Below, piece after piece: positions 1 through 64,000 of a DNA stretch of 64,000 bases; position 1 is the first letter of the stretch; each line of letters opens with the position of its first letter. A model generated the notes under the pieces. That model was given only the letters and a program-made list of their open reading frames with translations, searched no databases and was not told where the DNA came from. Both the position numbers and the translations under genes were made by a program. This stretch comes from Ignavibacteriota bacterium. Lineage in GTDB: Bacteria > Bacteroidota > Ignavibacteria > SZUA-365. The stretch is taken from assembly GCA_016218045.1 (NCBI GenBank), contig JACRFB010000053.1, positions 1-64,000 of the forward strand. The letters are read 5' to 3'.

Positions 1-190
1 CGTCGCGCTTCGACTCCGCTCAGCGAGACACTATTTCGTTGTTCCGCTCTCCCGCTATCCCGCTGTCCCGCTGTCCCGCTGTCACGTCGCGCTTCGACTC
101 CGCTCAGCGAGACACTATTTCGTTGTTCCGCTCCCGCTGTCCCGCTGTCCCGCTCTCCCGCTGTCCCGCTCTCCCTCTGTCCCGCTGTCT
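1..190. repeat. Octamer array with duplicated hairpin module
   Basis: Degenerate tandem array of an 8-bp unit (TCCCGCTG and variants), interrupted by two copies of a longer module beginning CGTCGCGCTTCGACTCCGCT at positions 1 and 85, i.e. 84 bp apart. The module contains a self-complementary CGCTTCGACTCCGCTCAGCG-like stretch followed by GAGACAC. The same unit and module recur in the opposite orientation at 11350-11545. It lies directly downstream of the metallophosphoesterase gene and contains no credible reading frame. Confidence 0.85.
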
Positions 191-194
191 CGAT

Positions 195-1055
195 TTATAG
201 CAGCAGCCGCTCAGCGGTCGCGGGAACGGCGGGATCGAAACGGATGAGAGCGAGTTCGGGTCCGTCGTGCGCGGCGCCGAAGGCGTGTGTGCAGCCGATG
301 GTTTCGCGCCAGGAGCCGGTGAGACGGGCGGATTCGTGTATGTGTCCGTGCAGGGTGACACGGGGCTGCCGGTGCTCGATCCAGCGTCGCAGCGCAATGC
401 TGCCGACATGCACATCGACGGGCGCGTGATCAACCTTCACGCCGTCGAGCGCGGCTCGGTCGAGCGCGCCCCCGTACGGCGGCACGTGCGCGAGCAACAC
501 GAGGCGTTCGGCATCGAGATTCAACGCCAGTTCCTGGAGGTCGTCGGCGATGGTGGCATGCACAATGCGGTGCGCTTCCACCGGCACCGTGTGCAAGCCC
601 TGTTCGGGCGGAATGCAACCCGGATCCACGTAGCGCGACACGTCGTACCGCTCCCAATCCTTGAGACGGAACGGCGAGGGTGTCACGTACGAATATCCCG
701 CCACCACCCAGGCGCCGGTGTCGAAGGTCCGCTGCTGCGCGTAGTGCCAGAGGCCCTCCTGTTCGCCCGCGAGCAGGCCGTCCACAAGTACGGCCGGATC
801 GTCGTTGCCGGGAATCAGAAAGACCCGCGGATACGCGCTCCCGAGTTCGCCGTGCAGAGCACGGAATCCGTCGAGCAGCACCGTCGTGTGAAATTCCTCG
901 ATGCTCGTATCACCCGCGCGCAGGACGCGGAAACCCGAGGGATAGATGTCGCCGCCGACGCACAGCACGTCGGGCGGATTTTCGCGGCAGACGCGGAACA
1001 GCTCGGTGTAGCGGCGCGTGCGTCCGTGCAGATCGGAGACGAAATACCAGGTCAT
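195..1055 (-). CDS. Calcineurin-like metallophosphoesterase
   Basis: A 286-residue metal-dependent phosphoesterase, probably cytoplasmic since no signal peptide is visible. Metal-ligand motifs of the family are seen in order: SDLHG (D8, H10), GGD (D36), GNDD at 83-86, AHVPP near 200, and LHGHIH near 236-241. The family usually has GNH(E/D) at the third motif; here the histidine that acts as general acid is replaced by aspartate, which may change activity or substrate. The substrate cannot be inferred; relatives hydrolyse phosphomonoesters, diesters or nucleotides. It lies 33 bp downstream of the outer-membrane protein gene on the same strand, so the two are probably cotranscribed. The 3' end abuts the octamer array. 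Confidence 0.85.
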   Translation of the reverse strand: MTWYFVSDLHGRTRRYTELFRVCRENPPDVLCVGGDIYPSGFRVLRAGDTSIEEFHTTVLLDGFRALHGELGSAYPRVFLIPGNDDPAVLVDGLLAGEQEGLWHYAQQRTFDTGAWVVAGYSYVTPSPFRLKDWERYDVSRYVDPGCIPPEQGLHTVPVEAHRIVHATIADDLQELALNLDAERLVLLAHVPPYGGALDRAALDGVKVDHAPVDVHVGSIALRRWIEHRQPRVTLHGHIHESARLTGSWRETIGCTHAFGAAHDGPELALIRFDPAVPATAERLLL

Positions 1056-1088
1056 GTCGTCCGGATGTGCGCGAGAATGCCGCGCGTC

Positions 1089-1733
1089 TCAGCGGCGGCC
1101 GAAGTAGTACGAGACACCGACGGTGAGATACGAGAAACCGTCCCGCTGATCCCCTGAGACGATGTTGTCGAGTTCGTCGGAAGACGTGAGATTGCTTCCG
1201 TATGTAAGTCGGAGGTACAGCGGTTTGCGTCCGCGATACATGAGAATTTCCATGCCGACGCCGCCGCCGTACGTGAAGATGGTTTCCGTCTCGCCTTCCA
1301 CCGTGTTGCCGTTGGTGACAAACTGCGGCTTATGTGTGAGGCCGCCGAGACGGAGGAAGACGAAGGGCACGATGGCGCCGCGGCTCCATATAAAACGGCC
1401 TTCGAACTGTGTGCCGTACCAGCCGTAGAAGGTGCTCGCCGTCTGTCCACCGAACGAGGAACTCATCGTCCCGAGACCCGCAAACAGGCCCGCGCCGAAC
1501 TGCGGATGGAAGAGGTAGAGAAAATCGAGCGTACCCATCACGCCGACGCGGTAATTGTCCGACGACTTTGTCAGATCGTCGCCCAGCAGAGTAAATCCGA
1601 CGTTGGAGCCCAGGCGCACCGACTTCGCCTGCGGCGCATTGCCGAACTTCCCGCGCTGTGCGGGAGCCGGTGCCTGCACGAGCAGCATGAGGAGCGCGAT
1701 CCCGGAGATCATCGCGATATGCCTGTGTGCCAT
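1089..1733 (-). CDS. Outer-membrane beta-barrel protein
   Basis: A 214-residue exported protein of unknown role. It starts with a signal peptide (MAHRH, hydrophobic core, cleavage likely after APAQ) and then shows alternating amphipathic strands, many Gly/aromatic residues and a C-terminal strand ending YYFGRR, as in small outer-membrane barrels. The chosen ATG has a good GGAAGGA ribosome-binding site. The same frame stays open for a further 2.5 kb upstream, but that stretch is antisense to nth and the MFS gene and is not coding. The gene leads a likely two-gene unit with the phosphoesterase and is divergent from nth. Confidence 0.8.
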   Translation of the reverse strand: MAHRHIAMISGIALLMLLVQAPAPAQRGKFGNAPQAKSVRLGSNVGFTLLGDDLTKSSDNYRVGVMGTLDFLYLFHPQFGAGLFAGLGTMSSSFGGQTASTFYGWYGTQFEGRFIWSRGAIVPFVFLRLGGLTHKPQFVTNGNTVEGETETIFTYGGGVGMEILMYRGRKPLYLRLTYGSNLTSSDELDNIVSGDQRDGFSYLTVGVSYYFGRR

Positions 1734-2030
1734 GCGTCCTTCCGTTCTGCAATGGGGGAAAAGCGGAATCGCCAGTCCCTTCCCGATACGGCAGAAAGTG
1801 TGAGAGAGAAACGAAGGGAAAGGGATGCTGAAAGATACAGGATTGTGCGGGAAATGCAACGGGATCGCGTGAAAAATCGCCTCAGCGCTACCGCGCGGGC
1901 TCCATGCGAGAGGACCATCCCGCCTCTTCAACGAGCCGGATCCGTGAGGATCGATACACGGCCGTATTGCCGCAGAGCGGCGTTGCGCGCATATTGCACC
2001 ATTCCGTCCATCACCCTTTCCCCCGCCGCA

Positions 2031-2768
2031 ATGAAAAAGAGCATCGCATCCCAAACTCCGAAGAAGCGTTTTCCTGCGGCGCTCGCGCTGCTGCGCGAGG
2101 TGTTTCCCGCCCCCGCATGCGCGCTGACACACCGGAACGCCTTCGAGCTGCTCGCAGCGACCATTCTCTCGGCGCAGTGCACCGACGAACGTGTAAACAT
2201 GGTGACTCCGGTACTCTTCCGCGCCTATCCCGACGCGCGCGCAATGGCCGCGGCGCCGCTGGACGGGATCATCGAGATCATACGCAGCACCGGTTTCTTC
2301 CAGAACAAAGCGAAGAACCTCAAGGCCTGCGCGCAGGCGATCATGGAGAGGCACGGCGGAGAGGTGCCGCGCACGATGGACGAGCTGACCGCGCTGCCGG
2401 GCGTGGGCCGGAAGACCGCAAACGTGGTGCTCGGCAACGCCTTCGGCGTGCCCGGCTTCGCCGTCGACACACATGTGACACGGCTCGCGAATCTGCTGGG
2501 CCTTGTCGACACCGAGGACGCCGTAAAAATCGAGGCGGCGCTCTGCGCGCTGATGCCCGAGGAGGATTGGACCGACGCGAGCCACCTCCTCATCCTGCAC
2601 GGCCGCGCCACCTGCATCGCGCGCCGCCCCCGCTGCGGCGAGTGTGTCATCGAACATCTGTGCCCCTCGAGCACACTCCGCGCCGAACTCCCGACCGCAG
2701 GCCGCACCTCCGCGAAGGCGACGGCCACAGCCCCACACCGGAGCGCCCGCACGCGGCGCGCCTCCTGA
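2031..2768 (+). CDS. nth: Endonuclease III
   Basis: Base-excision-repair DNA glycosylase/AP lyase acting on oxidised pyrimidines. The 245-residue protein has the helix-hairpin-helix LPGVGRKTA (122-130) with catalytic Lys128, catalytic Asp146 in VDTHV, and the C-terminal [4Fe-4S] ligand pattern C-x6-C-x2-C-x5-C (Cys195, 202, 205, 211). Length is slightly above the usual 210-220 because of a basic, Ala/Thr-rich tail of about 34 residues after the cluster. The frame is open far upstream, but the homology begins at this ATG. It is first in a packed + strand run: the MFS start lies 12 bp beyond the stop. Confidence 0.95.
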   Translation: MKKSIASQTPKKRFPAALALLREVFPAPACALTHRNAFELLAATILSAQCTDERVNMVTPVLFRAYPDARAMAAAPLDGIIEIIRSTGFFQNKAKNLKACAQAIMERHGGEVPRTMDELTALPGVGRKTANVVLGNAFGVPGFAVDTHVTRLANLLGLVDTEDAVKIEAALCALMPEEDWTDASHLLILHGRATCIARRPRCGECVIEHLCPSSTLRAELPTAGRTSAKATATAPHRSARTRRAS

Positions 2769-2780
2769 GCAGGACCACAC

Positions 2781-4148
2781 ATGGAGCCCGTCACCACACC
2801 CCGTCATCCGCTGCGAGAACTCGTCGAACCCTTCGTGCATTTCGCCCGCGCCCCCAAGGCGCTGTGGGGCGTTAACAGCTCGTACTTCATCGAGGGCCTG
2901 TGTTACTTCGGCATCCTGACCCTGCTCGCCATCTACTTCAACGAGATCGTCGCCCTCGACGACGCGCAGGCGGGATGGGTGCTGGGCGCCTTCACCGGCG
3001 GCATCACCCTCGCCATGTTTTTCTTCGGGGAACTCGCGGACCGCTGGGGCGTGCGCACCGCGCTGATGCTCGCGCTTATCCTTATGGTCGCCGGTCGCAT
3101 CCTGCTGACACTCGCGCCCGGCTTCGGCGGCACCGGCTTCGGCTCGCCCGTGTTTCTCTCCGCCGCGGGGGGTCTGCTGCTCGTCGTGCTCGGCTATGGC
3201 ATGTATCAACCCGCCGCCTACTCCGCGGTGCGCCAGTTCACCAATGCCACAACCGCGCCCATGGCCTACGCCATGCTGTACGCGCTGATGAATCTCGGGA
3301 GCTTCGTCGCCGGCCTCGTGTCGCCGCGCGTGCGCGGCTCCTTCGGCATCGAGGGCATCTACTGGGTGTACACCGCGTTGACCGTCGTCAGCGTCCTTCT
3401 TGTCGCGGTACTGATGACCCGCGCGGCAATGCAGCGCGCGCGTTCCATCGCCGGCGGAGACGAAACCGGCACCACTAAAACAGCGGAACCGAAAACAAAA
3501 ACTCCCTTCGACTTTATACAGTGGCTGCGCGAACATCCGCTGCGCGACATACGATTCTCGTTCTTCATTTTTGTACTGATCCCCGTGCAGACCCTGTTCG
3601 CGCATCAGTGGCTCACCATGCCGCAATACACGATTCGTGCATATCCGGGCTGGGTGGCGGAGAACATGGAGACCTTCGTCAATCTCAATCCCCTGCTCAT
3701 CTTTGTGCTGACGCCCATCATCGCGGCGGCCACCGTTCGTGCAAACGTGTACCGCATGATGATACTCGGCACCTTCGTCATGGCCCTGCCTACTTTCCTG
3801 CTCGCGCTGGGCCCGAACGTTATCACGCTGTTCGCCTACATCGTGATCGTCTCCGTCGGTGAGGCGATGTGGCAGCCGCGTTTCCTGCAGCTCGCCGCCG
3901 AACTCGCGCCCGAGGGCAAGACCGGTATGTACATGGGCATCGCGCAGTTCCCGTGGTTCCTCACCAAGGTGCTCACCAGTCTGTACTCCGGCACCATGCT
4001 CGCCGCCTACTGTCCCGAAAGCGGACCGCTGAACACGGAAATGCTCTGGCTCATCTACGGCGGCATCGCCATGGCCTCGCCGCTCGGACTCTTCGTCGCG
4101 CAGAAGTGGATGGGCAACCGGCTGCAGGGTGTGAGGGGGCAGGGATGA
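2781..4148 (+). CDS. MFS transporter
   Basis: A 455-residue inner-membrane transporter with about 12 hydrophobic segments split by a polar central loop (about residues 215-250). The N-terminal half carries the loop 2-3 signature GELADRWGVR typical of the major facilitator superfamily. The stretch YGMYQPAAYSAVRQFT and the following MAYAMLYALMNLGSF recall the proton-coupled oligopeptide transporter branch, but the substrate is not established. The stop codon overlaps an ATG (ATGA at 4145-4148) of the next frame. The following gene encodes a secreted M28 peptidase, so peptide uptake is a reasonable guess. Confidence 0.88.
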   Translation: MEPVTTPRHPLRELVEPFVHFARAPKALWGVNSSYFIEGLCYFGILTLLAIYFNEIVALDDAQAGWVLGAFTGGITLAMFFFGELADRWGVRTALMLALILMVAGRILLTLAPGFGGTGFGSPVFLSAAGGLLLVVLGYGMYQPAAYSAVRQFTNATTAPMAYAMLYALMNLGSFVAGLVSPRVRGSFGIEGIYWVYTALTVVSVLLVAVLMTRAAMQRARSIAGGDETGTTKTAEPKTKTPFDFIQWLREHPLRDIRFSFFIFVLIPVQTLFAHQWLTMPQYTIRAYPGWVAENMETFVNLNPLLIFVLTPIIAAATVRANVYRMMILGTFVMALPTFLLALGPNVITLFAYIVIVSVGEAMWQPRFLQLAAELAPEGKTGMYMGIAQFPWFLTKVLTSLYSGTMLAAYCPESGPLNTEMLWLIYGGIAMASPLGLFVAQKWMGNRLQGVRGQG

Positions 4149-4150
4149 TG

Positions 4151-4207
4151 AAGGAGAATGGAGTAAATGGGGGGAATGGAGTAAATGGGGGGAATGGAGG
4201 ACGAGGG
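4151..4207. repeat. GTAAATGGG/GGGAATGGA 9/18-bp tandem tract
   Basis: About two and a half copies of an 18-bp unit made of GTAAATGGG plus GGGAATGGA, between the end of the MFS gene and the likely start of the peptidase. In the peptidase frame it would encode a low-complexity Asn/Gly/Val tract (NGVNGGNG). The tract ends in GGAGG, which serves as the ribosome-binding site of the downstream ATG at 4208, so the array is probably leader rather than coding. Confidence 0.7.
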
Positions 4208-5614
4208 ATGAGATGGGTGGGTGTGGTGATATGGTGTGGTCTGCTGTGTGGTGTTGCCGAAGGGTGGGCGCAGGAGAAGGATGTGTGGAGAGAGATAATC
4301 GGATCCGCATATCTGGATAACGGTTCCTACAGTTTTCTGCAGCGATTGTGCGACGAGGCGGGCGGGCGGCTCACGGGCAGCGCGGCCGACACGGATGCAC
4401 GCGGCATCCTGCAGGAGGAATTACGGAAACTCGGCATCGAGTCGCGGCAGGAAGAATACCACTTCCCCGGATTCGTGCGCGGCGACGACCGCGTCACAGT
4501 ACGCGCGCCGTTCGAGCAGCAATTACGCGCCGTGGCTTTGGGATACACCGATGCAACACCCGCCTTCGAGGCGCGGCTCGTCGCGCTGCCCATCGGTGAT
4601 GCCGAGGATTTCCGCGGGACCGACTGCCGCGGAGCCGTGGTGCTTGCGGGCGGCGAAAACGCGCCGGGCAGGCCCACACCGCTGCGCTACGAGACCATCG
4701 ACTTCGCGGCGAAACACGGCGCGCGCGCCGTGCTCTTCGTGAACAACAAACCCGGCGGTCTCACCCTGGTCGGTGTCACGAACTTCCAGGGCACACCGAG
4801 TCCCGTACCCGCCTTCAGCATCACATTGGAAGAAGGCAAACGCTTGCAGCGCCTGCTCGCTGCGGGGCGGACCGTGACCGTGGGCATCGACACGCGGTCG
4901 CGTTGCCAGCAATTGGAATCGGCGAATGTGGTCGCGACCTTCCCCGGCAAGACGGCGCGCAAAATTGTTATCGGCGCGCATTTCGATTCGTGGGATGTGA
5001 GCCAGGGCGCGGTGGACAACGGCGTCGGCTCGGCGATACTCTTCGACGTCGCGCGCCTGCTGCACCGATTCGCGCGCAACCGCGAGTACACGATAGAATG
5101 CGTGTGGTTCAACGGCGAGGAACTCGGGCTTTGGGGCGCAAAAAAATACATCGAGCGACACACGGGCGACGACATCGCCGCGCTGATCAACATGGACATG
5201 ACCGGCACGCCCACCGGCTTCAACGCGATGGGCATCGATGCCCTCATTCCCTTCCTCGCGAAACTCGCGGCGGACATGCCCGGATTCAATCTCAGCAGCA
5301 ATGTGGCCAACACCCCGTGGACAAACAGCGATCATCAGCCCTTCATGCTGCACGGCATTCCCGCCATCACGCTGCAGGCGCATCTCGACGAAACAATGGT
5401 GCGCCACTATCACGACTTCGGCGACACCTTCGACAAGGTCAGCCGCAAATATCTCTCCGACGCCGCGGCCGTGGTCAGCGTGCTCGTCTTTGAACTGGCG
5501 AATCACAAGAATCCCGGCCTCGTACGCCGCAGCCGCGACGCGACGATCGACTTTCTGAAAAAACACAAACTCGAAGAAACGCTGCGTAAACAGAGGGAAT
5601 GGATCTTCGAATGA
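4208..5614 (+). CDS. Secreted M28 family peptidase with PA domain
   Basis: A zinc aminopeptidase/carboxypeptidase-type enzyme of 468 residues, exported by the signal peptide MRWVGVVIWCGLLCGVAEG. A protease-associated (PA) domain spans roughly residues 120-230. The M28 metal ligands follow: AHFDSWD near 258, DNGVGSA, FNGEELG near 302, NMDMTG near 328 and a final His in the VRHYHDFGD region. The start at 4208 is preferred over the ATGs at 4145/4148 because it has GGAGG at good spacing and places the signal peptide at the N-terminus; the upstream part is repeat DNA. The stop overlaps the start of the GH18 gene (ATGATG at 5611-5616). Confidence 0.88.
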   Translation: MRWVGVVIWCGLLCGVAEGWAQEKDVWREIIGSAYLDNGSYSFLQRLCDEAGGRLTGSAADTDARGILQEELRKLGIESRQEEYHFPGFVRGDDRVTVRAPFEQQLRAVALGYTDATPAFEARLVALPIGDAEDFRGTDCRGAVVLAGGENAPGRPTPLRYETIDFAAKHGARAVLFVNNKPGGLTLVGVTNFQGTPSPVPAFSITLEEGKRLQRLLAAGRTVTVGIDTRSRCQQLESANVVATFPGKTARKIVIGAHFDSWDVSQGAVDNGVGSAILFDVARLLHRFARNREYTIECVWFNGEELGLWGAKKYIERHTGDDIAALINMDMTGTPTGFNAMGIDALIPFLAKLAADMPGFNLSSNVANTPWTNSDHQPFMLHGIPAITLQAHLDETMVRHYHDFGDTFDKVSRKYLSDAAAVVSVLVFELANHKNPGLVRRSRDATIDFLKKHKLEETLRKQREWIFE

Positions 5615-7323
5615 TGGACGGATTCGATATCGTCTGTGGGGTTCGCTCTGCGACGTGGGGCCTGTGCAGGGTCGTATTGGAAGCCGATGGACACAGGACA
5701 GAAGACAGGAGTCAGGAGACAGGAGCCGGGAGAAAGGCGGTCGACGTCGCTGAGTTTTCTGGAACGACGGCGGCCGAAGACCGGACAAAAGCCTCCTTTG
5801 CTCCGTTCCTCCCTGTGTTTCTTTTTCTTTTGCTTTTGGCGTGTCCAACGCTCCCAGCGGGTGCGCAGGTGCATGCAGCGGGATACGTGACGAATTGGAG
5901 CTGGTATGCGCGCAACAAGCTCGTGCGGCCGGCGACGTTTCCGTACACACGCTACACAATGCTGCACTACGCGTTCTTCGCACCGCAGACCGACGGACGC
6001 ATCCTGCTCACGGATCCCTGGGCCGATAAAAATCTTCTGCTCGGCGACATCGACTGGAGCGTGGCGCCCGCGGGTTACGACTCAGCGAACGACTTCGGCA
6101 ATCCCGCCTATCACAGACCGGGCACCTCGCTCGTGGCACACGCACATGTGGCCGGAGTGCCCATCACCGCATCGGTGGGAGGCTGGACCCTTTCGACACC
6201 CTTCCCCGCCCTCGCCGCGACAGCCGCGACACGCGCGCGCTTCGCCCACGAGTGCGGCCGCCTGGTCCGCGCCTTTTCCCTCGACGGCATCGACATCGAC
6301 TGGGAATACCCCGGCTACACGTCACACGGCGGCGGCGACGACGACTACAGAAATTTCACCCTGCTCATGCGCGCCGTGCGCGACACGCTCGACGTGGCCG
6401 CGCGCGAAACCGCGCGCCGCATGTATCTCACCGCCGCGCTTGGATGTGTGCCCGCACTGTTCGAACGGCTCGAGTGGGCACAACTCGGTGGGAGTATGGA
6501 CTGGCTGAATCTCATGACCTACGACTTCTCCGGTCCGTGGGATGCAACGGTGAACCATCATGCCGCGCTCTACGCGTCGCCGGGCGCCGATCCGTCACTC
6601 TGCATCGATGCGGCGGTGCGCAGACTTACGCAGACACACGGCGTGGATCCCGCGTTCATCGTGCTCGGGATTCCCTTTTACGGACACGCGCTCAAGACAC
6701 GCGGACCGGCCGCGCTCCACGCTCCCGCTCTCGGGCAAGCCGACGCGGCCACGTTTCCAGACGAGGGCGGCGCTCCACCCTATCACCGCATCATCACACA
6801 GCGCGGACTGTTCACGGAGCATTGGGACAGCGTCGCGGCCGCGCCCTATATGCTCGGCACGGGCGGACTCACAACCTTTGTCACCTACGACAATCCGCGC
6901 TCCGCGGCAAGCAAGGCGGTGTACGCGCGCACACAGCGGCTGCGCGGCGTCTTTGTCTGGGAGGCAAGCATGGATTGTATCGAAACGGCACCCGGCAGCG
7001 GCATCATCGCCGCGACACCACTCATCGACACGATTCGCGCTGCGCTCGACATTCCGACACACCTGTCCACCACAGCACGCCCGATATCGGATCGATTACT
7101 CCTATATCCCCAACCGGCGGGAGAGGTCTTGCACATCGACGCCTCATGGAACGTATCGACGGATGACGAGTATCTTGTCACCGACATGCTCGGACGTGTA
7201 CACCGACGCGACCGCGGCGACGCAACACGCATCCCGCTCGCGGGCCTGCCCGCGGGAAGCTATCTGCTGCTCGTGTACCGCCACGGCGGCGCGGCGCAGT
7301 GTCTCGTATTTGTGAAACACTGA
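5611..7323 (+). CDS. GH18 chitinase-like enzyme, T9SS cargo
   Basis: Glycoside hydrolase family 18 member, expected to cleave chitin or related beta-1,4-GlcNAc polymers outside the cell. The catalytic DGIDIDWEYPG motif (about residues 226-236, acid Glu near 233) is intact, and SVGGW and LMTYDFSGPW match other conserved barrel strands. The C-terminus from LLYPQPAGE onward is a T9SS type A-like sorting domain ending in LVFVKH. The N-terminus is odd: about 60 residues precede the hydrophobic signal core (FLPVFLFLLLLACP), with no in-frame ATG between, and that stretch includes a heptamer DNA array at 5691-5732. The true start is uncertain; 5611 has a distant GAGGGA. Confidence 0.85.
   Translation: MMDGFDIVCGVRSATWGLCRVVLEADGHRTEDRSQETGAGRKAVDVAEFSGTTAAEDRTKASFAPFLPVFLFLLLLACPTLPAGAQVHAAGYVTNWSWYARNKLVRPATFPYTRYTMLHYAFFAPQTDGRILLTDPWADKNLLLGDIDWSVAPAGYDSANDFGNPAYHRPGTSLVAHAHVAGVPITASVGGWTLSTPFPALAATAATRARFAHECGRLVRAFSLDGIDIDWEYPGYTSHGGGDDDYRNFTLLMRAVRDTLDVAARETARRMYLTAALGCVPALFERLEWAQLGGSMDWLNLMTYDFSGPWDATVNHHAALYASPGADPSLCIDAAVRRLTQTHGVDPAFIVLGIPFYGHALKTRGPAALHAPALGQADAATFPDEGGAPPYHRIITQRGLFTEHWDSVAAAPYMLGTGGLTTFVTYDNPRSAASKAVYARTQRLRGVFVWEASMDCIETAPGSGIIAATPLIDTIRAALDIPTHLSTTARPISDRLLLYPQPAGEVLHIDASWNVSTDDEYLVTDMLGRVHRRDRGDATRIPLAGLPAGSYLLLVYRHGGAAQCLVFVKH
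5691..5732. repeat. ACAGGAG heptamer array inside a coding start region
   Basis: Five to six degenerate copies of the 7-bp unit ACAGGAG. The same unit occurs in non-coding DNA at 55245-55286. Here it lies in frame within the N-terminal region of the GH18 gene, between the only ATG candidates and the signal-peptide core. Confidence 0.7.
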
Positions 7324-7327
7324 AACA

Positions 7328-8065
7328 ATGCCGGGACCACACGCATCCTGGGCCGGCGTGTACGAGCAGGCCTGCCTCTCGACCTTCGGCAGGGACTACC
7401 GCCGCATGACGGAAAAGAGCATGCAGACCATCGCCGAGTGGTTACAACCGCCTGCGCGTATCGTGGACTTCGGCGCCGGCGCAGGCAGAATGGCCCTGCC
7501 GCTGGCCCAATGCGGCTACTCCGTCACAGCGGTGGATTCGTGCCAGGAGATGCTTGACGCGCTGAAGCAACAGCGGCGGGGTGCAAATCCGCGCTGCGTC
7601 GTTTCCACGATCCGTGATTTCACCACCTCGCGGCCCTTCGACATGGCCCTGTGCCTGTTCACCGTCCTTGTCTACATCCTCGAAGACGAGGACCTCGACG
7701 CGTCGATGCAGGCCATGGCCCGCGCGCTTGCGCCGGGCGGTTTCCTGTTCATCGACGTGCCCGGCGAGCAGCTTTTCCAAAGCTTCATCCATGAAGATGC
7801 AACCCTGCGTCGCGAGGTGTCTGTCGCCGATATCGGGGACGGGCGGTTCAATTACAGCGAGTGTATCACCGTCGCGGGAGATGGCGACACTGTGACGTAC
7901 ACGGACGAATTCCCCATCCGACACTGGCCGCTGACACACGTACTGCAACTTCTGCGGCATCACGGCTTCGAGGAAGCTGCGGATGTGTCGCGTCGATTTT
8001 CGAGAACCGGATCGATGTATCTGCTTCTCCGGAAGACCGGAACGAGGAGCGGGCGCGCGCGTTAG
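7328..8065 (+). CDS. Class I SAM-dependent methyltransferase
   Basis: A 245-residue cytoplasmic methyltransferase. Motif I VDFGAGAGR lies at 46-54, followed by TAVDSCQEM (motif II-like acidic loop) and LAPGGFLFIDVP (motif post-III). The fold is that of small-molecule or protein methyltransferases; the acceptor cannot be told. It begins only 4 bp after the GH18 stop and ends the packed + strand run that starts with nth. Its last four bases overlap the 3' end of the convergent capA-like gene. Confidence 0.82.
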   Translation: MPGPHASWAGVYEQACLSTFGRDYRRMTEKSMQTIAEWLQPPARIVDFGAGAGRMALPLAQCGYSVTAVDSCQEMLDALKQQRRGANPRCVVSTIRDFTTSRPFDMALCLFTVLVYILEDEDLDASMQAMARALAPGGFLFIDVPGEQLFQSFIHEDATLRREVSVADIGDGRFNYSECITVAGDGDTVTYTDEFPIRHWPLTHVLQLLRHHGFEEAADVSRRFSRTGSMYLLLRKTGTRSGRAR

Positions 8066-9168
8066 CGCGTCCCACGTGAAACGTCGTGCGGCAAACGTAT
8101 CACACCGTCGTCGTCCACGCTCACCCCTGTCTCCGGAAAATCCGCCCGATTCAATTCGCGAAGCAGAGGAAGTACGGCTTTGCTGCTGTCGCGTTGAGCC
8201 CCGCCGGGCTTTTGCTGCACGACCGCGTGCAAGCGGCCGCGACGAAACGCACCATCGGGCGCAAGACGCGCTTCCAGTATGCAGGAGATGCCGTTCGGTC
8301 CGTTGAGATTAAACATGGCCCAGGTGGCGAAGTTGCCGAGTGAATAGGCGATGAGCCGGTCCTTATATACTTCCATGCCGCGGACGACATGCGGTCCGTG
8401 TCCGATCACAATGTCTGCGCCCGCGTCCACCATTGCATGCGTGAAGAGCCGCAGCGAGCCGCGCTTCTCGCCGAAGGCCGTCTCCTCGCCATACGGGACG
8501 TGTTGATGTTTTGCGCCTTCCGCGCCGCCGTGGAAGGACACGATCACGATGTCGGACGAATCGACCGCGCGGCGCAATAGTGCGCGCGCCGCGTTGAGGT
8601 CGCGCAGGTTGTTTGAATCCTCGTCGTAAGAAAACGCGACCAGCGCAATGCGCCGCGTCCCGGCCGTGTGATAGCGGATACTGCCCGGCGGACCCGACCA
8701 GCCGATGCCTGTGCTGTCGAGCGCGCGGATCGTGCTCGTCCGACCCGCCTCCCCGAAGTCGAGCGCGTGGTTGTTGGCGATGCTGAGCAGGTCGAAACCC
8801 GCGTCCACAAGATGGCGCACATAACGAACCGGCGTGCGGAAGGCGTAGCAGTTCGGCTCATTGTCCGCACATTTTTCCGAGCGCCCCCCGTCTATCAGCG
8901 GCCCCTCGAGATTGCCGAAGGTGATATCCGCGGCGCGGAGAATATCGCGCACATCGAGGAACAGCGAATCACCGTCCGAGGGCGGCAGCAGCGCGCCTTC
9001 AGGGAATGTGGATCCCATCATGATATCGCCCACGGCGGTCAGGACGAGCACGCTGTCGTCCGCGCGGCGAACGTCGGATGGGCGCGCGTCACGTCGCTCA
9101 CCGGCTTCACATCCGGAGGCGATGAGGAGGGTACCCACAAACACGAACACTGCGTACCGGGCTATCAC
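8062..9168 (-). CDS. CapA-family lipoprotein (PGA_cap phosphoesterase fold)
   Basis: A 368-residue lipoprotein with lipobox-like LIASGC near the N-terminus, followed by a CapA/PGA_cap domain of the calcineurin-like phosphoesterase superfamily. Motifs seen in order: TAVGDIMMG, FGNLEGPL, IANNHALDFG, VSFHGG, IGHGPHVV and SLGNFA. In Bacillus CapA belongs to the poly-gamma-glutamate capsule system, but most bacterial members stand alone and their role is not settled. The GTG start overlaps the HigA-like stop codon (GTGA), so translation is probably coupled to the upstream regulator gene. No capB or capC lies nearby. Confidence 0.82.
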   Translation of the reverse strand: MIARYAVFVFVGTLLIASGCEAGERRDARPSDVRRADDSVLVLTAVGDIMMGSTFPEGALLPPSDGDSLFLDVRDILRAADITFGNLEGPLIDGGRSEKCADNEPNCYAFRTPVRYVRHLVDAGFDLLSIANNHALDFGEAGRTSTIRALDSTGIGWSGPPGSIRYHTAGTRRIALVAFSYDEDSNNLRDLNAARALLRRAVDSSDIVIVSFHGGAEGAKHQHVPYGEETAFGEKRGSLRLFTHAMVDAGADIVIGHGPHVVRGMEVYKDRLIAYSLGNFATWAMFNLNGPNGISCILEARLAPDGAFRRGRLHAVVQQKPGGAQRDSSKAVLPLLRELNRADFPETGVSVDDDGVIRLPHDVSRGTR

Positions 9169-9491
9169 CTCTTATGGCTCCTTCTGGTGGAGACGTAGGG
9201 CTGGATCGACTCCGCCACCACATGTACAAGTTCCTCTTCGGCACGCTCAATATCGTACCGTACCTGCAGGTTCATCCAAAACAGCGGCGATACGTCGAAG
9301 AATGCCGCAAGACGGACGGCCGTATCCGCGGTGATACCGCGTTTCCCGAGGACAATCTCATTGATGCGACGAGGAGGAACCGCGATGTCTTTCGCGAGAC
9401 GATACTGTGAGATTTCAAACGGGATGAGAAATTCGTGCAGCAGGATTTCGCCCGGGTGCACTGGGGGCAGCTTTTTATTGTAATCAGCCAT
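9165..9491 (-). CDS. higA: HigA-type antitoxin/transcriptional regulator
   Basis: A 108-residue helix-turn-helix protein. It starts with the HigA hallmark PPVHPGEILLHEFL, continues with an HTH (YRLAKDIAVPPRRINEIVLG) and a C-terminal helix typical of HigA/VapI antitoxins. HigA normally represses its own operon and neutralises an adjacent HigB ribonuclease. No HigB-sized frame precedes it: upstream is an intergenic region with inverted repeats, then the ABC transporter. It therefore looks like a solitary HigA coupled to the CapA-like gene. ATG 9491 has GAGGTGG upstream; a TTG at 9500 is less likely. Confidence 0.85.
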   Translation of the reverse strand: MADYNKKLPPVHPGEILLHEFLIPFEISQYRLAKDIAVPPRRINEIVLGKRGITADTAVRLAAFFDVSPLFWMNLQVRYDIERAEEELVHVVAESIQPYVSTRRSHKR

Positions 9492-9534
9492 GGTAATCAA
9501 CCACCTCTTCGGTTTCCTTGCACTCGAACGATAG

Positions 9535-9579
9535 TATCATGGCCAATGATAACGTTTGTCGTTACTATTGTCAAACGAT
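9535..9579. promoter_or_regulatory. Two inverted repeats, candidate HigA operator
   Basis: The divergent region between higA and the ABC genes contains TATCAT-GGCCA-ATGATA (9535-9551), a perfect 6-bp inverted repeat, and an overlapping imperfect pair AACGTTTG (9551-9558) / CAAACGAT (9572-9579). The position, 44 bp upstream of the higA start, suits autoregulation by the HTH protein. Binding is an inference. Confidence 0.45.
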
Positions 9580-9629
9580 CTGTGTGCGGTTGCTTTCGCG
9601 GCACGCTTCCCACACCTATCTTCCCGCTC

Positions 9630-10577
9630 ATGGACTCCCCCGCTATCGACGTACAGGATCTCGTCAAGATCTATAATCCCGGCAAGCCCGACGAGGTGCG
9701 CGCGCTCGACGGACTGTCGTTCCGCGTGCCGCGCGGCAGCATCTTCGGTCTGCTCGGACCAAACGGCGCGGGCAAGTCGACGCTGTTAAAAATTCTGACC
9801 ACTCTGCTGCCGCACAGCAGCGGACGCGTGTCGGTGATGGGCCATGACGTGCGCCGCGATCCCCTTGCGGTGCGCCGCAACATCTGCATCGTGCTGCAGC
9901 AAAACGCCGTGGAGCAGTTCCTTTCGGTCGAGGACAATTTCAAGACTTTCGGGCGCTTCCACGGCCTCAGCGCGCGGGAGGTGGCCGAGCGCAGCGAACG
10001 TCTCTATGACGTGTTCGGACTCGAGGCCGAACGCACGCAGAAAGTGATAGACCTGAGCGGCGGCTTCAAGCGGCGTGTGCAGGTGGCGAAGGTGTTCATG
10101 ATCGACGCCCCCGTGATCTTTCTCGACGAAGCCACGACAGGCATGGATCCGATCAACAAACGCGCGACGATGGACGCCGTGGCGAGCGAGGCGAAACGCG
10201 GGCGCACCGTGGTGCTGACCACACACCTGCTCGAGGAGGCCGAGGAACTCTGCGACACCATTCTCTTCATCAACAAGGGCCGCGCGGTGCTCGAGGGCGA
10301 TCTGTACACGATCAAGGCGCGCGCACACGCCATCGTGGACGTCAGCGCCACCTTCGAACGCATCGACGATGGGCTCGCCGCCCGCATCCGCGCTCTGCCC
10401 TCCCTGCGCACACAGATCATCGGAAGCACGGCGGTGCTCACCGTCAACGCCGACGCGCAGCCGCCCTATCCCCTGCTCGGCAGTCTGCTCGCGCTCGGCA
10501 CCGCACTCACCTTCGAGGTGCGCGGCGCGACACTCGAGGACGTGTTCCTCGACGTGATGCGGGAGGAGACGCCATGA
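9630..10577 (+). CDS. ABC transporter ATP-binding protein
   Basis: A 315-residue cytoplasmic ATPase of an ABC-2/DRA-type exporter. It shows Walker A GPNGAGKST (about 41-49), a signature loop LSGGFKRRVQVAK, Walker B VIFLDEATTG and the H-loop LTTHLLEE. After the nucleotide-binding domain comes a roughly 90-residue C-terminal domain ending TLEDVFLDVM, as in drug or antibiotic exporters of this class. ATG 9630 is where the homology starts; the longer open frame reaches into the divergent promoter. The stop overlaps the permease ATG by 4 bp, so the two form an operon. Confidence 0.93.
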   Translation: MDSPAIDVQDLVKIYNPGKPDEVRALDGLSFRVPRGSIFGLLGPNGAGKSTLLKILTTLLPHSSGRVSVMGHDVRRDPLAVRRNICIVLQQNAVEQFLSVEDNFKTFGRFHGLSAREVAERSERLYDVFGLEAERTQKVIDLSGGFKRRVQVAKVFMIDAPVIFLDEATTGMDPINKRATMDAVASEAKRGRTVVLTTHLLEEAEELCDTILFINKGRAVLEGDLYTIKARAHAIVDVSATFERIDDGLAARIRALPSLRTQIIGSTAVLTVNADAQPPYPLLGSLLALGTALTFEVRGATLEDVFLDVMREETP

Positions 10578-11344
10578 GCCGCTTCGCCTTCATCGGCGCG
10601 GTGATGTACCGCGAATTCAAGGTGCGCACCACCAGTCTCACCTGGATACTGTTCGACATGGCCGTGCCGCTGTTCCATCTGCTGCTGTTCGGCATCGGAC
10701 TCAACACCGCCTTCACGACGGGGGTCGCGGTGTCGGGCAGCACCGTGTCGTACAGCACATTTTTCCTCGCCGGCGTACTCTCGATGTCGGGCTTCGGACT
10801 CGCGATGAACGCATCGTGGGGATTTTTCTCGGACCGCGACAACGGCATCTTCTATGAGTTCCTCACATACCCGATGACGCGCGGTGAATTCCTGCTCGGA
10901 AAAAACCTCTTCTACGCGTGTTTTACCACGGTGCAGGCCTCGATCACGCTGGGCATCGGCGCGCTGCTGCTCGCCATCCCGGTGCGCTGGGACATGCTGC
11001 CCCTGCTGCTCGCGGCGAACATCGTGTTCACGGCGGGCTGGTTCTTTTTCCTCTCGCTGTTCGCGCTGCGTATCCGGCGCAACGACATGTACAACACCAT
11101 CATCAACGTGTTGTACTTCGTGCTGATGTTCGCAAGCAGCATGTTTTTTCCGCTCGACAACGCGCCCGGCTGGCTCCGCGCGGTCGCGCTCGCGAATCCC
11201 CTTACCTGGAGCACCGACACACTGCGGCACCTCTCCGTGGGTATCGGAGATCCGGACCGGATACTCCTTTATGCGGGCGCCTTTCTCGCCTTCTCCGTCG
11301 TCGGCTTCATCGCCGCCGTCCGCTCCCTGCGCAGCGCCGCGTGA
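10574..11344 (+). CDS. ABC-2 type transporter permease
   Basis: A 256-residue inner-membrane permease with about six hydrophobic segments, the partner of the upstream ATPase. The ABC-2 signature region is recognisable as MFFPLDNAPGWLRAVALANPLTW, just before the last membrane segment. With the ATPase it should form an exporter for a lipid, polysaccharide or drug; the substrate is not evident. The start codon overlaps the ATPase stop. The gene ends right at an octamer repeat array. Confidence 0.92.
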   Translation: MSRFAFIGAVMYREFKVRTTSLTWILFDMAVPLFHLLLFGIGLNTAFTTGVAVSGSTVSYSTFFLAGVLSMSGFGLAMNASWGFFSDRDNGIFYEFLTYPMTRGEFLLGKNLFYACFTTVQASITLGIGALLLAIPVRWDMLPLLLAANIVFTAGWFFFLSLFALRIRRNDMYNTIINVLYFVLMFASSMFFPLDNAPGWLRAVALANPLTWSTDTLRHLSVGIGDPDRILLYAGAFLAFSVVGFIAAVRSLRSAA

Positions 11345-11349
11345 TGTCG

Positions 11350-11545
11350 GACAGCGGGAGAGCGGGACAGCGGGACAGCGGGATAGCGGGATAGCGGGAC
11401 AGCGGGACAGCGGGACAGCGGGGCAACGGGACAGAGACACAGTGTCTCGCTGAGTCCCGCGAAGCGGGAAAGCGCGACGGGACAGCGGGACAATGGGACA
11501 GAGACACAGTGTCTCGCTGAGCGGAGTCGAAGCGCGACGGAACAT
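11350..11545. repeat. AGCGGGAC octamer array with palindromic modules
   Basis: About ten degenerate copies of the octamer AGCGGGAC/AGCGGGAT (11350-11430), then two copies of a module containing the perfect palindrome GAGACACAGTGTCTC (11434-11448 and 11501-11515, 67 bp apart) followed by CGCTGAG and GAAGCG stretches. This is the reverse-complement form of the array at 1-190. It fills the space between the convergent ABC permease and the transpeptidase gene and could act as a hairpin terminator there. Confidence 0.85.
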
Positions 11546-11565
11546 CGGAATTCCAAAACGCGGCG

Positions 11566-12321
11566 TCAGCGAGTACGAACGGTGTAGGAGCCGTGGGGTG
11601 TTGTAGTGACGCGCGGCACGGACTTTTCCGCCTCGAAAGCTGTGTACACTGTTTCGAGTCCGGTCCAGAAACGCAGCAGGTCGGCATCATTCCGAGCATT
11701 CTTGCGAAGCACGTCGTACACATCACCCTGCATTCTGCACGGGAAGACGTGGACGGGAATGCCGCGCTGGCCGGCGCGGCGCGCGTCGGAACACAGGATG
11801 TATAGCTCCTGTATTTCCTCGGTGCTGATCGAGATGCAGCCGATACTGACACACATGCCGTGTATGTAGATGTCGCCACCGAGACGCCGCGTGCGCGGAT
11901 TCCGCGCGCGGTCGGCCGCGTTGGGGTAATCGATGCGCATGGAGAGGTGGTAGCTGCTCCACGGATTAAAGAGGTCGATCGTATAACACCCCTCGGGGAT
12001 CTGGCCGTCGCCCTCCTCGTTTTTCGGGCCCGCTTCGCCCGACGTTCCGCAGATCCGGTACTGTCGCAGCTTCACACACCCGTCCCCGCGCTGCGCCCAC
12101 ACCTCCACCACGCGCTCCTCCTTGAACACGCGCAGATAGAGCCGCAGGGTGGCGCGTGTCACACCCGCGGCGCGCACGGCCGCTGTGAGCGCCGAATCGG
12201 TGGCACGGCGAGCCGCCGCGACACGCGGTGTTTCACGGACGGCGCGCTGCGCCGCGTTCTGCGCCGACACAGCCGCCACGAGCAGCACACAGAGCACAAA
12301 GATTCGTCGTAGCATTGTCAT
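11566..12321 (-). CDS. L,D-transpeptidase (YkuD/YafK-like) family protein
   Basis: A 251-residue exported protein with an N-terminal signal peptide (MLRRIFVLCVLLVAAVSA). The catalytic motif of L,D-transpeptidases is seen as IYIHGMCVSIGCISIS, with His in IHG and the nucleophile Cys in IGCIS near residue 162. Upstream is IPEGCYTIDLFNPWSSYHLSM, typical of the YafK branch. Such enzymes form 3-3 peptidoglycan cross-links, attach lipoproteins or trim such links in the periplasm. It lies downstream of the GldM-like gene, separated by a strong hairpin, so it may be a separate unit. Confidence 0.85.
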   Translation of the reverse strand: MTMLRRIFVLCVLLVAAVSAQNAAQRAVRETPRVAAARRATDSALTAAVRAAGVTRATLRLYLRVFKEERVVEVWAQRGDGCVKLRQYRICGTSGEAGPKNEEGDGQIPEGCYTIDLFNPWSSYHLSMRIDYPNAADRARNPRTRRLGGDIYIHGMCVSIGCISISTEEIQELYILCSDARRAGQRGIPVHVFPCRMQGDVYDVLRKNARNDADLLRFWTGLETVYTAFEAEKSVPRVTTTPHGSYTVRTR

Positions 12322-12363
12322 CCCCTGTAATTACGTGTTTGGTATTCTTGTTTGCAACGGCGG

Positions 12364-12397
12364 GGCGGACCGGAACACCGTCGCTTTCCGGTCCGCC
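12364..12397 (-). terminator. Perfect 12-bp stem-loop after the GldM-like gene
   Basis: GGCGGACCGGAA (12364-12375) and TTCCGGTCCGCC (12386-12397) form a perfect 12-bp stem with a 10-nt loop, just beyond the GldM-like stop codon on the minus strand. There is no clear U-run, so this could be a terminator without a U-tract or an mRNA-stabilising hairpin. Confidence 0.55.
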
Positions 12398-12411
12398 GTC
12401 CGATGCCGCCC

Positions 12412-13884
12412 TTATTTCAACGCCGTCTCGTCGCGGTACAGCGTGAGAGGATACCGTTCGCGCACATTCCCCGCGCTGATCGACACGATGGCGGGCGTGC
12501 CCTCGGTCGAGACTTTGCCCTTCAACGAGAATATCAGCAGCGTGTAGGCCGGATACGTGCGCAGCTCGACATCGTCAAGCAGATCCCTTCCGGCCTCATC
12601 CTCCACCGACAGCGTGATCTCGCCCTGTTGTACCGGAACGCTGTACTCGCTGCGGCGTCGGCCGTAGCGCGATATCTCGACCTCGAATTTCTGGGTGATG
12701 GGATACTCGCCGTTACGCACGAACGTGGAGGGATCGATACGATACGGCGTGTCCTCGACACGGATCACAAACTCGGACGACCCCCGGCCCTTGACGGAGT
12801 AGGGCTTGCCGTCGTACGTGGCGCGGAGCACAAGATTCCCCGCCTTCACGGGTTTGAATTCCACATCCTGTCCGCTGCGCCCGAGCACTTCGCGCCCGTC
12901 TTGCAGCAGTTGCCACTTGTACTTGCTCGAGACCGTGAGGCCTGCGACACCGATACGCGCGCGGAAGGTTTCGTGCACGAACACACGCTGCGGCACCGCG
13001 GTGCCGGCCGCGTCGGACACCGACACGGTGAACGCCGCGGTCGCAGCGCTCTGCGTGCCTTCACCCCGATTGTCGTGCGCCGACAGAGTGACACGGTGTT
13101 TGCCCGGTTCGGCGAAGGAGCCCTTCCACACCAGCCCCGCGCCCTCCGCGATGACCGTGCCGCTGCTCGGGGTGATGGAGACACGCGAGGGATCCGTGCC
13201 CGACACGGAGACCGGCACGGCGACCTCGAAACCCGCGGCGGTTTCGGCGTCGGCCACGTCGAGCGAGAGCGGATCGGCGTCCGACACCACCGTGACAGCC
13301 ATGCTCGACGTCACATGTTCACTGCGGCGCAGCATCGTGTCGGCGCTCATGCCGGTGAGCTGTTCGAAAACCGCGCGCTCGATTTCGAAGTCGCCGATGC
13401 GGATTTTGCCGCCGCCGCTCAATCCTGCAAAATCAGTGCCCGTGACACCCTCGAAGGTGTAGCGCCCCGAGGATCCGGGACGGAAGTCGAAGACGAAGGC
13501 CTGTTCGCCATTTTCGTTGCGAAGGAATTCACTGCGGATGTCGCGACCGAATCGCAGCGTGTCCACAACACGGCCGTCGCGGCGCACGGTGATGCGCGGA
13601 CTGACGGTCACCTGCCTGTCGGGACCGAGTCCCATCACCGCAAATCGAATCGCGCGCGTTTCGCCCACACGCATCATCGCGCTGCCGCTGGTCACGGCGA
13701 CGGGGATGCTGTTGGCGAGCTGCAGAACCACCTTCCGCACCATGTCACGCAGCCGTTCCTGCTCGGCGAGCAGGGCGCTTTCGGCGTCGTCGCGTTCGAC
13801 GATGATGATAAGCAGTTCGCAGACCACGGCGAGGTACAGGAAGAAATAGACCTGGTACTTGGCGTAATGACGGGCGCTGTTCAT
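12412..13884 (-). CDS. GldM-like membrane-anchored periplasmic protein
   Basis: A 490-residue protein with one N-terminal membrane helix (about 12-30, FFLYLAVVCELLIIIV) and a long periplasmic part rich in beta strands that looks like several Ig-like domains, ending in a domain with PYRIDPSTFVRNGEYP. This topology, with a basic residue just before the helix, matches GldM/PorM, the periplasm-spanning half of the type IX secretion motor. The gene follows a GldL-like gene by 11 bp with a GGAGG ribosome-binding site, the normal gldL-gldM order. The sequence is too divergent to be certain, and an unrelated anchored Ig-domain protein is possible. Confidence 0.6.
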   Translation of the reverse strand: MNSARHYAKYQVYFFLYLAVVCELLIIIVERDDAESALLAEQERLRDMVRKVVLQLANSIPVAVTSGSAMMRVGETRAIRFAVMGLGPDRQVTVSPRITVRRDGRVVDTLRFGRDIRSEFLRNENGEQAFVFDFRPGSSGRYTFEGVTGTDFAGLSGGGKIRIGDFEIERAVFEQLTGMSADTMLRRSEHVTSSMAVTVVSDADPLSLDVADAETAAGFEVAVPVSVSGTDPSRVSITPSSGTVIAEGAGLVWKGSFAEPGKHRVTLSAHDNRGEGTQSAATAAFTVSVSDAAGTAVPQRVFVHETFRARIGVAGLTVSSKYKWQLLQDGREVLGRSGQDVEFKPVKAGNLVLRATYDGKPYSVKGRGSSEFVIRVEDTPYRIDPSTFVRNGEYPITQKFEVEISRYGRRRSEYSVPVQQGEITLSVEDEAGRDLLDDVELRTYPAYTLLIFSLKGKVSTEGTPAIVSISAGNVRERYPLTLYRDETALK

Positions 13885-13895
13885 GACCGGCCTCC

Positions 13896-14741
13896 TTAGA
13901 GCGCCTTCGACGGCCTGATCGACGACGAGACCAGCGCGCCGTGACGCTCCTCCAGTTCGCGGATCACCGACTGCAGGCGCGCCTTGACATCCTCGTACGC
14001 CAGGTCGCCCGCTGGCGGTGGCGGCGCCTCGGGAAGCTCACCGCCTGTGTCGCGCTCGTACCATGTGGTCATGCCGAGCATGCACAACACGCTGATCTCG
14101 ATGATGATCGCAACGATGATGAGATCGGGCTGATGCGGCACCAGGAATTTAATACCGCGGAGTCCGATAATCAGGATCAGGAACGCGGTGCCGATGAATG
14201 CGAGTGCCGTGATGTTGTTCCGGTACAGCGGGATGAAGTCCTCGCGCATGAAGCCCGCGAAGGCGGTGCGGATGCGGCCTCCGCGCGAGAGCCATTTCTG
14301 CGGCTCGCGCGTGAACAGGCGCCCCAGATCGGGCGCGATGGATGTGGCGAGCAGGAATTTGCCCGTCGCCTTGTGCAGCGCGCCGCGGAACAGGATGAGC
14401 CCGAGCGGAGTGAAGAACAGCACGACGCAGAGCAGCGACAACGCGAGCACCGACGTGATGACACGCATGTCGATGATGAACGTCGAGGTCCCGATGCGGG
14501 TCACATATTCTCCGCTCCACAGATTCGCAAAAACACCGCCCTCGGAGGGCAGGAGGCGCTGCAATTCGGCGATGCTGGCCTGCGTGAGATCACGTGCGGG
14601 CGTTTCGGCGCGCAGGCGCGATTGTAAGTCGGACAGCGTGATGCCGCCCTGTGTATCGAAATCGGCGGGGGCGGGCATCGCGAACGCCGAAACGGCGCAG
14701 ACGAGTGACAAGACGATAGCGGCCAACAGGAAGTGTTTCAT
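13896..14741 (-). CDS. GldL-like inner-membrane protein with N-terminal extension
   Basis: A 281-residue membrane protein. After a signal-like segment (1-21) and a polar stretch come hydrophobic helices at about 94-118, 177-201 and 206-228. The last two form a hairpin resembling GldL: helix, GIKFLVPHQPD, then IIVAIIIEISVL with a glutamate (E215) buried in the second helix, placed like the proton-pathway glutamate of GldL. Canonical GldL has only this hairpin at its N-terminus plus a cytoplasmic tail; here about 170 residues precede it. ATG 14741 has AGGAGG at ideal spacing and gives the clean signal segment, so it is preferred to the upstream start at 14783. Confidence 0.6.
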   Translation of the reverse strand: MKHFLLAAIVLSLVCAVSAFAMPAPADFDTQGGITLSDLQSRLRAETPARDLTQASIAELQRLLPSEGGVFANLWSGEYVTRIGTSTFIIDMRVITSVLALSLLCVVLFFTPLGLILFRGALHKATGKFLLATSIAPDLGRLFTREPQKWLSRGGRIRTAFAGFMREDFIPLYRNNITALAFIGTAFLILIIGLRGIKFLVPHQPDLIIVAIIIEISVLCMLGMTTWYERDTGGELPEAPPPPAGDLAYEDVKARLQSVIRELEERHGALVSSSIRPSKAL

Positions 14742-15158
14742 GGCGCGGTCCTCCTCCGGAGTGACGTGGCGGGGATTCGACACGCGCGGGCGCCGCCCTG
14801 CATGCTGCCGCGGGCGGATCTTCGGACCCGCGCGCGCGTGTGAGTGATACGGTCGATGATACGTGTGAACATTGTGTGTCTCGTGTTGAAGTACCTACGT
14901 ATCAGAGCAGTATCATGGCCACCGGAGATGTGATGAGAAGGATGTCCCGCAGAAATTGTTCAAGAACCGTACCACAACACGACCGCGTTTCCAGGCCGGA
15001 GACGAGACATTCAGCACTTCGTCCGTGAAGAGGATTCACGCCGCGGGCATAAATGTCACAATCCCCGGCTTCGACGCCGGAACGGGCCGCGCAGACCTCC
15101 CTCCCCTCGCGGCCACCCATGCTGGGCTGTTCCGGTATGCCGTGCACAGCGGACACGG
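14742..15158. other. Intergenic region, 417 bp
   Basis: No convincing gene. Short frames here lack ribosome-binding sites and recognisable content. Two TGATAC direct repeats (near 14846-14862) and a GTATCAT (14910-14916) resemble half-sites of the palindrome upstream of the WYL gene. The region should hold the promoter of the GldL/GldM-like pair and the 3' end of the ARPP-1-like transcript. Confidence 0.5.
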
Positions 15159-16067
15159 TCAGGCGCCGAGACGCAGCGCGGAAAAGTGGACAAGCTGTTC
15201 GTCGACATAGAGCCCGAAGCCCGTGACCGTTTCTGTCTGGAAACGCTGTTCGGTTCCGAGAGCGGCGCCGGGGAAAGTGCTTCGTTCGACGGTGTCCATC
15301 GTGTCGAGGAAATCGAGCGTCTTGTACTCCGCCTCCGCCCGCCCGAGTTCCTTCCCGGTCGGTGCGAGAAACACCATCTCGAGTCCGATGCCGCGCAGGA
15401 GTTTGGGGAAGTACTCCGCGTAGATGTCCCGGCGGTTAAAGACGTCGACACACACAAGATCATTGTCGATAAAAAACGCGCAGCCGTTGGCGTCGGGTTC
15501 GTTTGTGAAACTCGCGAGGAAGTCGCCGTGATCCGCGCGGCGCGCCTCGAAGATGTCCGACAGCGACGAGGTCGGCGAGCGCACTTCGTGCAGATGCTGA
15601 TACGAGGCGACCCTGTCCCAGATGTCGCCCTGGTCCGACAGGTAGCCGCGTTTGTTCTGCAGATTGTCGTGCACCTGCTGGGACTTGCCAGAGCGCAGCT
15701 TCGACGGCGCGACGTAGTCCGACGGCGAGAATCGTTTCGACACCATCTGCCAGCGTCCGCCCTCGACGCAGGTGACGGCGATGGTGGTTTTGGAGCCGGC
15801 ACCGATGAGCATCGATGTGTTGATGACGCGGTTCTGTTTGGCGCCGATCAGGATGTCGCCGTCCATAAAAAAGACGGGCTGTGCGGCGGTGTTGATGACG
15901 AACAGTTGGTTGACACTTCCCGATTCGCTGACCTCGCGCACTTCGAGCAGGCCGGCTTTCATGGCACGGTCACCGCTGATATATTCCAGCGTATCCCGCG
16001 CGACAGTGGTGAACTGCAGGGCCGCGAGGCGGTTGTTGACGTGAAAGGCGAGTGGTTTGACGATCAT
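15159..16067 (-). CDS. ARPP-1 domain protein
   Basis: A 302-residue soluble protein matching the ARPP-1 family (ARG and Rhodanese-Phosphatase-superfamily-associated). The most recognisable part is GDILIGAKQNRVINTSML followed by IAVTCVEGGRW near residues 70-105, with a second conserved block near CVDVFNRRDIYAEYFPKLL. The biochemical function is unknown; the family was named from its association with ADP-ribosyl-glycohydrolase and phosphatase genes in predicted conflict and stress systems. The start has AGGAGG. It is divergent from the WYL regulator with a perfect palindrome between them, so the two probably form one regulated unit. Confidence 0.75.
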   Translation of the reverse strand: MIVKPLAFHVNNRLAALQFTTVARDTLEYISGDRAMKAGLLEVREVSESGSVNQLFVINTAAQPVFFMDGDILIGAKQNRVINTSMLIGAGSKTTIAVTCVEGGRWQMVSKRFSPSDYVAPSKLRSGKSQQVHDNLQNKRGYLSDQGDIWDRVASYQHLHEVRSPTSSLSDIFEARRADHGDFLASFTNEPDANGCAFFIDNDLVCVDVFNRRDIYAEYFPKLLRGIGLEMVFLAPTGKELGRAEAEYKTLDFLDTMDTVERSTFPGAALGTEQRFQTETVTGFGLYVDEQLVHFSALRLGA

Positions 16068-16119
16068 GAGGTCCTCCTGTGTGATGTCGCAAATCTATCG
16101 CACCCCGGCGCCCGTTTCG

Positions 16120-16136
16120 GTATCATTCGATGATAC
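16120..16136. promoter_or_regulatory. Palindrome GTATCAT-TCG-ATGATAC, candidate WYL operator
   Basis: A perfect 7-bp inverted repeat with a 3-bp centre, 53 bp upstream of the ARPP-1-like start and 48 bp upstream of the WYL start. This is the expected place for an autoregulated divergent operator. No other perfect copy was seen in the window; TATCAT-N5-ATGATA at 9535 has the same half-site with different spacing. Confidence 0.6.
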
Positions 16137-16183
16137 TTTCGCGTGGAACACACAGCATTTATTTGTCCCTCCCGGATTCCGCC

Positions 16184-17038
16184 ATGCACGAACAACTGAC
16201 CAGGATCAAACGGCAGATCGAATTGATAGGCCTCGCCGTACACACCGACACGGGCATCACGATAGACGGGTTGGCCGAGATGTACGGCTGCGAGCAACTG
16301 ACCATCAAGCGCGACCTCAGCGCCCTGCGCGCGCAGGGAGTGGACATCCATTCCACGCGCAGGAGCGGCGTACAGCTCACCGGACAGCTCGAGCGGCGCC
16401 GCATTCAGGAATTCATCATCCAGTACCTCGCAATAACGATGTCCGACAGCGCCGTCGACAAGGCCACCGCGACGATGGTGCAACGTCTGGACACGCGCGC
16501 GCTGGGACTCGTCGTGGCGCTGCAGCGCTGCGTGGAGACCTCGACGATGGTGGTGATCGACTACGAGAAGGAGGCCGGCGACATCGAGACCGGGCGCGCG
16601 CTGTGTCCGCTGCTCCTCTTCGAGAGCGACGGCCTCTGGCGTCTGCTCGCGCAGCACGACGGGCACATCAAGCAGTACCACCTGCACAAGATCCTCGCTG
16701 CGCGCGTCACGGCCAAGCCCTTCGTGCGCGTGTCGCAGAAGGTGATCGACGACATGTTCCGCCATTCGTTCCGGAGCTGGATCGGCACCGAGGCGCACGA
16801 GGTGCGCATCGAACTGTCGCCGCTCTGGGCACGCCGCATCAAGCCGCGGCAGCTCTTTGATTCACAGATCGTGGAGCAGCGCGACGACGGCTCGATCGTG
16901 TTCGAGACCATCGTCAATTCGCTCGAGGAAATCGCCTCGTGGGTGGTGAGCCGCGGCGCGGGCGTGCGTGTGCTTGCGCCCGATGCGCTGAGGGAGCGCG
17001 TGTGCGAACTGGCGCGCGGCGCTCTGTCGAACTACTGA
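16184..17038 (+). CDS. WYL-domain transcriptional regulator
   Basis: A 284-residue regulator. An N-terminal DeoR-type winged helix (residues 1-70, with GLAEMYGCEQLTIKRDLSAL as the recognition region) is followed by a WYL domain (about 115-190), where the family's W-Y-L core appears as LWRLLAQHDG..KQYHLHKIL, and a WCX-like C-terminal extension. WYL domains bind nucleic acid or nucleotide ligands and often control stress, DNA-repair or defence genes. ATG 16184 is preferred to the upstream frame start at 16130, which lies in the palindrome. The gene is divergent from the ARPP-1-like gene and its stop is 1 bp from the convergent TlpA-like gene. Confidence 0.88.
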   Translation: MHEQLTRIKRQIELIGLAVHTDTGITIDGLAEMYGCEQLTIKRDLSALRAQGVDIHSTRRSGVQLTGQLERRRIQEFIIQYLAITMSDSAVDKATATMVQRLDTRALGLVVALQRCVETSTMVVIDYEKEAGDIETGRALCPLLLFESDGLWRLLAQHDGHIKQYHLHKILAARVTAKPFVRVSQKVIDDMFRHSFRSWIGTEAHEVRIELSPLWARRIKPRQLFDSQIVEQRDDGSIVFETIVNSLEEIASWVVSRGAGVRVLAPDALRERVCELARGALSNY

Positions 17039-17039
17039 C

Positions 17040-18956
17040 TTACAGCTCGCTGCTCAGCAGCATGTCGATCTGCAGCGTCAGTTCGTTCATCATCTCCTCG
17101 CCGCCGTTGAAGCCGATGCTCTTGAAGGCGATTGCGCCGCGCGTGTCGAGTACGAACTTCGTCGGAATGCCGGTCACGCCGTAGGCATCGACCATTCCGT
17201 CGTCGTACAGCACGGGAAATGTGTACTTGTTGTCGGCGATGAATTTTTTGACGAGTTCCTCGCGTTTCGCGCCCTTCTCGTTTTCCCAGGTATCGAGCGC
17301 GAGGATACGCACACGGTCGTTGCCGGAGTATTTTTCGTACACCTTCTGCAGATACGGGAAGGACGCCTTGCAGGGTCCGCACCACGTGGCCCAGAAATCG
17401 ATCACCACCACCTTGCCCTTGAGCGCGGCGAGGGTGACTTCGCCGCCATCCATCGTCTTGAGTGTAAAATCGCGCGCGGGAAGCGAGAGCCGCTTCTTGC
17501 GCAGCTTCTCGCGCAGCTCCTTGCGCGCGTACTCACGCGCCGCGCTGATATCGGCCTCCGCGCCCTCGGCGCTTCCGTGCACCGCGGCGTAGGCGCGGCG
17601 GTAGCGGCCCAGAAGTTCCTCGCCGCCCTTGCCCGCGCGCACCGCGGCGCGCGCCGTTTCCAGCGCCTTGTCGTGACGGCCCGCCGTGTTGAGCGCATCG
17701 AGATATCCGGACGCAATCTCCTCGTTCTCACCCTTCGCGCGTGTGTTCGCCTCCTCCATCGCAACGAGGGCCTCGTCGAGTCGGCCGATGCGCAGCAGCG
17801 CGGTGGCATAGGTGTGCAGAATCATGGCGAGCTGATAGTCGTTGTTCTCCTTCCATTCGCGCGTGCTGAGATAGGCCGGTTTTGTGGACGTTTCGGGCGC
17901 GCGCAGCAGATCGATGCCGCGGCGCGCGATGTCGGATGCGCGATGCGCGAACTCCGGCGCGCGGCCCGGCTGTGTGCTGTCTTCGAGCATCGCCCAGGCG
18001 ATGGTGTTCATCATGGCGCCGTCCTTGCGCGGCGACATCTCGACCAGCATGAGCGCGCGGTCGTATTCGCGGAGCTGCACGAGACTGTTCGCCATGGTGG
18101 ATTCCAGGGTCCTGCGCACCTGCTCGTCGGGTTGGAAGTCGCGCATGAAGGCCTCCACAAGCGCGAGCCGTTTCGCCGCGTCGCGTTCACGATTGATGGC
18201 GCCACGCGCGGCGCTCTCGGCGATTTTCCCGCGCGGATTTTTCGCCACTGCCGCCGCGCGTAATTCCTCGGCCCGCTGTTTGCGCCCGATCCGATCGAAC
18301 ACCGGCAGCAGCTCGACCTGCGCCGTCTCGTTGCCCTCCTGCGCCGCGAAGAGTTCGTCCGCTTCCCTGCCGATGGTCTCCCGCAGCTTGTCATCGGGAT
18401 TCTCGCGCAGGAGGATGTTCCACAGCGCCACACGCGCGGACACATTCGACGGATGAAGTTCCAATTCCTTGCGCAGCGACACCTTGGCGCCGTCAGCGTC
18501 CTTTTTCTTCTCGAATCCCATGGATCCGCCCGACCGCAGCACCAGGGCCTGCTGCTGCAGAGCCCCCTTCACCGGCTTATTCCCCGCGTGGACAAGAGCC
18601 GTCCACACATCGCCGCCGTTGTCGTCGGTCTTGTCGCCGGCCACAAAACGGAAGAGCAGCATCTGCGTTTTTGTTTCGAGGGGCGGGAGTGTGGCAGCCC
18701 ACAGCGCGCCCTTCGCGGTCATCGGGATTTCGTGCAGCAGCGGCATCTCGCCCTCGCGCAACATCAGCACATGCAGTGTCACATCACGCGCGCCGAGAAG
18801 TTTTGCCTTCGGATGTGTCGAAAGGTAGGAGACGGAGACGTTCTGGCCTATCGACGGTTTCTCCGGTTTGATACTCGCAAGCGGCTTTGGTGAAGCCAAG
18901 GCCTGCATGGAAATGGACAGAACGATGAACAGGAGAAGGGACGTAAGCAGGCGCAT
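17040..18956 (-). CDS. Periplasmic TlpA-family thioredoxin-like protein with long helical repeat region
   Basis: A 638-residue exported protein. A signal peptide ending near MQALAS is followed by a beta-rich domain (about 25-130), a long alpha-helical TPR-like region (about 150-480) and a C-terminal thioredoxin/TlpA domain (about 495-638) with the redox motif WATWCGPCK near residue 525 and the cis-proline segment TGIPTKFV. It should carry out thiol-disulfide exchange in the periplasm, with the helical region as scaffold or partner-binding part. This architecture is common for Bacteroidota redoxins. GAGGAAATC precedes the ATG. Confidence 0.88.
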   Translation of the reverse strand: MRLLTSLLLFIVLSISMQALASPKPLASIKPEKPSIGQNVSVSYLSTHPKAKLLGARDVTLHVLMLREGEMPLLHEIPMTAKGALWAATLPPLETKTQMLLFRFVAGDKTDDNGGDVWTALVHAGNKPVKGALQQQALVLRSGGSMGFEKKKDADGAKVSLRKELELHPSNVSARVALWNILLRENPDDKLRETIGREADELFAAQEGNETAQVELLPVFDRIGRKQRAEELRAAAVAKNPRGKIAESAARGAINRERDAAKRLALVEAFMRDFQPDEQVRRTLESTMANSLVQLREYDRALMLVEMSPRKDGAMMNTIAWAMLEDSTQPGRAPEFAHRASDIARRGIDLLRAPETSTKPAYLSTREWKENNDYQLAMILHTYATALLRIGRLDEALVAMEEANTRAKGENEEIASGYLDALNTAGRHDKALETARAAVRAGKGGEELLGRYRRAYAAVHGSAEGAEADISAAREYARKELREKLRKKRLSLPARDFTLKTMDGGEVTLAALKGKVVVIDFWATWCGPCKASFPYLQKVYEKYSGNDRVRILALDTWENEKGAKREELVKKFIADNKYTFPVLYDDGMVDAYGVTGIPTKFVLDTRGAIAFKSIGFNGGEEMMNELTLQIDMLLSSEL

Positions 18957-19176
18957 GATTTCCTCGAGAATGGGTCCGTGAATATACGGCGGGCGATTTT
19001 GGTGGAAAAGAAGACATACTCCCGTGGAAGAGATATCCCGGAAGGTGATCGATACAGCATCACCGACCGAATCGGTGCTGCCGGATCCGCGTCCACCCGC
19101 GCTTCCGAAACGGATCCGTGCCCCGATCCGCCCTTGTGCTCTTCATCCCCGCCTTCTTTATCATTTCTCCCAAAAA

Positions 19177-19197
19177 ATGAATATCTTAAGGATTCAT
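19177..19197. promoter_or_regulatory. Inverted repeat ATGAAT-N9-ATTCAT upstream of the FabI-like gene
   Basis: ATGAAT (19177-19182) and ATTCAT (19192-19197) lie 32 bp upstream of the reductase start in AT-rich DNA that is likely its promoter. This could be an operator for a fatty-acid regulator, but nothing identifies the protein. Confidence 0.3.
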
Positions 19198-19228
19198 CAT
19201 AGCAAACCATGAGTTTCCTTATCCGAAT

Positions 19229-20113
19229 ATGACACGAAAAGACACCAATGCATGGGCATTGATCCTGGGAGTTTCCTCGGGATTCGGCGCCGCGGCGGCG
19301 CGCGAGCTGGCACGGAACGGATACAACATCCTGGGCGTGCACCTCGACAGGCAGGCCACAATGCCCGCCGTGACCCGGCTCGTGCACGACATCGAACGCT
19401 GCGGCCAGAAGGCCGTCTTCTACAACATGAACGCGGCCGACGAGAAGCGCCGCCACGAAGTGCTCGACACCTTTGTGGACGAACACCACAAACACGGCAA
19501 GGCCGAGATCCGCGTGCTCTTCCACTCGCTCGCGTTCGGCACGTTGAAGCCGCTGGTCGGCCGCAACGACAGCGAGATGATCACACGCGCCCAGCTCGAG
19601 ATGACCCTCGACGTCATGGCGAACTCGCTGGTGTACTGGACGCAGGATTGCGCGCGGCGCGGACTGATCGGCCGCGGCACACGCATCTTCACCATGACCA
19701 GCGACGGCGCGAATCTGCAACTCCCGTATTACGGCGCCGTGTCGGCGGCGAAGGCGGCGGTCGAGGCCTACATCCGCCAGCTCGCGCTCGAGCTGGGTCC
19801 GCGCGGCATCATCTGCAACGCCCTGCTGGCTGGCGTCACCGACACACCGGCGCTGAATAAAATTCCCGGCGCGCGCAACATGCTCTTCGCCGCGAAGGCG
19901 AAAAATCCGATGGGCCGCGTGACTACGCCCGAGGATGTGGCCCGAGCGGTGATGGTGCTCATGCAGCCGGGAGCGGAATTCATCAACGGCAACACCATCG
20001 GCGTGGACGGCGGCGAGAGCAAGATCAGCTACGTCGGCCAGCGCAACTCCTTCCAATACTCCGATCTGAACCTGCTCGCCGAGAGCACCTGGGATCCCAC
20101 CGACGTGTCCTGA
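19229..20113 (+). CDS. FabI-like short-chain dehydrogenase/reductase
   Basis: A 294-residue NAD(P)H-dependent reductase of the SDR superfamily. The N-terminal nucleotide-binding loop reads LGVSSGFGAAAA. The catalytic residues follow the enoyl-ACP reductase pattern Tyr-x6-Lys (YGAVSAAK, about 168-175) rather than the classical YxxxK, and GVTDTPAL plus INGNTIGVDGG match the FabI/SDR C-terminus. It may act as an enoyl-ACP or enoyl-CoA reductase; lack of a typical FabI length (about 260) leaves room for another substrate. The acyl-CoA dehydrogenase gene follows 45 bp downstream, consistent with acyl-chain metabolism. Confidence 0.8.
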   Translation: MTRKDTNAWALILGVSSGFGAAAARELARNGYNILGVHLDRQATMPAVTRLVHDIERCGQKAVFYNMNAADEKRRHEVLDTFVDEHHKHGKAEIRVLFHSLAFGTLKPLVGRNDSEMITRAQLEMTLDVMANSLVYWTQDCARRGLIGRGTRIFTMTSDGANLQLPYYGAVSAAKAAVEAYIRQLALELGPRGIICNALLAGVTDTPALNKIPGARNMLFAAKAKNPMGRVTTPEDVARAVMVLMQPGAEFINGNTIGVDGGESKISYVGQRNSFQYSDLNLLAESTWDPTDVS

Positions 20114-20158
20114 AGCACACGATAGACAACTCTTCCTGTCACAATCACGCATCAGCCC

Positions 20159-21304
20159 ATGAACCTATTTCAGTTCACCGAAGAGCAGAACATGCTGCGG
20201 GAGATGGTCCGCGACTTTGTCAACAACGAAGTCAAACCCATCGCGCGCGACATCGACGAAAACGAAAAAATCCCGACCGACCTCATCAAGAAGATTGGTG
20301 AAGTGGGCCTGCTCGGCACCGTGTTCCCGGAAGAATACGGCGGCGGCGGATTCGGTGAAGTGGGGTATTGCATCGCGCAGGAGGAAATGGGACGCGGATG
20401 TCTTTCGACCGCGACCATGATCGGCGCGCACATGTCGATCGGGTCGAACGCGATCTACATCGGCGGCTCCGAGGAACTCAAGCAGAAGTACCTCGTGCCG
20501 CTCGCGCGCGGCGAGAAGATCGCGGCCTTCGGCCTCACCGAGGCGATGGCCGGGTCGGATTCGTTCAACGTGCGCACAAAGGCGGTGCAGGACGGCGATC
20601 ACTACATCATCAACGGCGAGAAGTTGTGGATCACCAACGGCGGCATCGCCGATTACGTGTCGCTGTTCTGCCGCACCGAGCGCGGCGTGAGCGCCTTCGT
20701 GATCGAGACCGCGTGGGAAGGATTCCATGCGGGTCCGGCCGAGAAAAAGATGGGCATACGCGGCAGCACCACCAACGCGATCACCATCTCGAACATGCGC
20801 GTGCCGAAGGAGAACATGATCGGCTCCGAGGGACGCGCCTTCCTGGTAGCGATGAAAACGCTGGACGCGGGTCGTCTCGGACTCGGCGCCTGCTGCGTGG
20901 GCGCCGCGAAGGAAGCGATCGAACTCTGTACAAAATTCGCGAAGGAACGCCGCCAGTTCGACGAACCCATCTCGCATTTCCAGGCCATACAGTTCATGCT
21001 CGCCGAAATGTACGCCACCGTGTACGCGATGGAGAGCATCGTGTACCGCACCGCGGCCGACTACGACGCCGGCAAAAAAATCTCGACACAGTCGGCCATC
21101 GTGAAGCTGATCTGCAGCGACGGCCTCGACCGCGTGGTGGATCTTGCCGTGCAGATCCACGGCGGTATGGGCTACTCGCGCGAACTCCCCATAGAGCGCA
21201 TGTACCGCGACTCGCGTATCAACCGTATCTTCGAAGGCACAAACGAAATTCAGAAGCTTGTGATTTCACACGATGTGCTGAAGCGCAATGGCGCGTGGGT
21301 TTGA
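20159..21304 (+). CDS. Acyl-CoA dehydrogenase
   Basis: A 381-residue FAD enzyme that oxidises acyl-CoA to trans-2-enoyl-CoA. Family signatures are present: AFGLTEAMAGSD in the middle domain, WITNGG, and QIHGGMGYSRELPIERMYRD near the C-terminus, followed by the catalytic glutamate in FEGTNEIQ (near 362). Length is typical for short-chain or butyryl-CoA dehydrogenases. It is probably cotranscribed with the FabI-like gene, and a hairpin terminator lies about 90 bp beyond the stop. Confidence 0.95.
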   Translation: MNLFQFTEEQNMLREMVRDFVNNEVKPIARDIDENEKIPTDLIKKIGEVGLLGTVFPEEYGGGGFGEVGYCIAQEEMGRGCLSTATMIGAHMSIGSNAIYIGGSEELKQKYLVPLARGEKIAAFGLTEAMAGSDSFNVRTKAVQDGDHYIINGEKLWITNGGIADYVSLFCRTERGVSAFVIETAWEGFHAGPAEKKMGIRGSTTNAITISNMRVPKENMIGSEGRAFLVAMKTLDAGRLGLGACCVGAAKEAIELCTKFAKERRQFDEPISHFQAIQFMLAEMYATVYAMESIVYRTAADYDAGKKISTQSAIVKLICSDGLDRVVDLAVQIHGGMGYSRELPIERMYRDSRINRIFEGTNEIQKLVISHDVLKRNGAWV

Positions 21305-21308
21305 AGCG

Positions 21309-21390
21309 TTAAGACGTAAAGAGGTAAAGACGTAAAGGGGTAAAGACGTAAAGAGGTAAAGGGGTAAAGACGTAAAGAGGTAAAGGGGCA
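21309..21390. repeat. TAAAGNNG octamer array
   Basis: About ten copies of an 8-bp unit alternating TAAAGACG, TAAAGAGG and TAAAGGGG, starting a few bases after the acyl-CoA dehydrogenase stop. A reverse-complement array of the same family lies at 21587-21636, so the two face each other across about 200 bp. Confidence 0.85.
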
Positions 21391-21394
21391 AAGT

Positions 21395-21446
21395 GCCGTG
21401 TCATCGAAGTACCGCGTGGCGGGAAAAGATGACACGGCGTTTTATT
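21395..21446 (+). terminator. Stem-loop terminator of the acyl-CoA dehydrogenase unit
   Basis: GCCGTGTCATC (21395-21405) pairs perfectly with GATGACACGGC (21428-21438) across a 22-nt loop and is followed by GTTTTATTATT. It fits an intrinsic terminator with a longer than usual loop. Confidence 0.65.
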
Positions 21447-21586
21447 ATTGCCCGGTAAAAGCACCATCCCGCGAAACACACAAAAGAACACGGAACAAGG
21501 TTTTATCTGTTTCCATTGTCACCAGCAAATTGAGGCAGAAGACGCCAGTGTGGAGGACTCAGCGAGACACCGCTCAACGCGTCACG

Positions 21587-21636
21587 CCTTTACTCCTTCA
21601 CCCCTTTACCCCTTTACTTCTCTACCCCTTCACGCG
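21587..21636. repeat. Inverted octamer array (CCTTTACC-type)
   Basis: About six octamers (CCTTTACC, CCTTCACC, CCTTTACT), the complement of the array at 21309-21390, adjoining the 3' end of the propeller protein gene. It is preceded by CTCAGCGAGACAC, the short motif also found in the arrays at 1-190 and 11350-11545. Confidence 0.75.
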
Positions 21637-21640
21637 CAAG

Positions 21641-24220
21641 TCATCGCAGTACAAGTACACGCCGCGTAGAGCGATGCACGCCGGAGAGCAGTGTGAGGAA
21701 GTAGGCGCCCTCGGGCAGGGTGTGTGTGTCGAGTGTGTAGGATGACGCGGGATGGGAGCCCGGTGCGAGTTCGACGGACGCATACACGCGGCCGCGGATG
21801 TCGTGAAGGAGAAGTCTCGCGACGGATGTCCCTGCACCCGACACGGTAACGCTGACACGATCGGACGCGGGTTGTGGCGCGAGCGCAATGATGCGTGGTG
21901 TATGCGGCGTATCGGCCCGGTCGACGGACGCCACACTGCCCTCGAGCGGCCGTTCGTACACGCCGCGGCCGTGTGTGGCCACACGTATCGCACGCTCGGA
22001 TGGGACGAGAGACAGATCCATCGCCTGCACCGCGTCCGGCAGACCGTCGGACCAATACCGCCAACTCGCACCGCCGTCTTTCGACAGAAACACTCCGAGA
22101 TCACAGCCCGCATACACGTGGTCGGGATACAGCGGATCGATGAGCAGCGCGGTGAAGGGCAGGTCGGGCAGACCCGCGGACACATCGGTCCACGATGCCC
22201 CCGCATCCATAGTCTTCCACACATGCGGCGTGCCGAAACCGGAGAGCGCGAGGTACGCCATGCGCGAATCGACGGGGTGCACCGCGATGTCCACCGGATA
22301 TCTGTCCGGCAAGCCGCCCGTGACATTGCGCCATGCCGTTCCGCGGTCGGCCGTTGCAAACACCTTCATGCGCGAGCGCAGCGGCGCCGTGGCGGCGTAT
22401 ACCGTGTCGGCTGAGCGCATGGAACCAGCGAGCACGAGCACGGGATTGCCGTCGAGCACCGCGCCCTTGTTCGTGTCGGTCCATGTATCACCACCGTCCG
22501 TGCTGCGGAGCACCTTCTGCCGCGCCGCATAGAGGACGTTCGGATCGGAGGGACACAGGAGCAGCGGCGACACAAACGCCGCGCGATAGTCACTTTCGAG
22601 AATCCTCTCCCACGACGTGCCGATATCCGGCGAGCGATAATGCGCCCCGTATTGCGTGGACGCGTACACCAGAAAGGCGTCGGGATTGATGGCGCACATC
22701 GCGCCATCGCCGCCCAGCACACGGCTCCACGAGTCGCGCCCCTCATACACCACGGTGCCGTTGTCCTGCAAACCACCGAGGGCCGGATACCGCGCATCGG
22801 GCGCGGATGCAAAGCCATTGTAGAACTGCGTGGTTCTGAGTCCTCCGTTCAGCGATCGGAACGTTACGCCGAAGTCCGTGCTCCGGAACACCCCGCCGTC
22901 GCAGCCGAAGAACACCGTTTCCGGATCGAAGGGATGGCGGACGATGCAGTGCACATCGGCGTGTACAAAGTTCTGCTCCCCTTCCGATTCACCCGCCTCG
23001 ACAACCCCGCCATACCCCGCGCGCCAGTCCGACATCCGCTCGAGCGGCGAAGAAGAAGACTCCGTGCGCCACACATCAATACCCACCGCCAGAACGCGAT
23101 CGCTTCTTTGCGCATGCGGAAGAGCCGCATGGGAATACCACCCCTGATAATCGGCGTAATTCTCCTGCGCGATCACGGTCCATGTGTCGCCGCGATCGCT
23201 GCTCATGCAGAGAGCCGTGCCGACAAACGGTTCCGTCACTCCTCCGATGGATGCATAGATCACGGAGGGATCAGACAGCGCGCGCGCAAGCGTGATCTTT
23301 CCGGACCAGGCCGTCGGCAGCCCTTCGCCGCACAGTTCCCAGGTCGACCCTCCGTCCTTCGTCCTGTACATACCCGATCCCGATTGTCCAAAATTGCCGC
23401 ATCCGACCAGCACAGTCCCGGCGCGTTGAGGATCGAGCAGCAGCGACATGGCCATGGGCACATCGGAGACGCGGAGCCAGGACAGGCCCGCATCGCGCGT
23501 CACATACGTGCCCTCGGACGTTGCCGCCCACACAGTGCGGGGATCAAGCGGATCCACCTCCACATCACGCACACCGCGCTGCGCCTGCGTGCGCCAGTCG
23601 AGCGACATGTTCCAAGTGCTGCCCGCATCCGTGGACGTGAGTATGCCGATGCCGTAGCTGCCGCGTGTCAGTCGGTCGACGAGTCCACCCCAGGCGCGCT
23701 GATAGCCGTACACTTCGCCGGTGCCGATATACAAGGTTGCCGTGTCGGCGGGCGACATGGCGATGCTGCTGATGCCGAGCACGGGGAAGCCGGTGGGCAC
23801 GGGGTGCCAGGCCGCTGGACCCTCTCCGCCTGACCAGCTCCGCCACAATCCGCCGCTCGCGGACGCTGCCCAGATCGTGCGCGGATTCAGAGGATTGACA
23901 CAGAGGTCGAGCGTGCGTCCCGCGACATTGTCCGGTCCGATGGACTTCCACGTATACTCCGTGGCGAGATACGACGTGCGCTTGAAGGCGGCGATCTGCC
24001 GTGCTGCGTTTGCATAGCCGGCGGAGGGAAGTTCGGCGGAGGGATAGGCGCGCATACGCGTCCACGCATCGAGCGCGTCGAGAATCTCGCTCCGTTCACC
24101 TCCAGCGACACCGTCCTCCACGCCCCGTGGATCAGGCACAACGAGCGCGGACAGAGCAGCGGCAAACACATACACCACAGCCCGCATCCGCGGAAACGAC
24201 ATCTGCAATTTCGCCAGCAT
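21641..24220 (-). CDS. Large sortilin/BNR-type beta-propeller protein, T9SS cargo
   Basis: An exported protein of about 859 residues. It has an N-terminal hydrophobic signal segment and then many repeats of the BNR/sortilin type, with Asp-box-like motifs such as STDAGSTWN, TKDGGSTWE, SSDRGDTWT, STDGGDTWT, TMDAGASWT and SKDGGASWR. These form one or two beta-propellers. The last 80 residues (ALAPQPASDRVSVTV to VLVLR) are a T9SS type A-like sorting domain. Related propellers bind polymers or act as glycosidases, but the role here is unknown. The codon at 24223 is GTG; ATG 24220 was chosen. Confidence 0.88.
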   Translation of the reverse strand: MLAKLQMSFPRMRAVVYVFAAALSALVVPDPRGVEDGVAGGERSEILDALDAWTRMRAYPSAELPSAGYANAARQIAAFKRTSYLATEYTWKSIGPDNVAGRTLDLCVNPLNPRTIWAASASGGLWRSWSGGEGPAAWHPVPTGFPVLGISSIAMSPADTATLYIGTGEVYGYQRAWGGLVDRLTRGSYGIGILTSTDAGSTWNMSLDWRTQAQRGVRDVEVDPLDPRTVWAATSEGTYVTRDAGLSWLRVSDVPMAMSLLLDPQRAGTVLVGCGNFGQSGSGMYRTKDGGSTWELCGEGLPTAWSGKITLARALSDPSVIYASIGGVTEPFVGTALCMSSDRGDTWTVIAQENYADYQGWYSHAALPHAQRSDRVLAVGIDVWRTESSSSPLERMSDWRAGYGGVVEAGESEGEQNFVHADVHCIVRHPFDPETVFFGCDGGVFRSTDFGVTFRSLNGGLRTTQFYNGFASAPDARYPALGGLQDNGTVVYEGRDSWSRVLGGDGAMCAINPDAFLVYASTQYGAHYRSPDIGTSWERILESDYRAAFVSPLLLCPSDPNVLYAARQKVLRSTDGGDTWTDTNKGAVLDGNPVLVLAGSMRSADTVYAATAPLRSRMKVFATADRGTAWRNVTGGLPDRYPVDIAVHPVDSRMAYLALSGFGTPHVWKTMDAGASWTDVSAGLPDLPFTALLIDPLYPDHVYAGCDLGVFLSKDGGASWRYWSDGLPDAVQAMDLSLVPSERAIRVATHGRGVYERPLEGSVASVDRADTPHTPRIIALAPQPASDRVSVTVSGAGTSVARLLLHDIRGRVYASVELAPGSHPASSYTLDTHTLPEGAYFLTLLSGVHRSTRRVLVLR

Positions 24221-24290
24221 CACAACACCCGAAAATTTTCTTGATGGAATCGAAATATACGTACACGACGCGATTGACGATACACGGTTT

Positions 24291-24454
24291 GACGTTACAC
24301 GTTACACGTATCCACGTGACACGTTTTGACGGGATGTGGAAGGTAGCACGGTGGCAAGGTGGACAAGTAAAAAATGGTGTGGCTCGGGTGGACGTTACAC
24401 GTTACACGTATCCACGTGACACGTTTTGACGGGATGTGGAAGGTAGCACGGTGG
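24291..24454. repeat. Exact 64-bp direct repeat, 100 bp apart
   Basis: The segment 24291-24354 recurs without change at 24391-24454. It begins GACGTTACACGTTACACG, contains the palindromic CACGTATCCACGTG and ends GGTAGCACGGTGG. The DNA between copies contains further GTGG/AAGGT short units like those of the array at 31083-31310. No gene. Confidence 0.85.
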
Positions 24455-24621
24455 AAAGGTATGTGACTGTTCAGGTGGAAAATTCAGATGTCGATTTCGG
24501 TTGAGGGAGTTCGGTTGTTTCGCTTTGCTGCTGGAGTGATGCGGAACCGTCTCCGGATGCGGCAACTCTGAGCGGCCGTCGGTGTTCAGGATGAGAATCG
24601 TGTCGGGCGACTACGGTGTTG

Positions 24622-24780
24622 TCATACCGTGTGTGTAACGGGCGACTGCCGGTCGCCCCTGTCGGATTTCACACGCGTGTTGCGCACACATCGAATAGAT
24701 CGCCCGGAGAAACGGAGCATTTTGTCGTCTATTCGTCTGATCGTCTAATCGTCTATTTGCCTGATCACCCGATCGTCCAA
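24622..24780. repeat. Dispersed composite repeat, copy 1 (hairpin plus TCGTCTRA octamers)
   Basis: Starts TCATACCGTG, has the hairpin GGGCGACTGCCGGTCGCCC, then a roughly 80-bp conserved stretch containing CACACGCG and ATCGAATAGATCGCCC, and ends in degenerate octamers TCGTCTGA/TCGTCTAA. A second copy with the same order of parts is at 25501-25697, and fragments are at 25436-25500. Together they make up a mosaic of repeats in the largest gene-free region (24221-25755). Confidence 0.8.
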
Positions 24781-25020
24781 CGAGCCCCGCAACGGGGGGC
24801 GGCATTCTCCAACCCACGCCGTCAGGCGTGGGAGTGGGTGGCACCGCGAGATTCACAAGAGCCCGCGAAGCGGGCGGCATTCAGAGGTCGAATGCCTGGA
24901 GTGTGAATTCCTCAATGCTGGATACGCTCCAGTGTGCGAACCCGCGAGTGGACATGTCTCCCATGTTTTTCACACTCCACGGCAAGGCGTGCGAGATGGT
25001 TCCGCTTGGAGCCCTGGAAT

Positions 25021-25262
25021 GTCGCCCCTCCGGGGCTCACGTGAAGACGTCGGTGCGCGCGTCTCCCACGCCTGACGGCGTGGGTTGATGAATGTCGCCC
25101 CGCCGGGGCTCACGTGAAGACGTCGGTGCGCGCGTCTCCCACGCCTGACAGCGTGGGTTGATGAATGTCGCCCCGCCGGGGCTCACGTGAAGACGTCGGT
25201 GCGCGCGTCTCCCACGCCTTACGGCGTGGGTTGATGAATGTCGCCCGCTTCGCGGGCTTGGG
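25021..25262. repeat. 73-bp tandem repeat with nested hairpins
   Basis: Three full units start at 25021, 25094 and 25167, and a fourth, partial unit at 25240. Each unit has a GCCCC(G/T)CCGGGGC hairpin, a constant middle (CACGTGAAGACGTCGG) and the hairpin CCCACGCCTGACGGCGTGGG with one-base variants. Separate copies of the second hairpin lie near 24806-24836. There is no spacer diversity, so it is not a CRISPR array; the form is that of a tandemly amplified REP-like element. Confidence 0.85.
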
Positions 25263-25500
25263 CGCTCTTCATAGCGTTACAATCGTGCTGGCGCAAGCCC
25301 GGCTATGCTCTCCCCCGGCCCGTTCTCGTTTCCCCAATTTCCATGTACCCTTCGCCATTTCCCATTCCCCCTTCCTAAATCCTATTCGCTCTCCTGCGCG
25401 CTGTTGACGCTTCGAGTGATAGGTGGAATGAGTCGGACGTGTGTAACGGGCGACCGACGACGGATTCACACCGCCTGTGTGTCGGGCGACCGCGATGTTT

Positions 25501-25697
25501 TCATACCGTGTTTTTAACGGGCGACCGCCGGTCGCCCCTGTCGGATTTCACACGCGTGTCGCGCACACATCGAATAGATCGCCCAGAGAAACGGATCATT
25601 TTGTCGTCTGATCGTCTGATCGTCTAATCGTCTGATCGTCCAATCGTCTGATCGTCTAATCGTCTAATCGTCTAATCGTCTAATCGACTGATCGCCG
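25501..25697. repeat. Dispersed composite repeat, copy 2
   Basis: Same order of parts as 24622-24780: TCATACCGTG, hairpin GGGCGACCGCCGGTCGCCC, conserved core, then a longer run of about a dozen TCGTCTGA/TCGTCTAA octamers reaching almost to the aspA start. The octamer number differs between copies, suggesting expansion or contraction. Confidence 0.8.
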
Positions 25698-25755
25698 ATC
25701 GTCCCCCATTCCCGCGACACCGCCATTCTTCGTAGATTGGAGGTTGGAGAAAAAG

Positions 25756-27132
25756 ATGCCCCGTATTGAAAACGACCTGCTTGGACCGCTCGAAATTCCT
25801 GACGATGTCTTGTACGGAATACAGACCGCGCGCGCGCGGCTGCATTTCAGCGCGGCCGACCGGCCCGTGCTGCCCGCGCTGATACGGGCATACGCGCTGG
25901 TGAAAAAGGCCTGCGCGCTGACAAACGCGGAACTCGGACACCTCGACGCGGCGCGGGCGGACGCGATCACGACCGCCTGCGACGAAGTGGCCGCGGGCGA
26001 ACACGCGGAGCACTTCGTGGTGGACGCGCTGCAGGGCGGCGCGGGCACTTCCACCAACATGAATCTCAACGAAGTGATCGCGCGCCGCGCGGCGCTGTTG
26101 AGCGGACTCGACATCTCGCCGCTCGGACATGTGAACCTGCATCAATCCACCAACGACACATACCCGACAGCCGTGCGTGTCGCGGCGCTCGGCGCGCTGC
26201 AGCAGCTCGAGCGTGCCGTGCTGCAGTTGCAGGATGCCTGTCAGGAAAAGGAGCGGGCCTTCGCCCATGTGGTCAAACTCGGCCGCACGCAATTGCGCGA
26301 CGCCGTCCCGACAACACTCGGCAGAAGTTTCGGCGCCTATGCCAATGCGCTGGCGCGCGACCGCTGGCGCATCTTCAAATGTGCCGAGCGGCTGCGCGTC
26401 GTGAATCTCGGAGGCACGGCGATCGGCACGGGCATCGCCGCGCCGCGCACGTACATCTTTCGCGCCGTCGAACGGCTGCGCGAATTGACGGGCCTGCACC
26501 TCGCGCGCGCGGAGAACCTCGTCGAGGCGACACAAAACCTCGACGCCTTCATTGAAGTATCGGGCATACTGCGCGCACACGCGGCGACACTCGTAAAAAT
26601 GGCGCGTGATCTGCGCCTGCTCTCCAGCGGCCCGAAAGGCGGACTTGGCGAGATCGAACTACCGGCGGTACAACCCGGCTCGAGTCTGATGCCGGGCAAG
26701 GTGAATCCGGTCATTCCCGAAATGGTCATGCAGGCGGGTTTCCGTGTGATGGCGCACGACACCGAGATCAATACCGTGGTGATGTCGGGCGAGCTGGAAC
26801 TGAACGCGTTCCTGCCCTTGCTGGCCGACGCCCTGCTATCGTCCATCGGTATTTTGGAGCGCAGCACCAACGACTTCATGCAGCATTGTATCACGGGCAT
26901 CACCGCAAATGAGGAACGCTGCCGCGCGCTGATGGAGGCCTCGACGGAGACGGCCACCGCGCTTATACCCGTCATCGGACACGAAGCGGCCGTGGCCCTC
27001 GCGCAGCGCATGCGCGAGCACAACGAATCCGTGCGCGACGCGGCTCTCGCCACGGGTCTGCTGACCCATGCACAACTCGACACCCTCCTCTCCGCCGAAG
27101 CCCTCTGCGCCCTCGGCTGGAAAGAATCCTGA
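25756..27132 (+). CDS. aspA: Aspartate ammonia-lyase
   Basis: A cytoplasmic lyase converting L-aspartate to fumarate and ammonia. The 458-residue protein carries the superfamily signature GSSLMPGKVNP (about 307-317), the HQSTNDTYPTA block, and the AspA-type N-terminus RIENDLLGPLEIPDDVLYGI rather than that of class II fumarase. The ATG at 25756 has GGAGA at good spacing; an in-frame TTG lies 12 bp upstream. hydF follows 137 bp downstream on the same strand. aspA is, from memory, a frequent neighbour of hydrogenase-maturation genes, and released ammonia could feed synthesis of the H-cluster dithiomethylamine bridge. Confidence 0.9.
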   Translation: MPRIENDLLGPLEIPDDVLYGIQTARARLHFSAADRPVLPALIRAYALVKKACALTNAELGHLDAARADAITTACDEVAAGEHAEHFVVDALQGGAGTSTNMNLNEVIARRAALLSGLDISPLGHVNLHQSTNDTYPTAVRVAALGALQQLERAVLQLQDACQEKERAFAHVVKLGRTQLRDAVPTTLGRSFGAYANALARDRWRIFKCAERLRVVNLGGTAIGTGIAAPRTYIFRAVERLRELTGLHLARAENLVEATQNLDAFIEVSGILRAHAATLVKMARDLRLLSSGPKGGLGEIELPAVQPGSSLMPGKVNPVIPEMVMQAGFRVMAHDTEINTVVMSGELELNAFLPLLADALLSSIGILERSTNDFMQHCITGITANEERCRALMEASTETATALIPVIGHEAAVALAQRMREHNESVRDAALATGLLTHAQLDTLLSAEALCALGWKES

Positions 27133-27187
27133 AGATTTGAATGAGAACGACCTCGTTCAACGCTCTACCACGTACACATTATCCTTC

Positions 27188-27268
27188 CAACTCCCTCCTC
27201 CCAACTCCCTACTACCAGATCCTAGCTCCTATCTCCCAGATCCTAGCTCCTATCTCCCAAATCCTCCC
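27188..27268. repeat. Heptamer array ATCCTAG/CTCCTAT/CTCCCAR before hydF
   Basis: Degenerate 7-bp units, with a 21-bp higher-order unit (ATCCTAG CTCCTAT CTCCCAG) present twice (27217-27258). It runs up to the hydF start codon and leaves no visible Shine-Dalgarno sequence. Confidence 0.75.
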
Positions 27269-27269
27269 A

Positions 27270-28493
27270 ATGCAATCCACCCCCAAAGCTCTTCGACTCC
27301 ATATAGGCATTTTCGGCCGGCGGAACGTCGGCAAATCCTCCATCCTCAATGCCCTGACCCGCCAAAGCATCTCCATCGTCTCATCCGTCGCGGGTACCAC
27401 CACCGATCCCGTCGAAAAGGCAATGGAGTTGCAGCCGATCGGCCCCGTGCTTTTTGTCGATACCGCGGGTATCGACGACGTCGGATCACTCGGACGTCAG
27501 AGAGTGGAGAAGACACAGCGCGTGATCGAGCGCGTGGATCTTGCCATTCTCGTGACCGATTCGTGGCAGGAATACGAGCGGGGACTGCTGGAGGTGTTCC
27601 GCAATCGCGCGGTACCCGTGATCGTGGTCGCGAACAAAAGCGACACACGCGCGGATTCGGCACTCGAAGCGGCGATACGCGCCGACGGTGTGCCGCATCC
27701 TGTGACACTGAGCGCCGTCACCGGCGAAGGCCTCGCGGCACTGCGCCGTGCCATCATCGACGGCGCGCCCGAGGACTTTGTCAACGCACCATCGATACTC
27801 GGCGATCTGGTACCCGCTGGCGAGTTGGTGATGATGGTGGTTCCCATCGACATCGAGGCGCCGAAGGGCCGGCTCATCCTTCCGCAGGTGCAGACATTAC
27901 GCGAGATACTGGATGTGGACGCCTACGCGATGGTGGTGAAGGAGCGTGAACTCGCCGATGCGCTCGCGCGGCTCACCCGTCCGCCGGCACTTGTCATCAC
28001 CGACAGCCAGGAATTCCTGAAAGTGTCGGCCGACGTCCCGACCGACATTCCACTCACGAGTTTTTCCATTCTCTTCTCCCGTTTCAAGGGCGACCTGGCC
28101 ACGGCCGTCGAAGGCGCGCGCACGATCGACCGGCTGCAGCCGGGAGACAAGGTGCTCATCGCCGAGGCGTGTACACATCACCCGAGCGGAGAGGACATCG
28201 GACGCGTGAAGATTCCGCGCTGGCTCGAGCAGTACACGGGCGGCAAGCTGCACTTCGACATTTTCAGCGGACACGATTTTCCGGACGATCTCTCCAGCTA
28301 TCGACTCGTGATACACTGCGGCGGCTGCGTGATAAACCGGCGGCACATGCTTTCGCGCATCGAACGCGCGAAGGAGGCGGGAGTGCCCCTGACAAATTAC
28401 GGCCTGGCAATCGCCTACAGTCTGGGGATCTTCGATCGCGCCCTGCAGCCCTTCCCGTATGCATACGAACTGTACAGGGCGACACGGCCGTGA
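27270..28493 (+). CDS. hydF: [FeFe] hydrogenase H-cluster maturation GTPase HydF
   Basis: Scaffold/GTPase that assembles the 2Fe subcluster and delivers it to the hydrogenase. The 407-residue protein has a GTPase domain with P-loop GRRNVGKSS (16-24), switch II DTAG (64-67) and NKSD (122-125), a middle dimerisation domain, and the C-terminal [4Fe-4S] domain with ligands C301, H303, C350 and C353 (CTHH and HCGGC). All HydF hallmarks are intact. ATG 27270 begins the homology; upstream codons are a repeat array and no ribosome-binding site is seen. HydE, HydG and a hydrogenase are not in the window, so they must lie elsewhere. Confidence 0.95.
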   Translation: MQSTPKALRLHIGIFGRRNVGKSSILNALTRQSISIVSSVAGTTTDPVEKAMELQPIGPVLFVDTAGIDDVGSLGRQRVEKTQRVIERVDLAILVTDSWQEYERGLLEVFRNRAVPVIVVANKSDTRADSALEAAIRADGVPHPVTLSAVTGEGLAALRRAIIDGAPEDFVNAPSILGDLVPAGELVMMVVPIDIEAPKGRLILPQVQTLREILDVDAYAMVVKERELADALARLTRPPALVITDSQEFLKVSADVPTDIPLTSFSILFSRFKGDLATAVEGARTIDRLQPGDKVLIAEACTHHPSGEDIGRVKIPRWLEQYTGGKLHFDIFSGHDFPDDLSSYRLVIHCGGCVINRRHMLSRIERAKEAGVPLTNYGLAIAYSLGIFDRALQPFPYAYELYRATRP

Positions 28494-28510
28494 AAGGAAC
28501 GTGTCAGTAT

Positions 28511-28538
28511 TTGCGAAATTGGGCTTAATCGCTATATT
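28511..28538 (+). promoter_or_regulatory. Sigma-70-like promoter of the histone H1-like gene
   Basis: TTGCGA (28511-28516) and TATATT (28533-28538) with 16-bp spacing, in an AT-richer patch 130 bp upstream of the small basic protein gene. The match to the -35/-10 consensus is good, but FCB bacteria often use other promoter forms. Confidence 0.4.
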
Positions 28539-28668
28539 CGTCGGAGATATCCCCAACGCGATCCCGCGTGACCGGGTGTTTGCCCTTCGGACAGGCACAG
28601 CGGCACGACCCTGAGATTCTACGCAATCGACGCTGCATTTTTCTTTCACGATACACAACGGAGGAACC

Positions 28669-28866
28669 ATGAACCGCTTCAACGAACTGGTCGAACTCGT
28701 CCAGAGCTTTGAGAAGGATTTTGAAAAATTCTTCGTCAAGGGGAACAAGAGCGCGGGCACACGCGTGCGCAAGCACATGAACGAACTCAAGCGCAAGGCC
28801 CAGGAGATCCGCAACGAGATCCAGGCGATCAAGAAAACCGACGACACAGAGACTCCGAAGGCCTGA
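28669..28866 (+). CDS. Histone H1-like protein (Hc1 family)
   Basis: A 65-residue, highly charged helical protein (MNRFNELVELVQSFEKDF at the start, then a basic GNKSAGTRVRKHMNELKRKA region). It matches the short histone H1/Hc1-like proteins found across Bacteroidota, thought to bind DNA as nucleoid proteins. GGAGG precedes the ATG. It has its own promoter-like sequence and a strong terminator, so it is likely a single-gene, well-expressed unit. Confidence 0.85.
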   Translation: MNRFNELVELVQSFEKDFEKFFVKGNKSAGTRVRKHMNELKRKAQEIRNEIQAIKKTDDTETPKA

Positions 28867-28898
28867 TCCCACGCGCCGCGGCGCGACATTCCGAGAGC

Positions 28899-28934
28899 AA
28901 AAAGCAACGTCCGCCACGGCGGGTGTTGCTTTTT
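28899..28934. terminator. Bidirectional intrinsic terminator
   Basis: AAAAAGCAAC-GT-CCGCC-AC-GGCGG-GT-GTTGCTTTTT: a long near-perfect inverted repeat with A-run and T-run at the two ends. It is the clearest rho-independent terminator in the window and ends the histone-like transcript. Confidence 0.9.
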
Positions 28935-28950
28935 CCTTTGAGAGAGCACC

Positions 28951-29865
28951 ATGCCATACTCCATACGTCTACCGCTCCCCGCACGTTTCCATTTCCGCAA
29001 CACCGTGTACTCGCACGGATGGTGCGCGCTGGCACCCTACCGGGTTGAGACGAGTCCGCGTCTGCGGCTCACGTACACCCTCGCGCTGACCGACGGCACC
29101 ATCGCGGATATTCGGATGGACGAGTCGGATATTTCCGGCACCGAAATGGTGCTGCGCACGGATACACGCCTGAGCGCCGCGCAGAAGCGCGAGGTGACGG
29201 CTGCGATGCGCGGCTGCCTGAATCTCGAACTCGATCTGGCGCCATTTCACAGAGTGGCGCGACGCACTGCGGGCAGCGGCTGGATGGCGCGTCAGGCGGC
29301 CGGACGCCTGCTGCGCGGCGCGAGCATGTTCGAGGACACGGTGAAGATGATACTCACCACAAACTGTTCGTGGTCGCTCACAACTGCGATGAACGCGCGC
29401 CTGATCGAGACCTTCGGATCCGCGGGTCCATCGGGAGCACGGGCCTTTCCGACACCCGCGAGCATCGCGGCGAGCGACGAGGCGACACTGCGCGCGCGCT
29501 GCTCGCTCGGCTACCGCGCTCCGTCGGTGCTCGCGTTCGCGCGCGCAGTGGACGAAGGCCGACTCGACCCCGAGTCGTTGCGCGGAAGCACGGCGCCCAC
29601 CGACGAGTTGTACGCCACGCTGCTCGGCATCAGGGGCGTCGGCGAATACGCCGCCTCGAATCTGCTCAAACTGCTCGGGCGTTTCGACCGGCTCGGCCTC
29701 GACTCGTGGTGCAGATCCGTGTATGCGCGACTCCATACGGGCGGCACACAGGCGTCAGATGCGGATATTTATGCCCATTATGATGTATTTGGAGAATACC
29801 GCGGCCTCGCGATGTGGCTGGATCTGACCAAAGAATGGTACGACACAAAATTCCCCTTCGATTGA
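28951..29865 (+). CDS. AlkA/OGG-like DNA glycosylase
   Basis: A 304-residue base-excision-repair glycosylase of the helix-hairpin-helix superfamily. The HhH reads LLGIRGVGEYAASNLL (near 222-237) and the catalytic aspartate is in LGLDSWCR (near 251). The N-terminal part (about 1-110) is beta-rich and resembles the AlkA/OGG N-terminal domain. No lysine precedes the aspartate at the OGG1 position as far as I can place it, so a monofunctional alkylbase glycosylase is more likely. The stop lies inside the start of the dipeptidase gene (31-bp overlap). Confidence 0.8.
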   Translation: MPYSIRLPLPARFHFRNTVYSHGWCALAPYRVETSPRLRLTYTLALTDGTIADIRMDESDISGTEMVLRTDTRLSAAQKREVTAAMRGCLNLELDLAPFHRVARRTAGSGWMARQAAGRLLRGASMFEDTVKMILTTNCSWSLTTAMNARLIETFGSAGPSGARAFPTPASIAASDEATLRARCSLGYRAPSVLAFARAVDEGRLDPESLRGSTAPTDELYATLLGIRGVGEYAASNLLKLLGRFDRLGLDSWCRSVYARLHTGGTQASDADIYAHYDVFGEYRGLAMWLDLTKEWYDTKFPFD

Positions 29866-31082
29866 GTGTCTCGGTACGCGTCTGCGCGCTCGGCCTGCTG
29901 CTCCACTGTGCCGCCTCTGCCGCCGAGTCCGGTCACCGCGGTGAGAGCGATTCGCTGCGACGCGTGGCCGACCGCGTTTTCATGCGCCTCCATCGCGAGG
30001 CCGTTGTTGCGGACGGACACAACGACGTGCTCGGCAGTGCGCTGGCCGGACGCGACCTGACGCAGCGTGGCCGTACAGGACACTCCGATCTCCCGCGTTT
30101 CATCGAAGGCGGACTCGACGTGCAGGTCTTTTCCGTATGGGTCACACCAGCGCGCGCGCAGAACAACACCGCCTTTCCCTACGCGCAGCGCATGATCGAT
30201 TCGTTGCGCGCGCTCGCGCGGCGCAGCGGCGGACGCTTCAGCATCACACGCAGCGCCGCCGAATTGCGCGAGGCGCTGGCGCGCGGAAACGTGGCGGGCA
30301 TCGTGGGTCTGGAAGGCGGACACGCGGCGGCGGGTTCATTGCAGAATGTGCTCCGGTTGTATGAACGCGGACTGCGCTGTTTCGGACTGACGTGGAACAA
30401 CAGCAACACGTGGGCCGCATCGGCGCAGGACGAGGCGAAGGGTCTGCGCCGCGGACTCACGGCGGAAGGCCGCCGGCTCATCCGCCTGCTCGACAGCGCG
30501 GGCGTGCTCATCGACGTGTCGCACGCGGGGCCAGCCACAGTGCGTGATGTGCTCGCTGTGACGCGGAACCCGATCATCGCCTCACATTCCGCATGCGCCG
30601 CTTTGCGTCCGCACGCGCGCAACCTCACCGACGAACAGATCCGCGCCATTGCGAAGGCGGGCGGTGTGGTGATGATCAACTTCTTTCCCGTCTTTCTCCG
30701 AAGCGGACTCCCCGCCGACGTCGCACGGCGCTGCGCTTCGATGGAGGACCGCCTGCGGAAACTCCATACGCGCGCACGCGCGGGCGACATGCAGTCACTC
30801 GCGCGTTTTGATGCCCTGCTGCAGGAGGCGCGACGCGACGGACTCCCAACCCTGCTCGACGTGGCCGATCACATCGACCACGCCGTGTCGATCGCGGGAG
30901 CGGAGCACGTCGGCCTGGGCAGCGACTTCGACGGCATCGATTACGCGCCCGTCGGTCTCTGTGATGTGACCTCCCTTCCCTTCCTCACGCGTGAATTGCT
31001 TGCGCGGGGATATTCGGACCGGGACATCCGTAATATCCTCGGCGGCAACTTCGTGCGCGTCTTTTCTGCGGTATGCAAATAG
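29835..31082 (+). CDS. Exported membrane dipeptidase (peptidase M19)
   Basis: A zinc dipeptidase of the renal dipeptidase family, 415 residues, with a signal peptide (about 1-30, VRVCALGLLLHCAASA). Metal-site motifs are visible: VADGHNDVL (HxD), GLEGGHA (the bridging Glu), DVSHAG and IASHSACAAL, and late VGLGSDFDG. Such enzymes hydrolyse dipeptides, including D-amino-acid ones, in the periplasm or at the surface. The ATG at 29835 overlaps the glycosylase gene by 31 bp, suggesting translational coupling; a TTG or similar start at 29814 would lengthen the N-terminus. Confidence 0.9.
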   Translation: MVRHKIPLRLSVSVRVCALGLLLHCAASAAESGHRGESDSLRRVADRVFMRLHREAVVADGHNDVLGSALAGRDLTQRGRTGHSDLPRFIEGGLDVQVFSVWVTPARAQNNTAFPYAQRMIDSLRALARRSGGRFSITRSAAELREALARGNVAGIVGLEGGHAAAGSLQNVLRLYERGLRCFGLTWNNSNTWAASAQDEAKGLRRGLTAEGRRLIRLLDSAGVLIDVSHAGPATVRDVLAVTRNPIIASHSACAALRPHARNLTDEQIRAIAKAGGVVMINFFPVFLRSGLPADVARRCASMEDRLRKLHTRARAGDMQSLARFDALLQEARRDGLPTLLDVADHIDHAVSIAGAEHVGLGSDFDGIDYAPVGLCDVTSLPFLTRELLARGYSDRDIRNILGGNFVRVFSAVCK

Positions 31083-31310
31083 GTAGAAAGTAGCAAGGTA
31101 GAAAGTAGCAAAGTGGAAGGTAGTGAGGTGAAGGTGGGAAGGTAGAAAGTAGAAAAGTGGAAGGTGGCCAAGTGGAAAGTAGAAAAATGGTAGTTGGTGA
31201 GGTGAAGGTGGGAACGTAGAAAGTAGAAATGTGGAAGGTGGCCAAGTGGAAAGTAGAAAAATGGTAGGTGGTGAGGTGAAGGTGGGAAGGTAGAAAGTGA
31301 CGAGGTGGCA
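31083..31310. repeat. GTAGAAA/GTGGAAG array with 74-bp higher-order unit
   Basis: Degenerate 7-8-bp units (GTAGAAAG, GTAGCAAA, GTGGAAGG) arranged in a 74-bp higher-order repeat starting at 31123, 31197 and 31271 (last partial). It begins directly at the dipeptidase stop codon. The remaining 170 bp to sucC hold an AT-rich likely promoter and nothing else recognised. Confidence 0.85.
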
Positions 31311-31480
31311 AGGGGGACGGGGTTTGGCACTTTGCACTTATCCGCGCTCCATCAGGATTCCAGCAAATCGTCTATCTGTATGTGGTAATCGATCAGCCCG
31401 CCGATTTTTCCGACAGCGACTTTTTCGCGATATTGGCGCGATTATCTCTCCGCTCCGTTCATCCAGCACAGGTAGCATCC

Positions 31481-32683
31481 ATGAAAATCCACGAGTACCA
31501 GGGGAAGGAAATCCTCCGCACCTTCGATGTGCCCACACCCGCGGGCCGTGTGGCATTCACGCCCGACGAGGCAGTCGAGGCGGCACAGTCGCTCGGCGGC
31601 TCCGTGTGGGTCGTCAAATCGCAGATACACGCGGGCGGCCGCGGCAAGGGCGACATCTTCGATCCCGCGACACGCGCGCTCGTCATGAACGGCGGCGTGA
31701 AAGTGGCGAAGTCGCTCGACGAGGTGCGTGAATACGCGACAAAGATGCTCGGCAATCTGCTCGTCACCATACAGACCGGCGCCGAGGGCAAGATCGTGTC
31801 ACGAGTGCTCATCGAGGAAGGCATCGGCATCGCGAAGGAATTGTACGCGGGCATGCTGCTCGACCGCGCGCAGTCGAAGAATGTGATGATGGTGTCGACA
31901 GAAGGCGGCATGGAGATCGAGAAGGTTGCAGCCGAGACACCGGAAAAAATCATCCGCGTCGCCATCGATCCCGCGACGGGATTCCAGGCCTATCACGCGC
32001 GGCAGCTCGCCTTCGGCCTCGGCCTCACGGGCGATGCGTTCAAAAACGGCGTCAAGTTCCTCACCGCGCTCGCGCGTGCCTACGAGGCCATCGACGCGAG
32101 TCTGTTCGAGATCAATCCCCTCGTTCTCACCACCGACGGACGCGTGCTCGCGCTCGACGCGAAGGTGAACCTCGACGACAACGCGCTGTACCGCCACCCC
32201 GAGTTCGTCGCGCTGCGCGACCTCGACGAGGAAGCGCCGCTCGAGATCGAGGCCTCGAAGTACAACCTCAACTACATCAAACTCGACGGCAATGTGGGCT
32301 GCATGGTAAACGGCGCCGGACTCGCGATGGGCACGATGGACATCATCAAACTCGCGGGCGGCGAACCTGCCAACTTCCTCGATGTCGGCGGCGGCGCCAG
32401 CGCCGAGACGGTGGAAAACGGCTTCCGCATCATCCTCAGCGATCCCCACGTGAAAGCCATTCTCATCAACATCTTCGGCGGCATCGTGCGCTGCGACCGC
32501 ATCGCCAACGGCGTGGTGCAGGCCGCGCGCAATATCGACATTCATGTGCCCATCGTGGTGCGCCTCGCCGGCACCAACGCCGACGAAGCGGCCGTGATCC
32601 TGCAGGAATCCGGTCTGAACTTCGAAGTCGCCGGCACACTGAAGGAAGCCGCCGACAAGGTGACGCGCGCCATCGCCGCCTGA
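31481..32683 (+). CDS. sucC: Succinate-CoA ligase (ADP-forming) subunit beta
   Basis: Beta subunit of succinyl-CoA synthetase of the TCA cycle, 400 residues. ATP-grasp features are clear: [12 protein letters not shown] at the start, [12 protein letters not shown] (nucleotide loop), EINPLV, then [20 protein letters not shown] and [16 protein letters not shown] in the CoA-ligase domain. Length matches the family. The usual partner sucD is not adjacent; a terminator follows directly, so sucC stands alone here, as in many Bacteroidota. Confidence 0.96.
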
Positions 32684-32709
32684 GCCTCCCCTCACTCCCC
32701 GACATTCCG

Positions 32710-32738
32710 CCGCGCGGCCACACGCCGCGCGGTTTTTT
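32710..32738 (+). terminator. Intrinsic terminator of sucC
   Basis: CCGCGCGG (32710-32717), 7-nt loop, CCGCGCGG (32725-32732), then TTTTTT. A textbook rho-independent terminator 27 bp after the stop. Confidence 0.9.
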
Positions 32739-32868
32739 ATACTACTTTATTCTGCGAAATGCAGGAATTTCATAGAGGGTTGACTGTGTGCTTGTTTCTT
32801 GGGCCATGCTTCCGTAAATAGGATACAGGCAGTTCGTATTTTTCTCTCATGGGATTCCGAGGTCTCGC

Positions 32869-34137
32869 ATGCGATCGTTACTTCGTTTTATTCTCTTGTT
32901 TGCAGTGTTGCTTTCGACATCGGTCCTGGCGCAGGAATTTGGCTGGAAACGCCTTTCCACAGCCGAAAAACCTGAACCACAATTCTACGGCACCGATTTC
33001 CTGAATATGCACACAGGGTGTGTTGTGGGAGACAGCGGCGCGATTCGACTGACAGACGACGGGGGCGCCACATGGACATCCGTCCAGAGCGGTACGTACT
33101 CCCGCCTCACACGCGTGCGCTATGTCACTGCCTCGCATCTGTATGTCACGGGTGCCGACGGCACCCTCCTGCGCTCGTTGAACAGCGGACATACGTGGAC
33201 GGCGATTGACCTCAAAACCAAGATGACATTAAACGACGTCTATTTTCACAGTCCCGATACGGGCATGGTCGCGGGCCAGGCCGGCTTCCTGAAAGTGACT
33301 TTCGACGGTGGCGTGACGTGGTCCGACCGCGACGCAAAATTCGGTCCGAACAACATCTACTCGATCACCTTCCCCTCGCGCCGCGTGGGCTACATGTGCG
33401 GCAACCAGGGAAACATTTCCAAAACCACCAACGGCGGAAATTCGTGGACGGATCTCAACACCGGCAAGACCACCATCCTGCAGGCGATATCCTTCGGCAA
33501 TGAAAAGACCGGCATCGCCGTGGGCGACGTGGGCATGATGCTGCTGACAACCAACGGCGGCACACGCTGGACGCAGGTGTACGCCACCATCCCCGTGACA
33601 AACGCGCTCAACGACGTGCAGTATGTGGACTCGTCACTTGCCTACATGGTCGGCTGGTTCGGGGTCGTTCTGAAATCCACCGACGGCGGACGCAACTGGG
33701 AGCCGCAGGAATGGGAAGGCACCGACGTACTCGAATCGATTCGTATGCTGGACAGTAAAAACGGCTTCATCACGGGGTACGCACCGGTTGTATGGACCGG
33801 ATCGGTTCTCAAAACCTCGAATGGCGGAGGAATCGTATCCGCCAACGGCCCTTCGACAGCTCCCGCGGCGCTGGATCTTCGCTCGCTGTACCCCCAGCCC
33901 ATCAGCGGCGGAGCCGCATCGGCCACAGTGGCCTTTTCTCTCGACCGGCAGGCACAGCTTTCCATCCTCATCCACGATGCGATAGGACGAGAGGTGCTCC
34001 GTGTTGCGGACGGATTCTATTCTGCCGGTGAACACACGGCGGCGATGTCGTTGCGCGGCCTCACACCGGGCACGTATTTCGCACGGCTCAGCACCGCGCA
34101 GACCTCGGTCGTCCGGCCCTTCGTCATTCTGCCCTAG
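32869..34137 (+). CDS. YCF48/BNR-like beta-propeller protein, T9SS cargo
   Basis: A 422-residue exported protein with signal peptide (MRSLLRFILLFAVLLSTSVLA). Six or so repeats carry the motif GxxLxxTxDGGxTW (for example TDDGGATWT, TFDGGVTWS, TTNGGNSWT, STDGGRNWE), characteristic of YCF48/BNR propellers. The C-terminal 80 residues (SLYPQPISG, IHDAIGREV, LTPGTYFARL, PFVILP) are a T9SS type A-like sorting domain. It is a likely surface-bound or released propeller of unknown ligand. No close neighbour on the same strand suggests single transcription. Confidence 0.88.
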   Translation: MRSLLRFILLFAVLLSTSVLAQEFGWKRLSTAEKPEPQFYGTDFLNMHTGCVVGDSGAIRLTDDGGATWTSVQSGTYSRLTRVRYVTASHLYVTGADGTLLRSLNSGHTWTAIDLKTKMTLNDVYFHSPDTGMVAGQAGFLKVTFDGGVTWSDRDAKFGPNNIYSITFPSRRVGYMCGNQGNISKTTNGGNSWTDLNTGKTTILQAISFGNEKTGIAVGDVGMMLLTTNGGTRWTQVYATIPVTNALNDVQYVDSSLAYMVGWFGVVLKSTDGGRNWEPQEWEGTDVLESIRMLDSKNGFITGYAPVVWTGSVLKTSNGGGIVSANGPSTAPAALDLRSLYPQPISGGAASATVAFSLDRQAQLSILIHDAIGREVLRVADGFYSAGEHTAAMSLRGLTPGTYFARLSTAQTSVVRPFVILP

Positions 34138-34335
34138 CTCTCGAGCTTAGTACAGGGAAGCGTCCGCATACATCACGGCGGGCTTGTCTGCAATGCGCAG
34201 GCAGAGGCCGAACACATCCGAGCGAGATGCGCCACGTGTGTGACAACACAGGCGGTTCCGCACACACATCTCACAGACAGCTCACGCAGGTCGAACATGC
34301 CGTGCACATTTTTGTGCACACTCAAAGGAGATCAC

Positions 34336-34557
34336 ATGTCCGACCTACTCGAAATACTTCTTGCACCGTCCAACGAAACACGGCTGTTGCTTCTGCTCGG
34401 CATCACCCTCTGCGTTGCACTCGGCATGATCGGCACTGCCATGTACCAATTGCACAAAATGGGCGCCCTGTTCCCGCGCGCCAAGAGCCGGCGTATTTCC
34501 GCTAGCGAAGCGCGGAACGAAGCCAGTCTCGCGTTCGATCGATCGCCTGCTGCATAA
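34336..34557 (+). CDS. Small single-helix membrane protein
   Basis: A 73-residue protein with one membrane helix (about 17-36, RLLLLLGITLCVALGMIGTA) and a basic C-terminal tail. An AAAGGAG sequence 6 bp from the ATG supports it strongly. Its 3' end overlaps the convergent hydrolase gene by 56 bp, which is unusual in this window. The last 20 residues may therefore be fortuitous coding. Not recognised. Confidence 0.6.
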   Translation: MSDLLEILLAPSNETRLLLLLGITLCVALGMIGTAMYQLHKMGALFPRAKSRRISASEARNEASLAFDRSPAA

Positions 34558-35341
34558 GGTCGGGCATCCCCGCATAGGGATGCTGCGCGCCGAACACATG
34601 GTCGGCCGCGGGGATGATGTGTAGTGTCGTCGACGCGGGATCCGCGGCGTCACGCAGCGCGTGCGCCTCCTCGACAGGCACGGAGACGTCCTGCTCGCCG
34701 TGCACGATCAACAGCGGAATCGTGAGCCGCGACACCGCGCGGGGCACATCGAGTGTGTCGTGATTGCGCTCGAAATCCTCGAGCAGTTCAAGGCCGAGAG
34801 GCATCTTCTGTTTTGTGCGCTGGTTCATCACCTCGAGCACACCGCGCTCGCGCCACTGCGCCTTGAGCTGCGGACCCCATCGGTCGAAGGTGGACACCGA
34901 CGCCCACGCAGCCACCGCGCGCACACGTCTGTCGCGCGAGGCGTGCAGCAGCGCGATGCCGCCGCCGCGTGAGTGTCCGAGCAGCGCGATGTGTGAACGA
35001 TCCGCCCCCGAGGGAAGCAGGTCGCCCTCCACGAGTCTGTCGATCACATCCGCAAGGTCCTCACACTCGCGCGTGTACGTGTTGCGACGGAACTTCTCGA
35101 GTTCGGTAAAAACGGTGTCGTCGTCGCCGATGCCGTTGAGCGAGAAGTTGAATCGCACGGTCACAATGCCATGCCGCGCGAAGTCGTCCGCGATGGCGGG
35201 AAACGCACCCCAGTCCTTAAAACCCTTGAAGCCGTGGACGATCACGAGCACGGGTGCATTCACGGCGGCATCGGGAACATGCACGTTGCCGCGGATCACG
35301 TCGCCGTGCCTGTTGGTCAGCGCAAACGATGTCTGTGTCAT
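34502..35341 (-). CDS. Alpha/beta hydrolase
   Basis: A 279-residue cytoplasmic hydrolase with the nucleophile elbow GHSRGG (Ser124), oxyanion region VHGFKGFKDWG (35-45), acid residue in HGEQDVSVP (near 222) and His in AADHVFG (near 254). It resembles the dienelactone-hydrolase/acyl-peptidase-like group often annotated as prolyl-oligopeptidase-like esterase. Substrate unknown. The start lies 66 bp downstream of the deoxyhypusine synthase-like stop on the same strand, so they may be cotranscribed. Confidence 0.85.
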   Translation of the reverse strand: MTQTSFALTNRHGDVIRGNVHVPDAAVNAPVLVIVHGFKGFKDWGAFPAIADDFARHGIVTVRFNFSLNGIGDDDTVFTELEKFRRNTYTRECEDLADVIDRLVEGDLLPSGADRSHIALLGHSRGGGIALLHASRDRRVRAVAAWASVSTFDRWGPQLKAQWRERGVLEVMNQRTKQKMPLGLELLEDFERNHDTLDVPRAVSRLTIPLLIVHGEQDVSVPVEEAHALRDAADPASTTLHIIPAADHVFGAQHPYAGMPDLMQQAIDRTRDWLRSALR

Positions 35342-35406
35342 ACGACGAAGCGGATCAGCGGCGTGTTACCGCGTGATGTCGCGCGCGCGGGTCCATCGGC
35401 AGGTGA

Positions 35407-36384
35407 TCACCAGCCGAGCACCCACGCGAACACGAGCGGCGCCACGATGGTGGCGTCGGATTCGATGATGAACTTGGGTGTGTCCTGGCCGAGTTTTCCC
35501 CAGGTGATTTTTTCGTTGGGGACCGCGCCGGAATAGGAGCCGTAGCTGGTGGTCGAATCGCTGATCTGGCAGAAGTAACCCCACAGAGGCACGTTGTCGC
35601 GCTGCAGATCCTGATGCAGCATGGGCACGACACAAATCGGGAAATCGCCCGCGATGCCGCCGCCGATCTGGAAGAAGCCGATCGAGTTCTTCTCGGATGT
35701 GCGCGTGTACCACTCCGCCAATTCCATCATGTACTCGATGCCCGTGCGCACGGTGTGCACGTTTTTGATATCGCCCGAAATGCAGTGGCCCGCGTACATG
35801 TTGCCGAGTGTCGCATCCTCCCAGCCCGGTACGATCATGGGCAGATTCTTCTCCGCCGCCGCGATCATCCACGAGTCCTTCGGGTCGATCTGATAGTACT
35901 TCTCGAGCTTGCCGGAACGGATCACACGGTACATGAACTCGTGCGGGAAGTACCGTTCACCCGCCGCATCGGCCGCCATCCACTCCTCGAGCACCGCGGC
36001 CTCCAGCCGCCGCATCGCCTCCTCTTCCGGAATACAGGTGTCGGTGACACGGTTGAGATGGCGTTCGAGCAGGGCCTGCTCGTCGGCCGGGGTGAGGTCG
36101 CGGTAGTGCGGGATGCGGACGTAGTAATCGTGGGCGACGAGGTTGAACAGATCCTCCTCGAGATTCGCGCCGGTGCAGGTGATCGCGTGCACCTTGTCCT
36201 GACGGATCATCTCGGCGAGCGAGAGTCCGAGCTCGGCGGTGCTCATGGCGCCGGCGAGAGTCAGGAACATCTTCCCTCCCGAATCGAGATGCGCGACGTA
36301 GCCCTTCGCGGCATCCATCAACGCCGCGGCATTGAAGTGACGGTAATGATGTTCGATGAAGTCGGATACGGGGCGTGTGCTCAT
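35407..36384 (-). CDS. Deoxyhypusine synthase-like protein
   Basis: A 325-residue protein of the deoxyhypusine synthase (DHS) family. DHS-type blocks are seen: FLTLAGAMSTAELG near the N-terminus, ITCTGANLEEDLFN, IPIV-like PMIVPGWEDATLGN, IGGGIAGDFPI, and the active-site region AVPNEKITWGKL, where the conserved lysine of NEKITWGK lies. Eukaryotic and archaeal DHS transfers aminobutyl from spermidine to eIF5A, which bacteria lack, so bacterial members may make homospermidine or modify something else. ATG 36384 is preferred to an upstream TTG. Confidence 0.88.
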   Translation of the reverse strand: MSTRPVSDFIEHHYRHFNAAALMDAAKGYVAHLDSGGKMFLTLAGAMSTAELGLSLAEMIRQDKVHAITCTGANLEEDLFNLVAHDYYVRIPHYRDLTPADEQALLERHLNRVTDTCIPEEEAMRRLEAAVLEEWMAADAAGERYFPHEFMYRVIRSGKLEKYYQIDPKDSWMIAAAEKNLPMIVPGWEDATLGNMYAGHCISGDIKNVHTVRTGIEYMMELAEWYTRTSEKNSIGFFQIGGGIAGDFPICVVPMLHQDLQRDNVPLWGYFCQISDSTTSYGSYSGAVPNEKITWGKLGQDTPKFIIESDATIVAPLVFAWVLGW

Positions 36385-36580
36385 GGCTGCTTTTGCTCGG
36401 GTGTGAAAACGATTGTGTGTCAAGACTTCTAGAATACCGTTTCATTGCCGGATTATCAAGCGCGCTCCGCGATACGCGCGGAGCCGCGACACCCCCGGCC
36501 GCACACCGCGCGGTACACGGATATCCATTGATCCGCGTGCGGCATTGCGCTAGATTTTCAGCACACACACCGGAGAAGAC

Positions 36581-37222
36581 ATGCCCCGTATCCTACTCAT
36601 GATCTGTGTATTCGCGGCCGCCCTGCAGTTCGTTTCCTGTTGCTGCGACAGTCCTTCGCAGCCGACGCCCGATCCGACCGGCGCCTGCGCCCTGATCCCG
36701 GGAGGGACCGGCACGCGCTGGGTGTACATCGATTCGAGCTGGCGCGACGGCGTGCTGCAGCCGGTGCGCGAGGTCGAGTGGCGCGTGACGGGATACACGA
36801 CACTGGACGGCCACGTGTTATACCGGACAACGGCGGTCGACTTTCTGCCCGGATCCTTCACCGTGGCTTGTGACACGGCATATACGGAGACACTCGGCCT
36901 CGGCGGGCATGCCTTTCTCACACCCGTGTACCTGCGCGGCGGTCTGCGCCCCGACACTTTCATGACACTGCTCGGGGATGTCGGTGTATTTTACGCGGCG
37001 CGTATTTCGTCCGACACCGTGCGAACGGCAGCCGGAGATTTCACCACACATACACGGATCAGCAGCGTGTGGCGCGAGCCGGGCTACCTGAAGGACGAGA
37101 CAGACGTCTTCCCCGGCCTCGGCATCATACGGCGCGAATACACGAGCGACACACGCGCGCCGTACACGCTGCGCACAGTGCTGACACTGAAGTCGTCGAG
37201 CCTGCTGACCCGCGGATCGTGA
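36581..37222 (+). CDS. Lipoprotein of unknown function
   Basis: A 213-residue protein with a lipoprotein signal (MPRILLMICVFAAALQFVSCC) and a beta-rich body without recognised domain. Two neighbouring Cys follow the lipidated one. GGAGA precedes the ATG. It is divergent from the DHS-like gene and convergent with the beta-helix cargo gene. It could be an outer-membrane-anchored surface protein; nothing more can be said. Confidence 0.75.
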   Translation: MPRILLMICVFAAALQFVSCCCDSPSQPTPDPTGACALIPGGTGTRWVYIDSSWRDGVLQPVREVEWRVTGYTTLDGHVLYRTTAVDFLPGSFTVACDTAYTETLGLGGHAFLTPVYLRGGLRPDTFMTLLGDVGVFYAARISSDTVRTAAGDFTTHTRISSVWREPGYLKDETDVFPGLGIIRREYTSDTRAPYTLRTVLTLKSSSLLTRGS

Positions 37223-37232
37223 GTCCGCTCAT

Positions 37233-37249
37233 CCGCACCGGACGTGCGG
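37233..37249. terminator. Short stem-loop between convergent genes
   Basis: CCGCAC-CGGAC-GTGCGG within the 42-bp gap between the lipoprotein gene and the convergent beta-helix gene. No U-run; a weak candidate only. Confidence 0.3.
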
Positions 37250-37264
37250 TTGCGGCGGGCCGCG

Positions 37265-39019
37265 CTAACGGCGCAGCATGAGTGCCCGCGTGCCTTCCTC
37301 TTCACCGACGCAGATCCAATACACACCCGGCACGAGGCCGCGCAGGTCGAGACGCGTCACACCAGAGCCGGAGTGCACCTGCGTCGTGAACATCAGACGG
37401 CCCGCGGCGTCCACTACACGCACCTCGCTGCCCGCGGTGCTGGAGTGTCGAACAAACACGGCATCGCCGGCGGGGTTGGGATAGATCTCCTGAGGCACCG
37501 GGTGTTCCGACGTGAAGCGTCCGAGATGCAGCGTGCCGAGAACCTGCTGCCGTCCGTCGGCATCGATGTGCCGCAGCCGGAAGAAGGCCGTGGCCTCGGG
37601 AAGGTTGACGACCGGAAGCAGTACGGAGTAGTCGGCCCCTTCACCCGCGCGCGAACGTGATGGCACCGACGCGGCCGTCACAAAACGGCTGCCCTCGCGG
37701 GAGGTCTCGAGCAGAAATCCCACGCCGTTGCGTTCGGCGGCAGTGCGCCATGCGAGATGCACATACGCGCCGCTCCACCCTCCGTGCAGCGAGAGCAACT
37801 CGACAGGCACCATGCCGAGTTCGTCGGCGCCGACATCGTAGCTGCTGCCCGCGGGACGCGGCTGTCCCTCGAAATCACACGGGACATCGCTGCCGAGGTC
37901 GACTCCCGCGTCGATGGCGGGCGATGTGTTCGCCAGCCGCAGATTCAACTGCGAATACGTCCCCGTCGCCGTGACAAAATCCGCATTGGTCGCAGCAAGA
38001 TTTGCCTGATTCGCGAGGAAGGTTGCTCCGTCACGCAGACGCACGACGGGTTCGGAAGGATTCGAAACGGATCGTTTGACGAGATTGTTCGACACGTATC
38101 CCGTGGACTGGATAAAACGGAGTTGAATCGTGAGTTCACATTCGAACAAGGTGTTGTTGTATACGCGGCAATTCACACCTTTGTTGATGTAGACGCCCGC
38201 GTCGGTGCAGCGCATGATGATGTTGTTGCGAATGATCCCGTTGCGGTGTTCGTAGGTTTGATCGTTGTCGCGGAAATACTGCGCGCCTGTTCCGCCCCCG
38301 CCGAAGGAAGCGCCGATAAAACAATTCTCGAAACGATTCCCCTCGATGATGGTGTTGGAGGAATTGCCCTTCGTGAAAATCGCGTACGCCGGGGCACCGC
38401 CCTTCTGTACATTGACGAAACGGCTGTTGCGTATGATCCAGTCGTTCACACCAACACCGTCGACACCTTCCACCACCGACCGTGTGCCGCCGTTTGTGCT
38501 TGTGAAGCCGATGTCGCAACTGTCGATGAGCAATCCGTCGGGATACACGGCCGCGGCCGGATCGCTGGTGCCCTTCACACCCGATTCGCCGTGATCGCGC
38601 ATCACGACACGTATGAGCCGGCAATTGGTGGAAGCGCGGTCAAATTTAAAACCGTGATAATAAGAGCGGCGTGTGGTCAGATCACGAAAGGTCCAGTCGG
38701 GGCAGTTGTCGAGATTAAACACCATCTGCACCGCGCTGTTGTCCTGCCCCTGCCCTTCGATGATCACATCGTCGGGATTGCCGCTTGCACCGCGCAGCAG
38801 CACGGGTCCGGGCCTGTTGGTGATCATGATGCGCGAGGCGCCGCTGATTGTGTACGTACCCGCTGCGAGCACAATCGTGTCGCCAGGCTGCGCGGACTGG
38901 CAGGCGGCCACAAGCTGCGCATATGTTGACACGGGCACGATACGCGCCCACAACGGTGTTGGCACAGACAGACCGATCAGCGCCGCGCAGAGGAGCATTG
39001 TGGAAACACAGCTTCGCAT
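37265..39019 (-). CDS. Right-handed beta-helix protein (polysaccharide-lyase-like), T9SS cargo
   Basis: A 584-residue exported protein. After a signal peptide comes a right-handed parallel beta-helix (about 30-390), visible as repeated short strands (DWIIRNSRFVNV, NTIIEGNRFENC, NGIIRNNIIMRC, NCRVYNNTLFEC), preceded by the STYAQLVAACQSAQPGDTI block found in pectate-lyase/chondroitinase-B-type proteins. The C-terminus (EIYPNPAGDAVFVRH to ALMLRR) is a T9SS sorting domain. It probably binds or cleaves acidic polysaccharide. It is the last gene of a run GH88-like, membrane protein, this gene, with 1-3 bp spacing. A GTG at 39028 is an alternative start. Confidence 0.85.
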   Translation of the reverse strand: MRSCVSTMLLCAALIGLSVPTPLWARIVPVSTYAQLVAACQSAQPGDTIVLAAGTYTISGASRIMITNRPGPVLLRGASGNPDDVIIEGQGQDNSAVQMVFNLDNCPDWTFRDLTTRRSYYHGFKFDRASTNCRLIRVVMRDHGESGVKGTSDPAAAVYPDGLLIDSCDIGFTSTNGGTRSVVEGVDGVGVNDWIIRNSRFVNVQKGGAPAYAIFTKGNSSNTIIEGNRFENCFIGASFGGGGTGAQYFRDNDQTYEHRNGIIRNNIIMRCTDAGVYINKGVNCRVYNNTLFECELTIQLRFIQSTGYVSNNLVKRSVSNPSEPVVRLRDGATFLANQANLAATNADFVTATGTYSQLNLRLANTSPAIDAGVDLGSDVPCDFEGQPRPAGSSYDVGADELGMVPVELLSLHGGWSGAYVHLAWRTAAERNGVGFLLETSREGSRFVTAASVPSRSRAGEGADYSVLLPVVNLPEATAFFRLRHIDADGRQQVLGTLHLGRFTSEHPVPQEIYPNPAGDAVFVRHSSTAGSEVRVVDAAGRLMFTTQVHSGSGVTRLDLRGLVPGVYWICVGEEEGTRALMLRR

Positions 39020-39020
39020 A

Positions 39021-39485
39021 TCAGACACCCATCACATTCAGCAGCAGCAGCACGACGAGGATGGCGCGGATGCTGCACAGCAGCGCGAACTGCCAGTGGA
39101 AACAGAGCAGCCGCCGGTACTGTGCCGCGGAGAACTCCGTCGCCAGCGCTCGCAGCACACGCCGTTTCGGAAACAGCGCGAGGGCCGCGGTGCCAAACAC
39201 CGCCGCCGCGCCCGCGAGCGGCACGACAGGCGCAACGGTCACCGGTACCACAAAGAGATAGACGCAGGCGGCGAGCATATCCACGGCAAGCAGCGGTCCC
39301 GCCACGATGGCATCCACCGTACGCGCGCCCGCAAGCGCGCGCGGGAAAAGGCGGCGGCCGACGCGGTGCACAGTCATGTACACCGCAAAGTGCCTGTACC
39401 ATGCGATGCCCGCCAATCCGCAGGCGGCTGCGATCTGCAGGATGAGCGAGATGCGTTCGACAGCGAAGACCAGCGACGGAACCAT
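39021..39485 (-). CDS. Four-helix integral membrane protein
   Basis: A 154-residue inner-membrane protein with about four hydrophobic helices (around 10-28, 57-80, 83-103, 130-150) and basic loops. Not recognised. It sits between the GH88-like and beta-helix genes with gaps of 3 bp and 1 bp, so it is certainly cotranscribed with them; a role in oligosaccharide uptake is conceivable but unsupported by motifs. Confidence 0.75.
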   Translation of the reverse strand: MVPSLVFAVERISLILQIAAACGLAGIAWYRHFAVYMTVHRVGRRLFPRALAGARTVDAIVAGPLLAVDMLAACVYLFVVPVTVAPVVPLAGAAAVFGTAALALFPKRRVLRALATEFSAAQYRRLLCFHWQFALLCSIRAILVVLLLLNVMGV

Positions 39486-39488
39486 TCG

Positions 39489-40889
39489 TCACACCCCCGC
39501 CGTCATGAGTCCTTCGTCGAAGCGCGGCAGCGACGCTCCGTCGGCGAGACGTAGCACGCAGAGCGCAAGCTCACGCGCGTGGTAATCACCCCACTGTGAC
39601 GCTTCTCCACGCGGTATCTTTGAACCCGGAGGAAGATGATCCCAGCCCTTGGGCCGGTGATAGACCGAATGGAGCAGGAGTCCTTCATGGTCCGGTGAGA
39701 GGGACAGATACGGTTCGTCGAACAGGCGCGAGGCAAGGCCCAGGCCCGCCGCGGTGCAGAGGGTGCCCGCACCATCGCCCGACGAGGAGCGGGAGAGAAG
39801 CCAGGCGCCGAGGCGGAGGAAGCCCTGCGCAGCTATCGCCGCGGCCGAACTGTCGACCGGCTCGACGTCGTTGTACGGATCCGCGTCGCGGGCGCGCCAG
39901 TCGCCGAGAGCCGCGAGACCCGGCGCGCCGTCGTCCCAGAACGGAATGCCGTCGCGCGGCGTATTTCGGATATAGTAGTCCGCTGTTGCTCGCGCCGCGC
40001 GTTCGAAGGCGGCAAGCACAACATCCTTCGGCTGCGCGGCGGGAAAGGCGTCGGCGGGAAGTGCATCGAGGAAAGGCAGCAGTTCGGAGAAACCGCACAG
40101 GGCCCAGGCCAGGCCGCGCGACCAGGTGCTGTAGGCCGAGTAGCCCTGATGCGTGGCGGGCGTGCGGAAGCTGCCGTCGTGCACGTTGAAGACGGCCTCG
40201 TGAGCCGTGCGTCCGGGCACGTCGTACACATCGCGCCCTTCGCCGTAATACACGTTGTAGGTCGCGGTGCTCAAGCCGTGCCGCACGAGACGGTGCAGTA
40301 GACTGACCCGCGCATCACTTTCGGAAAGCAGGGACTGCCCGAGGAGATGCGCCAACGCGAGCACACGCAGTGTGCGGATGGTGTCGACAAAGAGCGAATG
40401 TGGTCCGTTGAAGGAATGGATGAATCCCAGATCCGGCGCGAGAGCGGTCCAACGCCCTGCCTGTACGGCGCCGCTCACGGCGAGCGCCAGGCGCGCGCGT
40501 TCCGCGTCGGCTTCGTCGAGACCCGACCATCCCAGGTGACAGCCGCGTAAAATGTTTCCGTAGGTGCTCACGATGTGGAAACCGTGATCGTGTATGCCCG
40601 CATGTGTGAGGTGCGAGGTCATGTGCGCGTATGTGCCTGCCTTGCCGCGCGCGAGGAAGTCCGTGTTCCCTGTCGCCTCAGCGTGAAGCAGCGCCGAACC
40701 GAAGTGGAAACCGAGAGTCCATTCGGTCCACCCGCGCGGCTGATACACACCACCGGCGGTAATAACAGGTGCGCCGCGGTGTACATCCCAACGATCAAGC
40801 AGCGCGCGCAGCCGGTCTTCGGAGCATGCGAACACCCGCGCCGCCTTGCCGCGCAGATCCTCCGCACGTATCACCATGTCAACAATCAT
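39489..40889 (-). CDS. GH88-like unsaturated uronyl hydrolase family protein
   Basis: A 466-residue protein of the alpha/alpha-barrel GH88/GH105-like type. Typical blocks are THAGIHDHGFHIVSTYGN, APDLGFIHSFNGPHSLFVDT with a candidate catalytic Asp, and late EPVDSSAAAIAAQGFLRLG with the second conserved Asp. GH88 enzymes hydrate and remove the 4,5-unsaturated uronic acid left by polysaccharide lyases. No signal peptide is seen, so it would act in the cytoplasm on imported oligosaccharides. Its operon partner encodes an exported beta-helix protein that could be such a lyase. Confidence 0.8.
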   Translation of the reverse strand: MIVDMVIRAEDLRGKAARVFACSEDRLRALLDRWDVHRGAPVITAGGVYQPRGWTEWTLGFHFGSALLHAEATGNTDFLARGKAGTYAHMTSHLTHAGIHDHGFHIVSTYGNILRGCHLGWSGLDEADAERARLALAVSGAVQAGRWTALAPDLGFIHSFNGPHSLFVDTIRTLRVLALAHLLGQSLLSESDARVSLLHRLVRHGLSTATYNVYYGEGRDVYDVPGRTAHEAVFNVHDGSFRTPATHQGYSAYSTWSRGLAWALCGFSELLPFLDALPADAFPAAQPKDVVLAAFERAARATADYYIRNTPRDGIPFWDDGAPGLAALGDWRARDADPYNDVEPVDSSAAAIAAQGFLRLGAWLLSRSSSGDGAGTLCTAAGLGLASRLFDEPYLSLSPDHEGLLLHSVYHRPKGWDHLPPGSKIPRGEASQWGDYHARELALCVLRLADGASLPRFDEGLMTAGV

Positions 40890-40946
40890 ACATCACCCGA
40901 CCGCTTGTGTTGTGAATGTACCAAACAACCGAAATCCGTACGCGCT

Positions 40947-41003
40947 CCTCTCTTCTCTCTTCTCTCTTCTCTCTTCTCTCTTCCCTCTTCTCTCTTCTCT
41001 CAT
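40947..41003. repeat. TCTTCTC heptamer array
   Basis: About eight copies of the 7-bp unit TCTCTTC/TCTTCTC in the 150-bp gap between the SDR gene (3' end) and the GH88-like gene (5' end). It is pyrimidine-only on this strand. Its place upstream of the GH88-like start could affect promoter function. Confidence 0.85.
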
Positions 41004-41039
41004 CACTCCTCGCCTTTCCCTATTTCCCCGCCCGAGCCG

Positions 41040-41831
41040 CTACAATCGGCCCAGATGCAGTCCACCGTCCACATGGATGACTGCTCCGGTGGAGAAAGGC
41101 AGATCGCCGCGCCAGACCGCCGAACACACACGCGCCACATCGTCGCCGTCGCCCCAGCGTTTTTGCGGAACAAGACCCGCGCTGATCATGGGTTCATACT
41201 TGTCCCGCACACCCGCGGTCATGTCGGTCGCCATGATGCCCGGCCGCAGTTCCAGCACCGCGATGCCGTGCTCCGCAAGACGGAGAGCCCACAGGTGCGC
41301 GGTCATCGAGAGGCCCGCCTTCGACACGCAGTACTCGGGGCGGTTGAGCGAGGCGAGTTCAGCCGACACCGACGAGATAAAGAGTACCGATGGTCCGCCC
41401 GGCAGCGGAGATAGATCGCTCTGCGAAAGACGGTACTTCGCGAAATCCTGTGTGAGGAAAAACGAGGCATGCAGATTCAGCGCGAGCACTGCGCGGAAGG
41501 ACGCCTCCGTCGTGTCGAGCATGTCGCCACGTCGTGCCGGAGCCGCGCCCGCATTGTTCACCAGCGCATCGAGTCCGCCCATACCTTCGATGACGCAACC
41601 CGTCAAAGCAGCGCGTTCCCTCGCGCGCGACAGATCTGCGCGGAAGCCCGAGAAGTGCTGCGCACGCGACGCGGCGGCGGCACGGCACAGGCGCAGCGTC
41701 TCAGCGGCCGCGTCGTCGTTGCCGCGGTAATGCACTGCAACCGAGTACCCGTCATGCGCCGCGCGTACGGCGATCGCGCGTCCGATGCCGCGCGACGCGC
41801 CTGTGACAAGCACCACGGGACGTCTCTTCAT
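41040..41831 (-). CDS. SDR family oxidoreductase (3-ketoacyl-ACP reductase-like)
   Basis: A 263-residue NAD(P)-dependent reductase. It has the TGASRGIG glycine motif (10-17), NNAGAAP, a catalytic Ser in FISSVSAE and the YxxxK pair in EYCVSKAGL, followed by RPGIMATDMT. These are the hallmarks of classical SDRs such as FabG or sugar reductases. The start overlaps the stop of the upstream OYE-like gene by 4 bp, so they are translated together. The longer open frame upstream is antisense noise within the OYE-like gene. Confidence 0.9.
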   Translation of the reverse strand: MKRRPVVLVTGASRGIGRAIAVRAAHDGYSVAVHYRGNDDAAAETLRLCRAAAASRAQHFSGFRADLSRARERAALTGCVIEGMGGLDALVNNAGAAPARRGDMLDTTEASFRAVLALNLHASFFLTQDFAKYRLSQSDLSPLPGGPSVLFISSVSAELASLNRPEYCVSKAGLSMTAHLWALRLAEHGIAVLELRPGIMATDMTAGVRDKYEPMISAGLVPQKRWGDGDDVARVCSAVWRGDLPFSTGAVIHVDGGLHLGRL

Positions 41832-43330
41832 GCGTCCGGCTCCTGCGTACCGAGCGCGGGCGCCTCGGGCGCGGGCGCGTTTTTGTCGGACTGCGCGCCG
41901 GTCGGACGGCCGATGCTCTCGGCATAGAGATCCGCGTACATCGCATCCCGCGGCACGCAGCCGGTCGGATACTGTCCGGCCTCGTTGTTTTTCGCGCGCA
42001 TGAGATCCGTGCAGAAACTCACCGCGAGGCACACGCGTTTCGAATCGAGCACACCCTTCTCGCGCGCGTCGCGTGCAAAATCGGGATAGGCGAGCGCGCC
42101 GCGGCCGACGCCGGCAATCGTCACCGCACCCTTGCGGATATTGGCCGCCGCCGCATGGACCAGCCAGCGCTGCAGCCAACTGTACCCGGTGCCGACCACG
42201 GCGAGATCCGGAAAGGTCCGCTGCACCGCGGCAGTCAGTCGGAAATGGCGGGCCACGCCCAGCAGCGGATGTTCGGGCGGCAGATAACTCCCGCCCGACG
42301 GGCGGTCGAAGGGGCGGCCGAGATGCGGGTTGATGTAGGGAATACCAAGCGACACATTGAGCAGCTCCACGCCCTCCACGGCGAGCAGACGTGCAAAAGC
42401 CAGCGGCTCGTCGAGGTCCTCGTGCAGCGGATCATCGGGATTCACGCCGAACGCATGTATGTAGGGAACGGGAAAAGGACCGGGCACTCCGATTCCCGTG
42501 GCGGGATCGGCGACGTAGGGGACGCCGTCGAACACATTCACGCGCGCGGCGAGCAGCAGCGCTCCGCCCACCTCGGCGCGAATCTTGGCCAGGGTGTTGC
42601 GCGCAAAGCGTGTGCGGTTTTCGAAGCTGCCGCCGTAGGGTCCGGGCCGCGATCGCGCGCCGAGCAGTTCGTGCGGAAGGTAGCCGTGGCAGTGTTTCAC
42701 ATCGATAAAGTCGAACCCCGCTTCCGCCGCGCAGCGTGCTGCTCGTGCGTATGCGTCCTCGAGCCGCTCGATGTCGGCATCGGAGATAAGCGGGTACGCC
42801 GCGTCCACGGTGATGCCGTGCGCGCGATCGACAAAGGTGCGCGCGTCAAGAGCGGGATTGTGCGCGGCGATGACGGGCCGCGCGTGGCTGTAGCGTCCCG
42901 AGTGTGTGAGCTGCAGGCCGACGAGGAGGTCGCGGTCGTGTCCGAACGCCTCGCGATGCGCGGCGCGCGTCTCGCGCACAAGGCGCGCATAGACACCGAT
43001 CCGTTCGGGTGTGAGAAGAAGCTGCCGCGGATTCGCGCGTCCTTCGGGCAGGACGGCGGTGGCCTCGCCCCATATCAGCGCAGCGCCCCCCGCGCCGAAA
43101 CGGCGCCAGCGCCGCAGAGTCAACTCGCCCGGTTCGCCGTCGGCTGTGCCGTCACATCCTTCCATCGGATGTATGGCGAGCCGGTTTGAGAGCGTGCGTC
43201 CCGCGATGGTGACACGCTCGAGTGCGGCGTCGGGTGTGTCGTCGAATTCGACGTCGCCGTCCACACCCAACGCTGCTGCGTCGGCGCGCAGCGCGTCGAG
43301 CGACTTATACGAGAACCAGCGTTTCCACAC
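41828..43330 (-). CDS. Old yellow enzyme-like NADH:flavin oxidoreductase
   Basis: A 500-residue TIM-barrel flavoprotein that would reduce activated C=C bonds or act as a dienoyl-type reductase. Family features: NRLAIHPMEGCDG near residue 50, IWGEATAV, GLQLTHSGRYS with the substrate-binding His, FDFIDVKHCHGYL, and GPYGGSFENRTRF. The C-terminal 60 residues are an extra Ala/Pro-rich tail. It lies between ogt (3-bp gap) and the SDR gene (4-bp overlap), forming a three-gene operon. The combined reductases may handle an electrophilic metabolite. Confidence 0.87.
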   Translation of the reverse strand: MWKRWFSYKSLDALRADAAALGVDGDVEFDDTPDAALERVTIAGRTLSNRLAIHPMEGCDGTADGEPGELTLRRWRRFGAGGAALIWGEATAVLPEGRANPRQLLLTPERIGVYARLVRETRAAHREAFGHDRDLLVGLQLTHSGRYSHARPVIAAHNPALDARTFVDRAHGITVDAAYPLISDADIERLEDAYARAARCAAEAGFDFIDVKHCHGYLPHELLGARSRPGPYGGSFENRTRFARNTLAKIRAEVGGALLLAARVNVFDGVPYVADPATGIGVPGPFPVPYIHAFGVNPDDPLHEDLDEPLAFARLLAVEGVELLNVSLGIPYINPHLGRPFDRPSGGSYLPPEHPLLGVARHFRLTAAVQRTFPDLAVVGTGYSWLQRWLVHAAAANIRKGAVTIAGVGRGALAYPDFARDAREKGVLDSKRVCLAVSFCTDLMRAKNNEAGQYPTGCVPRDAMYADLYAESIGRPTGAQSDKNAPAPEAPALGTQEPDA

Positions 43331-43333
43331 GGC

Positions 43334-43873
43334 TTATACCAGCAGGGCGCCCTCGTTTTGCAGCAGCCACTTCTTGCGGTCGATACCGCCCGCGTATCCG
43401 ACCAGGGTTCCCCGTTCACCGATCACACGGTGACAGGGCACGATGATGGAGACCGGATTCCGACCCACCGCGCCGCCCACCGCGCGTGTCGCCTGTTGAT
43501 TGCCGATCATCTCGGCCACCTTCGAGTAACTCGTGGTGACACCAAAGGGAATTGTGCGCAGAGCCGTCCACACCTGCATCTGGAAAGGCGTGCCGAAGAG
43601 GTGCAGCTTCGTGGTGAAGCGCCGCAGTTTGCCCGCGAAGTACTGGTCGAGTTCGCGGTGCACTTTCGTGTGTTTGCCGGGATCAGGCGCAAACGCCGCG
43701 CTCGACACTTCCCGAAGGAAATGCGCCTCCATCGCCGCGCGGTGCGACTCGTTGTCGAAGCCGATCCACGAGATGAAGTCGCCGATGCCGGCGATGTGCA
43801 ACAGACCCAGCGGCGAGTCGAGCTGCGAAACGTATATGGTGGGAATGGAAGACTTCGACGAAGGGGGCGTCAT
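43334..43873 (-). CDS. ogt: Methylated-DNA-[protein]-cysteine S-methyltransferase
   Basis: Repairs O6-alkylguanine by transferring the alkyl group to its own cysteine. The 179-residue protein has the active-site motif VPCHRVIG (Cys near 146), the HTH region TSYSKVAEMIGNQQATRAVG and the Asn hinge GRNPVSI. Length fits Ogt rather than the larger Ada. It heads the operon with the OYE-like and SDR genes and is divergent from the GH39-like gene. Confidence 0.95.
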   Translation of the reverse strand: MTPPSSKSSIPTIYVSQLDSPLGLLHIAGIGDFISWIGFDNESHRAAMEAHFLREVSSAAFAPDPGKHTKVHRELDQYFAGKLRRFTTKLHLFGTPFQMQVWTALRTIPFGVTTSYSKVAEMIGNQQATRAVGGAVGRNPVSIIVPCHRVIGERGTLVGYAGGIDRKKWLLQNEGALLV

Positions 43874-44011
43874 ATGTGGACCTGCTTCGGAAGCGCGAAA
43901 GTGGATTCGTGGTAATCTACACGAAATTGCGGCAGAAGCAAGCTGTTGACAGACCCGCGCCCGTGTAGTAATTTCCGCGCTTCGGACATCATACCTTCCC
44001 GGGAGTGTTGT

Positions 44012-45712
44012 ATGGCATCACGTGTGCGCGAGTACTGCCGCCTGGCGATCTTCGGTTTCCTTCTCTCCGCGACGGCCCCTGCGCAACGCCAGGTCGCGCT
44101 GCACGCGGACAGCACGCGCGGCCCGGTGACCCTGCGGTTGGGCACCAATGCGGGACCACGCGCCATGGGCACTGTGCGGGACAATTACACGCCCTACTTC
44201 CGGGCCTGGGGCTTTACCTCGATTCGGACACACGACTACTACGGACCCTGCGACTGGATGACAATATTCCCTCGCTGGGACGCCGATCCGACGCTCGCGT
44301 CGAGCTACGACTTTGCGAGCAGCGATGAAGCGGTGCAACAGATCATCGACGCGGGATTCGAGGTGTACTTCCGTCTCGGTTCGAGTTGGCGCGGCAACAA
44401 TCCCCTCTTCACCAACGATCCTCCAGGCACAATCCGCGACGCGTCTGGCACTGTGACACATGCGGCCGACACGACGGATTTCAGGAAATTCGCCGAGATA
44501 TGCCGGCACATCGTCATGCACTATCGCGAGGGATGGGCAGGCGGGAAAAACCTGGCCATTCGCCACTGGGAAATCTGGAACGAACCGTCCGGACGCGAGC
44601 AGTTCTGGTCGGGAACGCCGCTGCAGTTCCAGCAGCTCTTCGCCATTGTCGCAACAACACTCAAGGCGCATGATCACACACTGATCGTGGGCGGGCCGGG
44701 CCAGGCGGGCCACACCTCGCCCGGGTACTTCGAGAACCTGCTCTCGTACTGCCGTCGTAATGGCGTGCCACTCGATTTCTACTCATGGCACAGCTACGGC
44801 GATCTACAGAGCGCTGCGACTCCGTGGGAACTCGGGAAAAAGGCCCTCGATGCGAGGCGCGTCCTCGACCTGATCGGCTACAGCGCCGCCGAGCAGCATT
44901 GTACAGAATGGAACGCGGGCGTGAATCAGAACAATTTCGCGAACAGCGGCCGCGGCGCCGCATTCTACGCGGCCACACTCACGTATCTCGCGCAGTTCGG
45001 CGTGACGGAAAGCCATCAGTACCGTGCCGACAATCACCCGTTGGGACTGATTCTGCAGAACGGCTCCGCCAAACGCGCCGCGGACGTCTTCATCACATGG
45101 AGGCGGCTCACCGGAGGCACGTCAGTAATTCGGAGCGACGGATCCGATACTCTCGGCTTCACCGCCCTCGGCACGCGGAGCGGCACGGGTGATACGATCC
45201 GCTGCCTGCTCGCAAATTTCCCCTCGGCCGAAACGGACGTGGTCATCAACACGGCCGGGCTGCCGGCAGGACGCGAACGCTGGGCGGTGGTCGTGTACGG
45301 GATCGACGACACGCGCGGTCTGTCGCGTGTGGACTCGTTCACCACCACACGCTCGTCCCTTGTTTCTCTCTCGCTGCGTATGCCCGCGCAGAGTGTGCGG
45401 TACCTCCAGTTTTCTCCCGAGCCGCCCACGGGCATTGCGGATCCCTCCGCCACAACCGCGACGGAACTCGTCGTCTTCCCGCAACCCGCATTCCGCGACG
45501 GTGTACACGCGACATATCGCCGAACACATCCGGGTGCGGCGGTGCTGCGTCTGACCGATCTCCTTGGCCGCGTCGTGAGCAGCCGGGACATAGACGCCTC
45601 GTCGCTTCAGGGCACCGTGTTTATTGAGACGCGTGCGCTGGCAGGCGGCACGTACATCGTGGAGTACGCGGGGCCGAGCGGTATCACGCGGCGGCTCGTG
45701 TGTACGCGATGA
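44012..45712 (+). CDS. GH39-like glycoside hydrolase, T9SS cargo
   Basis: A 566-residue exported enzyme. After a signal peptide (MASRVREYC to SATAPAQ) comes a TIM-barrel domain of the GH39 type: RLGTNAGPRAMG, IRTHDYYGP, the acid/base motif HWEIWNEPSG near residue 187, DFYSWHSYGD, and a second Glu in HCTEWNAG near 298 as candidate nucleophile. GH39 covers beta-xylosidase and alpha-iduronidase activities; the specificity is not clear. A beta-sandwich and a T9SS sorting domain (VVFPQPAFRDG to RRLVCTR) complete it. GGGAG supports the ATG chosen. Confidence 0.85.
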   Translation: MASRVREYCRLAIFGFLLSATAPAQRQVALHADSTRGPVTLRLGTNAGPRAMGTVRDNYTPYFRAWGFTSIRTHDYYGPCDWMTIFPRWDADPTLASSYDFASSDEAVQQIIDAGFEVYFRLGSSWRGNNPLFTNDPPGTIRDASGTVTHAADTTDFRKFAEICRHIVMHYREGWAGGKNLAIRHWEIWNEPSGREQFWSGTPLQFQQLFAIVATTLKAHDHTLIVGGPGQAGHTSPGYFENLLSYCRRNGVPLDFYSWHSYGDLQSAATPWELGKKALDARRVLDLIGYSAAEQHCTEWNAGVNQNNFANSGRGAAFYAATLTYLAQFGVTESHQYRADNHPLGLILQNGSAKRAADVFITWRRLTGGTSVIRSDGSDTLGFTALGTRSGTGDTIRCLLANFPSAETDVVINTAGLPAGRERWAVVVYGIDDTRGLSRVDSFTTTRSSLVSLSLRMPAQSVRYLQFSPEPPTGIADPSATTATELVVFPQPAFRDGVHATYRRTHPGAAVLRLTDLLGRVVSSRDIDASSLQGTVFIETRALAGGTYIVEYAGPSGITRRLVCTR

Positions 45713-45757
45713 CATCGCGGGCAACCCTCCGCCGCTGATGCACAACACGGCGCGGCT

Positions 45758-45789
45758 GCGGCCACGGAAGGCCGTCCTTCCGTGGCCGC
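45758..45789. terminator. Strong hairpin between convergent cargo genes
   Basis: GCGGCCACGGAAGG (45758-45771) and CCTTCCGTGGCCGC (45776-45789) form a perfect 14-bp stem with a 4-nt loop in the 98-bp gap between the GH39-like gene and the convergent small cargo gene. There is no long U-run, but the position and symmetry suit a two-way terminator. Confidence 0.75.
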
Positions 45790-45810
45790 GCACAGTGACA
45801 GCCGCAGTTG

Positions 45811-46464
45811 TTACTGTTTGAGCAGTTTCATCATGCGCCGTTCCTGCGGCGTCACCATCTCCACAAAATACACGCCGGATGGGCGGTCGGATAAGGATAC
45901 AGACATCCGATATTCTCCCGGCTGATAGATACCATCGCGCAGTGTCAGCAAATGGCGACCCGAGGCATCGGTGAGGCGCAGGAGTACACGGGTCTCGTGC
46001 GACAGCGAATATGTGAGCATAGCCGACGCGGAACCCGACAGTGGATTCGGATAGACGGGATCGAGCGTAAGTCGCGGCAGCGCAGGCACTTCGTCGCTTC
46101 CGCTCACAATTTTTGGATGGGCAAAACGGGCTGCCACCAGATCCACCTGCGCCTGCGTCAGCGGATTACACCCCGCGATCGTGATGGAACGATCGTCGAC
46201 GAGCAGGCCGGAGGCAAGCACGACGACACCCGGGGCGGGCGCGGGAAGACGCCGGCTTGCGACAGACGCACCATCCGCGCTGAATATCGCGACACCGAGA
46301 TCGCTGCGGCCACCGGTGTTCATGGAGACGAATCCGACCACAACACGCCCGGACGGATCAACCACTATGGATCCGGGCACGACAGCGCCCTGCGCCGCGG
46401 CGCGCGGCATGGCAAGGAAGGATGTGATACACATCACCGCAAATACCACCTTATATATTCGCAT
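45811..46464 (-). CDS. Small exported protein with T9SS sorting domain
   Basis: A 217-residue protein: signal peptide (MRIYKVVFAVMCITSFLAM), a beta-rich N-terminal domain of about 95 residues resembling one propeller-like sheet, then a T9SS type A-like domain starting near LDPVYPNPLSGSASA and ending RMMKLLKQ. GGAGT supports the ATG at 46464; the frame is open further upstream without other support. It lies just downstream of the giant glycine-rich protein gene on the same strand. Function unknown. Confidence 0.8.
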   Translation of the reverse strand: MRIYKVVFAVMCITSFLAMPRAAAQGAVVPGSIVVDPSGRVVVGFVSMNTGGRSDLGVAIFSADGASVASRRLPAPAPGVVVLASGLLVDDRSITIAGCNPLTQAQVDLVAARFAHPKIVSGSDEVPALPRLTLDPVYPNPLSGSASAMLTYSLSHETRVLLRLTDASGRHLLTLRDGIYQPGEYRMSVSLSDRPSGVYFVEMVTPQERRMMKLLKQ

Positions 46465-46529
46465 ATTGCACTCCGATATCAAAGTAATTTTCCGGATGGG
46501 AGAACGATCGATGAAGGAAATCCTGGCCG

Positions 46530-49500
46530 TCACGGACCAGTACATTTTGCGGTCTGCCACCACCAGTTGAATCGGACTGGTGTGTACACAAGTACACGAA
46601 TTTCGTCGAACCGTTCGCCGGGCGGCGCCTCGATGGTCACAGTGCCGATGCCCGTAAGCTGCTGCGTCTTTGTTGCGACCTCCTGCCCGCCGCGATAGCC
46701 GGTCACGGTAACCTCACCCGGGGTGATGGCCATGGCACAGAATGTAAAATACGTGCACGTCCATTGTTTCGATGGTGAGTTGAGATCTACTATTGAGGCG
46801 AGGTTGATTATCATACCGCCCGATTGAATTCCAACGTCCGTGTTCTGTTCGAAACACTGGTAGTTGACAGGGCCACCGGCCTCCTGGTCGGTCATGTACC
46901 GCATCGAGAGATTTGCGAGGTGTGTTGTCTGCGAGGGGTTCCAGATTTCCCACGTGTTGACATTTCCCGGCGTGATGGGCACGGCAGTGCCGGTACACGG
47001 TGTTTTAAACTTCACAGGGACCGGAACAGGACAACACAACACGCCCGGAGCGCCGGGCGCACCATCTGCAATATCGTTGGGCGTCCCGGTACCGGCACCC
47101 AGCGCTCCGCCTGCACCAATCGGACAGCCGTCACCACCATTTCCACCGGACCCTCCGCTGCCGCCGGCTGTTCCATCCACCTGCGCGTTGGCCGTTGCCG
47201 CACCACCCGCTCCACCGTCACCACCCTTCTTGGGATCGGGACAGCAGGAACCACCCGAGCCGCCCTTTCCGCCCGTGGCTGTGGCATCACCGTCGATGCC
47301 ATCGATGGAGACGAGCGCGCGACCTCCATTCACTCCGTGTTTCCCGGACGTTGCTGTCGCCTCGCCTCCGTTGCCGCCATTACAGCCGCAGGCAGTACCA
47401 TTTCCGCCATTGCCGCCCTGTGCGGTGGCGCTTCCTCCGTTGCTGCCAATTTCGACGGAGGCACCATCAGGTGCCGGACCCGTATCACCCTTGCCGCCCT
47501 TCCCTTCTTTCGCACTCGCGCGGCCGCCGTCTCCACCGGTAGCGGTTGCGTCACCGCCGTCCTGGCCGGGACAACCATCCGCGCCCTGCATCGGATCGCC
47601 CTTGGCATCGGCGTCACCACCGGCGCCAGGAGTAGCGTTGGCGTGACCTCCGAGACCACCATCACCTACGGGTGCCACACGCACTCCGATGCCGCTGTAG
47701 CCGCCATCGCCGCCCTTGCCACCAGTCGCCGTGGCGTTACCACCCTTGCCGCCGGTCGCAGTGCTCTTGCAGTTTATGGCACTTCCCCCCTTGCCTCCGA
47801 CTGCGGTCGCAAGACCACCGATGCCGCCGATTGCGCCGCTCACGCGGAACAACCCGGCACCCTGCACATCTCCGAAGGCGACGCCGCGTTTCTTCGCAAA
47901 GCCGCCCACTCCGCCCTTCGCCGTGCCGGAACCTCCGTCCTGACCACGCGTGCAGCGGTCGATACCAGCTCCGCCGGTCGCGTCGGCCTCACCGCCCGCG
48001 CCGCCGTTGCCTAAAATGACGGAGACCGGAGCGAGAACGCGGATGCGCTTTCCTGCGCGAAAACTGATGCTGCCGGGTTTGCCTCCGTCGCCGCCGTACG
48101 CCGATACAGACTGTCCGGGTCCACCGACTTTCACATCGGCACCACCAGCCCCGCCGTCGCTGCCGAAAAACACACCACCGCTGATGTCTATCTCATGCGC
48201 CTGAAAATTCATGTCGCCGCCGCGTCCTCCCGGTTTGCCCGAGCCGAACTTCGAGGCATCTCCTCCCGCACCGCCGTTCCCGGCACCGTAGACCCCGCCG
48301 GTTATGGTTATTTTTCCGCCGGCCCACATGGTGAAGCCGGTCCCGCCCAGCCCGCGTCGACCTTCTCCGCCGTTGGCACCGTTCGCTCCGATGATTCCGG
48401 CTCCGGGAATAAAGTTGATATCGCGGCCGGGGAAGACGACACGGTCGCCTTTGTTTCCGAAAATGGGAACGCCCACAATAACAGGCGGCGGCGGTGCAAG
48501 CGCGATCGTGTGACCGCCGCGCGGTGCCAGGAAGCGTCGTGCAGTGTCGGGACGGTACACCCAGAGCCACATAAAGGACTCACTCGTCCGATTATTGTCG
48601 TCCCCGACCGTCAACGACACGCGATATCGACCCGGCGCGGCAAATGCGTGTTCCGAGATTCCACTTGTGGACGTGGCACCATCGCCGAAGTTCCATAAAA
48701 CCGAAAGAAGGGTGTCTGAACCGAGCTGCCCTGCATCGAGGGAGAAATCGGTCGTGTCGCCGACAGGTATCGCGTAGGACCGTGTGTGTGCTGTGAGCGC
48801 AAGACCCGCGGGTGTCTCTCCCGTACTGTCGGCGATGAGAACGGTGAGGGATACACGTGCCGTATCGCCCTCGTCGTCGTGAATCACGAGTGTGGCGCGG
48901 TATGTGCCCGCGGCCGTGTAGGATTTTTCGATCGTTGCACGGACGCCATCGTCGGGTTGAATCGAACTGCGCGTCTGTCCGTCGCCGAAGTCGATATCGA
49001 AGCGCACGGGTCCGCCGTCTGGATCGGCTCCTTCGGCATAAAACGTCACATCGGCCGGGGTGTTCCCCGTCATGCCGACGAGCACCTGTGCCGCATCGAG
49101 CGATCCCACCGGCGGCACTGGAGTCGCGGAACGCGCGAAGGGCGGGATTGCAAGTTTCCAATCCGCAAACGTCGAATCGTCGGTCACAAGGATGCGTCCG
49201 GAGGAGTAAAGCCCGCTTCGATTTGATGCGCTGTCCAATGTCAGTGCGCCAAGTGCGAAGAGTGTCAGATCGCCCGCACGTGTTGAATCACCAGTCACGC
49301 AGCGATTCTCGATGCGGCCCCTCACACTCAGGTCTCCGTTCGATCGGACCACCAGTGCATGACAGTCGGCCTCGACGGTGCCGGCGATCACGATGCTGTC
49401 GCGCGCGCACAGTGTCGCGGGGCCGAGGAAGCGCAGCTTCGCGCCAGCCGCCACATGCACAGCGTCGAAGCAGTGCACACCCGCGGCCAGCACCGTGTCG

Positions 49501-50900
49501 CGGCGCACATCGAGAAGCAGACGCGGCGGCGCGGGCACGGTGATGCGCACTTCCCGCGTATTGCGGTCGCCGTTGCCCGTCGCATCGAAGGCGCGGACAA
49601 CAACAAAGTAGTCCCGTCCCGCCTGGAGGGCGGGCAGTTCCGCGTGTGTGACACCGAGCGTTTCCGCCGCGGGAGCAAGAAAGTCCTGAGAACCGGATGT
49701 TTCAGACACATATATCTTGTATCGAATCCATGACGGCTCCGAGTAGTCGTCGAACGCACCCGACCATTCAACGAGGCCACCCCGTCCATTTTCGAAACGC
49801 CCGATAGCCGCGCCCGCAAACAGCGGCGGCTGCGTGTCGGATCCGGCCGCGGACGAATCATACCGGCCCGCCCATCCGAAGATTCCCGTCCGTGAGTATT
49901 TGACGACGGCAAGCGCCGTCGAACCGTCCGCATTGTCGCTCCGCAGCGACGCGAACATGTTCCCGGCAGTGTCGGCTGTGAGCGCGGCGGGTCTGTCGTC
50001 GCGTCCAGCGGGTCCGGCATAGATCTGATGCCAGTCGATCGTGCTGTTCGCACTGACACGCGCGAGGAGCACGTCGGTGCCGGTCGCTCCGGCCAGGGTG
50101 GCGGCAAGGAAGACGGCATCGGGGGCCGCCTGGACGATCGGTCCGCAGTCCGCATGCGCGAAGGCGGGTATCGCCTTTTCCCAGAGCACGGCGCCCGCGG
50201 CGGAAACGGATACAACACTCGCGCGCCGCAATGCTCCTCCGCGCGTTATTCCCAGCATGATACTGCCATCATTGAGCACCACGACACCGGCCGCGTCGGC
50301 CGAGGTTGTTGTGTCGACCGCGGCGCGCCAGCGCAGATCGCCGTCCTTCGAATACGACACAAGTTCGGTGTAGGATTTCTGCGGGGTCTCCGAGTGTGCC
50401 GCCGCGAAGATGTTGCCCGCGGCATCGAGCGCGATAGCGCGAATGGCGGTTGTGCGTCCCCCGAGACCGCCCACATTCCTCATCCACACCTGCGTGCCGG
50501 CGCTGTTGTATGCAAGCAGGATGCCGCGCCAGCCTTGCGCCGACGACCAGCCGCGCGCGCCGACGTAAATATTCCCGCCGCCCGCGACGGCACAGAGCGC
50601 GCGTTCGTCGTTGTGATCCGGGCCGTCATAACGCGCGTTCCAGAGAGGCGTTCCTGACGAGTCGACCGCGGCCAATACTACGTCCCATCCCGTGGTTGTT
50701 TGCCACCCCGCGCCGTTTGCGATGGACGAGCCAACGATGATCGATGCACCATTCGGTCCGCGCAGCAGGAATCGTCCTTCGTCGATGGATGCGCCCTGTG
50801 CATCGTGGCGCGCCGTCCAGAGAGGCGTTTGCGCCTGCGCGGCCGCGGCAAGGATGAAGAAAAGCGGGAGCTGGAGCAGGAAACGGAATCTGTATACCAT
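46530..50900 (-). CDS. Giant surface protein with propeller, PKD and polyglycine domains
   Basis: A 1456-residue exported protein, not recognised as a whole. Order: signal peptide (1-24, ending AAAAQA); a beta-propeller with WTARHDAQG/WNARYDGP repeats (about 25-380); an Fn3-like domain (about 385-470); a beta-helix-like stretch; two PKD domains (about 610-780, with FDIDFGDGQT and WNFGDGATST); a glycine-rich region (about 830-1285) of GG-x-GG-x-A-x-A units; and a C-terminal domain of about 170 residues with Cys pairs. There is no T9SS type A domain at its end. GAGGTG precedes the ATG at 50900. Likely an adhesin or extracellular fibre. Confidence 0.85.
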   Translation of the reverse strand: MVYRFRFLLQLPLFFILAAAAQAQTPLWTARHDAQGASIDEGRFLLRGPNGASIIVGSSIANGAGWQTTTGWDVVLAAVDSSGTPLWNARYDGPDHNDERALCAVAGGGNIYVGARGWSSAQGWRGILLAYNSAGTQVWMRNVGGLGGRTTAIRAIALDAAGNIFAAAHSETPQKSYTELVSYSKDGDLRWRAAVDTTTSADAAGVVVLNDGSIMLGITRGGALRRASVVSVSAAGAVLWEKAIPAFAHADCGPIVQAAPDAVFLAATLAGATGTDVLLARVSANSTIDWHQIYAGPAGRDDRPAALTADTAGNMFASLRSDNADGSTALAVVKYSRTGIFGWAGRYDSSAAGSDTQPPLFAGAAIGRFENGRGGLVEWSGAFDDYSEPSWIRYKIYVSETSGSQDFLAPAAETLGVTHAELPALQAGRDYFVVVRAFDATGNGDRNTREVRITVPAPPRLLLDVRRDTVLAAGVHCFDAVHVAAGAKLRFLGPATLCARDSIVIAGTVEADCHALVVRSNGDLSVRGRIENRCVTGDSTRAGDLTLFALGALTLDSASNRSGLYSSGRILVTDDSTFADWKLAIPPFARSATPVPPVGSLDAAQVLVGMTGNTPADVTFYAEGADPDGGPVRFDIDFGDGQTRSSIQPDDGVRATIEKSYTAAGTYRATLVIHDDEGDTARVSLTVLIADSTGETPAGLALTAHTRSYAIPVGDTTDFSLDAGQLGSDTLLSVLWNFGDGATSTSGISEHAFAAPGRYRVSLTVGDDNNRTSESFMWLWVYRPDTARRFLAPRGGHTIALAPPPPVIVGVPIFGNKGDRVVFPGRDINFIPGAGIIGANGANGGEGRRGLGGTGFTMWAGGKITITGGVYGAGNGGAGGDASKFGSGKPGGRGGDMNFQAHEIDISGGVFFGSDGGAGGADVKVGGPGQSVSAYGGDGGKPGSISFRAGKRIRVLAPVSVILGNGGAGGEADATGGAGIDRCTRGQDGGSGTAKGGVGGFAKKRGVAFGDVQGAGLFRVSGAIGGIGGLATAVGGKGGSAINCKSTATGGKGGNATATGGKGGDGGYSGIGVRVAPVGDGGLGGHANATPGAGGDADAKGDPMQGADGCPGQDGGDATATGGDGGRASAKEGKGGKGDTGPAPDGASVEIGSNGGSATAQGGNGGNGTACGCNGGNGGEATATSGKHGVNGGRALVSIDGIDGDATATGGKGGSGGSCCPDPKKGGDGGAGGAATANAQVDGTAGGSGGSGGNGGDGCPIGAGGALGAGTGTPNDIADGAPGAPGVLCCPVPVPVKFKTPCTGTAVPITPGNVNTWEIWNPSQTTHLANLSMRYMTDQEAGGPVNYQCFEQNTDVGIQSGGMIINLASIVDLNSPSKQWTCTYFTFCAMAITPGEVTVTGYRGGQEVATKTQQLTGIGTVTIEAPPGERFDEIRVLVYTPVRFNWWWQTAKCTGP
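47040..48415 (-). repeat. Glycine-rich coding repeat region (GG-x-GG units)
   Basis: Within the giant surface protein, about 455 residues consist of Gly-Gly-x-Gly-Gly blocks alternating with short A-x-A-x strands, such as GGKGGNATATGGKGGDGG. The coding DNA is correspondingly a degenerate repeat of GCCGCC/CCACC-type triplet runs on the + strand. The pattern recalls PE-PGRS proteins and polyglycine-II bundles of phage tail adhesins. Confidence 0.8.
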
Positions 50901-51049
50901 GACACACCTCGCGTTGGATCCATGATGATCATGTGGGAGCGGCACGTGAATCGTTCATCGTGCCGGGCAGATCATGTGCGGACGGGAGTTGCCTCCGCTG
51001 CGCAGGTACGCCTAGTGATGCCGGGTACTAAGAATGGAATGGTGTTACA

Positions 51050-51097
51050 GTCTGAACCTCATAATATTTCAGACAAATGTCAAGCGATTAGTCTGAA
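51050..51097. promoter_or_regulatory. Three GTCTGAA sites upstream of the giant surface protein gene
   Basis: GTCTGAA (51050-51056) and TTCAGAC (51068-51074) form a perfect 7-bp inverted repeat with an 11-bp spacer, and a third GTCTGAA lies at 51091-51097. The patch is the most AT-rich of the neighbourhood and lies about 150-200 bp upstream of the gene start, so it likely holds the promoter and an operator. The 265-bp gap contains no other feature. Confidence 0.5.
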
Positions 51098-51165
51098 TAT
51101 TTAATTCACCGGATCCCTTTCCGTTAGGTTCCACGATGTGGGTATGGAGAACGTGCATCGTCTCG

Positions 51166-52431
51166 TCAACGAACCCATTCGAGGGTGAACTTCGCACCGG
51201 GCTCGAATCCGATTACATCAGACATTTCCAAAATCCATGAAGATCGTGTATTTCTCGACCCCACGTCCCAACTCCGAGAATAATTCTGAAACCACTGCGA
51301 GAGAAGGTGGCCGGAACTTGTAGGAAATGATTCATTCGCTGTCATTGATCCCTTGCCAAACTGCACCGGAACATCACGAAAAACGTACGTAATCCAATGC
51401 TCGTCCCACGTTCCGCTACTGTTGCGCTCTGTCCGCCCTTTGACAAGTGTGAGCGTCCGGATGAGCCGCGGAGTGGCGAATTCCGCCGTTGCGCTGTGAC
51501 GTAGTATCAGGTTTTTTCCGCCGGAACCATAGGACACCTTGTGCCACCGGTACGCTGTCTCCATCTGCATCGCCTCGTGGAAACCTTCGATCGGTGGCAG
51601 CGTGAAGATCGAATCGATGGGAATCTCCCGGCGAATGCCTCCGGCTGCTGAATCGAAGGTGAAGGTCCCTTTGGCACGTATGATGGGCCCGAACAAGCGG
51701 ATGTTCCAATCCAAAAGATTGAGTACCACGATACTCAAGGTTGGTCCGCTGGAATGAATGCCGGGATATGTGTGCCACTCCAACGGCCCGGAAATATCTT
51801 GTTTTAATGAATTATTGCATCGGAAGGCCACGGTATCATTTCGCACCCACAAAATGGTCTGCCTCTGCCCGCCGCACTGCAGCCAGCTCGCGGTGTTGTA
51901 GGGAGGCGGAGGGAAACGGGTTCCGGCAGCATACAGTGTATCACCAACAAATGCCTCGGAAGCGCTAATCCAATTGATACGCTGAGGAATGATGAGGTGA
52001 AGCTTCGGCGCCTGGCCCGGAGGTAGTTGCCCCGTACTCCAACGCACTTCGACGGTGGTGTCACTCACCGACGGTCTGCAAATAAAGGCCGCACTGTCAC
52101 CTCGGCACCACAGCACGTATGCAGCATCTTTCCCGTAGAGAATTCGTTTCGAGGCGTCATACGGAGGACCGGGGAATCGCACCCCGACAACGATGACGGT
52201 GTCGCCTGGACAGGCTTCAGACGGGGACACGGTATAGATTCCTGGTACGTCGGTACCGTTCGGTTCCACCTGTGAAAGGACGGCAATAGGAGGTTCCTCT
52301 TTACACGCCGCGAGAAATATTGCGCACAGCACGCAGAGCAACATGAAGTGTGTACCCTGATGCAGGATTCTGAGATTCATCATCACATGTCGTGGATCCC
52401 TATCGGCAAACGCATTCGCACGCAACGTCAT
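51166..52431 (-). CDS. Lipoprotein with tandem IPT/TIG-like domains
   Basis: A 421-residue protein. An N-terminal hydrophobic stretch with lipobox (LLCVLCAIFLAACKEE) is followed by two similar beta domains (about 65-145 and 150-240) that each start with a phrase like SPSEACPGDTVIVVGVRFPGPPYD or SASEAFVGDTLYAAGTRFP, as in IPT/TIG Ig-like folds, and a C-terminal beta-rich domain. AAGGAGAG supports ATG 52431, although about 30 residues then precede the signal core; an ATG at 52383 would give a normal signal peptide. Function unknown, probably surface exposed. Confidence 0.72.
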   Translation of the reverse strand: MTLRANAFADRDPRHVMMNLRILHQGTHFMLLCVLCAIFLAACKEEPPIAVLSQVEPNGTDVPGIYTVSPSEACPGDTVIVVGVRFPGPPYDASKRILYGKDAAYVLWCRGDSAAFICRPSVSDTTVEVRWSTGQLPPGQAPKLHLIIPQRINWISASEAFVGDTLYAAGTRFPPPPYNTASWLQCGGQRQTILWVRNDTVAFRCNNSLKQDISGPLEWHTYPGIHSSGPTLSIVVLNLLDWNIRLFGPIIRAKGTFTFDSAAGGIRREIPIDSIFTLPPIEGFHEAMQMETAYRWHKVSYGSGGKNLILRHSATAEFATPRLIRTLTLVKGRTERNSSGTWDEHWITYVFRDVPVQFGKGSMTANESFPTSSGHLLSQWFQNYSRSWDVGSRNTRSSWILEMSDVIGFEPGAKFTLEWVR

Positions 52432-52553
52432 CGGATCTCTCTCCTTGCGGTATGAACATAAACTACTCACACCGCAGATAGCGTCCAACCGCAGCCGCAC
52501 CCTCAGGAGAACAGCTCTCGCGCTGATTGATCATGCGCGACGAAATGCGTTTA

Positions 52554-53786
52554 TCACCGCCTCCCGACGAGCAGACAGGTGCGCACAACCGACGTGTTTC
52601 CGGCGGTGAGACGGATATGGTACATCCCCGATGGCAGTTGTACAGCATCCCACGCGCTGTGGTACTGGCCCGCCTCGAGCACCCCCTCAACGAGAACCGC
52701 GACACGGCGGCCGAGGGCGTCGTACACCGCGAGCGTAACGGAAGCACGCTGCGGAAGCGAGTACCGTATGACGGTGGAAGCGGAGAAGGGGTTCGGCGCA
52801 TTCTGCTCGAGTGTCGGTGACGAGAGTCGCAGCGCGGGAGTCTGCGTCGAGGTCACGGGTGAGGCGCTGCGGAACACGCCGCTTTCGGTGCCCGCGAACA
52901 GGCGGCCGGAGGCGTCGAGCGCGAGTGTATTGACGTGAAGATTCGCGAGTCCGTCGTTCATCGGCGCCCACACGCCGCCGTTCACATGAGAACGGAACAC
53001 ACCGCCGCCCGCGGTTCCGCAGAACATGTCGCCATTCGACGCCAGCACAAGCGCCTGTACTGCGTGAGCGGAAAGACCGTCGCTGATCCGCACCCAGTTT
53101 TCGATGTGGTCCACCAGTTTGTACACGCCCGAATCGCTGCCGAGAAACAGCGTCCCCGAGGCGGTAATGGCAAGCACGTTGCAGCCCTTCTCCATGTTCG
53201 CAAAGTCCCAGTGATTGCTGTGCGGCGTGGATCGCACCACGAGGTTGCGCTGCGCGGTGGGAATAGCGAACACCTCCTGCGCCCAGTTCAGAACCATGCT
53301 GCGGATGAGCGGCGTGTATTTGAAGTACGGGAGTCCGCTCCAGGTATCCCCGTCATTCGTGCTGAACTCCACCGCCTGCGCGCCGACGTACAGGTACCCT
53401 TCATCACTGAGTGCGAGCGAGGCGACAGGCCGCGTGAACAACCGCGCCACATCCCAGCTCACGGCGGCGTCGCGTGAACGGAAAAGCGTGGTGTCGTGTG
53501 TGAATCCCGCGAAGGCCGCACCGCTCGGCGCGATAATCACACAGGAGACCTCGCGTCCCGCGCCGAGGGCCTGCTGCCACGAGGCACCGTGATCCACGCT
53601 GCGTTGCAGTCCCGCGCGGCGTGTGCCCGCCAACAGCAGACCGTCGCGCAGGGCGAGTGTGGTGATACTTTCACCCGCGAGTCCGCGTGTTTCCCAGAGC
53701 GTCTGTGCGTGCAGGAACGCGGGTAGAACGGTCAATACAAGACAGGCGGAAAGGAACAGAGCGGAGGGACGCGTGGAAAGGATCAT
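52554..53786 (-). CDS. Beta-propeller protein with T9SS sorting domain
   Basis: A 410-residue exported protein. A signal peptide (MILSTRPSALFLSACLVLTV) is followed by a propeller of about seven repeats with blocks such as LLLAGTRRAGLQRSVDHGASW, LYVGAQAVEFSTNDGDTW, LFLGSDSGVY and LFAGTESGVFRS, resembling two-component-regulator or BNR propellers. The end (NAPNPFSASTVIRYSLP, YDALGRRV, LPSGMYHIRL) is the NPFN-type T9SS sorting domain with all three conserved motifs. Role unknown. ATG 53786 fits the signal peptide. Confidence 0.87.
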   Translation of the reverse strand: MILSTRPSALFLSACLVLTVLPAFLHAQTLWETRGLAGESITTLALRDGLLLAGTRRAGLQRSVDHGASWQQALGAGREVSCVIIAPSGAAFAGFTHDTTLFRSRDAAVSWDVARLFTRPVASLALSDEGYLYVGAQAVEFSTNDGDTWSGLPYFKYTPLIRSMVLNWAQEVFAIPTAQRNLVVRSTPHSNHWDFANMEKGCNVLAITASGTLFLGSDSGVYKLVDHIENWVRISDGLSAHAVQALVLASNGDMFCGTAGGGVFRSHVNGGVWAPMNDGLANLHVNTLALDASGRLFAGTESGVFRSASPVTSTQTPALRLSSPTLEQNAPNPFSASTVIRYSLPQRASVTLAVYDALGRRVAVLVEGVLEAGQYHSAWDAVQLPSGMYHIRLTAGNTSVVRTCLLVGRR

Positions 53787-53946
53787 GACGGTGGGGGGGA
53801 TATGTGGGGAGAGGGCTGAACGTGCCGCGTCGTGGCACGACAACAAATCTACACGCCGCCGCGCTGCAATCAAATACATTAACGAGTATGTTAGTCCTAA
53901 TTACCGGCAACACCACTCCCCTGTGCCGATCACGACACTCAGCGGA

Positions 53947-55182
53947 TCACGAGGACTCGTCGCCGGGAGTGTCGCCGACGGCGGCTCCCCCGCCGGACTC
54001 CTGCTCCTTGTACGCCGCGTAATACCGTTTTTTACTGCCCTCATAACTGTCGAAACGCAGCAGCACACCCTCGAGCTTGCCGTTGACCAGCGGCACGCGG
54101 CGCGAGGTGCGCAGGCCCACGGCCTTGCGCAGCGCTGGATCACCTGTGTAGATGTAACAGGTGCTGCCAGTGCAACGCTGCTTGATAAAATCGCCCAGCG
54201 CGGTGTACAGGGCCTTGGCTTCGTCCGGACTGCCGAGCCGGATGCCGTACGGGGGATTCGCGACCATGAGACCGTTCTCGAAGGCCGGTGCCGCTTCGAA
54301 CGCCATACGTGTCAACGATACCGAATCGGAATATGGCAGCCGCGAGAGATTTTTTCGCGCGACACTGATCGCCTCGCGGGCTATGTCGCTGCCGCGGATC
54401 AGACCTTCGGGCGCGGGCCGCATCAGCGCGTTGTACTCATCGGTGACTTCCTTCCACAACGCCGCGTCAAAATCGGGCAGCGCGAAGACACCGAACTTTT
54501 TCCGTAGGTACTGCGCGGGGATTCGGCAGTAGTGCATCAGCGCCTCGCACACAAGCGTGCCCGAACCGCACATGCAGTCCCAGAACGGCACTCCGCCATC
54601 CCACCCCGAAAGCCGGATGATCGCGGCCGCGAGCGTCTCCTGCATCGGGGCCTCGCCCGCAAGAAGACGGTAGCCGCGCTTGTGCAGCGATTCACCCGAG
54701 GTGTCGAGACTGATCACGGCATGATCGTGATCGATGTGCAGGTTGAATCGCACGTCGGGATTCACCGTGTCGACATTCGGCCGCTTGCCCCCGCTGATCT
54801 CGCGGAAATGATCGGCGATGCCGTCCTTCAAACACTGGGCGGCGTAGAGGGAATTCGTGATGGTGCTGGCGGCGACGGTGGCCGTTATCGCAAAGGTTTT
54901 GTCAATAGTGAGGAAATGTTCCCAACGGATTTTCCGCGCACCGGAGAGCAGGTTGTCCGGCCCCTTGCAGGGGAAGGAACGCAGCGGGGCCAGCACACGT
55001 GAAAGAAGCCGTGAGGTGTAGTTGATCCGATACAGGGTTCGCGCGACGGCCGTGAAGGTCACGCCGCGATACCGTGTGATGATGCCGGTTGCGCCGAGTT
55101 CCGAGAGTTCCTCGGCACAAAGTTCCTCCATCATCCCCGGAACCTGGGCGAAGTACGTGTGAGATTTCTGGTATTGGTACAT
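53947..55182 (-). CDS. THUMP-domain 23S rRNA (guanine-N2-) methyltransferase, RlmL-type
   Basis: A 411-residue cytoplasmic RNA methyltransferase. An N-terminal ferredoxin-like plus THUMP domain (about 1-160, with VNPDVRFNLHIDHDHAVISLD) precedes a Rossmann-type methyltransferase domain with FWDCMCGSGTLVCEAL (motif I) and the amino-methylating motif NPPYG near 310. This matches the RlmL/YpsC family that makes m2G2445 in 23S rRNA. It lacks the RlmK half found in E. coli, as usual outside Gammaproteobacteria. It ends in a Gly/Glu/Ser-rich tail. Confidence 0.9.
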   Translation of the reverse strand: MYQYQKSHTYFAQVPGMMEELCAEELSELGATGIITRYRGVTFTAVARTLYRINYTSRLLSRVLAPLRSFPCKGPDNLLSGARKIRWEHFLTIDKTFAITATVAASTITNSLYAAQCLKDGIADHFREISGGKRPNVDTVNPDVRFNLHIDHDHAVISLDTSGESLHKRGYRLLAGEAPMQETLAAAIIRLSGWDGGVPFWDCMCGSGTLVCEALMHYCRIPAQYLRKKFGVFALPDFDAALWKEVTDEYNALMRPAPEGLIRGSDIAREAISVARKNLSRLPYSDSVSLTRMAFEAAPAFENGLMVANPPYGIRLGSPDEAKALYTALGDFIKQRCTGSTCYIYTGDPALRKAVGLRTSRRVPLVNGKLEGVLLRFDSYEGSKKRYYAAYKEQESGGGAAVGDTPGDESS

Positions 55183-55244
55183 GGTGGATGGGAGCTATGG
55201 CCGGTGGCTGAAGGAGCGGGATCCGCTGTGTGCTGTGTGAGGAT

Positions 55245-55286
55245 CCAGGAGACAGGATACAGGAGACAGGAGACAGGCGACAGGAG
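55245..55286. repeat. ACAGGAG heptamer array
   Basis: Six copies of ACAGGAG with variants, upstream of the RlmL-type gene start and of the divergent membrane-protein gene. The same unit is found at 5691-5732 inside a coding start region, 49 kb away. Confidence 0.85.
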
Positions 55287-55461
55287 GGTCGGTGGATTGT
55301 CCTGCACACCATGTACCGCGACACGAAAGATACGGCAAATTCCCCGCCTTCTCGCCTGCCTCGAGAAAAGAGCGTGACAATGCAAGACACGATTCGGCTG
55401 ACAGAATACAGCGATACAGACGCATACAACGACGCTGATGATGTGTGGAGATATGTATCCG

Positions 55462-55491
55462 TCAAGACCTCCACGTAGAATGAGGTCTTGA
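55462..55491. promoter_or_regulatory. Perfect 10-bp inverted repeat upstream of a membrane protein gene
   Basis: TCAAGACCTC (55462-55471), 10-nt loop, GAGGTCTTGA (55482-55491), about 65 bp upstream of the start at 55557. It could be an operator, a leader hairpin or an attenuator. The rest of the 374-bp gap 55183-55556 holds the heptamer array and otherwise nothing recognised. Confidence 0.45.
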
Positions 55492-55556
55492 TATTCCTGC
55501 AGCATTGCTCTATGTTCCCTGCTCACACTTCCGTCCATATTCAGCCAGAGGTCCCC

Positions 55557-56120
55557 ATGGTCTCCATCACCTCCTTGCTGCTCCCGATACTGTTGTCCGC
55601 GGCATTTGTTTTTATCGTCAGCTCCATCATTCACATGCTGCTCCCCTATCATAAAAGTGATCGCGGCAAGCTGCCGAATGAGGATGCCGTGATGGATGCA
55701 CTGCGTCCGTTGAATATTCCGCCGGGCGATTACTCCGTCCCCTATCCGGAAAGTATCAAGCACATGGGATCGCCGGAACATATCGAGAAGATGAAGAAGG
55801 GTCCCGTGATGCTGATGACGGTGATGAAGAACGGTCCGTACGCGATGGGTGGTCCGATGGCGCTGTGGTTTGTGTTCGGCGTGCTGGTGAGTTTCTTCGC
55901 TGCCTATGTCGCGGGACGCGCGCTCACACCCGGCGCGCACTATCTCGCGGTGTTTCGGTTTACGGGAGTCACCGCATTTCTCGCCTACGGCCTCGGCGCG
56001 CTGCAGGAATCGATCTGGTATGCGCGTCCGTGGAGCACCACGATAAAAAACGTGTTCGACGGACTCGTGTACGCGCTTGTCACCGCGGGTACGTTCGGCT
56101 GGCTCTGGCCTGTGGTCTGA
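55557..56120 (+). CDS. Conserved inner-membrane protein of unknown function
   Basis: A 187-residue protein with an N-terminal helix (about 5-27) and three more hydrophobic segments (about 103-122, 131-152, 168-187). A central soluble loop contains PPGDYSVPYPESIKHMGSPE and EKMKKGPV. I recall similar unnamed membrane proteins in many environmental bacteria, but no function. AGAGG supports the ATG at 55557 over upstream starts. Confidence 0.75.
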   Translation: MVSITSLLLPILLSAAFVFIVSSIIHMLLPYHKSDRGKLPNEDAVMDALRPLNIPPGDYSVPYPESIKHMGSPEHIEKMKKGPVMLMTVMKNGPYAMGGPMALWFVFGVLVSFFAAYVAGRALTPGAHYLAVFRFTGVTAFLAYGLGALQESIWYARPWSTTIKNVFDGLVYALVTAGTFGWLWPVV

Positions 56121-56159
56121 TCCACCGGCTGCGTATCTCCGTGTTCATTCCGTTCTCCG

Positions 56160-56603
56160 TCACTGCGATCCCGATTCCATTTGTTGACTGCCGCCCAGCG
56201 CGCAGGGTTCCGCCATGGCCTCACGTTGAAGCGCCACGCGTGTGCTTTCACTGGGCAGCTCATATGCTGCACCGGTGAGGAAGTCGATTCCGACGCCGAT
56301 GGGCGCGCCGATATACCCGTAGAGCACATTGACGAGTAGCAGAGTCGACACGGAACCCTCCAACACGATGGAGGTGTCCCTCCACCCGGTTCTGCGAAAC
56401 TCTACCGTAAAATCTCCGTCTCGTCTGAGCGGAACCTTCACCGGTGAGTACCCCGCTCTGATACCATTGATCAGAACCTCTGCTGAATCAGGTATCGTCA
56501 CAATGTCGACATCCTGATACCTGCCGTGCAGCAATGTGGCGCAACCGGGGCCGGCGAGCACGGAGACCGCCGCGATGAGAAGTACGACTGTGGTGCGTTG
56601 CAT
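56160..56603 (-). CDS. PEGA-domain lipoprotein
   Basis: A 147-residue lipoprotein: signal and lipobox (VLAGPGC), then a PEGA-like domain with IPDSAEVLINGIRAGYSPVK, in which a short beta unit ends in the G-x-(S/T)-P turn typical of PEGA domains. A hydrophobic stretch (STLLLVNVLYGYIGAPIG) follows. AAAGGAG lies just ahead of ATGATG; the second ATG (56603) has the better spacing. It is the downstream member of a likely unit with the next two minus-strand genes. Confidence 0.75.
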   Translation of the reverse strand: MQRTTVVLLIAAVSVLAGPGCATLLHGRYQDVDIVTIPDSAEVLINGIRAGYSPVKVPLRRDGDFTVEFRRTGWRDTSIVLEGSVSTLLLVNVLYGYIGAPIGVGIDFLTGAAYELPSESTRVALQREAMAEPCALGGSQQMESGSQ

Positions 56604-56668
56604 CATCGCTCCTTTGGAATATTCCTGTCTGATATGCCGGGATGTTGATGACGGTGCGCGTAGGTGCA

Positions 56669-57322
56669 TTAAAACAGAAAGCCCAAAGAACCGTACAGTC
56701 CGCGTTCCGTGCCGTATCCCGCTCCGAGGAACAAGCCCTTCACGGCACCTTGGCCAGGGTCCGAAGAGAAATGATACCGCGTGCCGAGGAACCATCCTGT
56801 GCGTCTTTCGGTACGGATGTTCGGCATATCGAAGAAGACTTTATGCCACACAGTCTGAGGATATTCGGCGCGATACGAAACGTGATCCACTCCTCCAGTA
56901 ACACTCCATCGGCCGACCGGCACCACGAGCCCGATGCCAAATCCGAAACCGCTCACCTTGATAGGATTGTACTGCGGATCAGGACTGGGGCTCGAGTCAT
57001 CAAATGGATTTGAATACGGAATCAGGATATCCAACTGCAGATAGAGGGAGCGGACTGCAATACCCACGGCCGACGCCGATGTTCCGCCCGTTCCTACGAT
57101 ACTCCATCCCCACGACTGCGACGGGTATGAGAGAGGCGTCACGTCTTGACTCACTGCATATTCGCGCGATACGGGTACTGCAGACGCGGTCGTATCAACG
57201 GGCTTCGCTTTTCTTCTTCCACCTTGCGGTTGATTTTGCGCGACGACATTGAGTGTTATGGCTGCAGCGAAGATACATAACCAGCTTGCTGACAGGCGAT
57301 ATGTACTCGATATTCTGTTCAT
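56669..57322 (-). CDS. Outer-membrane beta-barrel-like protein
   Basis: A 217-residue exported protein with signal peptide (about 1-28), a Gln/Lys-rich linker (NQPQGGRRKAKPVDTT), and amphipathic strands ending GLYGSLGFLF, with a terminal aromatic as in BAM substrates. Not recognised beyond that. GAGGTGG supports the ATG. It is followed 65 bp on by the PEGA lipoprotein and preceded by the DUF4116-like lipoprotein gene. Confidence 0.72.
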   Translation of the reverse strand: MNRISSTYRLSASWLCIFAAAITLNVVAQNQPQGGRRKAKPVDTTASAVPVSREYAVSQDVTPLSYPSQSWGWSIVGTGGTSASAVGIAVRSLYLQLDILIPYSNPFDDSSPSPDPQYNPIKVSGFGFGIGLVVPVGRWSVTGGVDHVSYRAEYPQTVWHKVFFDMPNIRTERRTGWFLGTRYHFSSDPGQGAVKGLFLGAGYGTERGLYGSLGFLF

Positions 57323-57425
57323 TATGCCACCTCGATAATGTATTCTGTGGGAAAACATGTGTTCAGTCTCGTTGATCATTCGTTATTGCGATCCTGCGGA
57401 ATCACAAGTATTTCCTCTATTTCAG

Positions 57426-58466
57426 TCAGCGTATCACTGACACATTTCGTGCACAGGGATTTTGAGCGATCGCGGCCAGGACGATGTTCCTGTGTCCGCG
57501 CAGTGTCTCAGAAGCGAACTCCAGGGCCATTCCATTGCTGCGCACCGCGTGCATGACAATGACGGAATCGTTGCGCAGTGTATCGGATGCGAAAGCCAGG
57601 GCGCGCCCGTCCCTCGTCACTGCTGTCGTGACGATATTCCGTCTGTCACGGAGGGGAGCAGACGCAAATTGTAAAGCCAGTCCGTTGCTCTGCACAGCGA
57701 CAAGCACGCAGAGCGCATCATTCCGCAATTCTTCCGATACGTACTCCAGTGCCATTCCGTTCTGATTCACCGCCGTCAGCGCAGTATTCCGATCACCTCG
57801 AATACGCGGAGATGCATGGTGCAGAGCGCGTCCGTTTTGTTCCACCGCGGCGGCAACCATTTTTTCATCGTCTTTCCATTCCCGGGGTGCGCGACGAAGC
57901 AACGCGCCATTGTGAGCCAGCGCGTGCACGATCGCATCCTGGCCCTGCGCGCGGTATGGCTCCGCGCTTTCATGCGACGGCAGAGGAGATGGAAAAACAT
58001 AGTCGGTCTTGTGCCCGATGAGTGCACCGACGGGTGCCGCGATGAAGAGACTGACCGCGGTACTCAGTATCGCACCGGCTCCGAGTACTACTTTCTCCAA
58101 ACCACTGACGTTGGATGCGGCCGCAGCGGCAGCCAACAGCAGGTAGCCCGGTCCACCGCTATATGTAAAACCTTCCAGGGCACCGAGCCAATGGTCGATG
58201 AAACGTATCCTGTGTACCGCAGTGCTGGACACTGAACGCCACTGCGCCGACTTGGAATCGAACCAGAATGTTGAGTCGTGCTCGACCGTGACCGAATCCG
58301 CGTCAAATTCTTCGAGGCATCCGTTCGCTGAAACTATAACAACCGCATGGCGTTCCGATCCTAATTCAGAAATTTCCGAATACTGGTATGGATTGACCAC
58401 GTGCGTGGTGGAAGCACAGCCGAGCCATAGCAGAGGGAAAAGTAAGACAAGAATTGAACGTGTCAT
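57426..58466 (-). CDS. Lipoprotein with DUF4116-like tandem repeats
   Basis: A 346-residue lipoprotein (lipobox LLWLGCAS). The first half contains a beta domain and two hydrophobic helices (about 110-160). The second half (about 180-335) has seven units of about 25 residues with the consensus AVxxNGxALxFASxxLRxD, for example AVQSNGLALQFASAPLRD. This resembles DUF4116 repeats, best known from protists, giant viruses and intracellular bacteria. The repeats probably form a helical solenoid for protein binding. GGAGT precedes the ATG. Confidence 0.75.
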   Translation of the reverse strand: MTRSILVLLFPLLWLGCASTTHVVNPYQYSEISELGSERHAVVIVSANGCLEEFDADSVTVEHDSTFWFDSKSAQWRSVSSTAVHRIRFIDHWLGALEGFTYSGGPGYLLLAAAAAASNVSGLEKVVLGAGAILSTAVSLFIAAPVGALIGHKTDYVFPSPLPSHESAEPYRAQGQDAIVHALAHNGALLRRAPREWKDDEKMVAAAVEQNGRALHHASPRIRGDRNTALTAVNQNGMALEYVSEELRNDALCVLVAVQSNGLALQFASAPLRDRRNIVTTAVTRDGRALAFASDTLRNDSVIVMHAVRSNGMALEFASETLRGHRNIVLAAIAQNPCARNVSVIR

Positions 58467-58599
58467 GGTGTACTCCGTATTTTGACAGCCCGGGTGGACA
58501 TGTGAACTGTGCGCAATGTGCGACATGGCTGCATGCCAGAAGTCACGGACATGTCATGGCTTTGCCGGGTTTCTGTAAAAATGGTCTTCGAGGTATGTC

Positions 58600-60309
58600 A
58601 TGCGCCGTCCCTTCGCCATTGCCACACTCATTCTTCTCGCGTCGTGTTCGAGCGGGATCAAAATCACATCCAACCGCAGTGTCATAACGGAGGATGCGGT
58701 CGACTGCACACCGTCCGGCGGAGCGGTGCCGGCTCTGATCGACACCGCTTGTACGGGCGCGGATGGGCCCTGCTACAAGATCCGGCCTCTCGCGGACGTG
58801 CTCCAGAGCGGCCATGACGATTTTGGCCTGAGCATCGCGTCGGACCCCGGCAATCGCGGAACGGAGCTGCTTGTCTTCACGAGCACACGGCCCGGAGGAT
58901 ATTCGTACAGCGCCGAGGAATCGAGTCAGAACCTCTGGACGGCGTCGCGCAACACATCCGGGACACATGCTCCTGCCGCGGTCACACTCAACGCGCGCAT
59001 AGTCCACGAAGGCGCGCCGGCCCTGTCGCCCGACGGACAGTGGATGTACTTCGCGGCAAAAAATCGTCCCGACACTCTGGGCGATTGTGACATATATCAG
59101 GCGCGCATCGTGCGAAACGACGGCGGTATCTCGCTCGCAGATGTCCGGCTGGTGGACGGCATCAATTCCACGTGGTTCGATTCGCATCCCTCGCTTTCCG
59201 CCGATGGCATGCGCCTGTGTTTTACCTCCGACCGTCCCGGTGGTCTGGGCAATGCCGATCTCTGGATGTCGGAACGTTCTGCCGACGGCACTTGGCGCAC
59301 GCCGCGCAATCTCGGACCGCGCATCAATTCCACCTGCAACGAGATGACACCATATCTCTGCGCCGACAACCGCACCCTGTACTTTGCATCCGACGGGTAC
59401 AATGCCGTGGGCGGACTCGACATCTTTCTTGCGGAGATGGACGACGCGGGACAGTGGTCCGCCCCGGTCAACGCCGGCCGCCCGCTCAATACCCTGTGGG
59501 ATGACATGTTCCCCGCGACACCACCGAATGCGCGCGCCGATTCGTTGTTGACTTTCACCTCGAACCGGCCCGGGGGTGCGGGCGGGTACGACCTGTACGC
59601 GATATCACCGAATCCGCAGCCGCCGTCGCTGGTCACTTTGCGCGGCCGCGTACGCAGCGCGCGCAGCGGAGATCCCGTTCCCGGCGCGGCCTTGTTCTGG
59701 AAAGACCGCGGCACGGGCGATCTGGTCGCGACAGTCCACACCAACGAGCGCGGGGAATACTATGTGGTCCTGCCGAAAGGACGCGGGTATGACGTGGGAG
59801 CGCAGGCGGAAAAATACTTCTACGACACCTTCCCGCTCGACACGCCACGCGAGCCCGGTGTGCGCGAATACGAGCACGATTTCCGGCTCGGCGAAACGCT
59901 CGACCTGCGCATCAATTTCCCCTTCAATGATGCCGCGCATCCTCTCGACAACGTGCTCGATGCCGAGGGGAACAGCACAGGCACCACATGGAAGCAGTCG
60001 CTCGAATTCCTGGCCCTGAATATCCGGAGCTACGGCGCGCGTATACAATCGATCGTGCTCGCGGGCCACACCGACTCGGTCGGATCGAGCGAATACAACC
60101 GCACGCTCGCCCGGCAGCGCGCGGAATTTGTGCGCGACGCCCTGGTGCGTGAACACGGCATCACACCCTCGCTGATCACCGTGACCGCGGTCGGCGAGGA
60201 TCAGCTCCCCGCGCGCAGGCCTGGAGAAAGTGACGAAGTATATAACACACGCTGCCGCCGGGTGGAGCTAATAAAAGTCGTGCAGGAGAAAAAAGGAGGC
60301 ACGCGATGA
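58600..60309 (+). CDS. PorE-like OmpA-family lipoprotein with PD40 propeller
   Basis: A 569-residue lipoprotein (lipobox LILLASCSS). Domains in order: PD40/WD40-like propeller (about 75-340, with ALSPDGQWMYFAAK and SADGMRLCFTSDRPGG blades); a carboxypeptidase-regulatory-like domain (about 345-425, RGRVRSARSGDPVPGAALF and NERGEYYVVLPKG); and an OmpA C-terminal peptidoglycan-binding domain (about 440-565, LAGHTDSVGSSEYNRTLARQR). This order is that of PorE, a T9SS component linking the secretion apparatus to peptidoglycan, but the N-terminal TPR part of PorE is missing. It overlaps the next gene by 4 bp. Confidence 0.85.
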   Translation: MRRPFAIATLILLASCSSGIKITSNRSVITEDAVDCTPSGGAVPALIDTACTGADGPCYKIRPLADVLQSGHDDFGLSIASDPGNRGTELLVFTSTRPGGYSYSAEESSQNLWTASRNTSGTHAPAAVTLNARIVHEGAPALSPDGQWMYFAAKNRPDTLGDCDIYQARIVRNDGGISLADVRLVDGINSTWFDSHPSLSADGMRLCFTSDRPGGLGNADLWMSERSADGTWRTPRNLGPRINSTCNEMTPYLCADNRTLYFASDGYNAVGGLDIFLAEMDDAGQWSAPVNAGRPLNTLWDDMFPATPPNARADSLLTFTSNRPGGAGGYDLYAISPNPQPPSLVTLRGRVRSARSGDPVPGAALFWKDRGTGDLVATVHTNERGEYYVVLPKGRGYDVGAQAEKYFYDTFPLDTPREPGVREYEHDFRLGETLDLRINFPFNDAAHPLDNVLDAEGNSTGTTWKQSLEFLALNIRSYGARIQSIVLAGHTDSVGSSEYNRTLARQRAEFVRDALVREHGITPSLITVTAVGEDQLPARRPGESDEVYNTRCRRVELIKVVQEKKGGTR

Positions 60310-61718
60310 ATACCGCCCTGAAAAGATCCGCGCTTGCCGCCACGCTTGCTGTGATGTTAATACATGCGGGCTGCAGTCCGAGCTACGAGGGCTCGCTTAT
60401 GACACGCACACGCACAAGTACCACACGGAAGCAGTACGTGCAGGAGAAGAGCGAACGCGGCACCGCCGGCCGCGAATACGGCGTGCTGCGCCCGAGCAGA
60501 AAACAGACCGTGGTGGAAAAAACCGTGCTCGAATACGACAGCATCTGCGTCTTCAACTATCCACGCTTCGCGCGTTTTGGTCTGGCCGAAATCTCCGGCC
60601 TGGTGGCGGGGGGCCGTGCCGCGGGCGACAACCGGGTCGGGAACGGCTTGCTCGGAGTATATAATACTCTCGGACCGCGGTCCACACGCGACAACGCCAT
60701 CTTCAACGGCTACATGGCGCGCATCGGCATGTGGGAACATCGTTTCCCGGCGATCGGAAAGGACTGGACCATCGGCAGCGCGCTTTTCGAAGCGATTCTC
60801 AACGGTACAAAGGATGGGCAGCAACTGCTCGGATTTTTCCCCGTCTATCTGAAAAAACGTATCGCTCTCACCGACAGCAGACCGCAGTTATCGCTGCAGC
60901 CCTACGCGGGAGTCAGCCTGCTGAGTCCATTCCGCTACTTCAACACGGGCGTTTCACTCCATGCGGGCTCCATCGGCGGAGCGAACATGTTTGCACACGC
61001 GGGACTCGCCATCGGCGGCCGCGCAAATCCGGATGCCAGTGAAATCGACGAAGTGCGTGTGATACCGTATGTGGGTCTCGGTCTTTCGATGTTCGACTTC
61101 TTCCATAACGAGAAAGAAATGGACACCGAATGGCGGTATCACGAGGATCCGACACGCCGGACAGGTCTGCTGCAGATCACCTTGCTGCGTTCGTCGGGCA
61201 GCACGCCCGCGGGCATCGTGCTGGGCGAGGGCAACGACGAGATCACACTGTTCCGCGACTTCGACGGTTTCATCGGACAATTCGGTATCGTGTCCTTCCC
61301 CGCCGACAAGGTGCTTCCCCACCTCACCGTCGGTACCTCCCTGATCAACCTGTTGTGGCTCGGCAACTTCGAAGGCGCGGCGGGCATACTGCCGCTGCGT
61401 GGCGCCTACGAGGTGTGGCTATCGCGCGCTCTGCTCTTCGAACCCTTCCTCGAGGTGAATTACTATCCGTCGCAGGTGTTGCATCTCGGCGCACGTCTCA
61501 ATTTCGGCGACATCGAGGGATGTAATATCGGGCTGCAGCTCGGCGGCATGTACGGCTCGACGGGCCAGCTCACGAGCAACATCTTCGCGGATTGGACACA
61601 GGAGGTGAGCGGCGTATACATCGGCGTGTCATTCAGCGTATTCGACTATTATTCTTCCCCCGTCATAACACACTTCCGCGAAAAGAAGGACTGCCGCACG
61701 CCATACGGCGAATATTAA
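60306..61718 (+). CDS. Outer-membrane barrel protein, partner of the OmpA-like lipoprotein
   Basis: A 470-residue exported protein with lipobox-like HAGCSPS at residue about 23. After a basic linker (TRKQYVQEKSERG) comes a long set of amphipathic strands (from about 90 to the end) with many Gly/aromatic pairs, as in a large outer-membrane barrel. It has no name I recognise. The start overlaps the PorE-like stop (ATGA), so both proteins are made together and may act as one envelope complex. Confidence 0.75.
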   Translation: MNTALKRSALAATLAVMLIHAGCSPSYEGSLMTRTRTSTTRKQYVQEKSERGTAGREYGVLRPSRKQTVVEKTVLEYDSICVFNYPRFARFGLAEISGLVAGGRAAGDNRVGNGLLGVYNTLGPRSTRDNAIFNGYMARIGMWEHRFPAIGKDWTIGSALFEAILNGTKDGQQLLGFFPVYLKKRIALTDSRPQLSLQPYAGVSLLSPFRYFNTGVSLHAGSIGGANMFAHAGLAIGGRANPDASEIDEVRVIPYVGLGLSMFDFFHNEKEMDTEWRYHEDPTRRTGLLQITLLRSSGSTPAGIVLGEGNDEITLFRDFDGFIGQFGIVSFPADKVLPHLTVGTSLINLLWLGNFEGAAGILPLRGAYEVWLSRALLFEPFLEVNYYPSQVLHLGARLNFGDIEGCNIGLQLGGMYGSTGQLTSNIFADWTQEVSGVYIGVSFSVFDYYSSPVITHFREKKDCRTPYGEY

Positions 61719-61736
61719 TATGCGGCGCCGCCGCCT

Positions 61737-63092
61737 TCACCCCTTCGACACGTCGGCGCCCCACATCCAGGGTTTCCGGAACATCTCCCGAGAGAACGCA
61801 CCCATGATCCGAAGATTCAGCAACGGATGCCGGAGTTTGAAACCGCGGATACGCTTTTCGAGCCAGGGACGCGGCGTCTCGGGCGACACGTAGAACGTGG
61901 GCAGCCAGCAATCGTCGTCGGCCTTGAGCAATCCCTCCCGCACCGCGCGTTCGCGCAGTGGTGTGCCGGGCTGTATACGCCAGCCGATGCTGAAATACGA
62001 GAACACCGCGCCGAGCGCGGGCGTGCGCTCGAAGGTTTCGCGCACCGTGTCGGGCGTCTCGCCGGGGCTTCCAAGCGTGGGCATAAACATACACGACAAT
62101 GCATGTCGCTTCATTGCGGCGGTGTCGCGCAGGACTTCGGCCACGGTGAACGATTTCCCGAGTGCGGCAAGCACGGGATCGGATAGGCTCTCGGCAAAGA
62201 CGGTGAATCCAGTACCGCCCGCGCGCCGGAACAGCGCAAAGAACTCGTCGTCGGCCGGCCCGGGATCAAAAAGCGCATAGTAACGAAGCTGCGCTCCGCG
62301 CCGGATGATCGACTCCAGAATATTCTTTGCATGCTCGAGAGGCCGGTTAAATCCGGCATCCACAAACCAGGCCGAATGCGCGCGGCCCGAACGTTTGAGC
62401 GTGAGCAGTTCGTCCACCACATCGTCGGGATCGCGCAGAATAAAATCGCGTCCGAACGTCGTGAAGGTATCGCAGTACGCGCAGTGCTCCGGACATCCCG
62501 TGCGTGTAATCACGGCGGCATCCCAGTACGCGTGTCTGTATCGTTTTTTGTCGATGAAGTCGTGATACGATGGAAGCAGGCGAGGATACCCGACAAGTGT
62601 GAAGGGATTCTCGACGATGCGGCCCCACGGATTGCGATATACAAGTCCCGGTGTCGAAAGATCGACGGATCCATTTTCCAGGGAACGCACAAAACGGAGC
62701 ACCATCGCCGTGTCGTCGCCCGCGACCCCGTAATCCGCCAGAAGATATTCGAGCAGGCGGGTCGGATACGTGGTGAACGCCGTGCCGCCCAGCAGCGACG
62801 GCACATGCGTGACGTCGTGCACGGCACTCACAATATCACGGATGCCCGGAAGCGGATCGACATAGCGCTGCATCGTCTGATTGTCGCGGTTGCGCACGGA
62901 GTAACACACCAGCGCGGGGCTGAAGGCGCGGGCGGCGTCCACCGCGGCGCGCACCGGATGCCGCTCGCCCATCAAATCGACAAAAGACACGTCGTGACCG
63001 TCCTCGCGGAGCCGCGCGGCGACAATCGCCGGTCCCACTGGGAGTGGAATCAACGAGGAGTTCGTGTTCGTCTGGACAAATAGAATTTTCAT
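61737..63092 (-). CDS. B12-binding radical SAM protein
   Basis: A 451-residue enzyme with an N-terminal cobalamin-binding-like domain (about 1-140, KILFVQTNTN start, GGTAFTTYPTRLL) and a radical SAM domain with the cluster motif CPEHCAYC near 203-210. The following AGFNRPLEHAKNIL and ESLSDPVLAALGKSF blocks fit class B12-SAM enzymes (BchE/methyltransferase type). The classical DxHxxG B12 motif is not evident, so cobalamin binding may be lost. The product is unknown. ATG 63092 is preferred to a TTG at 63110. It is convergent with the barrel protein gene. Confidence 0.82.
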   Translation of the reverse strand: MKILFVQTNTNSSLIPLPVGPAIVAARLREDGHDVSFVDLMGERHPVRAAVDAARAFSPALVCYSVRNRDNQTMQRYVDPLPGIRDIVSAVHDVTHVPSLLGGTAFTTYPTRLLEYLLADYGVAGDDTAMVLRFVRSLENGSVDLSTPGLVYRNPWGRIVENPFTLVGYPRLLPSYHDFIDKKRYRHAYWDAAVITRTGCPEHCAYCDTFTTFGRDFILRDPDDVVDELLTLKRSGRAHSAWFVDAGFNRPLEHAKNILESIIRRGAQLRYYALFDPGPADDEFFALFRRAGGTGFTVFAESLSDPVLAALGKSFTVAEVLRDTAAMKRHALSCMFMPTLGSPGETPDTVRETFERTPALGAVFSYFSIGWRIQPGTPLRERAVREGLLKADDDCWLPTFYVSPETPRPWLEKRIRGFKLRHPLLNLRIMGAFSREMFRKPWMWGADVSKG

Positions 63093-63186
63093 TGGGGACA
63101 ACCGCCTCAATGGACATATTACGAATACTTTGTCTGTTTTTCAATGTCGGATATTCCGATCTCATATACCATACGTGGGACCACCT

Positions 63187-63540
63187 ATGAAACGTGTCAC
63201 ACTCTGTCTCGCCCGTGCTTTCCTCATGCTTCCGTCCGTCTCCGTTTTTCCGCGGCTGATACGGGCTGACGCGTCCACGTCCACGCAGTATCTGACCCGG
63301 TTGACTTCGGGCGACACGCTTTCACTGGCGGCCGAACCTATACAGGCGACCTGACCCTGCGCGGTAGTGTCGAAACGGCGGTGCCGCCACTCCCGCGCAG
63401 CGGTTCATGCAGTTCACCCATGCCGGACGGGATTTCAATGGCACGGACTATTCACGGATGTATAGGGGTGCGTGTTCCGGGAGCGGACCCAATCCCGGCT
63501 GGAGACTACAAATCGACACGATGCCGGAAGCAACCAGGGG
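63187..63540 (+). pseudogene. Decayed exported-protein gene
   Basis: An ATG at 63187 begins a signal-peptide-like sequence (MKRVTLCLARAFLMLPSV) but the frame stops at 63352-63354. Protein-like text continues in other frames: GRTYTGDLTLRGSVETAV just before the stop, then RFMQFTHAGRDFNGTDYSRM a little further. This is what one expects from a gene with two or more frameshifts. A real short peptide of 55 residues cannot be excluded, nor can sequencing errors. Confidence 0.4.
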
Positions 63541-63550
63541 CCCGGTGGTG

Positions 63551-64000
63551 TTATTCCCTGCTCCTCATCGAGGGCGCGTTTCTCTCGAGCCATTCCTCCA
63601 TGCTGTCGGCCGTGCTCTCAACAAGCACCAGTTCCGCAAGTTTTTCCTGGGCGCGTCGAATGGACGAGTTGATGACCGCGTGTTCGATACACTCATCCTC
63701 TTTCAGGCCGAGCTGACTCAGCACACCCATAAGGCGGTCACCGCCGAATATCCGGAACAGCGGTTCGTCGAGCGCGCCGTGGAATTCCAAGTCCACATGC
63801 CCGTGCAACGAATCGGCGAACCGTTCCATGCGCTGATCCGGCGCGGGCACGGGATACCGTTCGATGACGATGATACGAATCGGAACATGGCTGTGCGGTG
63901 TGTCCGCACCGGGTTCCTCAGCTTCGGGCAGCGCGTTGATATGAAAGAGCGCCACCGCGCCATCCACGGGCTGGCGGAATACACTGCGTCCCGTCAGGCG
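63551..64000 (-). CDS. SecA-like protein, partial (C-terminal part; continues beyond the window)
   Basis: A frame open from the window end to a TAA at 63551-63553, about 149 residues visible. The stretch LFRIFGGDRLMGVLSQLGL followed by KEDECIEHAVINSSIRRAQ matches the segment after motif VI of SecA (LMRIFGSDR..GL..DE.IEH..V..AI..AQ). In SecA a long helical-scaffold and C-terminal domain should follow; here the protein ends about 30 residues later. The DNA before the match (toward the window end) contains an unfamiliar stretch of about 60 residues. It may be a shortened SecA paralogue or a broken gene. Confidence 0.55.
   Translation of the reverse strand, partial: RLTGRSVFRQPVDGAVALFHINALPEAEEPGADTPHSHVPIRIIVIERYPVPAPDQRMERFADSLHGHVDLEFHGALDEPLFRIFGGDRLMGVLSQLGLKEDECIEHAVINSSIRRAQEKLAELVLVESTADSMEEWLERNAPSMRSRE

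Follow-up and report, generated by a model that had tools for sequence, protein, structure and literature searches.

A stand-alone GldL/GldM-like gene pair in an Ignavibacteriota bacterium, a candidate copy of a clade-specific ion-driven motor

The described systems closest to the locus studied here are GldL/GldM, ExbB/ExbD with TolQ/TolR (PF01618 and its partner family), and MotA/MotB. ExbD, TolR and MotB carry an acidic residue in the transmembrane (TM) helix. GldL (with GldM in PDB 6YS8, 7SAT, 7SAU, 7SAX and 7SAZ) has two TM helices only and a long cytoplasmic tail, and type IX secretion (T9SS) in F. johnsoniae requires its residue E49, which lies in the second helix (PMC8986121). A review found no conclusive sequence homology between GldLM and other 5:2 motors (PMC9389320), and a recent stator study deferred the question of where GldLM belongs (PMC12505986). 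We analyzed a stretch of 64,000 nucleotides from an Ignavibacteriota bacterium (contig JACRFB010000053.1, positions 1 to 64,000; hereafter the window), in which a first-pass annotation had read two adjacent genes as a divergent GldL/GldM-like pair and a possible new branch of the Gld/Por motors.

Two intact minus-strand open reading frames fill positions 12412-14741 of the window. The first, the third gldL-like copy of its genome (L3, 281 aa), lies at 13896..14741, with its ATG at 14741, its last codon ending at 13899 and its stop codon at 13896-13898. After a gap of 11 bp it is followed by the gldM-like gene M3 (490 aa, 12412..13884). The gene order, L then M, is that of GldL/GldM, and the GldL/GldM-like order and topology that had been claimed were borne out by the reading frames, hydropathy and AF2 models. 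L3 and M3 are homologous to GldL2 and GldM2 of a seven-gene cluster described below; L3 shares 49% identity with the GldL2 copy on contig C44 of its own genome, and M3 shares 34-37% identity with the cluster GldM2 over its full length. Both reading frames have a normal coding signature. Since more than 12 genomes carry full-length homologues of both genes in the same order, chance reading frames are excluded. A promoter scan upstream of the pair found nothing. Directly downstream, on the same strand, lies an L,D-transpeptidase (YkuD) gene (11566-12321), which is not kept beside the other stand-alone pairs. The window also contains 8-bp tandem repeat arrays at 40-189, 11349-11434, 21311-21393 and 25604-25694, and a 73-bp repeat of 3.2 copies at 25017-25246.

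Hydropathy and an AF2 model of L3, built on a 19-sequence alignment (pLDDT 73.5, pTM 0.51), predict a signal-like segment and, after it, three TM helices, with E215 as a buried glutamate. The signal-peptide-like segment covers residues 1-21 (14679..14741, minus strand, as are all features of the pair), within which AF2 places a low-confidence helix at 2-19. The first TM helix after it spans residues 92-118 (14388..14468; alignment, hydropathy and AF2) and is followed by cytoplasmic helices. The hairpin consists of a long helix with TM A at residues 157-197 (14151..14273), including the invariant G184, and TM B at residues 206-230 (14052..14126), which contains E215 and is also seen in a class-wide hairpin alignment; a short tail helix follows at 249-274. 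Many cluster copies of L begin with a similar signal-peptide-like segment ending in A-Q at the same place in the alignment, which makes an N-out mature L with three TM helices probable. The first-pass annotation had stressed the N-terminal extension of L3. The extension is real, as hydropathy and AF2 place the signal-like helix and TM 92-118 before the hairpin, and 18 homologues share it; however, it is not peculiar to this pair but normal in the L2-type family.

The hairpin of L3 resembles that of GldL in its hydrophobic character, in a Lys near the turn and in an invariant Glu in the second helix. E215 (codon 14097..14099) is invariant in 19 close homologues and occupies the place in the hairpin that matches GldL E49, of which it is the proposed counterpart. 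Residues K198, H203, P205 and E215, already pointed out in the first reading, and also W227 and Y228, are family-invariant and retained in L3, and across the class every aligned hairpin carries the Glu. Unlike GldL, L3 has a signal-like segment, an extra TM helix and a cytoplasmic stretch ahead of the hairpin, and its tail is short.

For M3, an AF2 model built on an 18-sequence alignment (pLDDT 86.4) predicts one long helix (residues 2-58) followed directly by about four beta domains, in agreement with the earlier description of a partner with one helix and stacked beta domains. The single TM helix (residues 10-29, 13798..13857; alignment and hydropathy) lies inside the signature YFxLYLxVxxELLIxIxERDxAE. 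The stacked Ig-like domains cover residues 62-483 (12436..13701; mean pLDDT 86), and their Foldseek matches were generic Ig-domain chains only; in sequence searches M3 had only Ig/PKD-type matches, all sub-threshold. M3 shares with GldM a single N-terminal TM helix and a beta-domain shaft. It differs in having no helical first domain (D1), as had been noted, since its strands start at residue 62 of the model, and in carrying an invariant glutamate in the TM helix. This residue, E23 (codon 13816..13818), is invariant in 18 GldM2-type proteins and absent from the GldM1 type. M3 retains all the family-invariant residues K9, E23 and E30-D33.

We compared the pair with known families. Neither L3 nor M3 had a match over threshold in Pfam, NCBIfam or PDB sequences; L3 had no hmmscan match to TIGR03513 (GldL) and no Pfam match to MotA_ExbB (PF01618), and M3 matched neither TIGR03517 (GldM) nor a canonical-GldM profile. 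Against canonical GldL, hhalign gave 3.5% for L2, 16.6% for L1, 27.9-31.3% for 2-TM relatives and less than 1% for 4-TM relatives. Here the 2- and 3-TM forms lay a little above a block-shuffled null, in which 2/150 to 10/150 shuffles reached their score, whereas the score of the 4-TM set was reached in 97/150. The values against canonical GldM were 0.2-1.3%, and those against ExbB 0.1-5.5% (L2, 0.2%). The 4-TM set was slightly above the null for ExbB (3/150 shuffles reached the score) and the other sets were not above chance; single low shuffle counts weigh little here because ten query-target pairs were compared. Homology to canonical GldL, at 28-31% in the best case, is suggestive only. The idea of a new Gld/Por motor branch holds insofar as known models do not cover the pair, but the sequence comparisons do not place it within GldL/GldM.

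In a Foldseek search with the L model, 10 of the 41 listed matches were ExbB/TolQ chains, all 41 at E >1, and no solved GldL chain was listed although such chains exist. The predicted layout is nearer to ExbB/TolQ (3 TM) and, in the relatives, to MotA (4 TM) than to the 2-TM GldL. L shares with ExbB and TolQ the 3-TM layout and a long cytoplasmic part, and M has the acidic TM residue of ExbD and TolR, so a likeness to ExbB/TolQ would lie in layout and weak fold matches. The differences are the lack of a sequence match, the position of the conserved Glu in a hairpin, and the chain of Ig-like domains that forms the periplasmic part of M3. The MotA-like feature of class relatives of L is four TM helices parted by a long cytoplasmic segment; there is again no sequence match, and the known partner of L is not an OmpA-type peptidoglycan binder. 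Close sequence kinship to ExbB was not supported by Pfam, hhalign or the shuffles. A Tyr-Leu pair in the TM helix of M recurs in that of canonical GldM but is too short to weigh. An anti-phage (Zorya-like) system was rejected, since the pair had no PADLOC match.

A protein search over 149 genomes of the class showed that close homologues of the pair occur throughout its own family and in part of the order, in genomes deposited as uncultured Ignavibacteria, Bacteroidetes, Bacteroidota or Chlorobiota. With paralogues and orthologues this widespread, a new isolated branch unique to the locus was rejected. Across the family and order the genes form a conserved seven-gene cluster, L1-M1-L2-M2-barrel-barrel-VWA/OmpA, which is complete on contig C44 (locus L031) of the same genome and in several relatives with a long enough contig, with matching fragments in others. 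M1 and M2 are homologous end to end (hhalign 100%, E 2e-41), and L1 and L2 have the hairpin in common (82%, E 1e-5). The pair was correctly set apart from porK/N-type genes: there is no gldK/gldN linkage, and the cluster contains barrel-like and VWA/OmpA genes instead. The cluster barrels gave no hhalign match to GldK, GldN or PorP, the PorP reference being a single sequence.

Because this paralogous L1-M1-L2-M2 cluster sits on another contig, the window pair is an extra copy, and the genome holds three L-M pairs. Five orphan pairs lie outside any cluster, namely the window pair and those at L044, L045, L048 and L050. They have no conserved neighbours, apart from sorting-tail cargo genes beside the pair in two genomes. 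Their position outside clusters and their grouping as one clade in both the L and M trees (100/99) mark the window pair as a stand-alone duplicate of the cluster L2-M2. In the two trees the window copies sit on long branches (2.02 and 1.18), which makes their exact place less sure. In its own genome, L1 (L031:11628-12407) has Gln where 13 other aligned L1-type proteins have the hairpin Glu, which suggests that it may be an inactive or regulatory motor subunit. L2 and L3 are therefore the L copies with GldM-type partners and an intact hairpin Glu.

The GldL-like hairpin turns up throughout the class, and two aligned sets, of 31 and 27 sequences, keep G184 and E215 without exception; the L1 of this genome, with its Gln, is not among them. 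Three builds were found. The L1 type and short proteins (L149-L152, for example) have two TM helices (2-TM), L2 and the window copy have three behind the signal-like segment (3-TM), and proteins of about 325-520 aa have four (4-TM). For L2, hhalign gave 99.3% (E 6e-21) against the 4-TM and 98.6% against the short 2-TM forms. At all six loci scanned, 4-TM forms of about 450 aa directly precede a protein of 1740-1940 aa with a Peptidase_C25 domain (PorU-type); at L164, L168 and L169 no Peptidase_C25 neighbour stands beside the 4-TM form. At most short 2-TM loci two genes make up the GldM-like partner, with barrel-like genes after them (split partners at L149, L150, L151, L152, L154 and L156), and hhalign to M2 gave 97.3% for the TM helix with the first domain and 97.1% for the separate remainder.

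At five further loci, a 4-TM GldL-like protein is followed by an AAA_16/STAND-type ATPase with no GldM (L032:8532-11826, L033:8793-12021, L040:8919-12278, L034:3564-7453 and L039:8671-14456), the assignment at L033 being from sequence likeness only. The L039 ATPase continues through a TM segment into BNR repeats and a weak sorting tail, and the L040 pair had no PADLOC match. An ion-motor-like ring paired with an ATPase would be unusual.

We examined the link to type IX secretion. The genome encodes SprA and at least 150 matches to Por_Secre_tail, the type IX sorting tail. A whole-genome profile search gave no match to TIGR03513 or TIGR03517, so that no second, canonical gldLM was detected, the paralogous L1-M1-L2-M2 cluster being found instead. 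We then searched a phylum sample of 148 genomes with profiles for SprA_N, canonical GldL (at the cut-off of that model) and the GldL-like hairpin. SprA_N matched in 117/148 genomes, and canonical GldL was over the cut-off in 36/148, none of them in the class studied here. The hairpin was found in 20 of the 148, all of this class and all 20 SprA-positive, and no genome had both the hairpin and canonical GldL. This mutual exclusion and the SprA positivity fit a replacement motor. Among the 36 SprA-positive genomes of the class, 16 had no detected GldL-like hairpin, so that their T9SS must depend on another component or on a more divergent one. The co-occurrence is thus one-way, and a T9SS role for the family is something we infer. 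Many SprA-positive genomes of other lineages had neither canonical GldL nor the GldL-like hairpin. GldN was not found in relatives, in a search in which no positive control rang.

Several explanations were weighed. We favour, with somewhat better than even confidence, the view that duplication of the cluster L2-M2 gave rise to the pair as a third, stand-alone copy of an ion-driven GldL/GldM-like motor of the 5:2 type that is specific to the clade. What counted for it was the gene order in more than 12 genomes, the orphan clade, SprA and sorting tails without canonical GldLM, the distribution of the hairpin and of canonical GldL in the phylum sample, the C25 linkage, the invariant Glu pair, the AF2 topology and the ExbB/TolQ chains among the Foldseek matches of L. 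Counted against it were the lack of a significant match to canonical GldL, GldM, ExbB or MotA, Foldseek values of E >1, the one-way co-occurrence, the missing GldN and the absence of conserved neighbours. The most serious competitor, though doubtful, is an ExbB/TolQ- or MotA-type motor of another stator lineage, unrelated to T9SS, which would power outer-membrane maintenance, uptake or surface gliding, with VWA/OmpA as cell-wall anchor; the ion-driven principle would be unchanged. The 3-TM layout of L3 with its long cytoplasmic part, the 4-TM relatives, the acidic residue in the partner's TM helix, the ExbB/TolQ chains in the weak Foldseek list, the 3/150 shuffle result and the OmpA-VWA gene within the cluster all suit it. 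However, the MotA_ExbB profile and hhalign to ExbB speak against such a lineage, true MotA/ExbB-family proteins are present separately in the same genomes, class homologues adjoin a PorU-type peptidase, and in our sample the family is confined to SprA-positive genomes.

It seems improbable that the orphan pair lacks motor activity and is a duplicate in decay or put to another use. The long window branches and the occurrence in five genomes only, with no conserved neighbourhood, would agree with decay, whereas neither frame is broken, the coding signature is normal, the invariant hairpin and TM residues of both proteins are kept, and the pair is retained in four other genomes. Still less credible is a membrane pair that is no motor, such as a scaffold or transporter with Ig-like periplasmic arms; although no experimentally characterized homologue was found, the invariant buried hairpin Glu, the invariant Glu in the partner's TM helix and the stator-like layout argue for a motor.

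The pair, read as a motor copy, probably works like a 5:2 ion motor. Several L subunits would ring two M helices, E215 of L and E23 of M would provide the path for protons (or Na+), and the M dimer would turn or tilt, so that force would go through the beta-domain shaft to outer-membrane partners. In this uncultured class of Bacteroidota the family probably serves the T9SS envelope machinery in place of the standard motor, and the orphan copy most likely drives a separate T9SS-linked task, which may be a second secretion task or surface movement. On a more speculative and rather unlikely view, the family is intermediate between GldL and the MotA/ExbB/TolQ stators: the T9SS motor would have arisen as a MotA-like ancestor shed its first helices, a history that the 4-TM, 3-TM and 2-TM members of this one class would record. 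The class would run T9SS on the older forms and would combine two types of motor, one whose M has the membrane Glu and one whose M lacks it.

The family is missing from the curated libraries searched, and its architecture is closer to flagellar or TolQ/ExbB motors than to the known GldL. Its combination of a GldL-type hairpin Glu with MotA- or TolQ-like extra helices makes the question of GldLM placement testable. T9SS genomes outside the best-studied lineages are often without a recognizable motor, as the 117 SprA-positive genomes against 36 with canonical GldL illustrate, and the GldL-like family may be the motor in some of these cases.
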